DNA of 64,000 nt from Pocillopora verrucosa (lineage: Eukaryota > Cnidaria > Anthozoa > Scleractinia > Pocilloporidae): contig NC_089320.1 of the NCBI RefSeq assembly GCF_036669915.1, forward strand, positions 20,411,982 to 20,475,981, given 5' to 3'. The notes below the pieces were generated by a model. That model saw nothing but the letters and a program-made list of their open reading frames with translations. It searched no databases and had not been told where the DNA came from. The position numbers and the translations under genes were made by a program. The stretch's first letter is position 1, and each line of letters starts with the position of its first letter. Shown here piece by piece: positions 1 through 64,000 of the stretch.

Positions 1-188
1 CAGTACCATTTAATTGTTCGCTGGAAAAGCGCTAGCTAAGAGTGGTTGAATTTTTATCTTTACAAAAGAGTCAACCCTTCTGTAATAGAATACAATTTGG
101 GAATTAACTTTCAGATTATAGAATTTAAATAATTAAACAACTTCGTCACAAAACACTCGCAAACTATATTTTCAAAATTATTTTTCAG

Positions 189-3100
189 TTGAAAAGCAGA
201 AAGAAGTATGGTCTTCTTGAAAAGCATAAAGATTATGTCTTGCGTGCAAGGTGAGGGTCGCCCACAGATATATTTAACAGACTTGCTCGAGCTATCATTG
301 AATTTGAGTGCTCATGCTTGGTTTCTATAGCATTTAACAGCCAGGAGGGTGGCTACTGTAATGACAAGAGAAAACAATGTTCTTTCTTACTCTCTTCTGT
401 AACTTACTTGCTCAAGATGCCAAGAAAACAAGGCAGGCAGAGCTTGAACTGGTACCTCTTATTGTAGCATCCAGTATGCCAAATTGCATCTCACACAAAT
501 TCTCTTCATAGCAGGGTATTATATTTACCCACATACTAACCAGAAGCCAGGATGTTCTTTTGGTTATCATTATTTTTATTTTTTACAGAGACTATCACAA
601 AAAGCAAGATCACCTGAAACTTCTGAGAGAGAAAGTGAGTTTATTTTTCATTGTGGTGATACCATTTATATTTGTGACCTATTGGTATCAAATGTTATTT
701 CAATGGAGAAAGTCATTTGTCATAAAAATAACACTTTGCAAAATAGGAATTTCAAATTGAAAGTGCCACTTAGATATATAATTTTTCTTTCACTGCTGTC
801 AGGCATTAAACAAGAATCCAGATGAATTTTACTTCAAGATGATCAGCAGCAAAACCAAGGTAAGGAAACTTATATTTTTCTGCTGTTTCATTTTGACTTT
901 GTTACAGTGCAGCTACTGTTATCAGAGTCATTTTCACAAAAGTCACTAATCTGCTGACAGGAAAGGAGTGGCAGCTTCCATCTGAATCCTTTTTTGTTAT
1001 ATTTGGTCTGGTTTTTAATTGACTCTGGTAACAGTTTCAAGACTGTTAACCCTATCACTACTTGTGAAATTTTAAGTATCAATTATTGTCTCTGTCAGTC
1101 CCAGATTTTGTATGATTTTAGCCCTGAGAATTTAATATGAAATCAAATTGAATCATATCTTATATTCTGCTCATTACCTCTTTGCTTAAAGGTGTGAATA
1201 ATGCATGGAGGAAGTCCTTGTTGATCACTTCTGGGAGTAAAACGTTAACCCCTTAACTCCCAGAAGTGATTAACTTGTAACTTCTCCCTATAGTATTCAT
1301 ACATTACACAGCAAACAGGTAGTGAGAATACTCAAACTCATCAGGTACAATTTATTACTTTGATTGAACACCTAATTCTCGTAATCAATCTACAAGGAAA
1401 TGTGTAGTAGCTAGAGGGGAGAATTAACAATCAGATCTTGGGAGTTAAAGGGTTAAGGAGCTGGTTGTGAAATAATGCCAATGTTAAACCTTTTACACCA
1501 CCACTGATACTGCCAGCATGTATATTTTCCACATTGTTCTCCTTAGTCCCAGACAAGTAGAATTTATTAAACAATCAAGATCTTCTTTGGTTGGTGGTTT
1601 TTTTAATTCTTGTGAGCTTAGGGATCATTGGGTTAACAATAAATGGTTCTGAACTGTAGGATGGAGTCCACCATGCAAAGAGAGGAAAGACACACACTGC
1701 TAAGGCTCTGAAGCACATGAAAACACAGGACCTGAACTATGTTAGTTCTAAAAGATCCATGGAAGCAAAGGTAAATGAATACAAAACTTGATGCAAATGG
1801 TTAAAATATTTCACATGGTGAACAGAGTCAGTCTAAGGCAGGTTTCAGTCTCCAAGACTGGCTGGCCTAAGTTAGTGTTTGAATAAAGAGGCAGTGTGGA
1901 TGAGTGGTTAGGGACTGGTATTGTAATCTAGTGGTCCTGGGTTCAAGCCCCCACCCCAGCCACTCACTGGATTTGTTTACTCTTGCTCTGAATTCAGTCT
2001 GTTGGTTGCACTTTGTATACAGCCAATTTCTAACCTGTTGTTATTGGCCCTGAAAAGTCTCATTTGGGTAGTGATCAATTAGGTCTACATACATGTACAC
2101 ACAATGAGTGACTGAGGTAAATTCTCTGGTACTGGTGTCCAGTGAACTGTGCATGATTGTGAGCATATTTTTGTGGAGCCTGCCTGACAATCACAATGCT
2201 CTCAAACAGATATTACTCTCTTTAACCAGAAAATAGAAAAACTTCAAGCTAGTCTTCATTTGTTGGAAGATGACAATGTATGTCCTGTGAATCAGCATGT
2301 AGTATTTGTGGACAGTGAAAAAGAAGGTATGAAATACATCCAGGCAATACATATTAGATGGAGTAGGGATAGCCCAGTGGGGAGAGCAGTGGTGGTAAGC
2401 ATGTGGCAAGAGCATTTGTTTCCCACCACTGTGGTGCAGGTTCAATGCAGGACCTGGCATCACATGTAGTTTGAGTTTGTTGTTGGTTCTCCTCCTTACT
2501 CAAAGGGTTTTTTCTCCAGGTCCTCCAGTTTCTCTCCCTCAATCCAATTTAACCTGGAACAGTGGACAGGAAGAGCCACCTAGTGGAATGTTCACTGCTG
2601 AATCATTATTATTGTTACTATTAATATTATTATTATATACATGCATTTTATGAACCTTTGTCCAAAACGGCAATTTTATGCCTTAGTCCTCTTAGCCTCG
2701 AGTACATCTTGAAAATTGTGTTAATTTTTTGCTATGAAAACATCAAAACGTTGCACTCCACATCAGAAGTGACCACATTGTGAAACAAATGATTATATTT
2801 CTCTCTCAAAGAAACAGTGTTTTTTTTCTCACATGTGAACATAACATATCATTTTCACTTACAAAGATATCATGTTTTCAGGCAAAAGCTCATATGGTAT
2901 TTCTTTGATGTTTATATAAAAAAGCCGTATTTAAATCTGAAGTTAGCCCAGAATTAAATTTTTCTTTATACGCGTAAACAGCTGGACAAATGTCCTGCCA
3001 TCCATGGAGTTGACCGTACAAAACCTTTATTTGACCGGTCATGGTCCGTCGACTGGCCGTTATTTTGAGCCCTGGATTGTTCATAATTTCAACAATTCTT

Positions 3101-4614
3101 TTATTTTTGTTCATTAGCTCAGTCTTTTGATGCTGCTGCACATTTTGACACTGTACCAGAACTTGTGTCAAGAACATACAACAGGCCCAGAAAGGAAACA
3201 CTAAAAAGACATCTTGTGCAGACTCCAGATGACCACACTGTTCAGGTACATGAAAAGTGATTTTTTGATTTTTTTTAAGAAGGGGATAGGGATTTGGTAG
3301 TACTATCTAAGAAATGTGTATGAATTTCAATATTTTCCTTTGAAGCTGTTGATGAAAATGGGTCTGACTCAAGGATGGGGTGTGGTCTTTCTCTACATCT
3401 AGGCAGTTATGAAAGCCGTAAAACTTTCGAACGCAAATTTACTTTCCAAATCGGTATTCTTAATCCCCACGTTATCAATGAACGCTTTTCATTCAACTAA
3501 TTTGAATGTATTCTTGTGTTTTTGGCATTACCATGTTATCAACAATAGCGTAGCTCCATCTTTCTGTATATTTACCACACACAACCCACAATTCTTCTAT
3601 TCGCTCTGACGAAGGGCTAACGCTGGAAATGTCAGCTTTAGATTCTCTTTACGGCAGCCAATTTACATTATTAACTCAGTTGATAAAACCAAAGTTATCT
3701 TTTAGTGCCTTTCCACCCCCCTCACACCAAAATAACCCCACCCCATCCCACCCCTTATGGGTGTAGATCCCAAGTCACCCTTACTGAAGTTATGTTTCCT
3801 GCTTTGACCCCTCTGTTTTATCATGTTAAGTATCTTCAATGACCTGTTTGTTTTTCAGAGACTTGAAAAACAAAGGCATCGTTGTTACGAAGAGTTAAGA
3901 GAACGAATTGAACGGGAGAGCAAATTGCAAAAGGTCACTGAGGAACTGGAGCTTCAGAAGCACCTTATGGTATGAGATACCACGACAAAAACATTTTTTT
4001 AGGAAACCTTCCGAACAGAAACATCCTCAAGCATTTAGTTTTGAGAACAGTAGAAGAAAACTGATAGCCCAGGGCTCATTTCAAGCGTAGACACCTAATA
4101 AGTAAACAATGAAGTTCATTGTCATGTTACTTAACACAACTCTTTGATTTGAGGTTAATGTAGTTGAATGTAGTGATGAGATTACAATGGGTAAGAGCTG
4201 CAAACTCTTACTCACACCGAACTGGTGTGACGCGCAAATGGCGCGCGCGCGCGCTCTGAGATTTTTTAAATTTGAAAACACATGATGAGCAATTCTTACG
4301 CGTGCGATTTTTGCGTTTTTTTTTTCGGAGTCGCGTTTTATGAGATTTATTCGCTTTGGAGTTGAGAGTTTCCGTTTGGTGGTGGTCGCCTATTTTCCGA
4401 AGATAATTTTGCTTAATCGCTTTCGAACAATTAGAGTAGCCTTCCACTGGAGCATTGATCTTTACCATTTTATACGTGTTGCTTTGAAATTAACAGTTTT
4501 ATGTTCTGACAAAGATCATGTGCTTGTTTTCAGGGCAAAGGCAGACGAGTGAAAATACAGAAAGATGAAAAATCTACACCAGTTTACAGATGGAAGAGAG
4601 AAAGAAAAAGATAG
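189..4614 (+). CDS. UTP11: UTP11-like small-subunit processome protein (5' partial)
   Basis: Nucleolar protein of the U3 snoRNP/small-subunit processome, needed for 18S rRNA maturation (family knowledge). Eight exons with GT-AG borders and continuous frame: 189-250, 589-634, 803-859, 1660-1770, 2230-2326, 3118-3245, 3859-3969, 4534-4614, giving 230 codons plus TAG. Seen in translation: YGLLEKHKDY, then DYHKKQDHLKLLREK, ALNKNPDEFYFKM, MKTQDLNYVSSKR, PELVSRTYNRPRKETL, and a basic tail ending WKRERKR. These match the family from its LLEKKKDY block to its terminal RKR. Human UTP11 has 253 residues, so about the first 20-30 residues lie left of the window. The introns carry a MITE, two SINEs and another dispersed repeat, but no exon is damaged. 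The product is highly charged, lysine-rich and lacks membrane segments. Confidence 0.93.
1245..1456. repeat. MITE with TTAACCC/TTTAACTCCCA ends (family 1)
   Basis: Lies in the UTP11 intron between the exons ending at 859 and starting at 1660. The left end reads TTAACCCCTTAACTCCCA and the right end TGGGAGTTAAAGGGTTAA, near-perfect terminal inverted repeats. Related copies lie at 44913-45120 (reverse) and 45121-45321 (forward). A 24-bp fragment of a reversed copy (1221-1244) abuts the left end, so this is the remnant of a head-to-head pair. No coding capacity. Confidence 0.75.
1886..2090 (+). mobile_element. tRNA-derived SINE
   Basis: Carries an RNA polymerase III A-box-like segment GGATGAGTGG (about 1898-1907) and a B box GGTTCAAGCCC (1940-1950) at tRNA spacing, followed by an unrelated body. 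It lacks a full cloverleaf, so it is a SINE head, not a tRNA gene. Its right boundary is uncertain. It lies in the UTP11 intron before the exon at 2230. Confidence 0.6.
2355..2560 (+). mobile_element. Second tRNA-derived SINE, different family
   Basis: A-box-like TAGCCCAGTGG (2370-2380) and B box GGTTCAATGC (2439-2448), then a body with CTCAAAGGGTTTTTTCTCC. It starts about 30 bp after the UTP11 donor at 2327. The body differs from that of the SINE at 1886, so this is a separate family. Boundaries are approximate. Confidence 0.55.
3605..3694 (+). repeat. Dispersed repeat with GACGAAGGGCTAACGCT core
   Basis: Contains GACGAAGGGCTAACGCT and ends near AACTCAGTTGATAA. A diverged copy lies in opposite orientation at 13740-13838. 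Similar blocks are common in anthozoan genomes and are probably transposon termini, but I cannot assign a class from this fragment. Confidence 0.6.
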
Positions 4615-4643
4615 CACGAATTATTGACTCATTGTAGTTGCTA

Positions 4644-4649
4644 AATAAA
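4644..4649 (+). terminator. Poly(A) signal of UTP11
   Basis: AATAAA lies 30 bp after the UTP11 stop codon, followed by a T-rich stretch. This implies a very short 3'UTR. Confidence 0.7.
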
Positions 4650-5216
4650 GAATCTTTGTTACATGAAAAAGTCTTGTTTTCTTAAGATATTTTCCGTGCA
4701 AATCAGACTGTCACATAATCATTTTGTTGTCTTGCTGCGGAAAATTAAGAGTTGTTTGCCGTTTGCGCGTCTTGGAATTGCAAGGTTATACTTTTTTCAG
4801 GGTTTCATTAGCAATATATTTTAATCTTCGCTAGTTTAAACCATCATTAGTTTATTTTTATCTCCTATGTGTTTTTCTGTCTAAGCGACAAAATTTATCA
4901 CCGGCTTCTTTATGTCAAAGGCAGTTTTGGACGTCGCAAAAAATACTTGAAACTACAGTGTCGTTTTAAAATGTGTTCGTAATGGACTGTTGGAGAGTCA
5001 TGAATCACTTTGTGCAACCTCAAAAATAACATTTAACCAATTTGCTTCGATGTAAATGTTTGACCCGAATCAAGAGGTTTTAAACAGTTTTCAATCTCTT
5101 GCCCGAGTGCGAGGAAATATTTTGAAGGTATAGCTCGAGGACTGTGGTAACGACAGCTCGGACTGAATGCTGCTGTAACTAGTTAAAGACAAGGAAAGTT
5201 TGCTATCTCGCTCGTG
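4650..5216. other. Convergent intergenic spacer
   Basis: Lies between the UTP11 poly(A) signal and the putative poly(A) signal of the next, minus-strand gene. I see no exon-like reading frame, RNA gene or clear repeat. Confidence 0.5.
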
Positions 5217-5222
5217 TTTATT
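5217..5222 (-). terminator. Possible poly(A) signal of the 448-residue gene
   Basis: AATAAA on the minus strand (TTTATT on plus), 176 bp past the stop codon at 5398. It is the first canonical hexamer I found downstream. Confidence 0.45.
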
Positions 5223-5397
5223 AACCGAAAAAAAAATTCAGCTTCAAAAAGGTTTACTTTGAATCGAAGTAAACAGCACCAAACGACGACAATTAGCAAG
5301 GGCATTAAAATTAAGTGTGTGATCCGGATGTAACAAAAAGTACATCATACAATGATATTAATACTAGAAGTTGAACTTCGTAAAAAACCTTTTCAGT

Positions 5398-8300
5398 TTA
5401 GCTCCAAACTTGAGTTGGCCACGGATGAGCTCGACGGTAGCCTTTTACATTCTTTGCTTCTTGAGGAAGAAATTTTCCCTGTTCCGAACATGTCTTCTTT
5501 TCGCTTTTCCAAGTGCTACGTTCGCGGTTGCCACTGGTACAACGCCATCTTAGCCTATTTGTTTGAAAATTCTTCGTGCGATCTACTTTGGCAAAGAATT
5601 GATCCATTCTCTCCCTGGTGTCCTTGGCTATTTCTTCCTGAAACGAGAGAGTGAAGAAGTTATTATGATTAATCTGTAGGCCTACTCGCTAACAGCGCAC
5701 TGAAGCGGAAATAGGCACAGGGCGTGGTTTTAGGGGGTGTGGAGAGGGGGATGGATGTGACAGTTTCAAATATAAACTCCTATCTAAACCACTTGCTCTG
5801 GGAGAGAGAGGCTCTCATCCAAAAGGTTCTCATCCAAAGGTTTCTCATCTTTCTTTTTTTCTTTTTCTTTTTCAATTCTTAAAAAGTAAATCGGCCCAGC
5901 AACCAAAGAGCAGTCCCTCTTTTCCAGCACAATCCTCACCCGTCAAGCCCCTTCGAGCGAGTCAATAAAAACATGGAGCCACGAGAAAATCTGAGAGGTA
6001 GAAACTTCCTTTATTCTTACCACTAGGTAAGTGTACTTTGCAAAGCTTTGTTTGCGCTCAAAACTTTCGCTGAATTTATTTGGCTGCTAACGATGTTTAA
6101 GCTATCTACTACTCAGTTTTAGATTCTTGTTAATCCATTCACGATTTTGATGCGACCATAATCCATACTGTTTTGAAAGTTAAATTTATTGGATTTGTTT
6201 GGCCTGTTATCAGCGTAAAGTTCACATTTGTTGGTGTTTTTCAGACTGCTTAAGTTATCTTCGAGGTTTAAACTTGTTTTCTTGGAGTGTTTTGCTCGTT
6301 GCACTAGCTCTTTTGGGTGCCACCATCTCGGGTGTAACCAGATGAGGCAACGCCTGACGATTTGTTGGTTTAAATTTTGCGCGCCGATTAATGATCTTCA
6401 ACCATCAAGGTTAAAGAACAAAAGCAAGAAAGTACGTAAGCACGTAGCTTCATGGTGATTTACAGTAATAACACAGAAGTTGTAACAGCAGAGAAGCATA
6501 CTAAGAAAAAAGCTTTTGAGATTGAAGACTCTTGGTGCCAACCGCCCAGTGAGAGTTGTCCATGCAGCTATACCTGAGCTATGAAAAAAAAACAATGTCC
6601 TAAAAATATGATGAGCTGGGCGATCCTCGCCATTCCGTGACAGAGTAGCAATCAATTTGAATAAGATTTGAGGAGCCACCTTAATTTCATCGTAGGCAAT
6701 TTTCCTCACCTGCGATTTTCTTCCTTTCGAATCTTGTGGAACATCAACTTGGAAAAGTTTAACGTCTAGGCTTCTAGTCCTGTTCAATTTCCCTTTGGCT
6801 TGTTTCGCACCCAAGTTCTCCTTTTTGCTTTTTTGCTTTTTAAGCTTCCGCCCATCATTAAAATGCACGAATCTGCAACTTCTCGACCCAACAGTGTCCT
6901 GGCTCCGTTCGTTCTTTGAGGCGCTAGAGTTCCCAGAGGGTTCTGAATCGTATGCCGTGTCCTCTTTGATATTGTTTTCTGTTGACTGTGAACTTGTTGG
7001 GATTTCACCCAGCCAGAAATCGTTTTTGGAATGCACAGAAGTCAAATTTAGATCTTGTGCAGATCCCTCTAGCTTTGAGGTGTCAGTTAAACTAGAGCTT
7101 AGGTCCGTCGACGTATTTACTGATGGTGATTTCAGAGAGTTCTCAAAGTCATGTACTGTCGCAGAACTAGAAAAAGTGGATCGACCTCTGACGTCCGGTT
7201 GGCCTACGGCTTTGAGTCTTTTTTCTTGATTTGATTGTGATCGAATTCGACTAACACCGTCCTTCAAGCATTTTTCGCCAGCTTCAAGACCCGAGTTGCT
7301 ATGACTTCTAGTCGTCGTTAGTAGGACGCCGTTTTCAACGTCGGAACATAGTATTTCTAGTAGTGTTAAGCCTGTTGACTCAGACTTTTTCTTTGCCTGA
7401 GCTTTTCTGTCAGCATTTTGTTTACCCTCGTCCCTTTGCAGGTATCTTGGTCTTTTATCGCATGGATTCAATCCATCGTGCTCAGCTGCTGCTGAGCTGG
7501 TAATTATAGGATTGGTTCCCTCATTGACAGTCACGGTGTTGTTCTTGTTCAGTTCTTGTGGGAGAGCAAAAAAAAAGTCTTAGTCGCGAAGTTATAAAAG
7601 AATGCAAGACAAACTCATAAAGAGCTACATTTTCCACTGAAATTACATAAATTTAGACGCGAAAAGGGATCGGCTCCTCCTTCTCTGACACTACTGAGGA
7701 CAAAGAAACATTTTAGGCTCAGGGTTTGCTGAAGTAAATTCAGAAACATGGCATTAGCAGAGTGATGGTGGGAGCCTGTATAATCTGAGCGTAATTTGAC
7801 CATCTGAAAGCCATAAAGTGCATTTCGATACAATAATCACCACACCAGTCGCATCAAAAGGGAATACCACAAGGAGCCGATGAAATCTCACAGCACTATT
7901 GCCTAAACCCGAATCAAAAATGGTTTCAGTTTTATATCTGAATGGTTGAGACGGTGTTATGAGTTTTCTGAGCCAATCACAGAGCGAAAAATGCAATATT
8001 CAACGTCCTCTTGTCTTTTCAGGTAGTAAATGCAGTGCACTTGCATGACAAATTAGTTCCAAACGCGTAAGGTGTGATGCGCTTGATTATGTCGAATATA
8101 AGAGCGTCGGGAAGCTGCATGGTTGCCCAACTAACTGCAGCAAAAAGAAAAAAAAAAGGTAAAACAGGAGTCAACTGACCTTCCTTGAATTCTGTACTCG
8201 GATGAGTTACAGAATCTTTTTCTCTTTTGTCACCATTGGCGTGATAGTTCTCTCCATACTGGCTCCAATATTCTTCGCCTGACTTCACTGTCGGACGGAG

Positions 8301-8441
8301 TGACATTTTGAATACATGTGTTTGCTCCTTCAGCTGATTCAAATATTGCTTTTTCTCCTTCTCTAGTGTGTTAAAAAGAACTTGCAGCTTGTAATCCTCA
8401 AGTGAGAAACCTTTAAAGAACCTGGAAGACGAATTTTCCAT
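5398..8441 (-). CDS. Uncharacterised 448-residue protein, three exons
   Basis: Not recognised. Exons on minus: 8441-8180 (ATG start), 7554-6710, 5637-5398 (TAA). Splice borders are AAG/GTCAGT, CACAAG/AACTG, CGCAG/GTGAGG and TTTCAG/GAAG; phases match throughout. The N-terminus (MENSSSRFFKGFSLEDYKLQ, then LEKEKKQYLNQLKEQTHVFK) is charged and likely forms a short coiled coil at about residues 10-45. The middle (about 90-370) is Ser/Thr/Lys-rich and looks disordered, with basic KKQKSKKE and KGRKSQ stretches. The C-terminus has EEIAKDTRERMDQFFAKVD and ends PWPTQVWS. No signal peptide or membrane segment is apparent. The middle frame runs on past 6710 into the intron; the GTGAGG donor was chosen because it restores frame with the last exon. 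Confidence 0.72.
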
Positions 8442-10030
8442 TGCACCGAGTAAGACAAGAAATTTCAGTGGTTACGTTCGTGTTTATGTTGTGACATCAT
8501 AATTGTCTTTGACGTCACTAAACGCGACATGTCAGCCAATGTCTGCGCATGAGCAAATATTTTAAAGGTTAGATAGCTCGCTGTCAGGTTGACAGAATCA
8601 GGTTGTCTCACGCGGGTTACAATCGACCATACAAACCAGTAAGTCGCGGTGTTTTTAAAAACCTGCAACATTTTGATAAGCTCAAAATGGAATGAATAAA
8701 TCAATGGAATACACGTACTTGAATAAGCCTTCGAAAAGTTTCGAGTTTCCCTTTCCCAACTATGGCTTCCTTTTACAGATTTCAACAAACGTTTCAATTT
8801 TATTTCACTTATTTCGCGAGACATCGGTTGTTTCTAAAGTTTTCCTTTGAAATTTTGCAAGAGAAATTGGCGCGCGGCCGGCTTGAATTGATCCCCTCGC
8901 GCATGCTCGACGTTTGACCGCTTTGTTGAGCTTGACAGGAGGGACTTTGCAGTGGTTGACAGACTTGCACAAGCTGCGCGTAATCACGGATTCAAAGTTT
9001 CACCACCGTACATATCGACTGCTTGCAGCATTTACTTGATAGGAGGGAATATTTTCCTTTTTCAGCTAAAGGACGTTTGCTTTAAGACATGTCATATTCA
9101 CCAGCAAAATATCAAGGTAACATTCACCGCGTGACTTTCTTAATTGATGAGGGATCTCCTTGTCCCTATACGATAAATCAGAAATCTTCTTTTTCATTTA
9201 GGGAAATGAAGTGAAATTTCGTCGAAAGTCTTTTGTCATTAACAAATGGTTTTATAAAACGAATGTACTAAAGGGTATTTCATAACAATGCGCATCTCTC
9301 AGTCCAAGTTTGGGAACTAAATACACTTCCTGACTGACAGATTATTGAACAAAGGAGCAGTCAAATCTTGTCATAGTTTTGGTTAATTGGTCACTGGACA
9401 TCGTGACATCCAATTCTGTCTGTAATCATACCTGTGATTAATAAATTGTGCTCCTTTGCGGATTTTGTCACTCATTTGTATGATTATAACCATTATTACA
9501 CCCATTTTGAAATCACTTGTGGTCCTTGTAATCTGATTGGCTCTAATTGGTGCCATTTATTCACAAATCACATTTTTTTTGCTTTAAATCGCATCTTTTT
9601 CCCAGCCAATGAGGAGGCTACACCAAAAACAAAACAACCAATCAGATTTCAAGGCTTGTTTAAAGAAACCAATCAAATTGCAAGAAAATGAAAGACAAAG
9701 AGTATCATACTTATGATTTCAAATTGAACTTGTGCTGCACGCTCGTTCAAGTTTGAAATCACATGTATGATTTCAGCCCAAATTGCACTCCACTCAGTTC
9801 AATTACCACTATGAATTGAACCCCACTCAGTCCTATAAAACCATTACAAATCAGACTTTACTTGCTCTGATCATTAGTAGCTATCTTTTCCCCTTCCCAA
9901 AATAAGAGAGAGAAAAACAAAGAAACCAACCAACTAACAAAAATAAAGAAACATGCAAAAACATGACCAAATCAGAACAAAAAACAACCAAAATAAATCA
10001 CACGATACAATCTGTAAGATGTTGTAATGG
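8442..10030. other. Upstream region of the 448-residue gene and spacer to RPS4
   Basis: 8442-8990 is the 5' flank, with a locally CpG-rich stretch including GGCGCGCGGCCGG near 8870. Frames here look random in composition. 8990-9430 has nothing recognisable. 9430-9840 is a foldback repeat, listed separately. 9840-10030 is A-rich and leads to the RPS4 3' end. Confidence 0.45.
9430..9840. repeat. Foldback (MITE-like) repeat
   Basis: Two nested inverted repeats are visible. TAATCTGATTGG (9530s) pairs with CCAATCAGATTTC (about 9640). ATCATACTTATGATTTCAAA (from about 9705) pairs imperfectly with TTTGAAATCACATGTATGAT, around a loop with GTGCTGCACGCTCG. The right part carries TTGCACTCCACTCAGTTCAA, a block I associate with abundant anthozoan repeats. 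Boundaries are approximate. Confidence 0.5.
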
Positions 10031-10037
10031 TAGAACT

Positions 10038-10043
10038 TTTATT
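10038..10043 (-). terminator. Poly(A) signal of RPS4
   Basis: AATAAA on minus, 20 bp past the RPS4 stop. A very short 3'UTR is usual for ribosomal protein genes. Confidence 0.7.
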
Positions 10044-10063
10044 TGTGGTCCTTCTGTAACAAT

Positions 10064-13000
10064 TTACATGGAGCTCATTTTGGCCTTCTCTTGCAGTCTT
10101 CTGTCTCGCTCCTCGGCAATAGTAAGCCTGACACCCTTGCCCTTGGGCAGGGACACATGTGGCTTGTTGGTCTTGCCAATGATGAAGATGTTACTGATAC
10201 GCGTGGCAAACTGATGGCCAGTGTTGTCTTTCACGTGGACAATGTCAAATGAACCTGGAAATGATGTACACTTACTAAGCTATTGGTTGAATGACATCAG
10301 TTTGAAAGCTTTTTCAGAAGCTAATATCTTGCACTACTAAACTTAAAGCACTTTCTCAGACTGTTTTTCATTTCTTGATTGTCTATGGTTTTGAAGGCGG
10401 TCTGGCCAGGAATGGACCTGAGAGGACCTATAAACCTTGGAGTCTGTTTGAATTCAAGTCCTTTTAATTACACTTTATTGCATTTTAAATGAAACAAAAT
10501 ATTTTCTCAATGAATCCTAACCCAGTGATGAAAAGACTTTTTGCATGTATATCTGTTTGGATTTTTAAAGTTCAATCAACCACTCATTGGAAAACTCCTT
10601 GTGAAAGTTCCAAATGATCTAACACAAGATATTCCATCCTATTTTAAAGAGAAAATTCTCTGAGCTAGGCCTAAGATCTCTAGCATAACATGCACATTAT
10701 GCAGCCCTGTTTACAGAAGATAGGACAGAAAAAAGAATTGCTCGTCTAGTTTCAGTTACCCAAACTATCAATTTCCTACCTGCATGTCTCTCACGATGAG
10801 TAACAATTCCAACTCGGCCCATGTTGCGTCCTCCAACAACCATAGCGAGATTTCCAGTGTCAAACTTGATAAAGTCAATGATCTTACCACTCTTGATTTC
10901 AATAACCACAGTGTCGTGCAGAGAGATAAGAGGGTCAGGATAACGGATGGTACGACCATCATGGGTAACAAGGTAGGGAACACCCTTGGCGCCAGTGGCC
11001 ACACGTCGCACTTGACCAAGCTTGTACTGCAAAGTCAAACAAGTAAATCTTAAAAGGAGCAAGTCCAAAGTCATATGTTACTCACCATAACTGACTGCTT
11101 TGGACATGTGTAACATTGAAACACAATCATGGGTAAATTTGTGTCACTTTGTGTCTGGATAGACAAGTGGATAAGTTCAAAGATATAAAATGAAACCTGT
11201 CAATATGCAGAGTTGATGGTCAAGTCCTGAACTTCTTTTATCTCCCTTAAGCAAATATCAAATGATAATTTTTTTTCACTCATGTCTATTAGAGTAAGCA
11301 GCAACAGTTCAGGTGTACACAACAACTCCTTGCTAAAGGCTCAATTTTTAGGAAGAGTTCATGGTGGTTGGCAGAAATACAAATGATCAAAGAACAACTC
11401 AAGCCAAACTACAATTAAAGTTCCCTTTGTTTTTTTAAAGAAAAAATCTTGCCAAATCTAAAGCTTGTATTTTATGACAGCTTGTTTCCCGTGTTATTTA
11501 TAAAATGGAGTATTTCTTATTCAAAGGAGGTTATTAAAAATCCTTGGATAGGCATATGTTATTGTGCAACTCACCTTGGCTTCCTCACCAGTAATGCGGT
11601 GAACAGTGAAGCGACCTTTCACATCGTACAACAGGCGGAAATTCTCACCAGTCTTTTCAATGGAGATGACATCTAGATTGTCCAGGGAAAAGAGTATAAG
11701 GCATTTATTACTTTGGGAGTTACTCTTCAACATGAAAATCATAACAGTATACTAATTGCCAAAATGAAATTTAGTATTGGCTGATCAATTGAGTTTATAT
11801 CCTTAATTCAGCCATAGTGGATATTTACTCACCCTATGACAGCAAGCATAGCTTAAGAACTATTCAGTACCTTGTAATAATAGCACTGGAGGAAAGAGGT
11901 AATTTCTATTTCTATAAGAACTTACTTAGGTAGATCCCTAATTGCTAGTGTAGACAACAGGCATAAAACAACTGTATACTAGGAAATGTTTGTTTAAAAG
12001 CAAGAGGGGAAGGGCAGTAGTCTCATTATTCAGCTGTTAATTTTGGCATGATCACAAGAGAGTTATCCTAATCAAAAAAATGAAGAGAACAGATTTCAAC
12101 CCTCATAACTTCCTAAAATTTAAGTTTTCCATTTCTCCCCAAAATGAAAACATTTCTGAGGTAATGGGTAAAAGGCTTATTGCAAATTTTTCCCCTCATT
12201 AATATATATATAAAGAGGAGCCTCAGAAAATTAATGTTGGAATTGAACCACACCTCAACATTAGGATGTATATTGTCCATACTGTTCTCTATACATTCTC
12301 TAAAGTTCTGCTGAGGAGAATTTGATTAACAGTCAAGAGCTTCTTTAGTTCCTGATCATTTCCTTTATGTTTGTGACCTTAATGTTTGATTTAAGGATAA
12401 TATTGGGAGGAGACATTAGATGCTTGTCACTCTTAAGGATTAAAGGGTTAAACCTCAGCTAACGCAATAAACAAAGACATCTTACCCATAAAGCCAGCTG
12501 GGTAGGTGACATCAGTCCTGACTTTCCCATCAACCTTGATCAACCTCTGCTTGAGGATTTTTTTCACCTCATCATATGTGAGGGCATACTTGAGGCGATT
12601 CCTCAGAAACACAATCAATGGCAAACATTCACGCAATTTATGGGGACCAGTGGATGGACGTGGTGCCTACAAAAAAACAAAATAATAATAATAATGACTG
12701 CATTATCTTTCTTGAGAATAGTTTTTTTTAATAACACAACTATAAATTCAAACAAAAACAAACACGTTTTGCAATAATTTTTTAAAGCTTTACAAAGTAA
12801 GAGAACTAACTGCCCACTGGTTGTCTCAATTAATTAATACTATAAGCACAAGCACAAAAATGAACAATTCTGATGGTTGTTTCTGTGCTTTGCTTGCAAA
12901 CTAAGTATTCTCCCAGTGGAAGAAAAAAGTGTGCGAAAAGATAAGGGAAGCGACACGAACAACACAATGTACTATTCAAATTCACTTTGAACGTTTAAAT

Positions 13001-13448
13001 AATACTCATAACGATTCCATTCCGAGATCAAATGTTTTGATCTTCTCTCACAACAACAAGAAGAACAGTTAGATGGAAGGACTTATCTTATCGAAATATA
13101 TATATATCAACTTGTTGCTCTGACATTTGTTCTCTGTCTTAATTTTGGACAGCCTTAGATAAAAACCTATCTTCTTCAAGACTTCTATATAAGTATGATC
13201 CAATATGAAGGTATTTCAAAAGCCATACTTACAAATTTACCAGACAATTTATCAAGCATCCAATGATGCGGTGCATTTAAGCGCTTTAAATGCTTCTTTG
13301 GACCCCGAGCCTGGAAAAATAATACACCAGTACAATAGTTTAAGGATTGTTCTTCCCCTTCCAGATACTTTATTCCAAAAATTATAACATGATTGACAAC
13401 GATTGAATTGGATAGAAGATTTCACATCAAATTCACGATACAAACCAT
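10064..13448 (-). CDS. RPS4: Small ribosomal subunit protein eS4 (RPS4)
   Basis: Structural protein of the cytosolic 40S subunit. Six exons on minus: 13448-13446, 13310-13233, 12666-12486, 11672-11575, 11026-10780, 10254-10064; 798 nt, 265 residues plus TAA (human RPS4X has 263). Exon 1 contributes only the ATG, directly followed by GTTTGT. Translation shows [11 protein letters not shown], the S4-like RNA-binding region with [18 protein letters not shown] and [18 protein letters not shown], then [15 protein letters not shown], the KOW-type region [31 protein letters not shown] and the end [17 protein letters not shown]. All junctions keep frame; split codons are GAT (12486/11672) and GGT (10780/10254). 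The introns contain a family 2 MITE (12250-12451) but no snoRNA I could recognise by C/D boxes. Confidence 0.97.
12250..12451 (-). repeat. MITE family 2, copy 1
   Basis: Lies in the RPS4 intron between exons 3 and 4. On plus it runs from CCTCAACATTAGG through CCATACTGTTCTC and GAGAATTTGATTAACA to ACTCTTAAGGATTAAAGGG. It shares this order with copies near 15045-15826, 18461-18655, 22037-22236 (inverted) and 46414-46602 (inverted). Noncoding, about 200 bp. Confidence 0.65.
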
Positions 13449-13457
13449 GATGGCGAT

Positions 13458-13471
13458 GAGAAGGAAAGAGA
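13458..13471 (-). promoter_or_regulatory. 5'TOP-like transcription start of RPS4
   Basis: On minus, CTCTTTCCTTCTC begins about 22 nt before the ATG. An initiating C followed by a pyrimidine run is the terminal oligopyrimidine signature of ribosomal protein mRNAs and couples translation to growth signalling. The exact start site is inferred. Confidence 0.55.
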
Positions 13472-13538
13472 CCGCATCCCAGGATTCTTTGCGATTTGAA
13501 TCGTCCTACGATACATTAAAGTCAGCGGAGAAAACAAA

Positions 13539-16201
13539 ATGGCGGCTGAAATGAAGATTTATGGAAATTTGTAGGTAAGTATTCAGCCTTTATTTCAATT
13601 TATTTATCTAATTTTATGAAGAAGAGGTTGATCCTACAAATGAGAAATGGCAGCTCAGCCGATAATCGTAAATTCCTAATATTAATTAATTAATCAATTT
13701 ATTCATGATTATAACAACTTTATTTATAAGTAATTTGGTATTATCAACTGAGTTGATAACGTAAATGGGCCACCGTTAAGAGTTTCAAAGCTGTCGTATT
13801 CGAGTGTTAGCCCTTCGTCAGAGTTCTGCAGAAACCTACCCCGTTTATTGATTATATTTATATTAAGGTTACTGTAAGCTTTCAGGGGTGTCTCCACGTA
13901 CTCGTTCTTACGCAGACCTTGTAAAGTCACTAATGTAGAATCGGAAGAAATTAATATTGTAAAGATTTGACTTCATGAAAAATGATGATGTTTGACAACT
14001 TGAATAACCTTGTTTGTAGGCAGGGTCAGATAAACTGTACAGTGCCAATTAGATGGAATGAAAAAGTGTGAGAGGCTTTTTTGGTTGCCGACAAACTTTA
14101 CTTTGAACTCGACACAAATATTTGCAATATTGAAAAAGCCCCACATGCCTTGGCGTGTTAACAGCCAGTTAACATTTTAGCCAAGTTTCGTAAAAATTAT
14201 GTAAAATCTACATACTTCTATCAAGTGGTATGGAATTTAAGGGAATATATGCTGAAATAAACCCTGATTTTGCATGTCAAAAAGTTTTAAAAGCTTATCA
14301 CAACTCAATAAAGCAGTTGTGAGGGTGCCATGGTGCTGACCAATGAAACACAAATTTCAGATCCCCAAAGGCTCCAAACAAAATTGTTGCTAAGAAATTT
14401 GCAGGAGATCTATTATTCTGCAGTCAAATTGCAATTCATAAATAAGGGGAAAGTGATGTCCAATAGAGAGGATAAAGGGAGTGGAATAGTGCTAAAAAAA
14501 TGGAGCACTTACCGGGGAAAGAGCAGAGAAGTTGGGGAACCAACAGTGAAACTTAAGTGGCCAGAGTCAAACTACTGTCAATCCCAAACAAAACAAAATG
14601 TGGCAGTGAATTTAAAGGCAAGATAAAGCAACCATTTCATGATTTTAGATTTTTGTTCAGCAAACTACAGGTAAATGTTTCAGCTGGAGAATGTATGTAA
14701 TTTTTTTTTTCACAAAATGTGGCCCTTAAAGGTTCGCAGTAACCTTAAAATGATATTTAAAAAATGCAAAAGGATGCCAATAGGGGAAGAACTTAATCCT
14801 AATTTGAAGCTGACCCCCCCACTAAGAGTAAACTCTAAATAGGGATATACTATAAGATATAACTTAATACCAGTCAAAAATTTGAACACAACTACAAATC
14901 TAATGTACTTTAAAATGATCCAGTGTACTCACTGATTTTTACTTCAGATGGCAATGTTAATAATAGTATGAAAAAGTTCCTATATGCCTATATAGAAGCT
15001 TCTTGAATTTATGAACACTTTTTCTCAGTAACACTTTTTTTCAGTATTCATATTCTCCATACTGTCCTCTGGACATTAACTAAGGTGCTGACATAAGTAT
15101 AAGTATAATTTATTTACCGTCAGGTACACGGGGAGTGGTTGCCCAATCTCCCGAGCCGGAGGCTCATGATAAAAGTGACTGACTATAAAATACATTAACA
15201 AAGTCTGAAATTCTTAAATCTAAATTATTAGTTATCACGTTAAACTATTTACAAATGTATATTTAAACAGAAGCTATGTATACGCAGAAGTGTCAAAAGA
15301 TTATAGACAGCTTTTGCATTGGCAGCCGGTAAAAATAAGAGTTTTCAGTTTTCTTCTAAAAGACGATAAGTTAGGGGCGATTTTAACAGAAGGTGGTAGT
15401 TTGTTCCAGATGCGAGAGATGACAAATGAGTACGAATTGTGACGGAATTTGCTGTTGTAGGAATTTTGAGTTACATTGAGGCCAGTATTTCTTAGGTTGT
15501 AGGGAGTAATTCGGGGTTCGAAGAGGTCGGCTAGGTAGCTTGGGCCGTTCTCTTTGTAGCATTTATAAAATATTATTAGCGACTGTTTTATGCGTCTATG
15601 TTCCAGTGTGTTCATATCTGCTGTTTTAAGAGTTGATTCGTAGTTAATGCTTCTCCCCATGACATGGAGAATTTGTCTAACAATCAAGAGTTTCTTAAGT
15701 TGGTGGTCATTTCCTTTATTCTCTTGACCCTAATGTTTGATTCAGGGGTGATATTGTAAGGAGAAATTAGATCATTAGAAATTAGATTAAATTATTAGTT
15801 AGTCACTCTTAGGGGTTAAAGGGTTAACGTATGTTGTACATTTTGGGACAGTTTTTGGGTTCCAGCACACAGAATGGGAGAGGGAAGGGGGAACTGATCC
15901 CATTTCATTTCATTTCATGCATAAATTTTACATTGCTTAGATGTACCTTAATATTTTGTGTGTTCTGAATTTAAGAGGGGAAACTTTAAATCTCACCTTA
16001 CCTTATTTTTTGGTAAAAAATTCATGCATCTTGTGTTGATTTTGGGCTTAATTACATGTCACTTATGAATCCTTTGCCACCCTCACAGAACATTGTAACA
16101 TAATATTGTTCCTTTCTGTTTGTGTTAGTGATGCTACCTTCTGTAGTGATGCCTTAATTCTGCCACTGGCTGCCTTTATTGAAAAACTACAATATGTCAA
16201 G
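13539..16201 (+). CDS. Possible divergent gene, first two coding exons
   Basis: Hypothetical. Exon a, 13539-13570, begins ATGGCGGCTGAAATGAAG and can end at donor GTAGGT. Exon b, 16129-16201, has a pyrimidine-rich tract plus TTAG acceptor and an AAG/GTAGGC donor. Joined, they read MAAEMKIYGNF then DATFCSDALILPLAAFIEKL and QYVK, with the frame closing exactly across the junction. A stronger GTAAGT donor 4 bp downstream of exon a would put a TAG at the exon end. I found no convincing third exon, and the family is not recognised. Exon a starts about 70 bp from the RPS4 start, so the two would share a bidirectional promoter. Exon b alone is a good coding exon; linking it to exon a is inference. 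Confidence 0.4.
13740..13838 (-). repeat. Dispersed repeat, inverted relative to 3605-3694
   Basis: On minus it contains CTGACGAAGGGCTAACACTC and reads on to TATCAACTCAGTTGATAA. It is diverged from the copy in the UTP11 intron. It is probably the end of a larger degraded element, since related-looking AT-rich sequence continues to about 13930. Confidence 0.55.
13931..15040. other. Noncoding stretch inside the putative divergent gene
   Basis: AT-rich sequence with short open frames of random composition, including one of 98 codons at 14330-14626 that shows no domain or splice context. I see no gene here. Confidence 0.4.
15045..15826 (-). repeat. MITE family 2, copy 2, split by a LINE
   Basis: The left part (15045-15094) runs ATTCTCCATACTGTCCTCT to GGTGCTGACAT. 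The right part (15660-15826) resumes at TGACATGGAGAATTTGTC and ends GTCACTCTTAGGGGTTAAAG. Placed end to end they match the uninterrupted copy at 18461, which reads GGTGCTGACAAGGAGAATTTG at the split. Confidence 0.75.
15095..15659 (-). mobile_element. 5'-truncated non-LTR retrotransposon (LINE)
   Basis: On minus the insert encodes the C-terminal end of a reverse-transcriptase ORF: RRIKQSLIIFYKCYKENGPS, then PRITPYNLRNTG, YNSKFRHNSYSF, RIWNKLPPSVK and SSFRRKLKTLIFTGC, stop at 15301. The YNLRN...IWNKLP arrangement is typical of the tail of CR1/Rex/RTE-type polyproteins. The 3' end (left on plus) is a short TTATACTTATACTTA repeat, usual for these elements. It is flanked by a 6-bp target duplication, TGACAT, at 15089-15094 and 15660-15665. 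It is too truncated to be autonomous. Confidence 0.8.
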
Positions 16202-16405
16202 GTAGGCAGGAGCTGTTATATCTACCAAAATTATTTGTTTTATTAATGGTTTGTTTCAGATAGCTGTGTTTAGCACAACTTATGTTACATAAAGTAACAC
16301 AAATTGAATTCAGTAGGTTGCGATATGTGATCTAGGAACTATCCTCACCACTACATTGTAATTTACCCACTGGAAGTCTTAGATTCATGGGATTTAGATA
16401 TCAAA

Positions 16406-16563
16406 TAGCCTGCAGTGCAGGCATCCTATTAGGGCAAATTAGCATTAAGAAGCATGTGATGGTTTATTCAAGCAGCAATGTTTGATTTGGATTTGGTTTG
16501 ATTTGGTGGAGGGTGGGGTTGAAGAAAGGCAAAATATTCACTCTCCCACTCCACCCCTCTTCT

Positions 16564-16605
<42 letters not shown>

Positions 16606-16742
16606 GTCACTCACCCCCTTGGTACAAATTTCTTTCTTTTCCCAGCCTTCTGCTACCTTTAAAATCAAAGTTGGTGGTCATAATTTTTGCTAAGAAAATA
16701 CTGAGTACTTGCTAGCCAAAATTATGACTACTCTGCAGGCTA
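16406..16742. mobile_element. Mutator-type MITE with 9-bp target duplication
   Basis: 337 bp bounded by the perfect inverted repeats TAGCCTGCAG and CTGCAGGCTA. GATATCAAA flanks both sides (16397-16405 and 16743-16751). A 9-bp target duplication is the hallmark of Mutator/MULE transposition. The interior holds a 37-T run (16566-16602) and a block CTTGGTACAAATTTCTTTC to TAATTTTTGCTAAGAAAATA that recurs, diverged, at 57061-57215. No transposase. Confidence 0.8.
16566..16602. repeat. Poly(T) tract of 37 bp
   Basis: Uninterrupted T run inside the Mutator-type MITE. Its length is prone to assembly and sequencing error. Confidence 0.9.
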
Positions 16743-16751
16743 GATATCAAA

Positions 16752-18460
16752 CTTCCTCTTCTGTTATACATATATACAGGATATTACATGTTGCGAATGG
16801 AAACACATTTTATCTTTGAGTGTTGATAATCTCTTTCACATGGATGTGAAAGACACCAAAAAATGCAAGAAAGTAAATTTGTATGCACATTTTTGGAAGT
16901 AATTAGCAAATTTAATTGGTATATGATCTGAACTGAGTAGCGGGCTAAATTGAAGCATGGCATGCAGCAGAGCAAAACACCCTTTTAGTGGGTCCAGAAC
17001 ATGTCCCCTTGGAAAAAAATTGAAATGTAAAACTCTCTAAGAAGTGAGCTCCAGCATTCTGGGACATATTTGAATAACTTTTCTTAGCCAGACATTGGTC
17101 TAAGAATACAGTTTAAAAATACTTATTTTTTGTGTTTTATCACAATAATTCAAAAAATGATAAGTGCAAGATTGTCATTAGCCGGCAGGTTTTTGCCAGC
17201 TAATGGCTTCCAACAACAACCCTGCTCTTTATAGAAACATGCAAATAATCTTTAGTTTACAACTTGGATACTGGTGGAAAATCTAACGTGAAAACAAATT
17301 TTAAAATATACTTTAAGAGGACCAGATGTAAAGATCACTCGCAGGTAAACTAAGCTCGAAGAAATGTTTCTTCCACTTCTGACATGAAAATAAGACAAGT
17401 CCAAGGCTGAAAATCTTACTCCACTGTTCATTAGTTTTGGCAAGGTTTAAAAGTGATTCAGTTGGGAACTTCAAAGTGGGGCATGCTTATGATACACTAT
17501 TAGCCAAGTGTATATACCTACTGAAATTTCTTAAGTATTATTCAAGTGCAAGTGCAACTTTCTGTTATTTTAATTGTGTTCACTTTGTCCTTGTGGTTGA
17601 TTTGTGGCAATGCAGAATTGACCCCCAAATTTTTGTCTGAAGGGTGGGGCTACAGTCCTCCTTGCTATTCCTCCTGCAATAATTGAAGTTTGTATCACTT
17701 TGAATTGTTGAGTAGCCAGAGTTGTGCTCGAAATAGATGCCAACTCTGAAGAGTGTCAAAAAAACTTTAATTAGAAGTGTAAAAACACAAAGGTAGAGCC
17801 ATCAATAATTTATGTTTAAATCCATGGGAGTTAACGACTAATTTTTAACAAACTAAAGGAATTGGAGGGATTGTTCGGAAAGTTCTCTCGTGTGCTTATT
17901 CTGCAGTCTCCAAATTAATTTAACTCGCTTTTTTATCGTCAGATTCATAAGCAGTTACAACCCAGTAATACGCTTTTGTATTTAACACCATTTTGTCACG
18001 TTTGAATTCTACTTGTTAAGCAAAGACTGATTGAGGGCTAATTAAAATAACGTATGTCACAATTGTCGCATGTTATTTGATGAGACCTGTGATGTTTTTG
18101 CACAGAAGTTAACTGCTGTAATTTTTTATTATTATTATTATTATTTCAAAAATTCGGAGTCATTTTTTACAATATGTGGAAGGACGTTTGCAAAACAAAC
18201 CTCGACTGTGTTAACTTTCTCAGCCCTTTTTTATTTAATTCCACAGCTTGCCATGTACAAACTTGTCATAAAAGTGTATAATAGGTACAGGAAAGCGTCG
18301 TTTACAATTTTAAGGTTTATTTGCTAATGTAGATGACAAATAATTTTCCAATGTGAAGTTGGGCTTAACACAGGTGAACCACCCAATTTGTTGTGTAGGT
18401 TTGAAAGACCTTCGAATGGAAGATAACTCAGTGTATGGCGGTCACGATGAACCCCTCATG
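16752..18460. other. No recognised gene; AT-rich spacer
   Basis: Contains an (ATT)n microsatellite near 18126-18148 and short open frames without domain content. One exon-like stretch at 18390-18476 is treated as a finding. If the putative divergent gene is real, part of this is its intron. Confidence 0.4.
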
Positions 18461-18655
18461 CACACCCTAACATCAGTAGGCATATTCTCCATACTGTTCT
18501 CTTTGCGTTCCCAAGGTGCTGACAAGGAGAATTTGTTTAACAATCGAGAGCGTCTTTAGACGGGGATCACATCCTTTTTTCTCAAGACCTAATTGTACAA
18601 CTCATGGGTGATGTTATCGGGAGAAATTAGGTGCTAGCGCAGGGTCAAAGTATTT
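18461..18655 (-). repeat. MITE family 2, copy 3
   Basis: From CACACCCTAACATCAG through ATTCTCCATACTGTTCTC and GACAAGGAGAATTTGTTTAA to GGGAGAAATTAGGTGC. This copy has no LINE and shows the pre-insertion sequence for copy 2. Its right end is eroded. Confidence 0.65.
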
Positions 18656-21600
18656 AAGCAACAGAATTTTCCACGCATTTTGGTTTTGAAATGCCGGTAA
18701 ACTGAAATATTAATACCACGAAACGCAGTGTTTGTTTCCTTCCTGAGCTGTTCAAAACTCCTTTTTTACTGAATCACTTTTTCTTGCTGGATGGTTTTTG
18801 AACAGCTCGATGGGGCGAAAAAAAGAGAACAAGTTAAGAGAGAGAATAAACTAAAATTTTGTGCATTCACATTTCATTTAACTTTCTCGAGAGTTTTAGA
18901 TCAAGATGCGTTGAAAGTACTGTATTCGTGACAGCAAACGTTTTTACATCTCTATAGTATGTCGTACTTTTCAACACGCTCTTAGAATCGTGCGCTTGTG
19001 GGTTCACTAAACTGAGAACGAATTTAAACCAAACGTAGCTTTCAAAATGCACCCGAATCCAAAACCCGCAGTCTTGGGTGGCCGGTTTACCATAAAATTT
19101 GTGGGAATCAAACAAGCACGTCTTTTCATTCGAATGTTTGTTCGATCGATCTTCATGGGGAGTTTTCTTCGCTATCTGTCAATCATTGATTTATAATAGT
19201 CCACGAAAAATCACATATGGCAAAAGATCTTTCGACAGAAAACGTTTATCTAGGGAAACAGTCTCGGGTGGCTGTGTACATACAGAAATACTCTGTTTAC
19301 TCAGGAAAACCGGGGTACAAAGGATATGGAATTTACAGTTTGTTCTTGAATTAAAACGCGTGACTCTGTGCTGTTTTAACCCACTTCCTCTCACACGTCA
19401 ACGCGATATTTTAATTGAACGCGCTAATAAATGTTCTCTCCACGTGGCTCGATTAGCGAACTGTGAATGCATAAACAGCTGCAGATGACATTCGATTAAC
19501 CTGAGCTACGTTTAAAACGAAGGCAAACATTCCAAGGCATCAACAAGGGAACTAAGGTGTTTGCTTTGATAAAGTGATACTTGAAGCTTTCATCGCTTAA
19601 CTTGACGTTAAAAACCTGGGTAGCCCAAATCTGTCACCGCATCGAGTGATCTTCTTAAAGGTAATAATTGGCCGCTAAATTGCCTTAATAGAGGCGTGAA
19701 ATTGAAAATGGTTTGAGGTATTTCCTCTTGTTTGTTCAAGCCTGTCCAGCTTTCATCGGGTTAAAAAACAGTTGTGATAGTTTCTACGTGTGAACTTAAG
19801 TGTAATGTTTCACGAACGCTGAAACGCAAACCTCACGCTTGGCAGTCCCGTTTTATTTGCAACTTTCTTACTCCAAAACGATGGGTAAGGTTTTAATAAC
19901 CATGATGAATTGCAAAACCTCACTAATTCTTTGTAACTTTTTGTTCCTTGCGTAATAAAGTCTTCAACCCCAAAGTTTATTGATTTCGGGTTGGTGCGGG
20001 TTTCAGAAACGCAAGAGTATTAAAAGAATATTACATAAAAGACACTCCTGTTGTCAGTGTTTGGAGCGCATTGTAAGTCTTGAATTCAAAGTAACAGATT
20101 AGCTAACGTTTTTTTCCTTGGAATTAATTCTCGCATAGCGTGAAGTTTGCTAATTTTCGACCTAATTTCGGGAAAATTACGGCAACAGTCTGCCCATAAA
20201 TCAGACAAATATCTTGATTATTAACGCGTGTTGTGGTTTCATGAAAAATAAGAGTGTTCCGCCTCGTCTTAATGAAGAAGAACACGAAGATTCTATCTGC
20301 AATTAACACTATGATCCGCAGATAGCAGATAGAAATCTTTGCGCTAGGAGACTGAGAATTTGAAGTGTTTGACAAATGGACAAGCTAACAAATTTTCATT
20401 CCTAACCTTTTGCCACGCGAGGCCATTTAGATAAAGAAGAGGGGATATACGCAGTTGTTTCATGCTAATGAACTAAAGAACATGCTTTCGTCAACTTGTT
20501 CCGCATTTGAGCGGGCTGGTCACGAACGAGGATCGAACGTTGCGCGCAGCACGAACTTGTTTACCAGGCGAGAACTTTTACATCTCTCGCCGATATTGCA
20601 CCGGTTTACAATTGTTTCAAAGTGAATCCTTGTTTCCAAAAATGCAAACAGTGAATGGTTACTTAGTTGAGGTTTAGGACGCATTTTTCTTTCCTTAAAT
20701 CAAGAGTTCTCCTTTTTGTGGTGATTCTGCAGCTGTTTTTACTTGTTTTTTTCCCCCAACGACAAGTAATCTTTTCATTAGAAAGGAAACTCCTTACTAA
20801 AAGGCAATTATGTGCGTCGTTAATAGAAGTGCACCAAAATAGAAACATCTGTCCTCTACAGAGTTCCGTGATCAAAAGTTATAGAGAGAGCATTGACAAA
20901 CTATGCCTTCACGCTTTGAAATATCAAGTGAACTGTTGTTTGTCGCGCACGATTTTTTCCTTCTGCATTTCTGTTTCAGTATTACTTGACATTGATTAAT
21001 GGCCACACGCCAGGCTATTAAGTGCTACAGCTTTCTGTTTTGCCTTGTGATTGATAGTCGGAAGAGCTCGGTTTTGATCCATTAAGGATCACCGGGAATT
21101 AATATATCTTGAACGTGGCTCTCAAGGAATGCCGGCGGCAGTTTGTCTGCGGCAATCAGTGGTGGATCCACAATTAACATTCCTTGCTTGTCTTAGCTGT
21201 TATTCATTGAAGCCAAGGCAGGCATCAAGTGAAATGTGTTCTGTGACAAAACGGAAAAAGTGAATTAACTCAAGCTGAAACAAATTTCTTTTGTCCGGTC
21301 TATGAATAATCAAACGGAATTGATGACACACCCACAAGAATTATTGATGTAGTGACTTTCAGCTTTACGTCAAGTTAAGGTGTTTTCACACGAGCTCAGA
21401 GCGTTGTTGCTATAAATATCAGAGCAAGAAAACGAAATATAATGCAATGGATACGGAGATAGTCACAAAAGAACTGAAAAATTCGTTCAATCAGCAATTA
21501 CAGGTGACACGTTAAGAGTGACAACTGCATGACATGAAAGTTTACGGTTAGAAAATTTATTGAGGAAAGAATGTTCTCTCTGTGATTAAAGCAATGAATT

Positions 21601-22036
21601 CTTCGACTGTTATTATTTGGTTTACTAGTCGAGGTTTGATCGAATTCTGAATCATTATTAAATTGACCTTGTCACTTGAGAAGCGAAAGCGGAGAAAACC
21701 ACAACGGAATGAGGCAAAGGAAAGTGAGGTCTCCGTGCAAATTTAATCATTAAGTTTCCTCGGTATAAAGTACCTCTCGCCTGCCATAGAGATGGTTGTC
21801 ACGGGAAGCCGGGAATCCGAGAGTGAAAGTTATATGTCATTCCAATTCAGTTTGATCCTCCAAAAATACCTTCGACTTGATAGAGACTTCTCAATCTTGG
21901 TTGTGTTAGATTGGAAGACATGTAAGAGACATATAATAGGCAAACTATGAAGGGACCAGATTTGCTAAAGATGGAGACGATTGAATCGGATTGCCGGCAA
22001 ATGGCGATCTTGAAAAATTTAGATTAACCGGCTTCC
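18656..22036. other. No recognised gene
   Basis: Read on both strands; open frames are short and lack splice context or recognisable motifs. The longest (about 130 codons at 19099-19488) has no domain signature. It forms part of the gene-poor left flank of the POU gene and could hold cis-regulatory DNA, which cannot be told from one sequence. Confidence 0.4.
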
Positions 22037-22236
22037 TTAATCCTTTAAACCCCAAGAGTGACCAGCATCTAATTTCTCCCCACAATAATACCGCTGAGTC
22101 ATTCATTGAGATCATGAGATTATGTTGATCGCCAACCTAAGAAGCTTTGATGGTTAAACGAATTCTCCTTGTCGGTACCAAAGGTAATGTATAGGGAAGA
22201 GTATGGAGAATTTGGATGTTAGGGTGTAAAGGTTAA
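22037..22236 (+). repeat. MITE family 2, copy 4 (inverted)
   Basis: Begins TTAATCCTTTAAACCCCAAG and ends GGATGTTAGGGTGTAAAGG, the reverse complement of the order in copies 1-3. Complete at both ends. Confidence 0.65.
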
Positions 22237-25200
22237 AGTGTACAAATTGGGACCCATAGTAACTTCGTAATGTAGGCCTCTTTGCCGTCCCTTTTTTTAA
22301 GGTCAAGAATAACGGCTTCGCTCCGGGTGCCCTTGGAGAGACAGAGCAAGATTCAAGACTGCTCGAAAGCTAGTTGTATTTTTGAGCTTTGTAGTTGCTC
22401 TATACGTAGCTTTCAATAATCTCGCTACTGTTCTTGGCCGTCCTCAGTTTTAGAGCAAAACAACGAGATATGCCTAAATTGTATTCGGGTATTAAGGAGA
22501 ATTGAGCGATGGTTTTGTCTTTTGTAACAGGTGTTTTGATATATTTTCGGCTCCAGAACGAAAAACATATGCACCTGAAAACTTGAGCTTTTTGCGTTGT
22601 AAAAAGGATACTCCTAAGTACCGAGCGCAAAAACCGGCAGAGAATTTACCTGACGATAAATCAAAATGGAGCAAGGTAATTCTTTTTTAATGAAGGGAAA
22701 AAGACTTACATAGCTGAATTTCGAACGACAGGAAACAACGAAAGAACAAATTTGCTACGACATAATGCTTCCTTGGAAACGGCTGCTAGTATAGTCTCGA
22801 AAAAAGTGGTTCATGCCTCATCTAAATGCCCCTTAAAGCTGCGATCCTTAATTGAGCTAGCCTTCGTCAGAAATACGCTCCATTTGGTGTCAATTTTGTC
22901 TCTGTAGTTAAAAAAAAGCAGGTTTTTAGGTTAGCTAATTAATGCTAATAAAACTAAATCATTCGAGATAAAGTAAATAACACGCTTTTCCTCTGATATC
23001 GTTTCCTGAAAGTTCCTTACAGATCCATGCCATATCATTCAGTTTGTGGTTACAGCAGTAAAAATCGTGGATTAAATTTCACTTTTCATTGTGCTCTCCC
23101 TTCATATCAGGGCGTGGAATTCTATACAATAAAGGCTTCCTTATTTGCATAGGATCATTTCTACTAATTTCAGCGCTCAAACATTAATTTTTCTCGGCGT
23201 CCTTTGTTTACAGAAGCGAGCGAGCAAATACAGCTTAAGTTAATGATAGTGCGTTTAAATTTGTATCTGCCGATGGTTTTTCTTAATGGCTGCTTGCACG
23301 AAAATGTAGATCGGGTTTGTAGTTTGAATTACAATTTACTCCACTTTACACATGCAGCCTTCAATTAATTTTTGGCTGCCGCAAACTGTTTAATGCCCAC
23401 ATTAGTGTAATGAAATATGTATGTTAAATGGAAGCATCAAACGCGAAACATTACCCGGGTGCAATCAAAGATCTATTACGCATCTTTAGCGAGGGCCTGT
23501 CAATAAAACGCACATTTTTCAGTGATTCCTGTTTGCACTTGGATGTAGTTCCTGTGTTCCCCCTGTCGTTCAATTTTGTTTTGTTTGCCAAACAACTAAC
23601 TACCCGTGGCCACCTGTGTAGCAAGTGACAAGTTCTGTTCAGCGAAGCTCACATTCCCCCTTCCATCTTGACAAATCAATGGATACCGCGCGCTGAAAGC
23701 AGTGATAGTTTTGTCGTGTCACGGATGCAGTTTAGTTTTTTTCAGGATAAAAAGACAGAACGCTTTTAGCCCTCGAGATCGAAACCTTAAACGGTACACG
23801 TGCCGGTGATGAACTGGCATGATCGCGCGAGGCTATCAATCGAATATTCTTAATCTATGATCTTTCGTTATTAGGCGCGGGCGCACGATTCGAAATTGAC
23901 ACTTGCACGTGTTCTGAAAGAAAAGGTCCGTAATTCAGGGTGTTGTATCTTTCGCGTATGTTATTTCATAGGCCTTGAAGCCTGGAATATTTTTCTCGCC
24001 GCTTTGCAAATCAACAGAAGGTGTTTTCCCACTGATTGTCATTCTGTGCAAGTCCCGTTGATAGCGAATGAGGGCCTCTTTTGAGAATGAATTTTTTTTT
24101 CTGTTCGCGTGCAAATTAAATTTCATTTGCAGCAATTTGGATGTCGTGGTTGACGTCTTCTTGTCTCAAGTCGAGCGATTGGCGGCAGTTTCAGGGTGAT
24201 TTGCGACAAGCTTTGGAGCCGATAGAAATTCATTAAATCCGATAGATATGAATTTTGCCCATTTATGTTTACCGTCTTACTCCAGATGGGGTTCAACAAA
24301 GTTTCCAAGTATTACAGCTCGCGCGCAGTATGTGTCCAGCAAGTTTCGGGGTATTTATTCTATTTTTAAAAAAAATGTTTTTTGACTCTATCTGTTCTAG
24401 AAAATTAAAGACTTCTGCTCTCCTTACTATTCAAGGTTTGTCCTCAATTGAGTTCAGTTAATTTGTCTGCGCTCTGTCTTTTTGTTCTTATCTAAAAATG
24501 CATTTTATTACTAAGGACGATAAGGAAAAAAAACTTCGAAAATGAGAACTATTAAACGCATAATTTTCCATAAGATTTAAGATGAGCTAGAATTAGCGCA
24601 AAATGATTGTGAAGTCCGAATATTGAAAAAAAAAATCCTCTCGATTAGAATGAAAATAAGATGGAATAAATGAAAATATCCTTGGAAACAAAAGGGCTCC
24701 TAACTACAAGATTTTTGTTTTTATCTTTGCTGAACCTTTCATAAGTCCCTTTCATATCCGCACAATAAAAGTATTCCAAAGAAAAAAATTTGCTCTTCGA
24801 ATTTTTTTATTTTTTTTTAATCGTGAGTCCAGATAGCGGTACAACAATTTTGAAACATTTCTTTTCTTTTTTCTTTTTTTTCTTTTTTTTTTTTTTTTTT
24901 TCAAACAACTTGTAAGTCACAATGGCGGATGCAGGAGCATTCTTTGATATAAAAGATTGTCTTTGCAATCAGTTTCCATTTTTGCCCGCTAAAGACTGCA
25001 ATTTTAGGTTTTACGGTGCTAAAGTTTCTATCTTGCATAACGGATTAAGTCCAAAGAATTTCAGTTAAGCACCAGATTGAAAATTTTCAATTCCTTATTA
25101 AGGTCAGTGAAATAGTCATTCAGTAAAATTAGTTTTCCTTTTTGTTTCAGTTCTCCTGCATATAATCTTGCAACGAAACAAACTACCCCATATCTCTCGT

Positions 25201-27760
25201 GAACGCCATTAACAAGTGAATGTAAAGTCATAAATTGAGGCCGCGAATTAATAAGACAATTGCAAAACATGTCGATATTGAGTGTTTCCCTAAAACTCTG
25301 TCTTAAATCATCTTGTTGTAGAATTCAACATGTCGCTGGTTGGAGGTACCTTCGTTGTGCATATTTTCCTCGGGCAAGTTTTTTTGTGCTCAGTTCTCGA
25401 CCTCTGTTTAGTCGCATTCGGTGAGCTGCTGATCGACCGAACAAATATAAACTTAAACACTACTCAAGTATTTACGTACAACCATGTATATGTATAGATG
25501 CTAATTTCTTTTCGAATGTGAATTGCAAAATATTTCGCTTCCTTCTTGTTATGTATGACCGTGAAACCCGCTTGGGTCGCTATTGTTTGTGCTGGCGTTT
25601 AAGCGTGTGGGAAAGTTTACCGGTGAGGTAAAACTCCATCGAGATTTTGCTTTTGGAGTGTGGCTTTAGGGTTTGAACTCAGACAATGAAGGGCTTTCGA
25701 TGAAAGCGAGAATCTTGGGCGAGATTTGGCGCAGTAAGTACGCGTGTTTTGTATTGGTTTGTTAGCTAAAATGTTAGTTGAATGTTGTGCCTTCTGTTTC
25801 GAAAAGCGGGCGCATTTAGAGTTTCGACAAGGATATTTTGTCCCAGGAAGACTTAACCGAGTGTTTTCGCTTACTGTTTGCAATTTTCGTAGGCTTGGCG
25901 ATGCTTGCAGTCATGAAATCAAACGATTCATAGTGAAATTCAGTAGCAAGTTTATTCACCGTCTTTGTTTTCACAAGGGCGTTGTGGTAGTTAAGTCTTA
26001 ATTTGTCCGATAACATTTGTAACTGTAGCTTTTTAATGTCCGACATAACTTTCCATTTCGCGCCCTTGACTTTTGCCAATCTTTTCTTCGAAAGTGCAAC
26101 GAAACTTGTTCTTTTCTATCAGGGAATTTTGACTTTGTATTGCTTCGAGGCGTCGAAACTGTGAACAACGGAATATTCATTTATGCAACGTGCCGCCAAC
26201 AATTTGAAAGGTTTAAAACGAAGTTTCTTTGTCTTCGGGGTATCATTTATGGCTTTAGAGAGACTTTTCTTTCACGAGTATAAACACTTTAATTGAAATT
26301 ATGAATCTTTCTTTGCATCGTTGTAAACAAAACCTCGGTGAATCAGGAGAATTTTCTTGCGAGGCAACGCGCGCGCTAAAGGAATTTTGTCACGTGCGAA
26401 CGGAACTCAACTTGACGCATTCGCGCAGTTGTGGACAATTCTAATTACAGGTGGTCTCAGAGACATTTCCGATTCTCAGATCCCCAACAGTTCTCTTGTC
26501 GAATTTTGTCATCAAAAGACGAGTTCACTCAATTTTCGATTTGAAAGATAACTTTGTTTTCCTTGTGTGTAAGTGCACAATGATGCTTAAGTCTCGCGCC
26601 AGTCACGCTGGCGATATTTCTTGTTCAAGGAGTTGTTTTTTTCTCTGCCATGCATAGTAAGTTTCGCTAGTGTTGTGACGTCAAGCTTAAATTAAAACGT
26701 GATATTCCCTTGGACTATTTTAGTATCCATCAAGGATGTTAAGGAAAAGCAATTGGTTCTCTTGAGAGCATTTGTCACTCGAAAAGAGCCGCCTGTGAAA
26801 TATCTAAATAACCAAGAAAGATGCGATCAGGCAAACATCGGTTCTTGCGGCGATGGCTATCACTCAGGAAATCTTTGAAATCCATCCGCACTACAGAGTG
26901 ATGTCTCAATAGCATTTCACAAGAATAATTTTTTGTTCATTTTCAAGAGGGTGAGATAAAGGTTGCGATAGGGGTAAGCTTACAGTACGCGTGCGTGGAA
27001 GCCGCAAAATTCATTCCCATCCCACGCACGCTCTCTTTCATCCGTTGTGCCAATATTTCTTCGTGCTCGAAAATACGTGAATTTTTCATGAGCTGTCTCG
27101 AGCAAGGTGCCTTTTTTCGTTGCGCACACAAGTAAAAGGTGCGCGCTGTCGAAAATTTGGGATGGCTTTAGCAGCGAATTTCCTGCCCCTGAAAAACAGC
27201 TGGCGATAATATTAGCTTTCTCGTCGCTCGCTAAACGGCCTCTGACGCGATCGAGGCGAAAAAGGCATTTACGGTTAAATAAAACCAACCGCAACCTAAG
27301 GTGATGATAGCGCCAACACGTTACGGAAGTGTTAGAATTCTAAGCTGCCTGTTTCGCATAGGGCTAAGAGACATCCTCGCCTCTCGAAAGTCGACTTGAT
27401 TGTTAAACCCTCTTGAAATTAAGCTGTCAGCAGCGGAATAAAAAACAAAAGCTGAAAGATCTTTGGCACTTTGGATATCAATCTGTCGACGAATTGATGA
27501 CACCCCTCCGGCTCTCCCGCCCTCCACAACTACATCGGAACAAAAGCCTCTAATATTAGAACACACGCAGGCACATTTCATTGTCCCAGCGTGATTATAT
27601 TTTGTAAACGCTTTCAACTCATTTGCAATTGTGGTAATGAGGTTTCGAGGCGAACAAAAGAGCGGATTGAGCGGCGATCCAATGAAAAATAACGTCTAGA
27701 TAACAATTAGCATATTCTTCACGCCGCATTGTAGCTATTGACGACCGAATCGCCCGTGCG
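22237..27760. other. Gene-free left flank of the POU gene
   Basis: About 5.5 kb without a credible exon. Contains T-rich tracts (around 24820-24902) but few recognisable transposons, which contrasts with the repeat-dense gene introns elsewhere in the window. Composition becomes less AT-rich towards 26900-27900, nearing the promoter. Confidence 0.4.
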
Positions 27761-27765
27761 CAGTG

Positions 27766-27821
27766 AACCAATGGCAGGGCGCGCGGTTATGAATCATGAT
27801 TAATTAAGCAATAATAGAATG
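27766..27821 (+). promoter_or_regulatory. Possible POU gene proximal promoter elements
   Basis: A CCAAT box (ACCAATGG, near 27768) is followed about 20 bp later by AT-rich homeodomain/POU-like half sites in ATGAATCATGATTAATTAAG. Located 120-180 bp upstream of the ATG. Function is inferred from motif shape only. Confidence 0.3.
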
Positions 27822-27944
27822 TCACTCACCACAGCGCTGTCCAATAAGCTCTCAGAATATCAACAGATCTTTGGACACGTTCATGAGGCTGGCGGCAAAA
27901 AAGCCGAGTTTTAGCTGAACGCAAGTTAAACCAAGCTTGTTACA

Positions 27945-29129
27945 ATGGAAGCGCAAACCAACCCTTACTCAAATCAGGTCGGCTCGGCCTCCACGCAGAG
28001 TGAAACTCGCGTTATTCAAAATCATCCGACCACCATGGCCTACGTACGAGATGAACACACAGTTGTAAAGTACGAGAATCTTGCTCCGGCTGCGAGCGTA
28101 GCTTCGCTGAACGACCAGCGAGTTGGGAATAATCACCTCGCAACACACCAGTGGGTTGTACAAGACCATACTGGAGCCGTTGGTTGGCCAGCGAACACAG
28201 TGAGTTTACAAGAAGTTAAACCAATCTTAAGAGAGGATGCTTCGCCTGTTATAACAACAATTGCTGGAGCAACGCTCGTCCATCATCGACCTGGTGGCCA
28301 CCCTGTAATGCCTTTAGAGCAAGCACGTTGGCCCAGTACTGCGTCGCATGGGGCACACTCGCCTGACCACACGCGTATCCATATCAGCAGCGCGATGCAA
28401 GCAGTTCCAACGACTCATCCATCGTACGGCACGATAAACGGAACGGTCCAACTTCAAGGAGCTTTCCCGCAAGCGCCGCAAACAATTCGCGAAAATCCGA
28501 ACGGCCAAGACGCGCCGCACGGATCTCACCCCGAACTAGAAACACAGGACGACACTCCTACGTCTGATGACTTGGAACAATTTGCGAAAGAATTCAAACA
28601 GCGTAGAATCAAGCTTGGTTTTACTCAGGCGGATGTCGGGCTAGCGCTGGGTACACTGTACGGAAATGTTTTCAGTCAAACCACCATTTGCCGTTTCGAG
28701 GCTCTGCAGCTGAGTTTTAAGAATATGTGTAAACTCAAGCCCCTGTTAGGCAAATGGCTCGAGGAGGCGGATAACAACAACGGTGCTGCGAGTGGCATCG
28801 ACAAGCTGGCTACTCAGGGTCGGAAACGTAAGAAGAGAACCTCCATCGAGGTGGCTGTTAAGGGTGCTCTGGAGAATCACTTCTGTAAAAATCCCAAACC
28901 GTCTGCGCAAGAGATCGGCACGCTCGCTGAAAACCTCGGACTCGATAAGGAGGTGGTTCGAGTGTGGTTCTGCAACAGGCGTCAAAAGGAAAAGCGAATG
29001 ACTGCTTCAGTTACTGGCGGAGCTGAAGATCAACACGTCGGGTCTCCTCATGTTTCTTCGCCTCACGTATCGTCTGGTCATGTCTCTTCTCCGCATATTG
29101 TTGGTGCGCACATCGCAGGGCCGCAGTAA
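27945..29129 (+). CDS. POU3: POU class III homeobox transcription factor (intronless)
   Basis: Sequence-specific nuclear transcription factor; class III POU genes (Brn1/Brn2/Brn4/Oct6 type) act in neural and sensory development. A single exon of 394 residues; lack of introns is usual for the class. The POU-specific domain spans about residues 208-276 ([20 protein letters not shown] ... [20 protein letters not shown]), a 16-residue linker follows, and the homeodomain spans 293-352 with [11 protein letters not shown] and the POU-typical recognition helix [15 protein letters not shown]. One variation from the usual class III sequence is LGKWLEEAD where N is common for G. The N-terminal half is low in structure and rich in Gln, His, Thr and Pro. 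The C-terminal tail holds a pentapeptide repeat (residues 364-389). The start has A at -3 and G at +4. Flanked by long gene-poor DNA on both sides. Confidence 0.96.
29034..29126 (+). repeat. Histidine-spaced pentapeptide repeat in POU3 tail
   Basis: Coding repeat. A histidine recurs every five residues six times: [30 protein letters not shown]. Codons vary between units, so the repeat is not a recent DNA slippage product. Confidence 0.8.
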
Positions 29130-31082
29130 GACTTCGTGTGTGTTCTGTCACTCTTCGTAAATATATAGTCGCCAAAATGTATTTTTCTATTGCGCGAATG
29201 AACAAGGAACTAAACTTACAGACAGGCGTGTTAAGTCGATTAACTCTGACATTTTTGTACGCCGTCTCGAAAGGGAAGCTGAATGTGAAATAGTCTAATT
29301 TCAGCTAGCGTAAGCGCTCGGAGAGAATTTCGATTTCAAGTCGGCCGCCTTTCTAAGGATATGCAAAAAGGTATTCTAATATTATGGGCATGATTGTATG
29401 TAAATACTTACTTTGAAAGCTAGAGTATTTTGCATTAAGTTTAGAGGAATTCCAGGGAAAAAGTATCTAGGACTAGCAGTTTCTTTTATCACGAACGTTG
29501 CGCTGTGTTTAACATTGCTAAAAGGCCCAAGTTAGGGGTTTTTGTTCGAAGGATCATGTGTAAATACTCTCGATGGACGCGTATAATTTGTCTACTCACC
29601 AAGAAACCTATATGCTCGTATTCTGGGCTAAAAAATCTTTATTTAGAGTTGTTTTCTGGCAATGTGAACAATATATTTATCGTACTTTTCTATGTTAAAC
29701 ATGCATGCTTTTCCAGCCATCATACTGTACCCTCAGATAAGTTATTAAAACCTTTTCAGTTTAACATGCTTTGTGCTGGTTTGCTTTTTAGGCTTTAGTT
29801 ATTCAACGTTTTTTGCGCATATTTTTCGCTGTTCTTTTAATTGTCAGGATCAGTATTTCATGGGCTTTTCTTTTCAATCGTTTATTGAGTACTTTCTTTT
29901 CTTTTCATTCTCGTTTGAGCGCAATTTGTTTCGACGGAATTCACCAGCGAGGTAAAGTGAGCTGTAGATGCATAGCAAAGAAGTTCATTCATGACTCTGC
30001 TGATGTATGCAAATCGAAACAATTTCTTATTTAAATTCTCCCATACATTAAATGCACTATGTTTCTTGAATTTGTAAAGACAGGAATATGCTCGCTCGTG
30101 AACGGTTTCTTGCTTTTGAGGCGAACTTGGCGACAGCGCAATGAAAAAGCTTGGTTCAGAATGGTTCGTGTCACCGCCCTAGTCAGCCGTAAATTTTAAA
30201 CACGACTTGCTGCTTTCGTCTGAAATCGAAACAGAATTCAGTATATGCGGATCAGACTTGTATTATTCAGGCTAAGAATGGACTTGATTTCGAACTGAGG
30301 AGCAAGGTGTCTACAATTCATTTCCGTCGAGCGTTTTATTCTTGTCAATGTTCGTATAATGTTTGGTTCTGCCGTGTTCAACATGTTTCGTCGCGACGGA
30401 CATGTTTTGTAATGTCGATTCGGGAACCTGTCGGGCGAATCGCTTTGAATAAGTTTCCACTCTCCGTAAGCACACCACATTTAAATGTTCTCGATAAAAA
30501 CAAACCATGCTTATTAATTTTACAAGTTTTACAAGTTTAGATAGGAAAAACATATCTGTACGCGATTTGTCTTTATGGCAGTTTTTCCTTTGAACCTTCT
30601 CGATGGAATTATGCCCGCCACATGTAAAAAACATTGAATTGTTACAAATATAACAGGCTAAAAATACGGAAGTCTTTTCTAAAATATTCAGAATTTTCGT
30701 TTTCCTCTTCATACACATTTATCCCGAGACGTATTTTTTTAACCTTCCTCTCAAATTACAATTTTTTTGCGACTCAAATCTTCGAAGTTGTACTCTCCCG
30801 AGTCACAACTCAGCAATAGTTTGTTGTTTATGTTAGTTCAAACAATATCTGACATTTGAAGTATGTTGCATCAGCTCTCGCAGTACGTTAAAAGCAATTG
30901 TAATCTGGAACTGTTTTCCATAATTGAGGAATATATTCATGAGTTATAGGCAGTCAAAATCAACGCGTTTTTGTCGGACTTTGGAAAGTGACTTTCAGTT
31001 AACGAGCTCGCATGTTGTTAGCCTGACAAATATGGGCAACTGAGTGTTTTCCATCGGGGATGTTGTATGTGTTGTGAATAAA
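29130..31082 (+). other. Probable long 3'UTR of POU3
   Basis: No gene-like reading frame. The first convincing cleavage context I see is AATAAA at 31077-31082, followed by a T-rich GTTCTCTTTATTTCTC block, giving about 1.95 kb of UTR. Long 3'UTRs are usual for developmental regulators. The extent is inference; transcript data would settle it. Confidence 0.4.
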
Positions 31083-34000
31083 AATTTCTCGTTTAAGATG
31101 AATTTGTTCTCTTTATTTCTCAGTACTTAAAGCACACACTCTCTGATCTTCTTTATCTCTATTTCTCTGTAAAAAGCTTGTCTTATCAACGGAAGACGGG
31201 GCAAAGAATGCGCTGTAGGACAACTAATTAGCTCGGCAAACAAGGCCGAATCTCCTCGTTCTTACACAGTTTGACGAGGACAACTCGCGAAAAATACTTT
31301 CTTCCCTGTTTATCTAGTAGAATTTCTTGGTAGACAAAATAAAAATTCATCTCGACGTTGTTCAACACTGACAAATACTAAAATAACTTTTGAAATGCCA
31401 AATGGCGTACGCCTTATGGCGCCATCGTGAAGTGCTCCTGAGAAAAACGGGCGGCCACCTCTGAGTTGCCGCCATTTCAGTTTTGAGCAAAGTAAAGGGT
31501 CTCGAGATTGCTGTTTAAGTGTATGCTACGTTGAACGAGGAGATGCACAATCTTTCTTTTGCGCTGCTTCTGTATTATGTTAATAAGATGAATATTTTAC
31601 TGCGTTAACATATTTATGAATGCGATGTATCATGACTCTTGAGCTAATTCAAGTCGAGGGGATGAACGAACGAATTTGCCTCACGTCGTAGCTTTTCGCG
31701 CATTCTTGCCTACGGAAGTTGTATTTCGAGAATTGGGCGATGCCAATATGCAGTTTATGGAGGTAAAACATTCTTCTTTTCACAGAAGTAGTAATCAATT
31801 GGTCAAATGGCATTGAAAGCCTCCAATATAACAGACATTCAGCCGATGATTTGATAGCAGTTAGTGAGTTCTCTCTTTATTTTTTTCCTAATCTTAAGTT
31901 ATTGTGGCTGTATTCGGGCGAAATATTGACCGCCGAGGAAATAAGATGTCAGGGAAACTAAGGCATTTAGAAAATTGCACTCCAAGCTATTTGTTCTAGA
32001 TCGTGTTGACAGCTCGATAGCTTTAAAGGCTGGGCGTGATGAGTATACACACGTGTAAGCAGCGAAGCCACACATGTTGATCAAAGTCTACTCAAAAGCG
32101 ATTAAAATTTTCTGCTGAGCGTCGACGCAAAGTGTTTTAAAACGCATTACGAGTAAACATGAGAGATACGTGAGCTCCGAAGCGTTCTTAAAGTCCCATA
32201 TGTATTTATTGCGAACAAGTTCTTTTCTAAAGCTGTATTGTTGATCGGAATAATTGAGATGTTCGTCGTTCGCCCCTGGGGAAACGTCTCATTTTTTTTA
32301 TCTTTGTTTTACATCGATAGAATTGAGAAATTTTATTAACCTCGCAGTGTAGCTTTGTACTCGTTAGGATCAGAAATGGGGTGAAACAAATCATTTAAAT
32401 TATCTCTATTTCGGTTTTAACTGGACTTGAAGTGCAGTTCAAAATGTCTGCTCGGTCGTTTCTTGTATCGCGCATGTCACTGCTGTTAATTACTTTGCAC
32501 TAGAAAGTCCTTCCGAAATTAAAAATGCAGTCCTTATAGAAAGGCCTGATTAAGTAAGCAAATAGCCTTTTCTTATTCGTGATCCATGTTAGTCTTCTAT
32601 ATCGGCGGAAGCCCATTTTTTTGCTATTATTTATATTCGTGTAAAATTAATTTGTCCGGTGGGCTGTGTGCGTTTCGCGACCTTGTGCCAATTTTGCATT
32701 CGTTCGTGGTTATCGAGATGAGTCTTGCCAGAGTTCACTTTATTGTTTTTACATATCGAAAGAGAAAACCGTAGAAGTTCACAAAAACAGAGAATTTCCC
32801 GAGAATTAATAAGTTAATTTCCTGAAGTCATAAGACCTAAACGGTGAACGATATTTGGGAAAGCGACTTTCGGCTTTGTTTATGGCAATTTCGCTTGCCC
32901 CGAAGGCATTTAGGAAGAAGCTTTTATGTCGCAAGACAATAGATTTCCTGCAAAGTCGCTTTTCAAAATGCTTTCTCGAGAGAGATTTTTAATGGTTCCC
33001 TACTTTGTTTGAACGAAGCAAAATTACGCTTCCCACTGTGTCTTAAGGAAAGGCAGTTTCTCCGGCTGTACTGGGTATAAAAGAACTTTTCATTGCCTGT
33101 GTTGATGCTCGTCAGAATTAAATAGAGTTGTTTTCTTTATTTTTTTTAATAGTGTCTTATAATTTGTCCTAAGAAACAGCAGTAGGTGGTTTCGCTATGC
33201 GAAATTCTAGTTTCCCTTCCGCGTGAAATTAAAATAACCGCTGTATAAGGCGAATCGATCCTTTGGACGAAAGCTGGCCGATCAACGATTGCCTCAGATC
33301 AGAACATCTGCGCGGAAAAATAATTTGGCTACCGCAACATGATGCTGTTTTCTTCTCGTGCCAAGGAGTGCCAATAATGTTTGCGTCTCCAGCGAACCAT
33401 ACCTTGATAGACAATGGCTTTTAAAGTGTATTTTTGTTGTTTGAGCTGAGTAAATAGCGTGGAACACTGCTCTCAAATTTAATGTAGGTTACGCAAAATT
33501 AAGCTGTTGAGCTTATGCTCGGATACGATTTAAAATATCTCTGCTTTCATTGGCGCGCTTCGGATGTTAGTCGACTTACGTCGCTGTTATTTAGTAGACA
33601 AAAAATTGTAATTAAACATGGAATGAAACATCACGATGCGATGCGAAATAGTATTTATACTTAGCATTAAGGTCGATCTCGGCAAGACTTTCTTCCCAAG
33701 CTAAATTGGAGGTTTTCCGGCCGACGAAAGAAGCATGCAAGGTGTTCAACGTATGACTAGCTATATGAAAACAAAGTGCTATTAACATTTGTTTTTTTCT
33801 TTGGACGCGGAAAAAAGATTCAATTAAATACAGGGAGCGCGAGGTTGGAACAAAAGCCCTCTAAGTAGCTTGGTCGTTTGTTGAAATGACTTTAAATGCC
33901 CTGTTACGTAGATTTTAAGGTCTAAAAAATGAACAAAAACCACCTCGTCAACAGATTCTCCCGTAGCATTGTTCACTGCGTTTTGCCTCTGCTTTTGTTG

Positions 34001-37000
34001 GTGATTTTGTTTACTCCAAGGAGAGGTTGCTCTTTATTGCTTAATCCAAGGATTTGTTAAGAGTAAAAGAATCTTTTGATAATCACCGAACGCCTCAGCG
34101 ACTTGTTTGTTGTCTGATTTTTTTTCCAAATACCTTGCGCATTTTTATTTTGTAATCACCCGTCGTCGAGCTTCGAGGTCTGAATTTTTAAACCCACAGG
34201 CCAATTATTCGAAACCCAAGCTTTTATGTAAAATTCGCCGAATTTCCATTGCAGAAGACGTGCGAAATTTGAAAGTTATGACAGAATTTTGATTAAGCTT
34301 ATTTCAATTTATGTAAGTAAACGCGCTGTGTTTCATTTTGGTTTCGATGAGCGAGTGAATGCACATTTGATAGGACCTCGCTCGTGACGACTGCGGCAAT
34401 TTTTCTTTATAACTTGTAAGTATCCACTAACCATTTTTTGACTTTTTTTCATGTCACAGGTTTTATCAAAAGCTAACTTTCTTTGACCAAACGAATCATT
34501 TTGTCCATTTTTTCCACTAAAGGAAGCTTTTTTCTTGTATTTACTGAAACCACTTCGTCACAGTTATACAGTGTTTCGACTTTCCACGTGTCGTCGCAAA
34601 ATGTAGCGTTAAAACAAATCTCCTGTGAACCTGGTCGACGGAATAAGATCTCGTATTCCTTGATTGAGCAAAATCAACTTTAAAGGTGACTAATGTATTT
34701 AAGTTTGTCATTAGTTGCAAGTTTGTATTAAATGTGTAGAACCCAAGCACAACCAGTGAGCGCTATTTTATTGATATATTTTGATTTAATATAGTTTTAG
34801 ATATTTCCTGAAACGTCTCTATGAAATATTCAAAATTTCTAGTTAAGCTTTAGTTAAGCTGTACTTCTCGGAGAAATTTTGTAAAATTATTTAGTGCTTG
34901 TTTTGAAGTTTATTGCCGAATGATATATTGAATATTGGCGAGTCACGCGTATGAAATTAAAGAACGTTTTTCTCGCAAACGTGCAGGTGTGTTTGTTTGT
35001 TTTTTAGTACGCGAAGTGAAGAGTTAGTCGTTAGAGTTCTACTGTCTACATTATTGTTAAATAGTACATGTTTTTTTTTATGTGCTCAGCTGTATGTGCC
35101 CATCCCAAATTGATTTCATTTGCTGGAGACTTTCTTTTTACTGAGCCAAAGTTTTGAGATGCTCTAAAGCGAGTAAAACTTGAATCTTAATGGAAATAAA
35201 AATTGCGAAAATAAATACAAGAGAAAAAAAATATACGCGCGCCTTGTTTACATAATCAACAAGCTTAAAACGAAGTGAAATGGCATATTGCTTACGCAAA
35301 AGTAAGAACGTGTTCGTAGATAGCTGTGGTGCGTGTTTATTTAACTTTGTGAAGGCTCGTTTAGGCAAAGGAAAAGTGCGAATATTACATTTAAGAACTT
35401 GAATTGTAAAAAGTTTTACTGAGTAATTAAGAACGCTGTCTGTTGGGCGTTAGTTCCTCGGGCTGAACGTTGCATGTTAATAAAAATGATAAAATTGTTA
35501 TATTGTGCACTTCCTGAGCGAAACAAAGTCATCTCCTAACATAATACGACTATTAAATTATATTTGTCTTCTACGCTAGGAAAATGATCTCTGACTTAAA
35601 ATTGCTTCTCAGCGTGAAAAGCAAAGCTCGCCACGAGGCAGCAAAAAGTATTCACTAGTAAGGCTGTTTGTGTTTCATTTTTTATTACTTTTTTCTATTA
35701 AAACCGTTGTAATTCGGGCACGCTGGCGCGAAAGAACTGAGACATTAGAGTGTCTTTTGTCGTTTCCAACAATGCAAGACACAGGGAAAGCTGAGAATTT
35801 CAAAAACTTCGCCTTTGTTATTTGAGAATTGAACGATTTTTTAAGAACTGAAAATATTGTTGAGACTTGTGGAGACTTTTTCTAATTCATATTTTCCGTC
35901 CAAGTTTCGGCGATGCACGTTATGTCACTTTTACTTCAAGGAATATCACGTTAATTACGAAAATAAACATTTTTTCGAAGGAATTATATTTATCAGTGTA
36001 GAGAATATTATTTCGGTTTTTCTAATTTATTCCTTTATTTTATAAATTCTTGACTACTAGTTCGTGAAATTTTGTTCTTCATCCCTTGGCTCGTTTCCAA
36101 ACTGATTCGATTTTCATTTTTAACGAGAAGGATGTTTACAAGTTGTTCCTACAGTCACAAAGTAAAGTCCGAATTTATGCAAGTTTTCTCACGGTCAATT
36201 AATATAAAATTTCATAGTTGAGAAATTTCTGTGTCTGTCGTTTGTTTTGGTAAATATATAGCTTAAGGTTAGATAATCATTTTTCTTTACTGGGTAATGC
36301 AAACACTTATGAAACGGAGTTCGAGATGGTTTGTTCTTCACTTGACTTTACGACTCATGGCTTCTGCTGTACACTTAAGATTCTGTAGTTTAGTAACGTA
36401 CTTTAATTATTAGAAACGTCAAAACTAGACAGAAATTGTTGTAAAGCCTTTTCAATCTTTTGTGTCTCTTTTGTGCAAACGAACAAAGAACTCTCAGGAA
36501 GGAATTTACTATCAAACGTTTTGTTTGTCTCATCTTTAAACTTCACTTTCCGCAGCAAGTTTCTATCGCCAAAATTTTGAATAGAATCTTTTGGTATTTT
36601 AATTAATCCGACAAGTAAAAAATCGAAACAACGGTTCGTAAGCATTTTCCTTTTCGTTCTGTGTTGCATTCAGAGTTTCGTGTCTTGTTATTTTTTATAT
36701 CAGGATACAAACACGTCGTTCGACAATTATAGCCGCTCTCAGAATGTTATGGTGCTTTACCATATCGCGTGTGCTGTGATGGAACCGAAAACAGATAGAC
36801 ACACCACTTAGATGGATTTTTAGCGGCATTTCTCCGACTACAACCGTCAAAATCACCATTATTTTCACCTTTGATAAGGGAGACCTCAGACAAAGGTGTA
36901 CATTGCAAAGGATTACTTCTGTTACCCCAAGAGATGCACGGTTAAAAAGTAGATTAGCTTATCGAAAGAGCGACAAACTGCAGTAGTGTTTTCCTTTCCT

Positions 37001-40000
37001 ACCTAATATTTGAGATTATAAAAATTGATTTTCTGTGGTGAAATTACTAACTGTTTATTTAGCTTGAATAAGAATTTCCTCGTTGTGCAAGACATTCTGT
37101 AAGTCACGTTTTGGTTCCCTGATTGAAACCGATTGTTGTTTCGGCTCTAATGACACCGCACTGTGCGTTTTAATCTTCCGCCGAAATTATCCCTCGTTCG
37201 GCATTATTCGAAACACGAGAATTATCTCTTGGTAGTAATTAAACTTTCTTGTTCTTCGGCCCGCCCTGCCGAAGCAATTACCATTCTCGTAGTGAAGTGA
37301 TATCGCAGCTAAGTTGCAATAATTTCCGTCCGAAGCACTTATTTGAATTTGCAGGTTTTAAGTTAATGAGACAAACAAATTTTCCATTTTGGAACCGATA
37401 GACTCCAGCCAGCATTGCAATTGATCCGTTGTATTTCATTATGTGGTTTGGTCATTTAAAATTATCTTCGAATTTCTTTGACGGAACTTTTTGAATCAAT
37501 ATTTTTATCTTGTTCTCCGATCACCAACATAGTAATTTAGCGGTCATAAATCATGTGATGGTGACGTGCAGTTTTTACGACGATAGGTCGAAATTTGCCT
37601 TAATATGCTAACAGTTTCTACCATGAAAAATTTGATCTCTGGTTGCCCTGAAAAATAAAACAAAAGGGGAAAAAATGGCAGCAATATGAAAAGACAATCT
37701 CTTAACTTCTAAGGCAACATAACGTTTTTATGCAAATTGTGTTCTGTGAGGTGCTGTACAAGTTTGATCTTTTTAGTTAGGAAGGTTTTAAACGGTTGCA
37801 CGATAAGATTATTTTGAACCTAAATATTGTGGGTTCATCCAGGGCTATGATTCTGTGTATAAATCATCTTTGTTTTACAACTGTCTCCAGAGCAAAGCCC
37901 TAATATAACTGAAATAAAACGTGGGTAATTCAAAATATGTTTTCATGATTTGTTTTTTCACCTGGCAATTGAATGAAAAACCGTTGTTTTTTTTTCACCC
38001 TTGTATGCAGTATATATATTTATATATCTGTTCTCGTTGATCTCGAGAGACATTTCGCTTTCCATCCTGCTGTTTTCGACACAAAAAAAGCGCAAGCGTT
38101 TGTTTTGGGTTTTTTTTTTTTTTTTAGAGCTAATTTGGCAGGGAAACCACATTTGCTTGTCCCATTCCAATTTTGTAGTTATACATCTTATTTTTTGTCG
38201 ATATATTTTGACCTTTTTGTATTTATTTAGTTATGTTCCTAAAATTCTTGAAATACATCGTTTGACTTGCTTGGTTTAGGCGTTCATTCTATCAACTGAA
38301 TTTGTTGTTGCTTCAAGGTCATTGTAAATCGAGACCAAATGGACCTTGCAGAATTCAACCCGAAATCTTCTATGTTTACTTATACTATGGTTTGCTAAGG
38401 AGAATCGTTGCCTTTTTGAGAATAAATTCTTTATATCTCATTGACGGCCAGAAAGAAATTTTTTTTTCCCCATTTCTACCTTTGTTTTTTATGTAAGTTT
38501 AACGCCAGTCCTTTATTTTCGTACCTTCTTTTTGAGCATTGTTTTGTGAAGGAGTATATGAGCATAGTCTTCAGTTTTGGAGCGGTAATGGCAAGAAGGA
38601 ATTTTAATAAAGTTTTCCATTAGCGGCTGTCGATGATGTAATAATTGGCTGTGACCGAAACAGGGGTTGTGAGGCGAAACCAAACACGAGAGCCTGCTCG
38701 CAAGCTAAACTGACGACAGTTAGAGATGTTTTAGGAGGCGATAGACCGCCCGTAACCGGGATTTATTGAAACTCTTGTGTTAAGTAGAATTTTATTATTT
38801 ATCTCTCCGCTTTAAAAGTCGTTCCAGCCGCTGTTCTGTAGCTCTAATTGCTATGTGAAAGTAATTAAGACCTAGCCTTGTTAGCGAGTCGCATTTAATC
38901 AGCAAAATTATTTCAATCCTCCTTGCATCGCTGCGGCAGCAAACTGACATGATTGCTACAACTGCTGTTAGCACTGTGAAGTTATTCTTGCACGATCGAG
39001 GTTACATTAAGTTTAATGGCTTTGGAGAGAACTGTTTACGTAATGTTGTTTACTTTTCCTCTTTTCCAGGTCGAACGATCATCAACGTCGGATCAAGGTT
39101 ATGGTTGCATCTCAAATCCTGCCGCACAAAGGAATTACCAGTTCTCGTCCTTTAACCCAGACTTTTAACTTGGGTTTAGGGAAGGAGGTTCACAGACTGT
39201 ATGCACGATGACCTCGTTACTTTCAGCTTAGTTTCGAAGGGGGCGTCTCCCATTTGCTGGGTCCGAAATGAAAGGAGATAAGCCAAGATTTTATTTCCTT
39301 AAAAAAAAAAATTATAAAAAAAGACGAAAGTTTTCGAATTCGGCATTGATATCCGTTTCAGATGTGATCATCAGATATAATTCTTGTTTCCTTTTGATTT
39401 TTTCTTGCGTCTGTAATGTTTGTCTACTCTAAGAAACGATTTTTTCAAGTTTTCTTCATATTAATAATATTCCTCGGAGGCCTTTCGTTGATTATCTCCT
39501 CTGAGGTGTTAGAAGATTATCTTAAGGTTTCATGTTATTCAAAAGAGATTCTCCTGGAGGTAAAAATGGTTCAAAATATCGTGACGGCGATCCGTTTTGA
39601 TTTTGGCCATTCTTAAATTTTTTTGGTTCCTCTATGGCTGGCAAAAGGTTGATTCAGGATGGCGCGTCATTCAGTCAGAGACGACTCTCTCAGATTCTGG
39701 AAATGGTTCGAAATGTCGTGTGGCTGTAACATTGGGCCGCAACAGCTCATTTTGGTCTATAATCACAATTAAATCATTCTAAACCCTTTTCTGTTTTTTT
39801 TCCATGCAGGTTAGTTAAACATGCAGGGCAGTTTCGAATCTTTCGTAACTAATTTTGTTCACTCCAGCTTTAAGGCTTTCTTAGCGACAATTTTTCTCAA
39901 GACTGGAGAAATTCACACGGGGTTTGAACGTGAGCTGGAATCATCAAGTTTAGACGGGACTGCTTTGAAGTATGAATTACTTGAGGCGAGGAAAGTTTTT

Positions 40001-41940
40001 AGTGGTACGTTTGAATCAACTATCAGTCTTAAAAACATCTTTTTTCTCTGGTCTGAGCAGGTTATCATACTCTTTATTTTCCTTCTCTTCAACGATTGAT
40101 AGCTATGGGTCTGTAGAGGTGCAACGTTGCCGGAATTTCACCGCTCTTTCTTTTATTTCTTCATTTTTATTGACGACTTTCAAAGATACCGCGGGCGCGA
40201 TGAATTTTAACAACAGTTGGAATCTCGTGCAATTAAAAAAAGGAAAATGCATGTATACTTCACGTTGATGTTTTCCTTGACCTTGATATACAACCTAAGT
40301 TGTTTTATCACTAATTTTCTTGCCAAGTATGATTAGTTTTTTTTTTTCGTTATTGATGTTTTTTGTAATTTCAATTAAATCTAACTATTAATATCCTTCA
40401 TTATGATGTCAGCTTTTTCCCATCCCATCTCCACAGGAGCAAATATTATTGTTGAACTGTGAATCCTTTAAAAAAAAACATTGTCCTACTTGGCTAATTT
40501 TGCTCTTGTCATAAAAATATCTCTTCAATAAGTTAATCCTAACTCTCGCACAGTTATTAAAATAAATATCCAGCTGCTTACATCTTTGTGACTTTTATCA
40601 TGACCAAAATAATTTATGTGGTAAATTCTCATCTGCAACACCGAGCTGTAATTTTCATTGCTGTTAAATTGCTTCGCTGTTGCCACCTGTTTTGATGGCG
40701 TCAACAAAATGGCACTTGTCTTTATTAGATGAGTTAGGATAGCGAAATGCAGAATTTTTTTGCGCTATTGATCGGTGTTGCATTCATTTGGCAAGCAGTG
40801 TCATGCGTTAAACTTAAGTGGACAACGAAACAAAGATACGTGTTGAAGTTGCACGTGCCAGTTAGTTTATTTACGTTCCCTGACGCCAACCGCAATTAGA
40901 TTGTTTTGCAAAACAACCATTTGGAACTCGTTGGGTACCTGAAAGCATTAATTTAGAACGTAAATGTAAATAGATACAGTGCCACAAATGTCGTCCGTCC
41001 AGAAAAGTAGCTTTCTTTTCTCTTGCGTGTAAAATTTCCTAAATATTCCCTGGCATGAATGAAAAACACGAGGCTGCAAATTTTGTCCTTTTCGAATTTT
41101 CAAGGCAATTACGCCTATTATGTAAGGTGGTTTAATAGCTTTGCGAACCCTTTCTTTACTAATTTCCCAGTGAAGTCAGTTTTGAAAATAATTTTCCATT
41201 CATTTCAAGATTGTAGAACTAAAATCTCGTCATGATTGGGTTTTTCATACAACTGTTGGGATACAATTAATAGAGCCCTCCCGTGAAAAGTTACTGTGTT
41301 CAGCTGTCAACAGTACCTGTTGTGTAGGTAATTATGTTGCCAAATAGAGCTTAGGATACACCCAAAACTTTTTAAAACCATCAATTATTGACAAGGGCTT
41401 TGAGAGAAACTTTCGTAATTAACGTTTGTTTATGTTTGATGGTGCCTAACCGGAGCGGCATGGCGTTTTGCTGGTAATGAATTGGATGAAATGAAATATT
41501 TAGTTAATTTAACAAGAGCTATTGTTGAACATAGCGGGTTGCTGTGTTCATTTTAAGTTCTTGTCAATTAACTAAGGTTTTGCAGAGTGCGATTCTCGTA
41601 ACTAGTTAGGCAAAGATTTCAGGTCGATGACTTCGTGAAAACAGAAGACTGTCAGTTGAATTTACAGCCATTTACTTCCTAATAAAATGTTTTCTCATAG
41701 ACATCTTCTTGTGATGACTCAGAGAAAAAGGATAAAAATATATAAATACAATCTGGATAGATGACAAGGTCCTTCGGAATACTGAAGTAGCCTTCGAGGT
41801 GCCGAACTAATTAAAAAAGTTTCAAAACCAAACTCGATCTGGCGCCAACTATACAAAAAATTCTAATTTAACCATGACGTGGTCTGTAGAGTACTTAGAA
41901 GACGAATCCTACCGCGTGAAATGTCGAAACAATTCGCCTT
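31083..41940. other. Gene desert downstream of POU3
   Basis: Almost 11 kb with no credible exon on either strand. Contains T-rich tracts (around 38109-38125) but no MITE, SINE or LINE that I recognise. The scarcity of transposons compared with 42-48 kb is the only visible structure. Confidence 0.4.
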
Positions 41941-43100
41941 TTCCGTAAAATCAAGTTCTATGTAAAGGCGCGATGTCGTTCGCACTGTGTTCTGTTAATA
42001 GAGCCTGTTTCTGAATGGTTAGTCGTGTTTCACAAATTCCATTGATTTTACTGTGTAATTTTCTAGTGCCTATGAGTAACAGCCTCTTCAACCTTCTCCA
42101 TGATCCTTCCCCTGTGAATTGTTCAGTTGTACAAAAGATGCCGTGCCAGGGCTGTGAACAACATCGCCATGAAAATTTTCCAGTTCGGAAAACGCACTTG
42201 ATGCAACACCGATTACAAAATATCATATGCCCGCTGGCCAAGTTAACATATTTTCCCTAAAAAATAAAAAAAAGATTAATAAAGATGTTTTAGATTCTGC
42301 TGATTCTCAAAATAGAGAGAAGCACTCTGTCCCTAAAAAGCGCCGTTTCGAACCAGCGCCTTCCCTTCAGGTACGAAAAGTAAATATGCGCCCCGGCCGC
42401 TAAGTCGAATCATTACATTATGTCCTATTCCAAACTTGAGAGCAGGAGTCCTACAGCCGTTTGGTCTAAAGATGGGTGTGGATGGTGACCTACATGGTGC
42501 CAAACGGGGTGTGGTTTCTAAGGGACCAAACAAGGCGTTGGCATCTATTTCTCCTGTCAGCTCCAAACGAATGACAGAGAACAAGCCGCACCCAACGTGC
42601 ATCATTCCACCTGAATTTTGTGGAAATAATAAGATTCTTTTCTTCGTTAAGACGGGTATGGATGTGATATTTCTGAAAAGGGTATGGAGAATGGCATGTT
42701 TTAGTGTGCAATAGAGACAAGATTTGGAGAACCAGTTAGCATAACCCTGACCATGAATTCTCCATTCTCTTTTCCCCCCACTGCGACCGGTCATCAGCGA
42801 GTGAATACACACAGAGTGGATGGTATTTCCTTTTGGGCGACTCTTTGTTCCTCTTTTCCCCAGGCCTCCTATGTCAGAGCGTGACGTCCAAGCACCAGTC
42901 TGGTACCGGATCACCATAACGACCAAGGTCGGAAAACTTGACCTTTTAACCACACAGCTAGCGTTTTTCCCTGTTAATTGCACCACATGACAACCTTCGT
43001 TTTGCTACTTTTGGTTTAGCTACTTTTCATTTAGCTACTTTTTATCCTTCAAACATACTGTCAGAGTTGTGGCAATCTGTTAAATTAATTGTCAGAAAAA
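41941..43100. other. Repeat-like region with one long doubtful frame
   Basis: Both strands stay open over 41951-42260, and a 217-codon minus frame covers 42333-42986. Motifs such as GGGTATGGA and GGTATGGAGAATGGC look like dispersed noncoding repeat blocks. 43004-43048 has three imperfect copies of TAGCTACTTTT. I do not call a gene. Confidence 0.35.
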
Positions 43101-43797
43101 TTGCACCTTCACCCTGTCAACTCTGCCATAGTTAACCCACTCCAAAATCACTTCCTCCCCTTCAGTTCATGGCGTAAGACCCATTGGTAGTCTGTCAAGA
43201 CTATTGCATGTTAATATACATTCATAGAGTAAAATTTTATCATTTGTTTTATTCATGCCATTATATATTTTTGCTCATTATGCTGCCGAGGATCCATAAC
43301 TAACAACTGAACGGCCAGCCAATCTCTGTACAAGTTTCTAACACAAGATAGAATAACTAATAGGCATCTGTTTGAAAAAACTTCTTCTTTTCCTGAAAAG
43401 CTCTTTCTTTCAACAAAGGATTTCCTTTATTCATCACTTCTTGGTAAGAAAGCTGCAGATGACCTATAAACCAGAAAATGGTGATACATGAAAACTGCAG
43501 TCTACTAAAACACAAGTTCATTCCCTAATTGGTAATACTATCACAATGAGATTCTCATCAACTTCTCGATGGTTGATACAAATCCTGCCTTCTTAATTAA
43601 GAGAAACAACAGACAAATGGAAGGACTGACCAAGTTCCTAAAAGTACTTGTACGCTTAGAATTAAGAAAGATGACAAACTTTGGTCTCCTGCATGGCAAA
43701 AAGTAAATTGTGTGGCTTCTATGAGGATTCCCTCTGGGGTGAAACCTAACAAGTTTCAAGTTTTATACTCTTATTAAATCAGTGGTCTGATCATCTC

Positions 43798-43880
43798 ATT
43801 GAAACAGTCCTGCAAAGGACTGTTATCAGTGGTGGTCACTGACATTTTGACATGTCGACATCATCACCAGAGTCAAGAAG
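43798..43880. repeat. Dispersed repeat with GACATGTCGACATC core
   Basis: GGACTGTTATCAGTGGTGG ... CATGTCGACATCATCACC. It resembles a family of anthozoan repeats with a GACTGTT...CATCATCA order, known to me only by general pattern. Only one copy is present in this window. Confidence 0.35.
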
Positions 43881-43924
43881 CTTATCCAGCCTAGCTTACC
43901 CCTGTTTTTGAAGCATGAATCAAC

Positions 43925-44157
43925 AATATGTACGTAGTGCTACAAACCCTAGAAGAGATGCCAGTCTATGCCAACCCCCCCCCCCCTCCACCCCTGCAGT
44001 TCTCTGGTACCCATTCACACTCCCAGTACAGAAGAAGCACAGAGAAAAAAGTTTCTTGCCCAAGAACAAAACACAATGAGTATGCAGGGTCTCAAAACCA
44101 GATCTGTGGACCAAGAGTCCAGAGTGCATTAACTATTAAGCCACTTCCTCTCCAACA
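43925..44157 (-). mobile_element. tRNA-derived SINE
   Basis: On minus, an A-box-like GTGGCTTAATAGTTAATGC (about 44127-44145) and a B-box-like TGGTTTTGAGACC (44088-44100) are followed by a body with GGGCAAGAAACTTTTTTCTC and a G-rich run (12 C on plus, 43975-43986). The 5' end is near 44157. It is diverged from the SINEs at 1886 and 2355. Confidence 0.6.
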
Positions 44158-44912
44158 TGAAAACTGTTTCATGTCTGTTTAATTAATAATCAAGCTTGAT
44201 ATCTACTTTCTCTATGACTCTAGTAAAAACAGAGATATCAAAATTGTGCATGTATCATCAGATAATAAGCGGAAAAAACTTCATTAGCACCCTTAACAAA
44301 GGGCTCAAGATTTGGATATTTTCATCACTTGATACATGAACCACAAGAATCAAGGAATAATTATATCTTATTTCCCTATGACAGTTTTGGAGCCTGTAAC
44401 CAGACAACAGACAGTACATGTCATTATGCACGCAGAACATAAAGGCTAAAATTTTTTTCCACTGAGTAAACCTTTCTGGCCTCAGGTTTCTTTTGCTCTC
44501 TTACCTTAAATTGTGGTTCAAATCATTGTCAAATGCCTTTACAACCTTGCAGCCTTGACCTTTGCTTGTTTGACCCTGTCAGCCAGGGTCTTCTAATTTC
44601 TCTTGATAACTTGTCCTCTACATCAGTTATTTGTTAGGTCTCCTCAGATATTTCTTGGCTTCTGGGCATGAGTGGAATAAACACACAGAAGGAAAAGTAC
44701 AAACATTGAAAGCTATTTTAAACAAAACAACCACTTCATATAAGATTTATATAATTATCTGCCAGCCATTTTGGAGAAAACCCAGACGTGTTGGCAAGTA
44801 TAATTAAAATGCTTCCTCCATGGCCCTCATACTGATGTTGTCACCAAAGTAATTTCTGAGTGGTGCATGAACTTCTAATCATAAGGCCAGATTAAATTCA
44901 CTCTTCAACCCT
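44158..44912. other. Spacer with a degenerate coding-like patch
   Basis: No intact gene. A minus-strand patch at 44513-44650 is discussed as a finding. Confidence 0.3.
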
Positions 44913-45321
44913 TTAACCCTTTAACTCCCATGATCTGATTGTTAAGTTTCCCGTCCAGCTTTTAGACAATTCCTGGCAAATAAGTTAGGCAAATTTGGTA
45001 TTAGATTGAGATAATAACTTCTACCTAATAGGTTTGGGTATTCTCATTTGCCCTTTGCTTGATAATGTATAGATATTATAGAGAGAAGTTTCGTGTTAAT
45101 CACTTCTAGGAGTTAAAAGTTTAACTCTCAAAAGTGATTAACATGTTACTTCTCCCCCATAATATCCATATATTGCACACTAATGAGAATACTCAAACTT
45201 ATTTGGTAGGAATTGTTATCTTGATCTACTGTAATACCATATTCTTGAGAATAATTTACATGGAAACATGTAGTGGCTAGATGGGAATTTGAGAATCAAA
45301 TCTTAAAAGTTAAAGGGTAAA
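44913..45321. repeat. Head-to-head pair of family 1 MITEs
   Basis: 44913-45120 is a reversed copy (starts TTAACCCTTTAACTCCCA, ends CACTTCTAGGAGTTAAAAG). 45121-45321 is a forward copy (starts TTAACTCTCAAAAGTGATTA, ends AAAGTTAAAGGGTAAAC). Together they form an imperfect palindrome of about 410 bp. Confidence 0.7.
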
Positions 45322-46413
45322 CAGAAGCCCCATTATGTAGCAAACAACAAGTTACTCCTGGTCAAAATTATCCCTGACAGTTTACGCCAAAGCATCAATA
45401 GACAAAAGCAGATGGGAATTTTCAGCTATAAATGCATAGCTGCGATGAACCAAAGCAAAATTCTTGATTCAAGAAAAATTCAGCTGTCTGCTTGGGAAGA
45501 CAAATTCTTGTCTTGGAAAAACATCTTAAATTTATGACAGACATCCAAATCTGAGAAAAAAAATGTTGCAAAAGATCTCTGCCTCTTTTTTCCCATGGTG
45601 GCTTTCCATGTTCATGCTTGCATCCAGGTAAGAAAAATATGCAACGCATAATGAGAAATAATTCCACAACTTCTACAGAGTACACTTCAAAAGGAGAATG
45701 TATCGGATCAATATCAGTATCTGGGCAACTGCCCACCTACCCCTCCCCTAACTCAACAACAGTCAATTGTCAATTGTCACGTTACATACCAAGTTATCCT
45801 CCACTCAAATCCGTGATGCACAGTGCACCTGTATTAAGATAACAATAGTGAAGATCAAATAGAAGCTAATATCATGGTGTAACTACATAAATTACTGCTG
45901 TGCACCATCAGTAAAAATTAGAGTGTTTGACATAGTTTTCACGGTTTGTCAATGTAGCGATTCAAACTCATCACTTGGTGCAAAATTCATTTTATTCAAA
46001 GTAATAACGGGATCACAAAGAAAAAAATGATTTTAGCTGAGAATTAGAAGTTCCACTACCAAAAGATCTAGCCACAGTTAAATACAATTTATGAGTTTTG
46101 ATTGATCTACAGACCATGGCATCAAAGCTCATGTAGCATAGGCGAAAGTTCCAGCCTTATTGTAGGATAAATAAAGCATTTTTCACCACCTTTATAGCAT
46201 ATTTCAAGACATCTCTATGAGTTTCACTGATACACAATTTTCCACCAGTGCCTGTTTGTTAAGTATGAGACAGGTAGAGCTAACTTGTTGATACAACCAC
46301 TGTTTGGTATTTCCTGTCTCATCTAGTATATGCATGTGTTTTATTGGATATCCAATGTATTACTTGATAGAAATCTGCAAACCAAGGGGAAAGCTTCCAG
46401 TGAAGGCTTTACT
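45322..46413. other. No recognised gene
   Basis: Contains GCAACTGCCCACCTACCCCT near 45725, a block I know as a recurrent coral repeat, then CAATTGTCAATTGTCA. Short frames lack domain content. A purine/pyrimidine-mixed spacer follows to the next MITE. Confidence 0.35.
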
Positions 46414-46602
46414 AATCCTTTAACCCCTAAGAGTGATAGGCACCTAATTTCTCTCAACAGTATCACTCCTGAATCAAACATTAACGTCATGAGAATGAAG
46501 GGAATGATCACAAACCCAAGAAGCTCATGACCATTAGACAAATTGTCCCATTAAATACCAAAGGAAAACTAAAGGGAGCAGAAGGAAGAGCTTACACTTT
46601 AA
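46414..46602 (+). repeat. MITE family 2, copy 5 (inverted)
   Basis: Begins AATCCTTTAACCCCTAAGAG and passes through ATCACTCCTGAATCAAACAT, same orientation as copy 4. The right end is diverged (CTTACACTTTAA). Confidence 0.6.
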
Positions 46603-48210
46603 TATAACGGTACAACAGCTACTTTAAAAATTTAAAATGAGTCTCCAAGCTTTTCATCGATCACAGCATCACAGAGGACAAAAGGATTGCAGAGGGATAG
46701 CATTTATGCCAATACACATACACAACAAGAAACTTGCTACAAACACATCAAAGGAAAAACAAAATAATAGCAAAACTGTCTGTAATGTGTAGAAAAATTT
46801 TTCACGGATCTCGACACAAAATATAAAATTTCAACTCATTTGGCTCCCACCATCACGTAACCACATGGATTTTGCGGGATGTCCCGAATACACGTGGAAT
46901 ACCCTGAGAAATTGGAGAAATGAACACGAGGCATTCGCTCCAAATAACACCAAATCTAGAACTCACACGAGAACAAATCATCTCATTGTTTGATTTAAAA
47001 TTAAGTGTGCCTCAGCCACGAGTGAACTAACATCTTCAATTGATTCAAAAGGTCATTTAAGAACTCCTTCAAGTCCTTTGCGGATTTAAAGCATTTGAAA
47101 GTGTCCCAAACGATCTCTTTTATAAAAAAAAAATTAGACCTGTTTAACGAAAGAAATATTCGATAGTCAAACCTTGCATGCTGCTCAATATGGTCCACGT
47201 TTAACTCACACAACGCCAGAAAAGGGACGGAACATAACGGAACATAGCTTTCACTGGGTCTCCAACGCACATGGCCACCGAACTCGTGCTAGCTATTATG
47301 GGCGAGGAAGACTGGCTACGAGTTCATTAGGATGTGGGTCGGTGGAGTGGGTCGAAGATAAAAAATTTCCGGGAGTGGGGGTGGGGATTTTATTTATAAG
47401 GAGTCGATGTAATTTCTGAAAAATATCATCACTGAGCGTCTTTTCAATAGAAGTGACTGCTTATAAGAGGTAAAAATAACAGTGATTAAGAGGAAACAAA
47501 TTCAGGACTTTGAAAACAGATCACTCAATACAGGTTGACCATTTGATGTGGTGCTGCTGAATACTAGTTCAGCTGTAAGCAAGACTTGGATGATTTGGTC
47601 ACAAATTGTTGTTTTAATTTTAGTATGAGGTGATATTTACTGACATACAACTTTTGAAATATCAGGCTATTTCTGGCAGTTCTTTCCATATTCATGATAC
47701 AACAGAAGTATGTGCTGTTTCACCTTAAACCTTCAATTGATTTCTTAAAAAAACTTTATTATCATAGACTAATGAGCACATAAAACATCAAGTTAGTGAT
47801 TTATCATTAATAAGTGGAAGCAAGGTCAATAAAGGTTAAAATTATCTTTATTCATCTTCATTTTGGCCCTGACAAGGGGCTGACAAGAAACATCTGCCTT
47901 TCAAAATTTATTACAATAGTTCATTTTTAGAATAATAATAATTAATAAAAAATTTGTGTTCAAAATTAGCTGAGTTTATGTATCACCTCTTCTGTCAATT
48001 TGAAAGAAACAGGGATGTTTACCTTACACTGAGATCTTATACTCCTTTGTAGCACATAATGATGAAGATAATGATGATTTACCACTAGAGTTTCATACTC
48101 CTGAAAAATACATCCTATATACATTAGAGTCATTAACTGATTTGGACATAGTTGAATTACAATACAACAGCCTCTGTACAGCTGCATAAACCACATGCAG
48201 TCCATATCAT
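46603..48210. other. No recognised gene
   Basis: Read on both strands. A frame of 89 codons at 47001-47270 (minus) has no domain or splice context. The stretch 47400-48200 is AT-rich and holds the probable 3' flank of the cupin gene. Confidence 0.35.
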
Positions 48211-48214
48211 ATTA

Positions 48215-48220
48215 TTTATT
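48215..48220 (-). terminator. Poly(A) signal of the cupin gene
   Basis: AATAAA on minus, 14 bp past the stop. A second hexamer overlaps the stop codon (TTTATT on plus at 48234-48239). Confidence 0.55.
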
Positions 48221-48234
48221 ATTTCATATTATCT

Positions 48235-49286
48235 TTATTTGGAGGCATCAAAGAAAATCACTGACTCATCTCCAACCACAGAGGCATTGTGAACAGTACC
48301 AGCTGGTACAACAATCATGTCTCCAGGCTGTAAAATTACTTCTTGGCCACACATGGCAAACCTGAATTGTCCAGAAACAATGGAGTCTTTTTTGGACATT
48401 ACGTGAGTATGATCAGGAAAGTCAGTGCCAGGAGCAAAAACATATTTTGTAAATGAATACCCCTGTGACTTGAGCTTGTTTCCCATATTTCTTTCATTCA
48501 ATGGACCATCTCTTCTGCTGTCCCAATGTTCTACATTCAACTGTGACATGTCAGTGGAATGGTGAACCTATGAAGTAATAGTAATTATATAATAAACTGA
48601 ATCGTGCAAGTATTTTGAGGACAAGCACAAAGATGATATCATCACTGAAGACTGTTTGCTTCTTAATTGTAAAAAACAAATAGGATCCCATGTTGCTGAG
48701 GGTCTGTACAGTAACAGATCACAGAAGATGTCTATGCCTGGTGTGCCACTTCTGTGTTCTTACCACATTTTGACGTCATCAGTGATCTATTGCTGAACAG
48801 ATGCACATATGCATAATAGGGAATCTATTTGTGCATCAGAATATACTAAATTTACATGCACACAAAGAATACCATACAACTTTTCCCTGGCTATTTTGCA
48901 AGATGATTTTTTTTCTCTCATCAACAACAAAGAATGAAAATTCCGTCAGTCATGCTTGAAGTGCTCTTAATTTGTTCAAAATAATAATTAAGCCTAGTCA
49001 GAACTGTGAACTGCTAGGAGGAGCTAAAACTCTCAACGTCACGTTACTATTTGTGAAGAGCACTTCACCTCCATTAAACAACTATCAGTGAAAAACCAGC
49101 TAGTTGTTTAAAGCTCAGGCGTGAACTTCTGCTGACAATAACCCAAACCAGTTTAAAACGAATGAATACAAACCAATGGAGAGCACTATAAAGTACAGGT
49201 CGAGTTCCTAGTTGATTCATTCAAAGCCACCCAGTTTAGGAGCGACGGGGAAAAGAAACCTCATTAGCGTTCTGTACCTTCAACAT
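48235..49286 (-). CDS. Small single-domain cupin protein
   Basis: 113 residues in two exons on minus: 49286-49278 (ATGTTGAAG, donor GTACAG) and 48567-48235 (acceptor TTCATAG, stop TAA). Exon 2 has its own in-frame ATG at 48549, so a 104-residue start is possible; the upstream ATG is preferred because the spliced frame is open through MLKVHHSTD. Cupin motif 1 is PGTDFPDHTH (His56, His58) with Gly69; the usual Glu ligand position is Lys62. Motif 2 is GDMIVVPAGTVHN with His96. Cupins are beta-barrel metal-binding enzymes or sensors; the substrate is unknown. No signal peptide, so cytosolic. It resembles small bacterial-type cupins, but the intron shows it is a nuclear gene. Confidence 0.82.
48677..48831. 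repeat. Foldback element in the cupin intron/5' region
   Basis: The left arm (CAAATAGGATCCCATGTTGC ... AACAGATCACAGAAGATGTC) pairs imperfectly with the right arm (GACGTCATCAGTGATCTATT ... GGGAATCTATTTG). The TTGACGTCATC segment recurs in both fibrinogen-like gene introns (about 51950 and 60963). Probably a MITE. Confidence 0.5.
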
Positions 49287-49299
49287 GGCGCAAATGGAA

Positions 49300-49747
49300 A
49301 GGGGGGAATTGAACTCTTCCCAAGGAGACTATTCCGATGAATGATCCGCGTCAAAAGCAGCATTATTACACATTCTTATAGCCTACCTGTAACTGTGAAT
49401 TTCGAGAATGTCCCACAATTTCGCACGACCCCCCATCCATACGCGAAGGCTTGGTTCCAAAGCTACGGTGAAAAGGTTATGGCGTCTAACACGGGTTGGG
49501 GGACGGGGGACGGTAAGGATGACGGGATGACGGGATGACCAGTTTCTTGAGCAAGTATTAAGTATTGGAAATTCTTTGAAGAAGGCATTACCCCTGCAAA
49601 TCGACAAGGTCAGCGGAAGATGCTGAACAGATCTGGTGTTGCGATCGTAGACGAACCGCATTCTTATCTGATTCATCGTTCGCAAAGTTGTGAAAACTTT
49701 CAGACTGTGAAAACTATGTACGTGATCGATGGCCCTGTTTTTCTACT
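49300..49747. other. Spacer between cupin gene and duplicated region
   Basis: No recognised gene. A short GACGGGATGACGGGATGACC direct repeat lies near 49520. Confidence 0.4.
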
Positions 49748-50149
49748 TAATAAAGCTGACGCCTTCTTTCGTAAGAATGTTTTAATCTGCAACAAGAATT
49801 TATAATCTTTTGTCTGCACATGATATAGTGCAAATAGGGAAATGCGCAAATTAAGGATCTGATACCGATAAAGAGATTAATTTTTCTTGCTAAAGGAATT
49901 TATCATTGGATTTGTGTTTTTTGGCCCTTTTTGCATTATTTTCCTTAATTTTGTGAAAAATGCAAATGATATATCCAAAACATAAAATGGAATTCTAATC
50001 AATAGAGTTATAGTCGTTGCCTTCAAGGATTGAATGTACTCAGTTGTGGATCCTCCCATGGCGGTGGAGAACAATTGCAAGTCGACATGATATGAGGAAA
50101 CCTCTCAGCGCTGCCATGTTCCCAATGGTCAGCCAATCTTATGATGAGT

Positions 50150-50361
50150 GTCTCAATGGGGTGGATGGCTTTTACAGCTAACGATTAAATTTAGCCATTT
50201 TACGGCTAACGGTTCATATCTCATTCCATCGTTGTCACCAGAAAATCATTTTTAAGTTTAACCTTTTTTTTTACGACTAACGGTTAAAATTTTTCAATTT
50301 TTACGGCAAGCGGCAAAATTGTTTAGCCGTTTTACGGCTAACGGTTAACCCCACTGAGACC
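50150..50361. repeat. MITE family 3 at 3' side of gene A
   Basis: Ends GTCTCAATGGGG and CCCCACTGAGAC form inverted repeats. The interior has several copies of TTACGGCTAACGG in direct arrangement. Same family at 55921, 58269 and 63449. Confidence 0.7.
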
Positions 50362-50515
50362 CTCTAACATGACTTTCGGCGACCTTTACACCAATTCAAA
50401 TCCCATGATAATTTTCACTTCCAAAATGTTCGTCGCACACTTGTGAATCCCTCCTTCCCCCACCTCCCTCGCCATTTCTCTCTGGACACCATCACTCAAA
50501 ATCACGCAATTCATT

Positions 50516-50521
50516 TTTATT
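50516..50521 (-). terminator. Possible poly(A) signal of gene A
   Basis: AATAAA on minus, about 190 bp past the stop codon at 50713. Confidence 0.4.
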
Positions 50522-50712
50522 CTTTTTATCATCATTTATCTAACTTTTCTTTTAACAGTCTATAATTGTAGTACGATCAATTCAAGTCTTGTTTTAATCA
50601 GGAGTGTGATCAGTTCTCCTGAAATGAGCAGTTTTTCAGGATGATAACTTTTTTACTACATACATGTATCCACCACAGGCCTTACAGAAATTCACCTTAG
50701 CATATTCAAGAT

Positions 50713-53700
50713 TTACTGAATAAATATGTATCCAAATGCCTTGATCCATGATACTCGTTGAATGTCTGCAAACTCGTTTCCACACGAATTCGAATCGTCC
50801 ATGCCGAAATACTTCCCTGCGGAACCAAACCCAATTCTGCTCTGCATACTTTGGTCACATTTTACTGGAGAGCCAATAATTCCAATACGAGTCTTGGCAC
50901 CAGTACCGAAGTCATGATCCTTGTTAATGCTATTGAAACCCTGTATCTGGCAACCGTCCTAACGAGAAAAAACATCAAAACGTACTGTTGTTTCAGAAAA
51001 GGACGATTCAAACAAACCTTTGTACACCTCTACAACTGACTTGTCGCTGATTAGAAGAACGTGTCTTGTTTATAAATGATTCTTTTTTTTCCTCAAGGAC
51101 CAGCGGGGAGGGATTACTCTTAATTAAACTTTGTGTCACTGGCTTAGCATAGGGAATTTGACATAAAGACTTTTCACCTGAATTTCTGAGTTATTCAGTA
51201 GCTTTTTCCATTCTGTTGAACTCAGATTTGTTGGTTGGAATGTTCCGTCGCCTATCACATCCCTCAGAGATGAGGCAGAGTAGTTCAAAGCAATCCAGTT
51301 TGTTTCGCCGTTGGCAGGGTGTTTCATGCCCAGACACAGTCGAGTGAAAGGTGTCGACCAAAAGCTGCTCAGTTTAGTTTCGTCTTCATTAAGGCTTGTT
51401 CCAGCAGACTCGTTGTAAGCAACAGTGTTATTCCAATATTCCGCATAGTACGTAAAGGTTTGCTGTCGATGAAGAATATGATTAAACACGTTCTTATGAT
51501 CACATATTTATTCAATATCGAAAATGACTACTGCGATTAAATATATTATTTTGATTCTAATTCAATTGCAACATTTAGTTGTTCCTATCACATCTCACAA
51601 ATAAATGTCGTTAAACATATCATTGGAAGCTGAAGTCATTTACAAATTGCTTTTTTTTCCTCGTCTCTCAAACAATTTAACAATTGTTTGGTAGATTTTT
51701 TCAACAGGTAAAGGCTTAAGAAAAAATAACCAGGAGCTATTCACGAACAAGAAACAGATACCGAGTCTTAACTGATTCGTTCGTAATTTTCCTTCTTTTT
51801 ATCTTCCTGTTCATTGTTTGAGACGAATAGATTATATTTTCCCGACGTCCTCTGGTTAAAAATCACAAAGGACACCAAAATTTGGTTACAAAAACATTGA
51901 TAGACCCGCGTGCCCACGGCTCGCTTTCCACGTTTTTATTCTTCGCACATCTTGACGTCATCTACGATCTATATCCAGACAGACACACAACAAAACATAA
52001 TAAAGTCGTTACAAAAGAAAATATGGGGACAGAGAGGGAAAATCAGGGCGTTGCACCGTTTTCTTTTAGTTGTTAAGAGTAATATTGATGACATACCTTT
52101 GTTCGTTGAAAACACACTGCAGTGAACGTAAAGTTAATCGTTTCCGGGGTTTCAGGCACTTTTTAACACCTTGAACACCAGGTCCTTAGATCTAGCGCTT
52201 ACGGATTCATCGATTCCTAAAAAAATCTCAGCTATCAACTGCGCAAAAGTTAACCCCAAAATACCTTGTGTCCATCAATTTTCATGACAAGTGTCCATCC
52301 GCCATCCCCACATCCGGGAATAGGAGTCATATGACAAAATACGGATGCTATCTTGGCAGACGAGTTTACCCGGATGCGGTAAGGACCGTCAAGACGGATT
52401 CTGAAGTAAAAGGAATGGATGGAAGTGAGTCTTAAGCTGAAGTTGCATTAAAAGGATTTTTGTCCAATTTTTGACCCAGATTCAGAAGTGTCAGGCGTCC
52501 TGTAGTGGGTTTTGTGCAAGAAGACCGCTGACTTTTCAGACTGACAAATTTCCCGATCGCGGTAGGTTAATAAAAAAGCCTTACCTTTTGTTCTTCCATA
52601 TCTCCTTACAGGAAAGAGGAATTCGGCCTGGAATGAAAGAATTAAAGACGAACTTGGAAAATAAGCAATGACCAAGCGCATGCAAGGAGTAAAAAAAAAG
52701 TGTCTCTAGACTAAAAATCATTTTATTCAGTTTCTTTAGTGTTTAACCTGAGATGGCCATGTCACAATAATCCAATACAGCGTTTCCTTTGCCACTTTCA
52801 TCCAGCCAGTACATGTTACTGACGGTGTCTTTACCCTCACTCAATTTTATTTCCTGACATGACTGCGCTGGTAGTTCTGGAATGGAGCCCAAGGGAACTG
52901 TAAAGCAATATATATCAGAATTACCCTCGTGGAGTGCAAAGCAGTGCGATTGAGGCTCAGTAAAGAGCCCTCGAATCATTCAGCATTACCAGTACTTACT
53001 ACAGAAATGGTTCGTCCAATCGTCAAGCTGTGCATTCTTTACGATGGCTGGTGCGAGGACATTCCTGTCTTAAAAGTTATCTTAGGAGCTAACAAACTGA
53101 AAGTAACACTCACCCTTAAAAAAAAAAAAACAATTCCAAAGCTAAACCAACTCACACGGGTAAATTTACTTTCACTCCCTGATAGCCTTAGGACAACCCC
53201 GGGTTGCTTTTCGATCTTGATTAAATCACTGCGATAGGTAACCCTTTTGCAGTCAAATTTTTGTAAGTGTTTTTAGTGTGAAGGTAGTCAAAGGGGCCAG
53301 TCCTCTCTATAAAGTAATCTTTGTCGAGAGCCGGGTCGTTCCGGCTAGAAGGAGTTAGATGTCCTCAACTTTTTTTTCATTTAAGCACTAACATGGTTGG
53401 CACTTTCACCCACGTAACCTTTTCTGCCTCATTTTTAACTCGTGAACTGCGCGCATGCGCAAGAGCGAGTAATAGATACGATGTGGGGAATGGCATTCGC
53501 TCGCTCGCTCGCTCGCTCGATTGGTCGATTCCTGTAAACTTTTTTTAGATTTTAGGCTTTTGAGTGCATTTGATAGTTTTTGGCGAGCAATAAACAGACG
53601 AAATGGCGACCTTTGTTGCTAAGAATAGTGGTGGGGTGAAAAAGAAGCCAATGATAATCTTAAAAGAGTTTTTTTTTCGTTTTAGTTTTAACAAGCGGCG

Positions 53701-55775
53701 CCAGCGACTGGCAGGCATGCAAGGATTCACACTGAAATAACAGAACAACCTTCGTTTTTCATAAAATTGTAATTTACAATCCTTGAACTTGAAAACAATC
53801 CCAAGATTCGTTGAAAATATCACTTACTGCGAAGCGCTCGGAGTTTACAGATGTTCAAAAGCTTTTTCTGTCATGGCGTGGGATTGAGGACAAAATTGAT
53901 CATTACGTTTCGTCGCGTGTGTTTTTCTTGTGTGAAGCAACAGAAGACGATGCCGGCGACTGACGAAATTACAAGTTAAAACGAAAATCAAATAACACCT
54001 AAACAAACAATTTTAGCTACCGATTTTCAGTGAATTTTTAAAGAACAATTTTCTTTTAAGTTTCAAGACAATTTGAAGATTCAACATACATACAACGTAC
54101 TAAAATGCGAAAGTTACACACCACAAAATTGATAAATAGGCCTGAAATGAAATTCTATCTTGTTATTGATTATACGTTGCCTAGCACGTGACTTAAATCT
54201 ACCCAGGTGGAGATCCAAAATGACGGTGGCAGTCTTGGCTTAGTTATATCACTCAAAACTCGTTCCCGTTTGTCTCATTTGATAAAGAGGGAATCGTTGA
54301 TGTTTTCATTATGACAGTATTGCCTTGATTTTCTAATATTTACAACGAAAGACAGTAAATTTCACTTTTCACCCACATTTACTTCCAACCTTTTCTTTTG
54401 AACCAGAAACAAAAATAATAGACGTTTAAAACACATAACATCATCCACCTTGTCAAATGTAATAGCATGATCATTTCAATTGTAATGCCTTCTTATCCCA
54501 ACGTTACTTTGTTTCTTTGCTACATTAGCGAACACTGAACTACTGCTCGTACTCTAGATATGACAATCAACCACAAAATTCCCTAAACCAGATAACACTA
54601 AACATAATCTAAAAAATCATGTGTAAATTCACGAGTTTGCTCACAGAGCACTTTGATCTATACTGTTTTAGATTCTATACATGATAGCCTTCCATAATTC
54701 CATCATACTAGGTGTGTATTTGTTACCTTACCTCAAGAGATATTGATATTCTCTTGCTGATCTCGAACTTTGTCAGGCTTTTTCGTAGGTAGAGAGTCTG
54801 ACCTGGGTCAATCTCGAAGCGAACCGCATGCTAGTGAACACTGTTACAAATAAACCTGGGCTCGTGTAAAGAAGCTCTTAGTTGTTCAGAATACTTTTAC
54901 AAACATGACTTTTAAAGGTCTTATTTTCTGTACGTTTCCGTCATCCTCAATTATATTCCGATATGGAAACGAGCAAGGATGTTACCTTGACCTATTTCGG
55001 AGACCGAGAAATTATTCGACAGTGCTGACATCCAAGTAAATGTACCTACCTCGGCCATTTAAACGTCGGATGTAAAACCATGCAGGAGCTGAGATGAAGT
55101 TTTCTGGTCTTGCTTCCTTGGTGCGGTTATTTAACTCGCAAATCTTGTTTTCTCTGTTGTAGTTGTAGCTTTGACAGGTAATTTCCTGTTCGCATTTGAC
55201 ATCACACAGGTAAGGGGCTGTTGTTAACAATATTTTAAACGTGAAACCCTTGAGAGCCCTGCTTTGTATGTTAACTTCTGTTCTCCATTGGTCTTTGGCA
55301 GCTGCGAGGCTCAAAACGAGAACGACAAAGACAAGGATAGAAGAACCCGTATACTGCGCTTCACCTGCCTGCTAAAATTAGAGAATATGTTAACTTCAGG
55401 ATGCAAGCCAAAAGAGATGAAACAAGTTTTTGTGAGAATTGAGCCGGGGCATACAGCAATCTTGGGCTCATTGTTGCACCAAAAAAATATCTGCAACTGT
55501 GGCGCAGTCTCATGCGCCCTTTTTCACCTGCTGGTTGCGAAGAGAAATATCAGTATTTTGAAATTATTTCTGATCACAGTATCAGTATCAAGTGTTTCAG
55601 GTTTAGATAAGACTACCTCATTCAGTTCCTTGACAGCATATCTAAAATAAGAGCATATACCAAAAATTGTTATTCATTGACGGCGCGAGATGAAGGGTAT
55701 TGATAAAACTTAATTTCGACATATAGCGCAGGGCTCCTCTTTAAACATTATAATTACCTTACAAAAATACGACAT
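50713..55775 (-). CDS. Secreted PAN/fibrinogen-like protein, copy A (USOMP5-like)
   Basis: 399 residues from seven coding exons on minus: 55775-55758, 55371-55050, 52897-52748, 52627-52585, 52400-52265, 51462-51178, 50958-50713; all phases agree. The N-terminal MSYFCK leads to the hydrophobic segment SILVFVVLVLSLAAA (about 17-31), a signal peptide. An apple/PAN-like region (about 38-112) has CDVKCEQEITCQSYNYN and KICELNN. A first SCQEI...YCDM half-module (exon 3) is followed by a fibrinogen-like domain: LSCKEIW, VFCHMTPIPGCGDGGWTLVM, TRLCLGMK, then RIGFGSAG and DDSNSCGN (calcium-loop-like). The end is IKAFGYIFIQ. Order and terminal motifs match coral skeletal matrix proteins of the USOMP5 group (family knowledge); a lectin-like role is equally possible. 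Paralogue of the gene at 58860-63303. Confidence 0.85.
53437..54637. other. Intron segment present only in copy A
   Basis: Lies in the large intron between exons 2 and 3 of gene A; copy B jumps from CTGCCTCATTTT to CTATACTGTTT. Near both edges is the 10-bp inverted motif AACTCGTGAA/TTCACGAGTT. It also holds a (TCGC)n tract (53497-53519). It may be a transposon insertion in A or a deletion in B. No coding exon is apparent. Confidence 0.45.
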
Positions 55776-55873
55776 CGTATTTACGGTTGAATACAGCACC
55801 AAAATCCTCTCAAGAAAACTTTGCCTCGTGAAGTTTGACGCACCGATGAAATCCAACCATGCGCACTGTGGAG
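55758..55873 (-). other. Leader exon of gene A with upstream ATG
   Basis: Acceptor TTATCTTTCTTTAG at 55874, donor at 55757. Holds the presumed start ATG (55775) and an earlier, out-of-frame ATG (55860) opening a 16-codon frame that ends before the main start. The frame of the main ORF is also open through the whole exon. Confidence 0.5.
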
Positions 55874-55920
55874 CTAAAGAAAGATAAGGACAAGTGTTGG
55901 TTTTAGCTTAGCTTCTTGAG

Positions 55921-56108
55921 GGTCTCAATGGAGTTAACCGTCAGCCGTAAAAACGACCAAAACATTCTTAGCCATCGGGCGTGACAAATTTCAACCGTTC
56001 GTCGCAAAATTTTCTTCTACTCACAAAGGAAGGGAGTTGACCATTAGCCGTTAAATGGCCAAAAATTTTAACGGTTACCCACAAAGTGACTTTATCCCCA
56101 TTGAAACC
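55921..56108. repeat. MITE family 3 at 5' side of gene A
   Basis: Ends GGTCTCAATGGAGTTAACCG and CCCCATTGAAACC; interior AGCCGTTAAATGGCC. Inverted relative to the copy at 50150. Confidence 0.65.
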
Positions 56109-56177
56109 TTCTTATTAAAGCAGCTACGCGGATTTGAGATGAGTTTGCTATAAAATATGTTTAAGAATCTCTCTTAC

Positions 56178-56233
56178 CTCCGAAGACGAACACCACAACT
56201 TCCCGTTCCTCCACAACAGGTGTTCGCAATGGC
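56178..56233 (-). other. Probable upstream 5' exon of gene A
   Basis: 56 bp between acceptor GATTTCAG and donor GAG/GTAAGAG, conserved in length and borders in copy B (63703-63758). One frame is open in both copies. Coding status unknown. Confidence 0.45.
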
Positions 56234-56477
56234 CTGAAATCGAATTCAGTTTTGACGAGCCAATAGCATTCAGTGACGCTCTGCAGGTATGATTACGTTT
56301 AATACCACTCTGTCAATAATTTGAAGAAAACGACAAAACTTTTAAGTTTTTAAAACACGTTTCGACAGAACTTCTGTCATCCTCAGTTAATTTATGTACA
56401 AAGCGTTGGAAGTTGAATTTATAAATGAATTTACTAAGACCGAAACCCACAAAATTTCATTAAAAAAACCAACCCTA

Positions 56478-57896
56478 TATGGAAAATTACACATTCCAGA
56501 GCCAGAATTTACGAAAAAAAGATTTTATGTGGCATCGGATTAACCAAAATGTAGATGATTTTCTAGAATATCTGCAAAATTTGAGGGCCATCATGTAGGA
56601 GAAAACATGAAATTCGTCTTGTTAAACAAACAGACACCACACGCAATTGCTACTGAGCTATCGTCAAGATGCAAATATTGGAATCATTATTAAGGCTGGT
56701 ACTGAATGACAACGTGTCCAGCATTAATAATTAGTTATAGTTTTTAAATATCAAATCCAAACTGAAATACATATAGCAGACTGTGGCTGTCGCAACAGCT
56801 ATTTTGAATGGAAATTTCCATATATTAACGGAGACTCCAGCGATTATTAGGCACATGACAGGTGCTCCCTTATATTGGGAAGCTTTCTCTACATGTGAAC
56901 TTGTACTTTTACCTTCTGTGTCAAACATAATGCTTAACAAGTGTTCAAATCACATGAAAACATTGGGGGGGGGGGGGGGGAAGGCGAGAGAAAAAGTTGA
57001 GGCGAGTGCTAAAGTGCCCCTAACCTGAAGTGCAAGCGTCTTATTTGAGCGGGTTAACGTTAAGAAGTGCACGATCGTTTATTCAACCAGCCATGTTTGA
57101 TTTCGAGTTAGAGTCGACTGTCGCTCACCTCCTTGGTACAAATTATTTCTCTCCCCAGCCTTCCGCTGTCATTAAATTCAAAGATGGCGGCCATAATTTT
57201 CGCTAAGAAAATGCTTTTGGTTTTATCTGCCTCAAATTACGTTTGAAAATGTCTGTGTTTGTAAGATATTATGTTACTTTATATTTGACATTTCAAAAAT
57301 TGATAAAGAAATGCGTAAAGCAAGGATTAGATGATAATGAAGAGATAAAACTTTGTATTGTGAATGTAAAAGGAATGCTAATGAAGTTATTGTTATTGCC
57401 CTTAAAAGTTAAAATCGACTGGAGGATCCTCCCTCAATGTTGATCACATTACATCGGGTTTTACTCCATATCTTGTTTATTTCTGTGAACACCGAACGGA
57501 GATACTTGCCTGTTTGGGAAACGAAAACTCTATTTGTCCACCAACGCTTATTATCGTGATTAAAAAATGACCACTTTTGTAACGACAAACAATTATTAAA
57601 TGGCAATCTTCACATATCTTCCTCTACATCTCTAGTTTGAAAAGTGAATTTCTTACACATAAAATTCAGTCCTACAAAAACTTTTAGCTTGTGATACAAA
57701 GTTGACAATTTTGATAAATAAATTTACTAAGACTTAAAACTTTTTCACTGAAATTACCCCCTGCAGAGAATGAAGATTCGTGTGATTACTGAAAGAACAA
57801 TGGAAGTGCTCTTTTTAACTGAGAGGATTACCCCTCAGGCAAAAAGGCAGAGGAAGAAACCAGTGTTATTTTAAAATCATCGGTAATAATAATAAT
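56478..57896. other. Spacer between duplication units
   Basis: No recognised gene. It has a 16-G run (56965-56980), a block at 57061-57215 (TTTATTCAACCAGCCATG ... ATAATTTTCGCTAAGAAAA) related to the Mutator-type MITE interior at 16460-16690, and an (AAT)n microsatellite ending at the unit B boundary (about 57881-57900). Whether part of it belongs to unit A cannot be seen here. Confidence 0.45.
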
Positions 57897-58268
57897 AATA
57901 AAGCTGACGCCTTCTTTTGTAAGAATGTTTTACTTTGCAACAAGAGTTTATAATCTTTTGTCTGCATATGATATAGTGCGAATAGGGATACCGATGAAGA
58001 GATTAATTTCTTTTTGCTAAAGGAAATTGTAAGTGGATTTGTGTTATGTTTTGCCCTTTTGCTTAATTTTGTGAAAAATGCAGATAATATATTCAAAACA
58101 TAAAATGGAATGCTAATCAATGGAGCTATGGTTGTTTCCTTTCAAGGATTGAATGTACTCAGTTGTGGGTTCTCCCATAGCGGTGGAGAACAATTGCAAA
58201 TCGTCATGATATGAGGAAACCACTCTGCGCTGCCATGTTCCCAATGGTCAGCCAATTTTACGATGAGT

Positions 58269-58477
58269 ATCTCAATGGGATGGATGGCTTTTACGGCTAC
58301 CGGTTAAATTTGGCCATTTTACGGCTAACGGTTCATATCATTGCATTGCTATCAGCAGAAATTCATTTTTAAGGTTAACTTTTTTTTACGACTAACGATT
58401 AAAAATTTGTCAATTTTTACGGCAAACAGACAAATTGTTTGGCCGTGTTATGGCTAACGGTTAACCCCACTGAGACC
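58269..58477. repeat. MITE family 3 at 3' side of gene B
   Basis: TCTCAATGGGATGGATGGC ... GGTTAACCCCACTGAGACC, aligned with 50150-50361 and so inherited through the duplication. A 16-C run (58578-58593) follows. Confidence 0.7.
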
Positions 58478-58859
58478 TTCTGACATAGCTTTCGGCGACT
58501 TTTACACCAATTCAAATCCCATGATAATTTTCATTTCCAAAACGTTCGTCGCACACTTGTAAATCCCTCTCCCCCTTCCCCCCCCCCCCCCCCAACTTCC
58601 CTTACCATTTCTCTCTGGACACTATCACTAAAAAACACGCAATTCATCTTCCTTTTTTTTTTCTTTTTTTTTTTTTACATAATTTATGTAACTTTTCTTT
58701 TAACTTTCTATGATTGTAGTACGATCAATTTAAGTCCACTTAAATCAAAAGTGTGATCGGTTTTCTTGAAATGAGCAGTTTTTCATGATGATGACTTTTA
58801 TACTACATACATGTACCCACCACAGGCCTTACAGAAATTTAATTTAGCATATTCAAGAT

Positions 58860-61800
58860 TTACTGAACAAATATGTAGCCAAATGCCTTAATCGATACCA
58901 AGCCGCGTAGCTGGTTTCCACACGAATTCGAATCGTCCATTTGGTAAAAACTTCCGGCGGAGCCAAACCCAATTCTGCTCTGCATAACTTCATTACAATG
59001 AACTGAAGAGCCAATAATTCCAATACGAGTCTTAGCACCGACACTGAAGTCATGATACTCGGCAATGCTATTGAAACCCTGCATCTGGCAACCGTCCTAG
59101 CGAGAAAAAACATCAGATGTACTGTTATTTCAGAAAAGAACGATGTAAACAAACCTTTGATCGTTAAATACATGTACACACAGTACATATGACCTGAACA
59201 ACCATATATATACGGCTAAGATACATAACATTATGGAACGTAAAGTAATAATACTGAATACCACACAAATAAGTGGTATAATCGACTAAGTCTGCGTTCT
59301 ATCTACGTATACTGATTTGGAGTAACGAGGAGTTTTAGCAACGCTGCTTTTATCATATATATGTGATAGGCTGTTCAAGTAAACCCATGCTAGTTACATT
59401 AAACCTACAATAAGCGTCAAAATAAGTTGAAGGGTTCTATTAATGTGCAGACCACAATTTAAATCATTGATGAGACCCCCCTCCCTTATTTAATGTTTCC
59501 TGTACGTAGCTAAAGATTCATGAAATCACGTTGCAACACTGTACTGTTTAAGCGGTGAGGGGGCAAATGGGTTGACTTAACAAGGGAAAAAGATATAAAA
59601 TTGAAGTGATAAGGGTTGGAGAGGTCAATGTGTCAACAGTTTTGTCGACAATTCTAGATGTAAGTCGGTAATAGATTCTCCTGATTTCAGATGGTAAATG
59701 CAAGAGCAAATCCTTTTATCACGTACACCTCTACCACTGACTTGTCGCCCATTAGAAAAACGTGTCTTGTTTATAAATGATTCTTTTTTTCCCCATAGGA
59801 ACAGAGGGGAGGGATTACTCTTAATTGAACTATGCGCCACTGGCTTTGCATAAGGAATTTGACGTAAAGGCTTTTCACCTGAATTTCTGAGTTATTCAGT
59901 AGCTTTTTCCATTCTGTTACACTCAGATTTGTTGGTCGGAATGTTCCGTCGCCTATCACATCCCTTAGAGATGAGGCAGGGTAGTTCAAGGCAATCCAGT
60001 TTGTTACGCCGTTGGCAGGGCGTTTCATGCCCAGACACAGTCGAGTGAAAGGTGTCGACCAAAAGCTACTCAGTTTAGTTTCGTCTTCATTAAGGCTTGT
60101 TCCAGCAGACTCGTTGTAAGCAACAGTGTTATTCCAATATTCTGCATAGTACGTAAAGGTTTGCTGTCGATGAAGAATAATATATAGTTTAGCCAAGCCT
60201 AAAAGCGTAACTCCAATTTTTTTTTTTTACGCACGTCTCAAGGGCACAACGCCTTGGCCCGGCCAGGACTAGAACCCGGGTCGTCCGACTCGGAGCCCAG
60301 TGCACTGACTACTGGACAACTGGACAAAGCCGTGGCGTTGGCGTGTCCGCGGTACAGTTGACCACGCATGTTAAAAGTAGTACCTTGTACGGTCGTACGG
60401 TCGTACATCCAAATTTTTTGGCTTGATGGGTTACTACTATTTTGTATAATTATGGGGCTACGCTCTGCGAGCTCCGCTATGATTAAACACGTTCTTATGA
60501 TCACATATTTATTGAATATCGAGAATGACCACTGCGATTAAATATATTATTTTGATTCTAATTCAATTGCAATATTTAGTTATTCCTATCACATCTCACA
60601 TCTCACAAATGTTGTTAAACATATCATTGGCAGCTCAAGTCATTTACAAATTTTTTTTTTTTACCTCGTCTCTCCAACATGGCGCACAATTTAACAATTG
60701 TTTGGTTGATTTTTTCAACAGGTAAAGGCTTAAGAAAAAATAAGGAGCTATTCACGAACAAGAAACAGATACCGAGTCTTAACTGATTCGTTCGCAATTT
60801 TCCTTCTTTTTATCTTCCTGTTCATTGTTTGAGACGAATAGATTATATTTTCCCGACGTCCTTTGGTTAAAAATCACAGAGGACACCAAAATTTGGTTAC
60901 AAAAACATTGATAGACCCGCGTGCCCACGGCTCGCTTTCCACGTTTTTATTCTTCGCACATCTTGACGTCATCTACGATCTATATCCAAACAGACACACA
61001 ACAAAACATAATAAAGTCGTTACAAAAGAAAATATGGGACAGAGAGGGAAAATCAGGGCGTTGCACTGTTTTCTTTTAGTTGTTAAGAGTAATATTGATG
61101 ACATACCTTTGTTCGTTGAAAACACACTGCAGTGAACGTAAAGTTAATCGTTTCCGGGGTTTCAGGCACTTTTTAACATCTTGAACACCAGGTCCTTAGA
61201 TCTAGCACTCATGGATTCATCGATACCTAAAAAATCTCAGATATCAACTGCGTAAAAGCTAACCCCAAAATACCTTGTGTCCATCAATTTTCATGACAAG
61301 CGTCCATCCGCCATCCCCACATCCGGGAATGGGAGTCATGTGACAAAACACGGATGCTATCTTGGCAGACGAGTTTACCCGGATGCGGTAAGGACCGTCA
61401 AGACGGATTCTGAAGTAAAAGGAATGGATGGAAGTGAGTCTTAAGCTGAAGTTATATTAAAAGGGTTTTGTCAAATTTTTGACCCAGATTCAGAAGTGTC
61501 AGGTGTCCTGTAGTGGGTTTTGTGCAAGAAGACCGCTGACTTTTCAGACTGACAAATTTCCCGATCGCGGTGAGTTAATAAAAAAGCCGTACCTTTTGTT
61601 CTTCCATATCTCCTTACAGGAAAGAGGAATTCGGCCTGGAATGAAAGAATTAAAGACGAACTTGGAAAATAAGGAATGACCAAGCGCATGCAAGGAGTAA
61701 AAAAAAAGTGTCTCTAGACCAAAAATCATTTTTTTCAGTTTCTTTAGTGTTTAACCTGAGATGGCCATGTCACAATAATCCAATACAGCGTTTCCTTTGC

Positions 61801-63303
61801 CACCTTCATCCAGCCAGTACATGTTACTGACGGTGTCTTTACCCTCACTCAATTTTATTTCCTGACATGACTGCGCTGGTAGTTCTGGAATGGAGCCTAA
61901 GGGAACTGTAAAGCAATATATATCAGAATTACCCTCGTGGAGCGCATTAACTGGTTAACTAACACAGTGATTAAATCTCTACGATAGTTAACCCTTTTGC
62001 GGTCAAATTTTTGTAAGTGTTTTTAGGGTAAAGGTAGTCAAAGGGGCCAGCCCTCTCTATTAAGTAATCTTGTCGAGAGCCGGGTTGTTCCGGCTAGAAG
62101 GAGTTATATGTCCTCAACTTTTTTTTTTATTTAAGCACTAACACGGTTGGCACTTTCACCCACGTAACCTTTTCTGCCTCATTTTCTATACTGTTTCAGA
62201 TTCTATACATGATAGCCTTCCATAATTCCATCATACTCGGTGTGTATTTGTTACCTTACCTCAAGAGATATTGATATTCTCTTGCTGATTTCGAACTTTG
62301 TCAGGCTTTTTCGTAGGTAGAGAGTCTGACCTGGGTCAATCTCGAAGCGAACCGCATGCTAGTGAACATTGTTACAAATAAACCTGGGCTCGTGTAAAGA
62401 AGCTCTTAGTTGTTCAGAATACTTTTACAAACATGACTTTTAAAGGTCTTATTTTCTGTACGTTTCCGTCATCCTCAATTATATTCCGATATGGAAAAGA
62501 GCAAGGATGTTACTAATAACCTATTTCGGAGACCGAGAAATTATTCGACGGTGCTGACATCCAAGTAAATGTACCTACCTCGGCCATTTAAACGTCGGAT
62601 GTAAAACCAGGCAGGAGCTGAGATGAAGTTTTCTGGTCTTGCTTCCTTGGTGCGGTTATTTAACTCGCAAATCTTGTTTTCTCTGTTGTAGTTGTAGCTT
62701 TGACAGGTAATTTCCTGTTCGCATTTGACATCACACAGGTAAGGGGCTGTTGTTAACAATATTTTAAACGCGAAACCCTTGAGAGCCCTGCCTTGTATGT
62801 TAACTTCTGTTCTCCATTGGTCTTTGGCAGCCGCGAGGCTCAAAACGAGAACGACAAAGACAAGGATAGAACGACCAGTATACTGCACTTCACCTGCCTG
62901 CTAAAATTAGAGAATATGTTAACTTCAGGATGCAAGCCAAAAGAGATGAAACAAGTTTTTGTGAGAATTGAGCCGGGGCATACAACAATCTTGGGCTCAT
63001 TGTTGCACCAAAAAAATGTCTGCAACTGTGGCGCAGTCTCATGCGCCCTTTTCACCTGCTGGTTGCGAAGAGAAATATCAGTATTTTGAAATTATTTCTG
63101 ATCACAGTATCAGTATCAAGTGTTTCAGGTTTAGATAAGACTACCTCATTCAGTTCCTTGACAGAATATCTAAAATAAGAGCATATACCATAAAATTCTT
63201 ACTCATTGACGGCGCTAGATGAAGGGTATTGATAAAAATTAATTTCGACATAAAGCGCAGGGCTCCTCTTAAACATTATAATTACCTTACAAAAATACGA
63301 CAT
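58860..63303 (-). CDS. Secreted PAN/fibrinogen-like protein, copy B (USOMP5-like)
   Basis: 396 residues from seven coding exons on minus: 63303-63286, 62900-62579, 61905-61756, 61635-61593, 61409-61274, 60163-59879, 59096-58860; borders correspond one to one with copy A. The signal peptide, PAN-like region and first SCQEI half-module are nearly identical to A (I count four changes in exon 2, one in exon 3, none in exons 4-5, five in exon 6). The last exon is very different: about 23 substitutions and a three-residue gap in 78-81 residues, while TRIGIIGS, MQSRIGFGSAG, MDDSNSCGN and IKAFGYIF are kept. Exon 4 uses donor GTACGG where A has GTAAGG, which may weaken splicing. No stop or frameshift, so it appears functional. 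An acceptor choice 3 bp further in would drop one Gln in exon 2 of either copy. Confidence 0.85.
59163..59725. other. Intron segment present only in copy B
   Basis: Lies in the last intron of gene B. Copy A passes directly from CAAACCTTTG to TACACCTCTAC. No terminal repeats or coding content recognised. It could be an insertion in B or a loss in A. Confidence 0.45.
60179..60480 (-). mobile_element. tRNA-like SINE unique to copy B
   Basis: Absent from the matching intron of gene A, which reads GATGAAGAATATGATTAAAC without interruption. On minus it starts AGCGGAGCTCGCAGAGCGTA, then carries a tRNA-like part with CCCGGGTTCTAGTCC (B box) and ends in an A-rich run (T run on plus at 60219-60229). 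It lies just inside the intron upstream of exon 6. A fully occupied versus empty site makes its limits firm. Confidence 0.75.
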
Positions 63304-63401
63304 CGTATTTACGGTTGAATACAGCATCAAAATCCTCTCAAGGAAACTTTGCCTCGTGAAGTTTGACGCACCGACGAAATCCAACTATGCGCACTGTGGA
63401 G
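63286..63401 (-). other. Leader exon of gene B lacking the upstream ATG
   Basis: Same borders as the exon at 55758-55873. At 63386 the base differs (GCGCATA instead of GCGCATG on minus), removing the upstream ATG and placing TAG in the long open frame. Confidence 0.5.
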
Positions 63402-63448
63402 CTAAAGAAAGATAAGGACAAGTGTTGGTTTTAGCTCAGCTTTTTGAG

Positions 63449-63633
63449 GGTCTCAATGGGGTTAACCGTCAGCCGTAAAATGACCAACATTCTTAGCCAT
63501 CGGGCGAAACAAATTTCAACCGTTAGTCGCAAAATTTTCTTCTACTCACAAAGGAAGGGAGTTGACCGTTAGCCGTTAAATGGCCAAAATTTTTAACCGT
63601 TAGCCATAAAGTGACTTTATCCCCATTGAGACC
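63449..63633. repeat. MITE family 3 at 5' side of gene B
   Basis: GGTCTCAATGGGGTTAACCG ... TTTATCCCCATTGAGACC; the terminal inverted repeats are better preserved than in the unit A counterpart. Confidence 0.7.
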
Positions 63634-63702
63634 TTCTTATTAAAGCAGCTACGCGAATTTGAAATGAGTTTGCTATAAAATATGTTTAAGAATCTCTCTT
63701 AC

Positions 63703-63758
63703 CTCCGAAGACGAACATCACAACTTCCCGTTCCTTCACTTCAGATATTCGCAATGGC
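63703..63758 (-). other. Probable upstream 5' exon of gene B
   Basis: Counterpart of 56178-56233, with acceptor GATTTCAG and donor GAG/GTAAGAG retained. One frame is open in both copies; another frame gains a stop in B. Confidence 0.45.
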
Positions 63759-64000
63759 CTGAAATCGAATTAAGTTTTGACGAGCCAATAGCATTCAGTG
63801 ACGCTCTGCAGGTATGATTACGTTTAATAGCACTCTGTCAATAATTTGAAGAAAACGACAAAACTTTTAAGTTTGTAAAATATGTTTCGACAGAACTTCT
63901 GTCATCTTCAGTTAATTAATGTACAAAGCGTTGGAAGTTGAATTTATAAATGAATTTACTAAGGCCGGAATCCACAAAATTTCATTAAAAAAACCAACCT

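Follow-up and report, generated by a model that had tools for sequence, protein, structure and literature searches.

A unit of about 8 kb has been duplicated in tandem in the window (the whole 64-kb stretch of DNA analyzed; all feature coordinates are positions within it), and it is quite likely that the middle of the unit (51172-55907) was later homogenized between the copies, most probably by gene conversion, while the last exon and the 3' flank retained an older divergence. A striking contrast between paralogues that appears specific to one exon can arise in this way from a conversion boundary.

Each tandem unit comprises one gene, and both genes lie on the minus strand (Table 1). The left unit edge is at 49748/57896, and the far end of unit 2 corresponds to window-equivalent position ∼65074, outside the window. 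Exon limits were set by eye from splice sites. The reading frame and stop are intact in both last exons, and both copies retain the splice donor and acceptor of their last intron. Sequence present in one copy only was excluded from the divergence counts.

Table 1. Positions of the tandem units, divergence segments, exons, and copy-specific stretches
Feature	Position	Strand	Remark
Tandem unit 1 (∼8.1 kb), gene copy 1	49748..57895	-	blastn, unit 1 vs unit 2
Tandem unit 2, gene copy 2, runs beyond window end	57896..64000	-	blastn, unit 1 vs unit 2
Unhomogenized block of unit 1: last intron, last exon, 3' flank	49740..51171	.	partner 57888-59872
Homogenized tract with exons A-E	51172..55907	.	partner 59873-63435
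Copy 1 exon A: hydrophobic leader + PAN domain	55050..55371	-	5' exon end uncertain
Copy 2 exon A	62579-62900	-	
Copy 1 exon B	52748..52897	-	
Copy 2 exon B	61756-61905	-	
Copy 1 exon C	52585..52627	-	
Copy 2 exon C	61593-61635	-	
Copy 1 exon D (CGDGGWTLVMKIDG), fibrinogen/intelectin-like N-terminal subdomain	52265..52400	-	
Copy 2 exon D	61274-61409	-	
Copy 1 exon E	51178..51462	-	
Copy 2 exon E	59879-60163	-	
Copy 1 last exon F (81 codons + TAA)	50713..50958	-	
Copy 2 last exon F (78 codons + TAA)	58860..59096	-	
563 bp found only in copy 2 last intron	59160..59722		∼150 bp from divergence step
298-bp insertion in copy 2, directly upstream of exon E	60180..60477		
1.2 kb found only in copy 1, inside homogenized tract	53436-54656		
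Copy 1 stretches without copy 2 counterpart	∼52940-53217, 53436-54656, 56929-57280		

The two copies differ at 10 of the 312 residues encoded by exons A to E (302 identical) and at 23 of the 78 aligned residues of exon F, which also carries a three-codon indel. The contrast between the last exon and the rest that was claimed in a preliminary description of this DNA is thus borne out, as is the claimed arrangement of fixed islands with variable residues between them: the changes in exon F are clustered between the islands (19 runs; P ∼1e-4 in 20,000 permutations). The same description held the divergence to be peculiar to the last exon, and this did not stand. Divergence is raised throughout the block of unit 1 that also contains the last intron and the 3' flank, noncoding DNA included. 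Exon-specific divergence was accordingly rejected, as the step lies near the junction of exon E with the last intron and the noncoding DNA has the same step.

The block differs from copy 2 at 13.1% of positions (11.9% [137/1149] for noncoding DNA only), the tract with exons A to E at 3.2% over 3234 aligned columns (noncoding only, 3.4% [79/2298]), and the right (upstream) segment, 55908-57895, at 6.6%, with the same value for noncoding DNA only (104/1587). In noncoding DNA, all three segments differ from one another (left versus middle, P = 1e-20; middle versus right, P = 1e-5; left versus right, P = 1.5e-6). Within the window, 137/1155 noncoding positions differ on the last-exon side and 113/2856 on the other side (P = 6e-19). 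The best single changepoint is at 51170, eight bases into the last intron, with a log likelihood gain of 69.1 and a 2-lnL interval of 51147-51189; the largest gain among 200 permutations, run on a coarser grid, was 8.9. The changepoint was unmoved when exon F was omitted (gain of 49.8 versus 6.8 permuted; interval, 51147-51221) and when only noncoding columns were used (gain of 40.3 versus 6.7). The interval in the latter case (51137-51478) is wider because exon E is blank there. By the Bayesian information criterion (BIC), exactly two segments with a boundary at 51171 are preferred within the window, and three segments give the lowest value when 1.1 kb further along the contig is added. A five-segment partition, with a worse BIC than three, has 14 of 84 columns differing at 52930-53285, and the homogenized tract may therefore not be uniform.

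The low-divergence tract is flanked on both sides by higher divergence, in coding and noncoding DNA alike, as expected of a conversion tract. Because tandem duplication alone would give a single age to all parts of the unit, the step in divergence counts for homogenization. The preliminary description had offered, as one of two explanations, a conversion that spared only the last exon; its homogenization is strongly supported, but the spared part is a 1.4-kb block that includes the last intron and the 3' flank. As the alignment shows, a tandem duplication of ∼8 kb copied a gene for a probably secreted protein with PAN and fibrinogen/intelectin-like parts. In our reconstruction, the copies first diverged, and a tract of ∼4.7 kb with exons A to E was then homogenized, most likely by gene conversion, or by an equivalent unequal exchange. 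This tract ends near the exon E/last-intron junction, so that the last exon, the last intron, and the 3' flank keep their older divergence. Within the last exon, the islands would be constrained and the loops between them free to change, through relaxed constraint or possibly positive selection, and the two proteins would have a common body with different C-terminal loops.

Two observations sit less easily with a simple conversion boundary. First, one duplication age plus one conversion event is insufficient, because the right flank (6.6%) is below the left (11.9%); older or patchy conversion, or differing mutation rates, could account for the intermediate value. The pair resembles other tandem duplicates with partial gene conversion in its homogenized middle, its diverged flanks, and a step that is sharp regardless of coding status, and it is unlike them in this intermediate right flank. 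Second, divergence in the last exon exceeds that of its own flank (44/237 [18.6%] versus 137/1155; P = 0.008), at synonymous and nonsynonymous sites, which argues against the boundary as the only cause.

A survey of Porites and Pocillopora genomes, in the portion of its text used here, calls gene conversion very rare in corals, for the reason that very few tandem pairs retain their exon/intron structure (PMC10236652), and this verdict stands against conversion at this locus. The introns here are ∼96 to 97% kept beside an 88% block, and a whole-gene criterion might overlook such a case. Set against the excerpted verdict of that survey (PMC10236652), the pair, if the genome belongs to a coral, is one well-delimited case of apparent homogenization of introns and exons. 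Literature searches run without a locus name returned no paper on this gene pair.

Diversifying selection on a putative C-terminal recognition surface, the other explanation in the preliminary description, would have separated the loops in addition to a conversion boundary. It is compatible with gene conversion as the best explanation, and we regard it as possible but doubtful. By the NG86 method, dS is 0.060 and dN 0.017 in exons A to E, compared with 0.339 (0.169-0.579) and 0.188 (0.115-0.278) in exon F, a ratio of 0.55. The maximum-likelihood (ML) dN/dS of exon F is 0.64, or 0.70 once the indel-region codons are dropped. A dN/dS above 1 for the whole exon was therefore rejected as a description of exon F. 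Two outcomes had been named in advance as evidence against selection. Synonymous and intron divergence around the last exon proved to be raised (dS, 0.34 versus 0.06; noncoding DNA, 11.9% versus 3.4%), whereas the second outcome, a last-exon dN/dS well below 1, was found in part: the value is below 1 but not significantly different from it (2ΔlnL, 1.32).

Other results lean toward selection. Exon F has 31 nonsynonymous changes where the flank predicts 22.1 (P = 0.03), and the islands have a dN/dS of 0.11 (52 codons) versus 1.30 for the segments between them (26 codons; 2ΔlnL, 0.18), the two sets having been chosen post hoc. However, synonymous changes also exceed the flank expectation (13 versus 5.7; P = 0.003), which selection on amino acids does not predict. 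Among codons for the same amino acid in both copies, 7/55 in exon F and 12/302 in exons A to E carry a synonymous change, and multiply changed codons may account for part of the synonymous excess. In a two-class codon model with transition bias fixed at 1.7, the upper class reached a dN/dS of 2.4 to 2.7 when dS was free, which was not significant (2ΔlnL of 2.85 for 78 codons and 2.98 for the 71 codons of exon F minus the indel region). When dS was set to 0.129, the value of the flank, about one-third of codons had a dN/dS of 6.6 (78 codons; 2ΔlnL, 16.0) or 4.8 (71 codons; 2ΔlnL, 9.9). The verdict on selection hinges on the flank being a fair clock, which two sequences cannot decide, and there is a weak hint that selection has also altered the tail. 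Taken together, the clustered loops and the signal at fixed dS speak for the diversifying selection originally proposed, and the exon-wide ratio and the raised synonymous and noncoding divergence speak against it. We are rather skeptical of a scenario in which conversion keeps the body identical while the last exon escapes and positive selection drives the loops apart, giving one body with two tips in what would be a secreted lectin-like or matrix protein of a coral. If the loop signal does reflect selection, the pair would point to a secreted coral protein whose tips have diversified. Coral tachylectin-2, a putative immunity gene, is a recognition gene with positive selection reported in the excerpted source (PMC2880987); in contrast, the exon-wide estimates for the pair described here do not exceed 1.

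Judging from its sequence, the protein is probably secreted and combines a PAN domain with an intelectin-like fibrinogen part. The PAN domain in exon A matches PF00024 at 30.6 bits (cutoff, 21.4), and exons C and D align with the N-terminal fibrinogen-like subdomain of intelectin-1 (hhalign E value, 1.4e-7; 50 columns, 44% identity). The best PDB match is 4wmq (E value, 0.008), followed by two that are also intelectin or serum lectin. Pfam Fibrinogen_C was matched in only one of the two members (E value, 0.008), and a phmmer search of the domain against PDB, with a query lacking exon C, gave 0 matches. This N-terminal subdomain is what the pair has in common with intelectins (X-type lectins). 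The last exon, by comparison, has no similarity to the intelectin C terminus above that of shuffled sequences: the score of a profile comparison was matched by 168 of 200 column shuffles, and those of twelve pairwise tests by 40 to 436 of 500 shuffles. An intelectin-type C terminus, with the putative calcium loop and ligand pocket suggested in the preliminary description, thus gained no support at the sequence level. In whole-chain hhalign at a very low confidence cutoff, exon F is laid along the intelectin C terminus with little posterior support. A fold model of exon F alone had a mean pLDDT of 39.5, unusable for mapping variable sites. Placozoan intelectins also align with vertebrate ones in the N-terminal part only, according to the excerpted report (PMC6321704). 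The sugar specificity of intelectins shifts with changes at the binding site, even a single one (PMC12800186, in part), which would favor selection on such a surface; against it, homology of exon F to a known pocket was not found.

The excess of synonymous as well as nonsynonymous changes over the flanks would also fit a chimeric gene, in which unequal crossing over or a short conversion gave one copy the last exon and 3' flank of a more distantly related family member. DNA searches of the 353-Mb assembly (52 contigs) with exon F gave at least three places, namely, the two copies and one relic, so that the variable recognition family suggested in the preliminary description gains no support from this search. 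The relic, another last exon on a different contig, could be taken as a trace of such a family member; it is 71% identical over query positions 68-188, its exon-like reading is split across two frames, and no other exons were found in the 9.9 kb around it. In the alignment to the relic, copy 1 has 13 changes of its own and copy 2 has 16, and 11 positions differ in all three. Because the unique changes are nearly equal, neither copy is the odd one, and the DNA search of the genome returned neither a donor for a chimera nor a third intact copy that would reveal the donor and direction of a conversion. A chimeric origin is therefore unlikely. The relic has the shorter form, as does copy 2, which suggests that copy 1 gained its three additional codons by insertion, although this is alignment dependent. 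No third copy was found elsewhere in the window (where the top last-exon match apart from the two copies had an E value of 2.0) or in 19.8 kb past unit 2, the first 1.7 kb of which is the end of unit 2 (best exon match, E value of 0.17). Pattern searches gave 55 matches in viral contigs and 34 in prokaryote genomes, with 0 relatives in either.

If one copy were decaying, with constraint on its last exon relaxed, this would agree with an ML dN/dS indistinguishable from 1 and with a start codon for exon A being identified in neither copy. However, the intact frames, stops, and last-intron splice sites, the apparently constrained islands, and the even spread of changes over both copies make this explanation improbable. 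Near-identical tandem units are a recognized assembly error, but two haplotypes laid side by side are a very remote prospect here, as divergence of 3 to 13% is accompanied by several large insertions, by flanks that are distinct, and by a single-point step, a combination that does not resemble allelic difference.

A putative likeness of the pair to known coral genes bears on its role. The islands of the last exon, and the gene pair itself, may resemble the coral USOMP-5/egg-protein-like (EP-like) family, which we take to include Acropora millepora B8VIU6 and the egg proteins of Euphyllia and Galaxea; this serves as a lead only. The probable coral origin of the genes is based on the same likeness. 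As far as the excerpted sources go, USOMP-5/EP-like proteins are coral skeletal-matrix and egg proteins, and the EP-like genes have undergone lineage-specific expansion (PMC4890752). A gene bearing the family name is down-regulated in low Mg/Ca corals (PMC6637933, in part), and the name has also been given to a Euphyllia egg protein (PMC7579821, in part). Because the name covers both the low-Mg/Ca gene and the egg protein, a putative recognition role and a putative matrix role are both admissible for the pair.

Homogenisation of exons A to E, most likely by gene conversion, could have been halted by heterology such as the copy-2-only stretch in the last intron, which lies ~150 bp from the step in divergence at the junction of exon E and that intron. 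A second occurrence of this 563 bp stretch was not found within the window. The insertion immediately upstream of exon E in copy 2 contains a stretch that, judged by eye, resembles a tRNA-derived repeat; ARAGORN found no tRNA in it.

Insertions, repeats and solitary exon (window positions unless a contig is named)
Feature	Position	Remark
563 bp copy-2-only stretch, last intron	59160-59722	faces copy 1 position 51022
298 bp insertion in copy 2, immediately upstream of exon E	60180-60477	
Imperfect repeats, TTTTACGGCTAACGGTTAA-like motif	50143-50366; by eye 55900-56090, 58280-58460, 63460-63620	both orientations
Solitary last-exon relic	contig C7 of the same assembly, 17773562-17773687 (contig coordinates)	

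The TTTTACGGCTAACGGTTAA-like repeats flank the gene on both sides, and the stretch at 50143-50366 has two reverse matches (71-74%) in the same-contig DNA beyond the window end; the repeat is probably a dispersed element. Close to where unit 1 has its 5' end, two adjoining stretches are matched elsewhere in the window at 75-84% identity (57021-57215 and 16406-16702), and this recurring sequence is a dispersed repeat.

The reading of the last-exon relic on the other contig is divided over two frames, and no further exons were found around it in the 9.9 kb retrieved. At the 5' end of the gene, neither exon A of copy 1 (55371 and upstream) nor that of copy 2 (62900 and upstream) could be assigned an in-frame ATG; translation of both copies may start in an additional 5' exon upstream of exon A.

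Exon B (52748-52897) shows a weak resemblance to COLFI, the C-terminal domain of fibrillar collagens (5e-4 at best, with member 1 of the pair falling under the Pfam cutoff), and exons C and D weakly match the GON domain (E value, 0.1). Elsewhere, the window carries a POU-homeobox gene at 27945-29129 (Pfam Pou, 1.9e-38; homeodomain, 1e-19), a reading frame with a Cupin_2 domain at 48235-48549 (5.9e-12), and a piece of ribosomal protein S4e, including its KOW motif, at 10697-11074.
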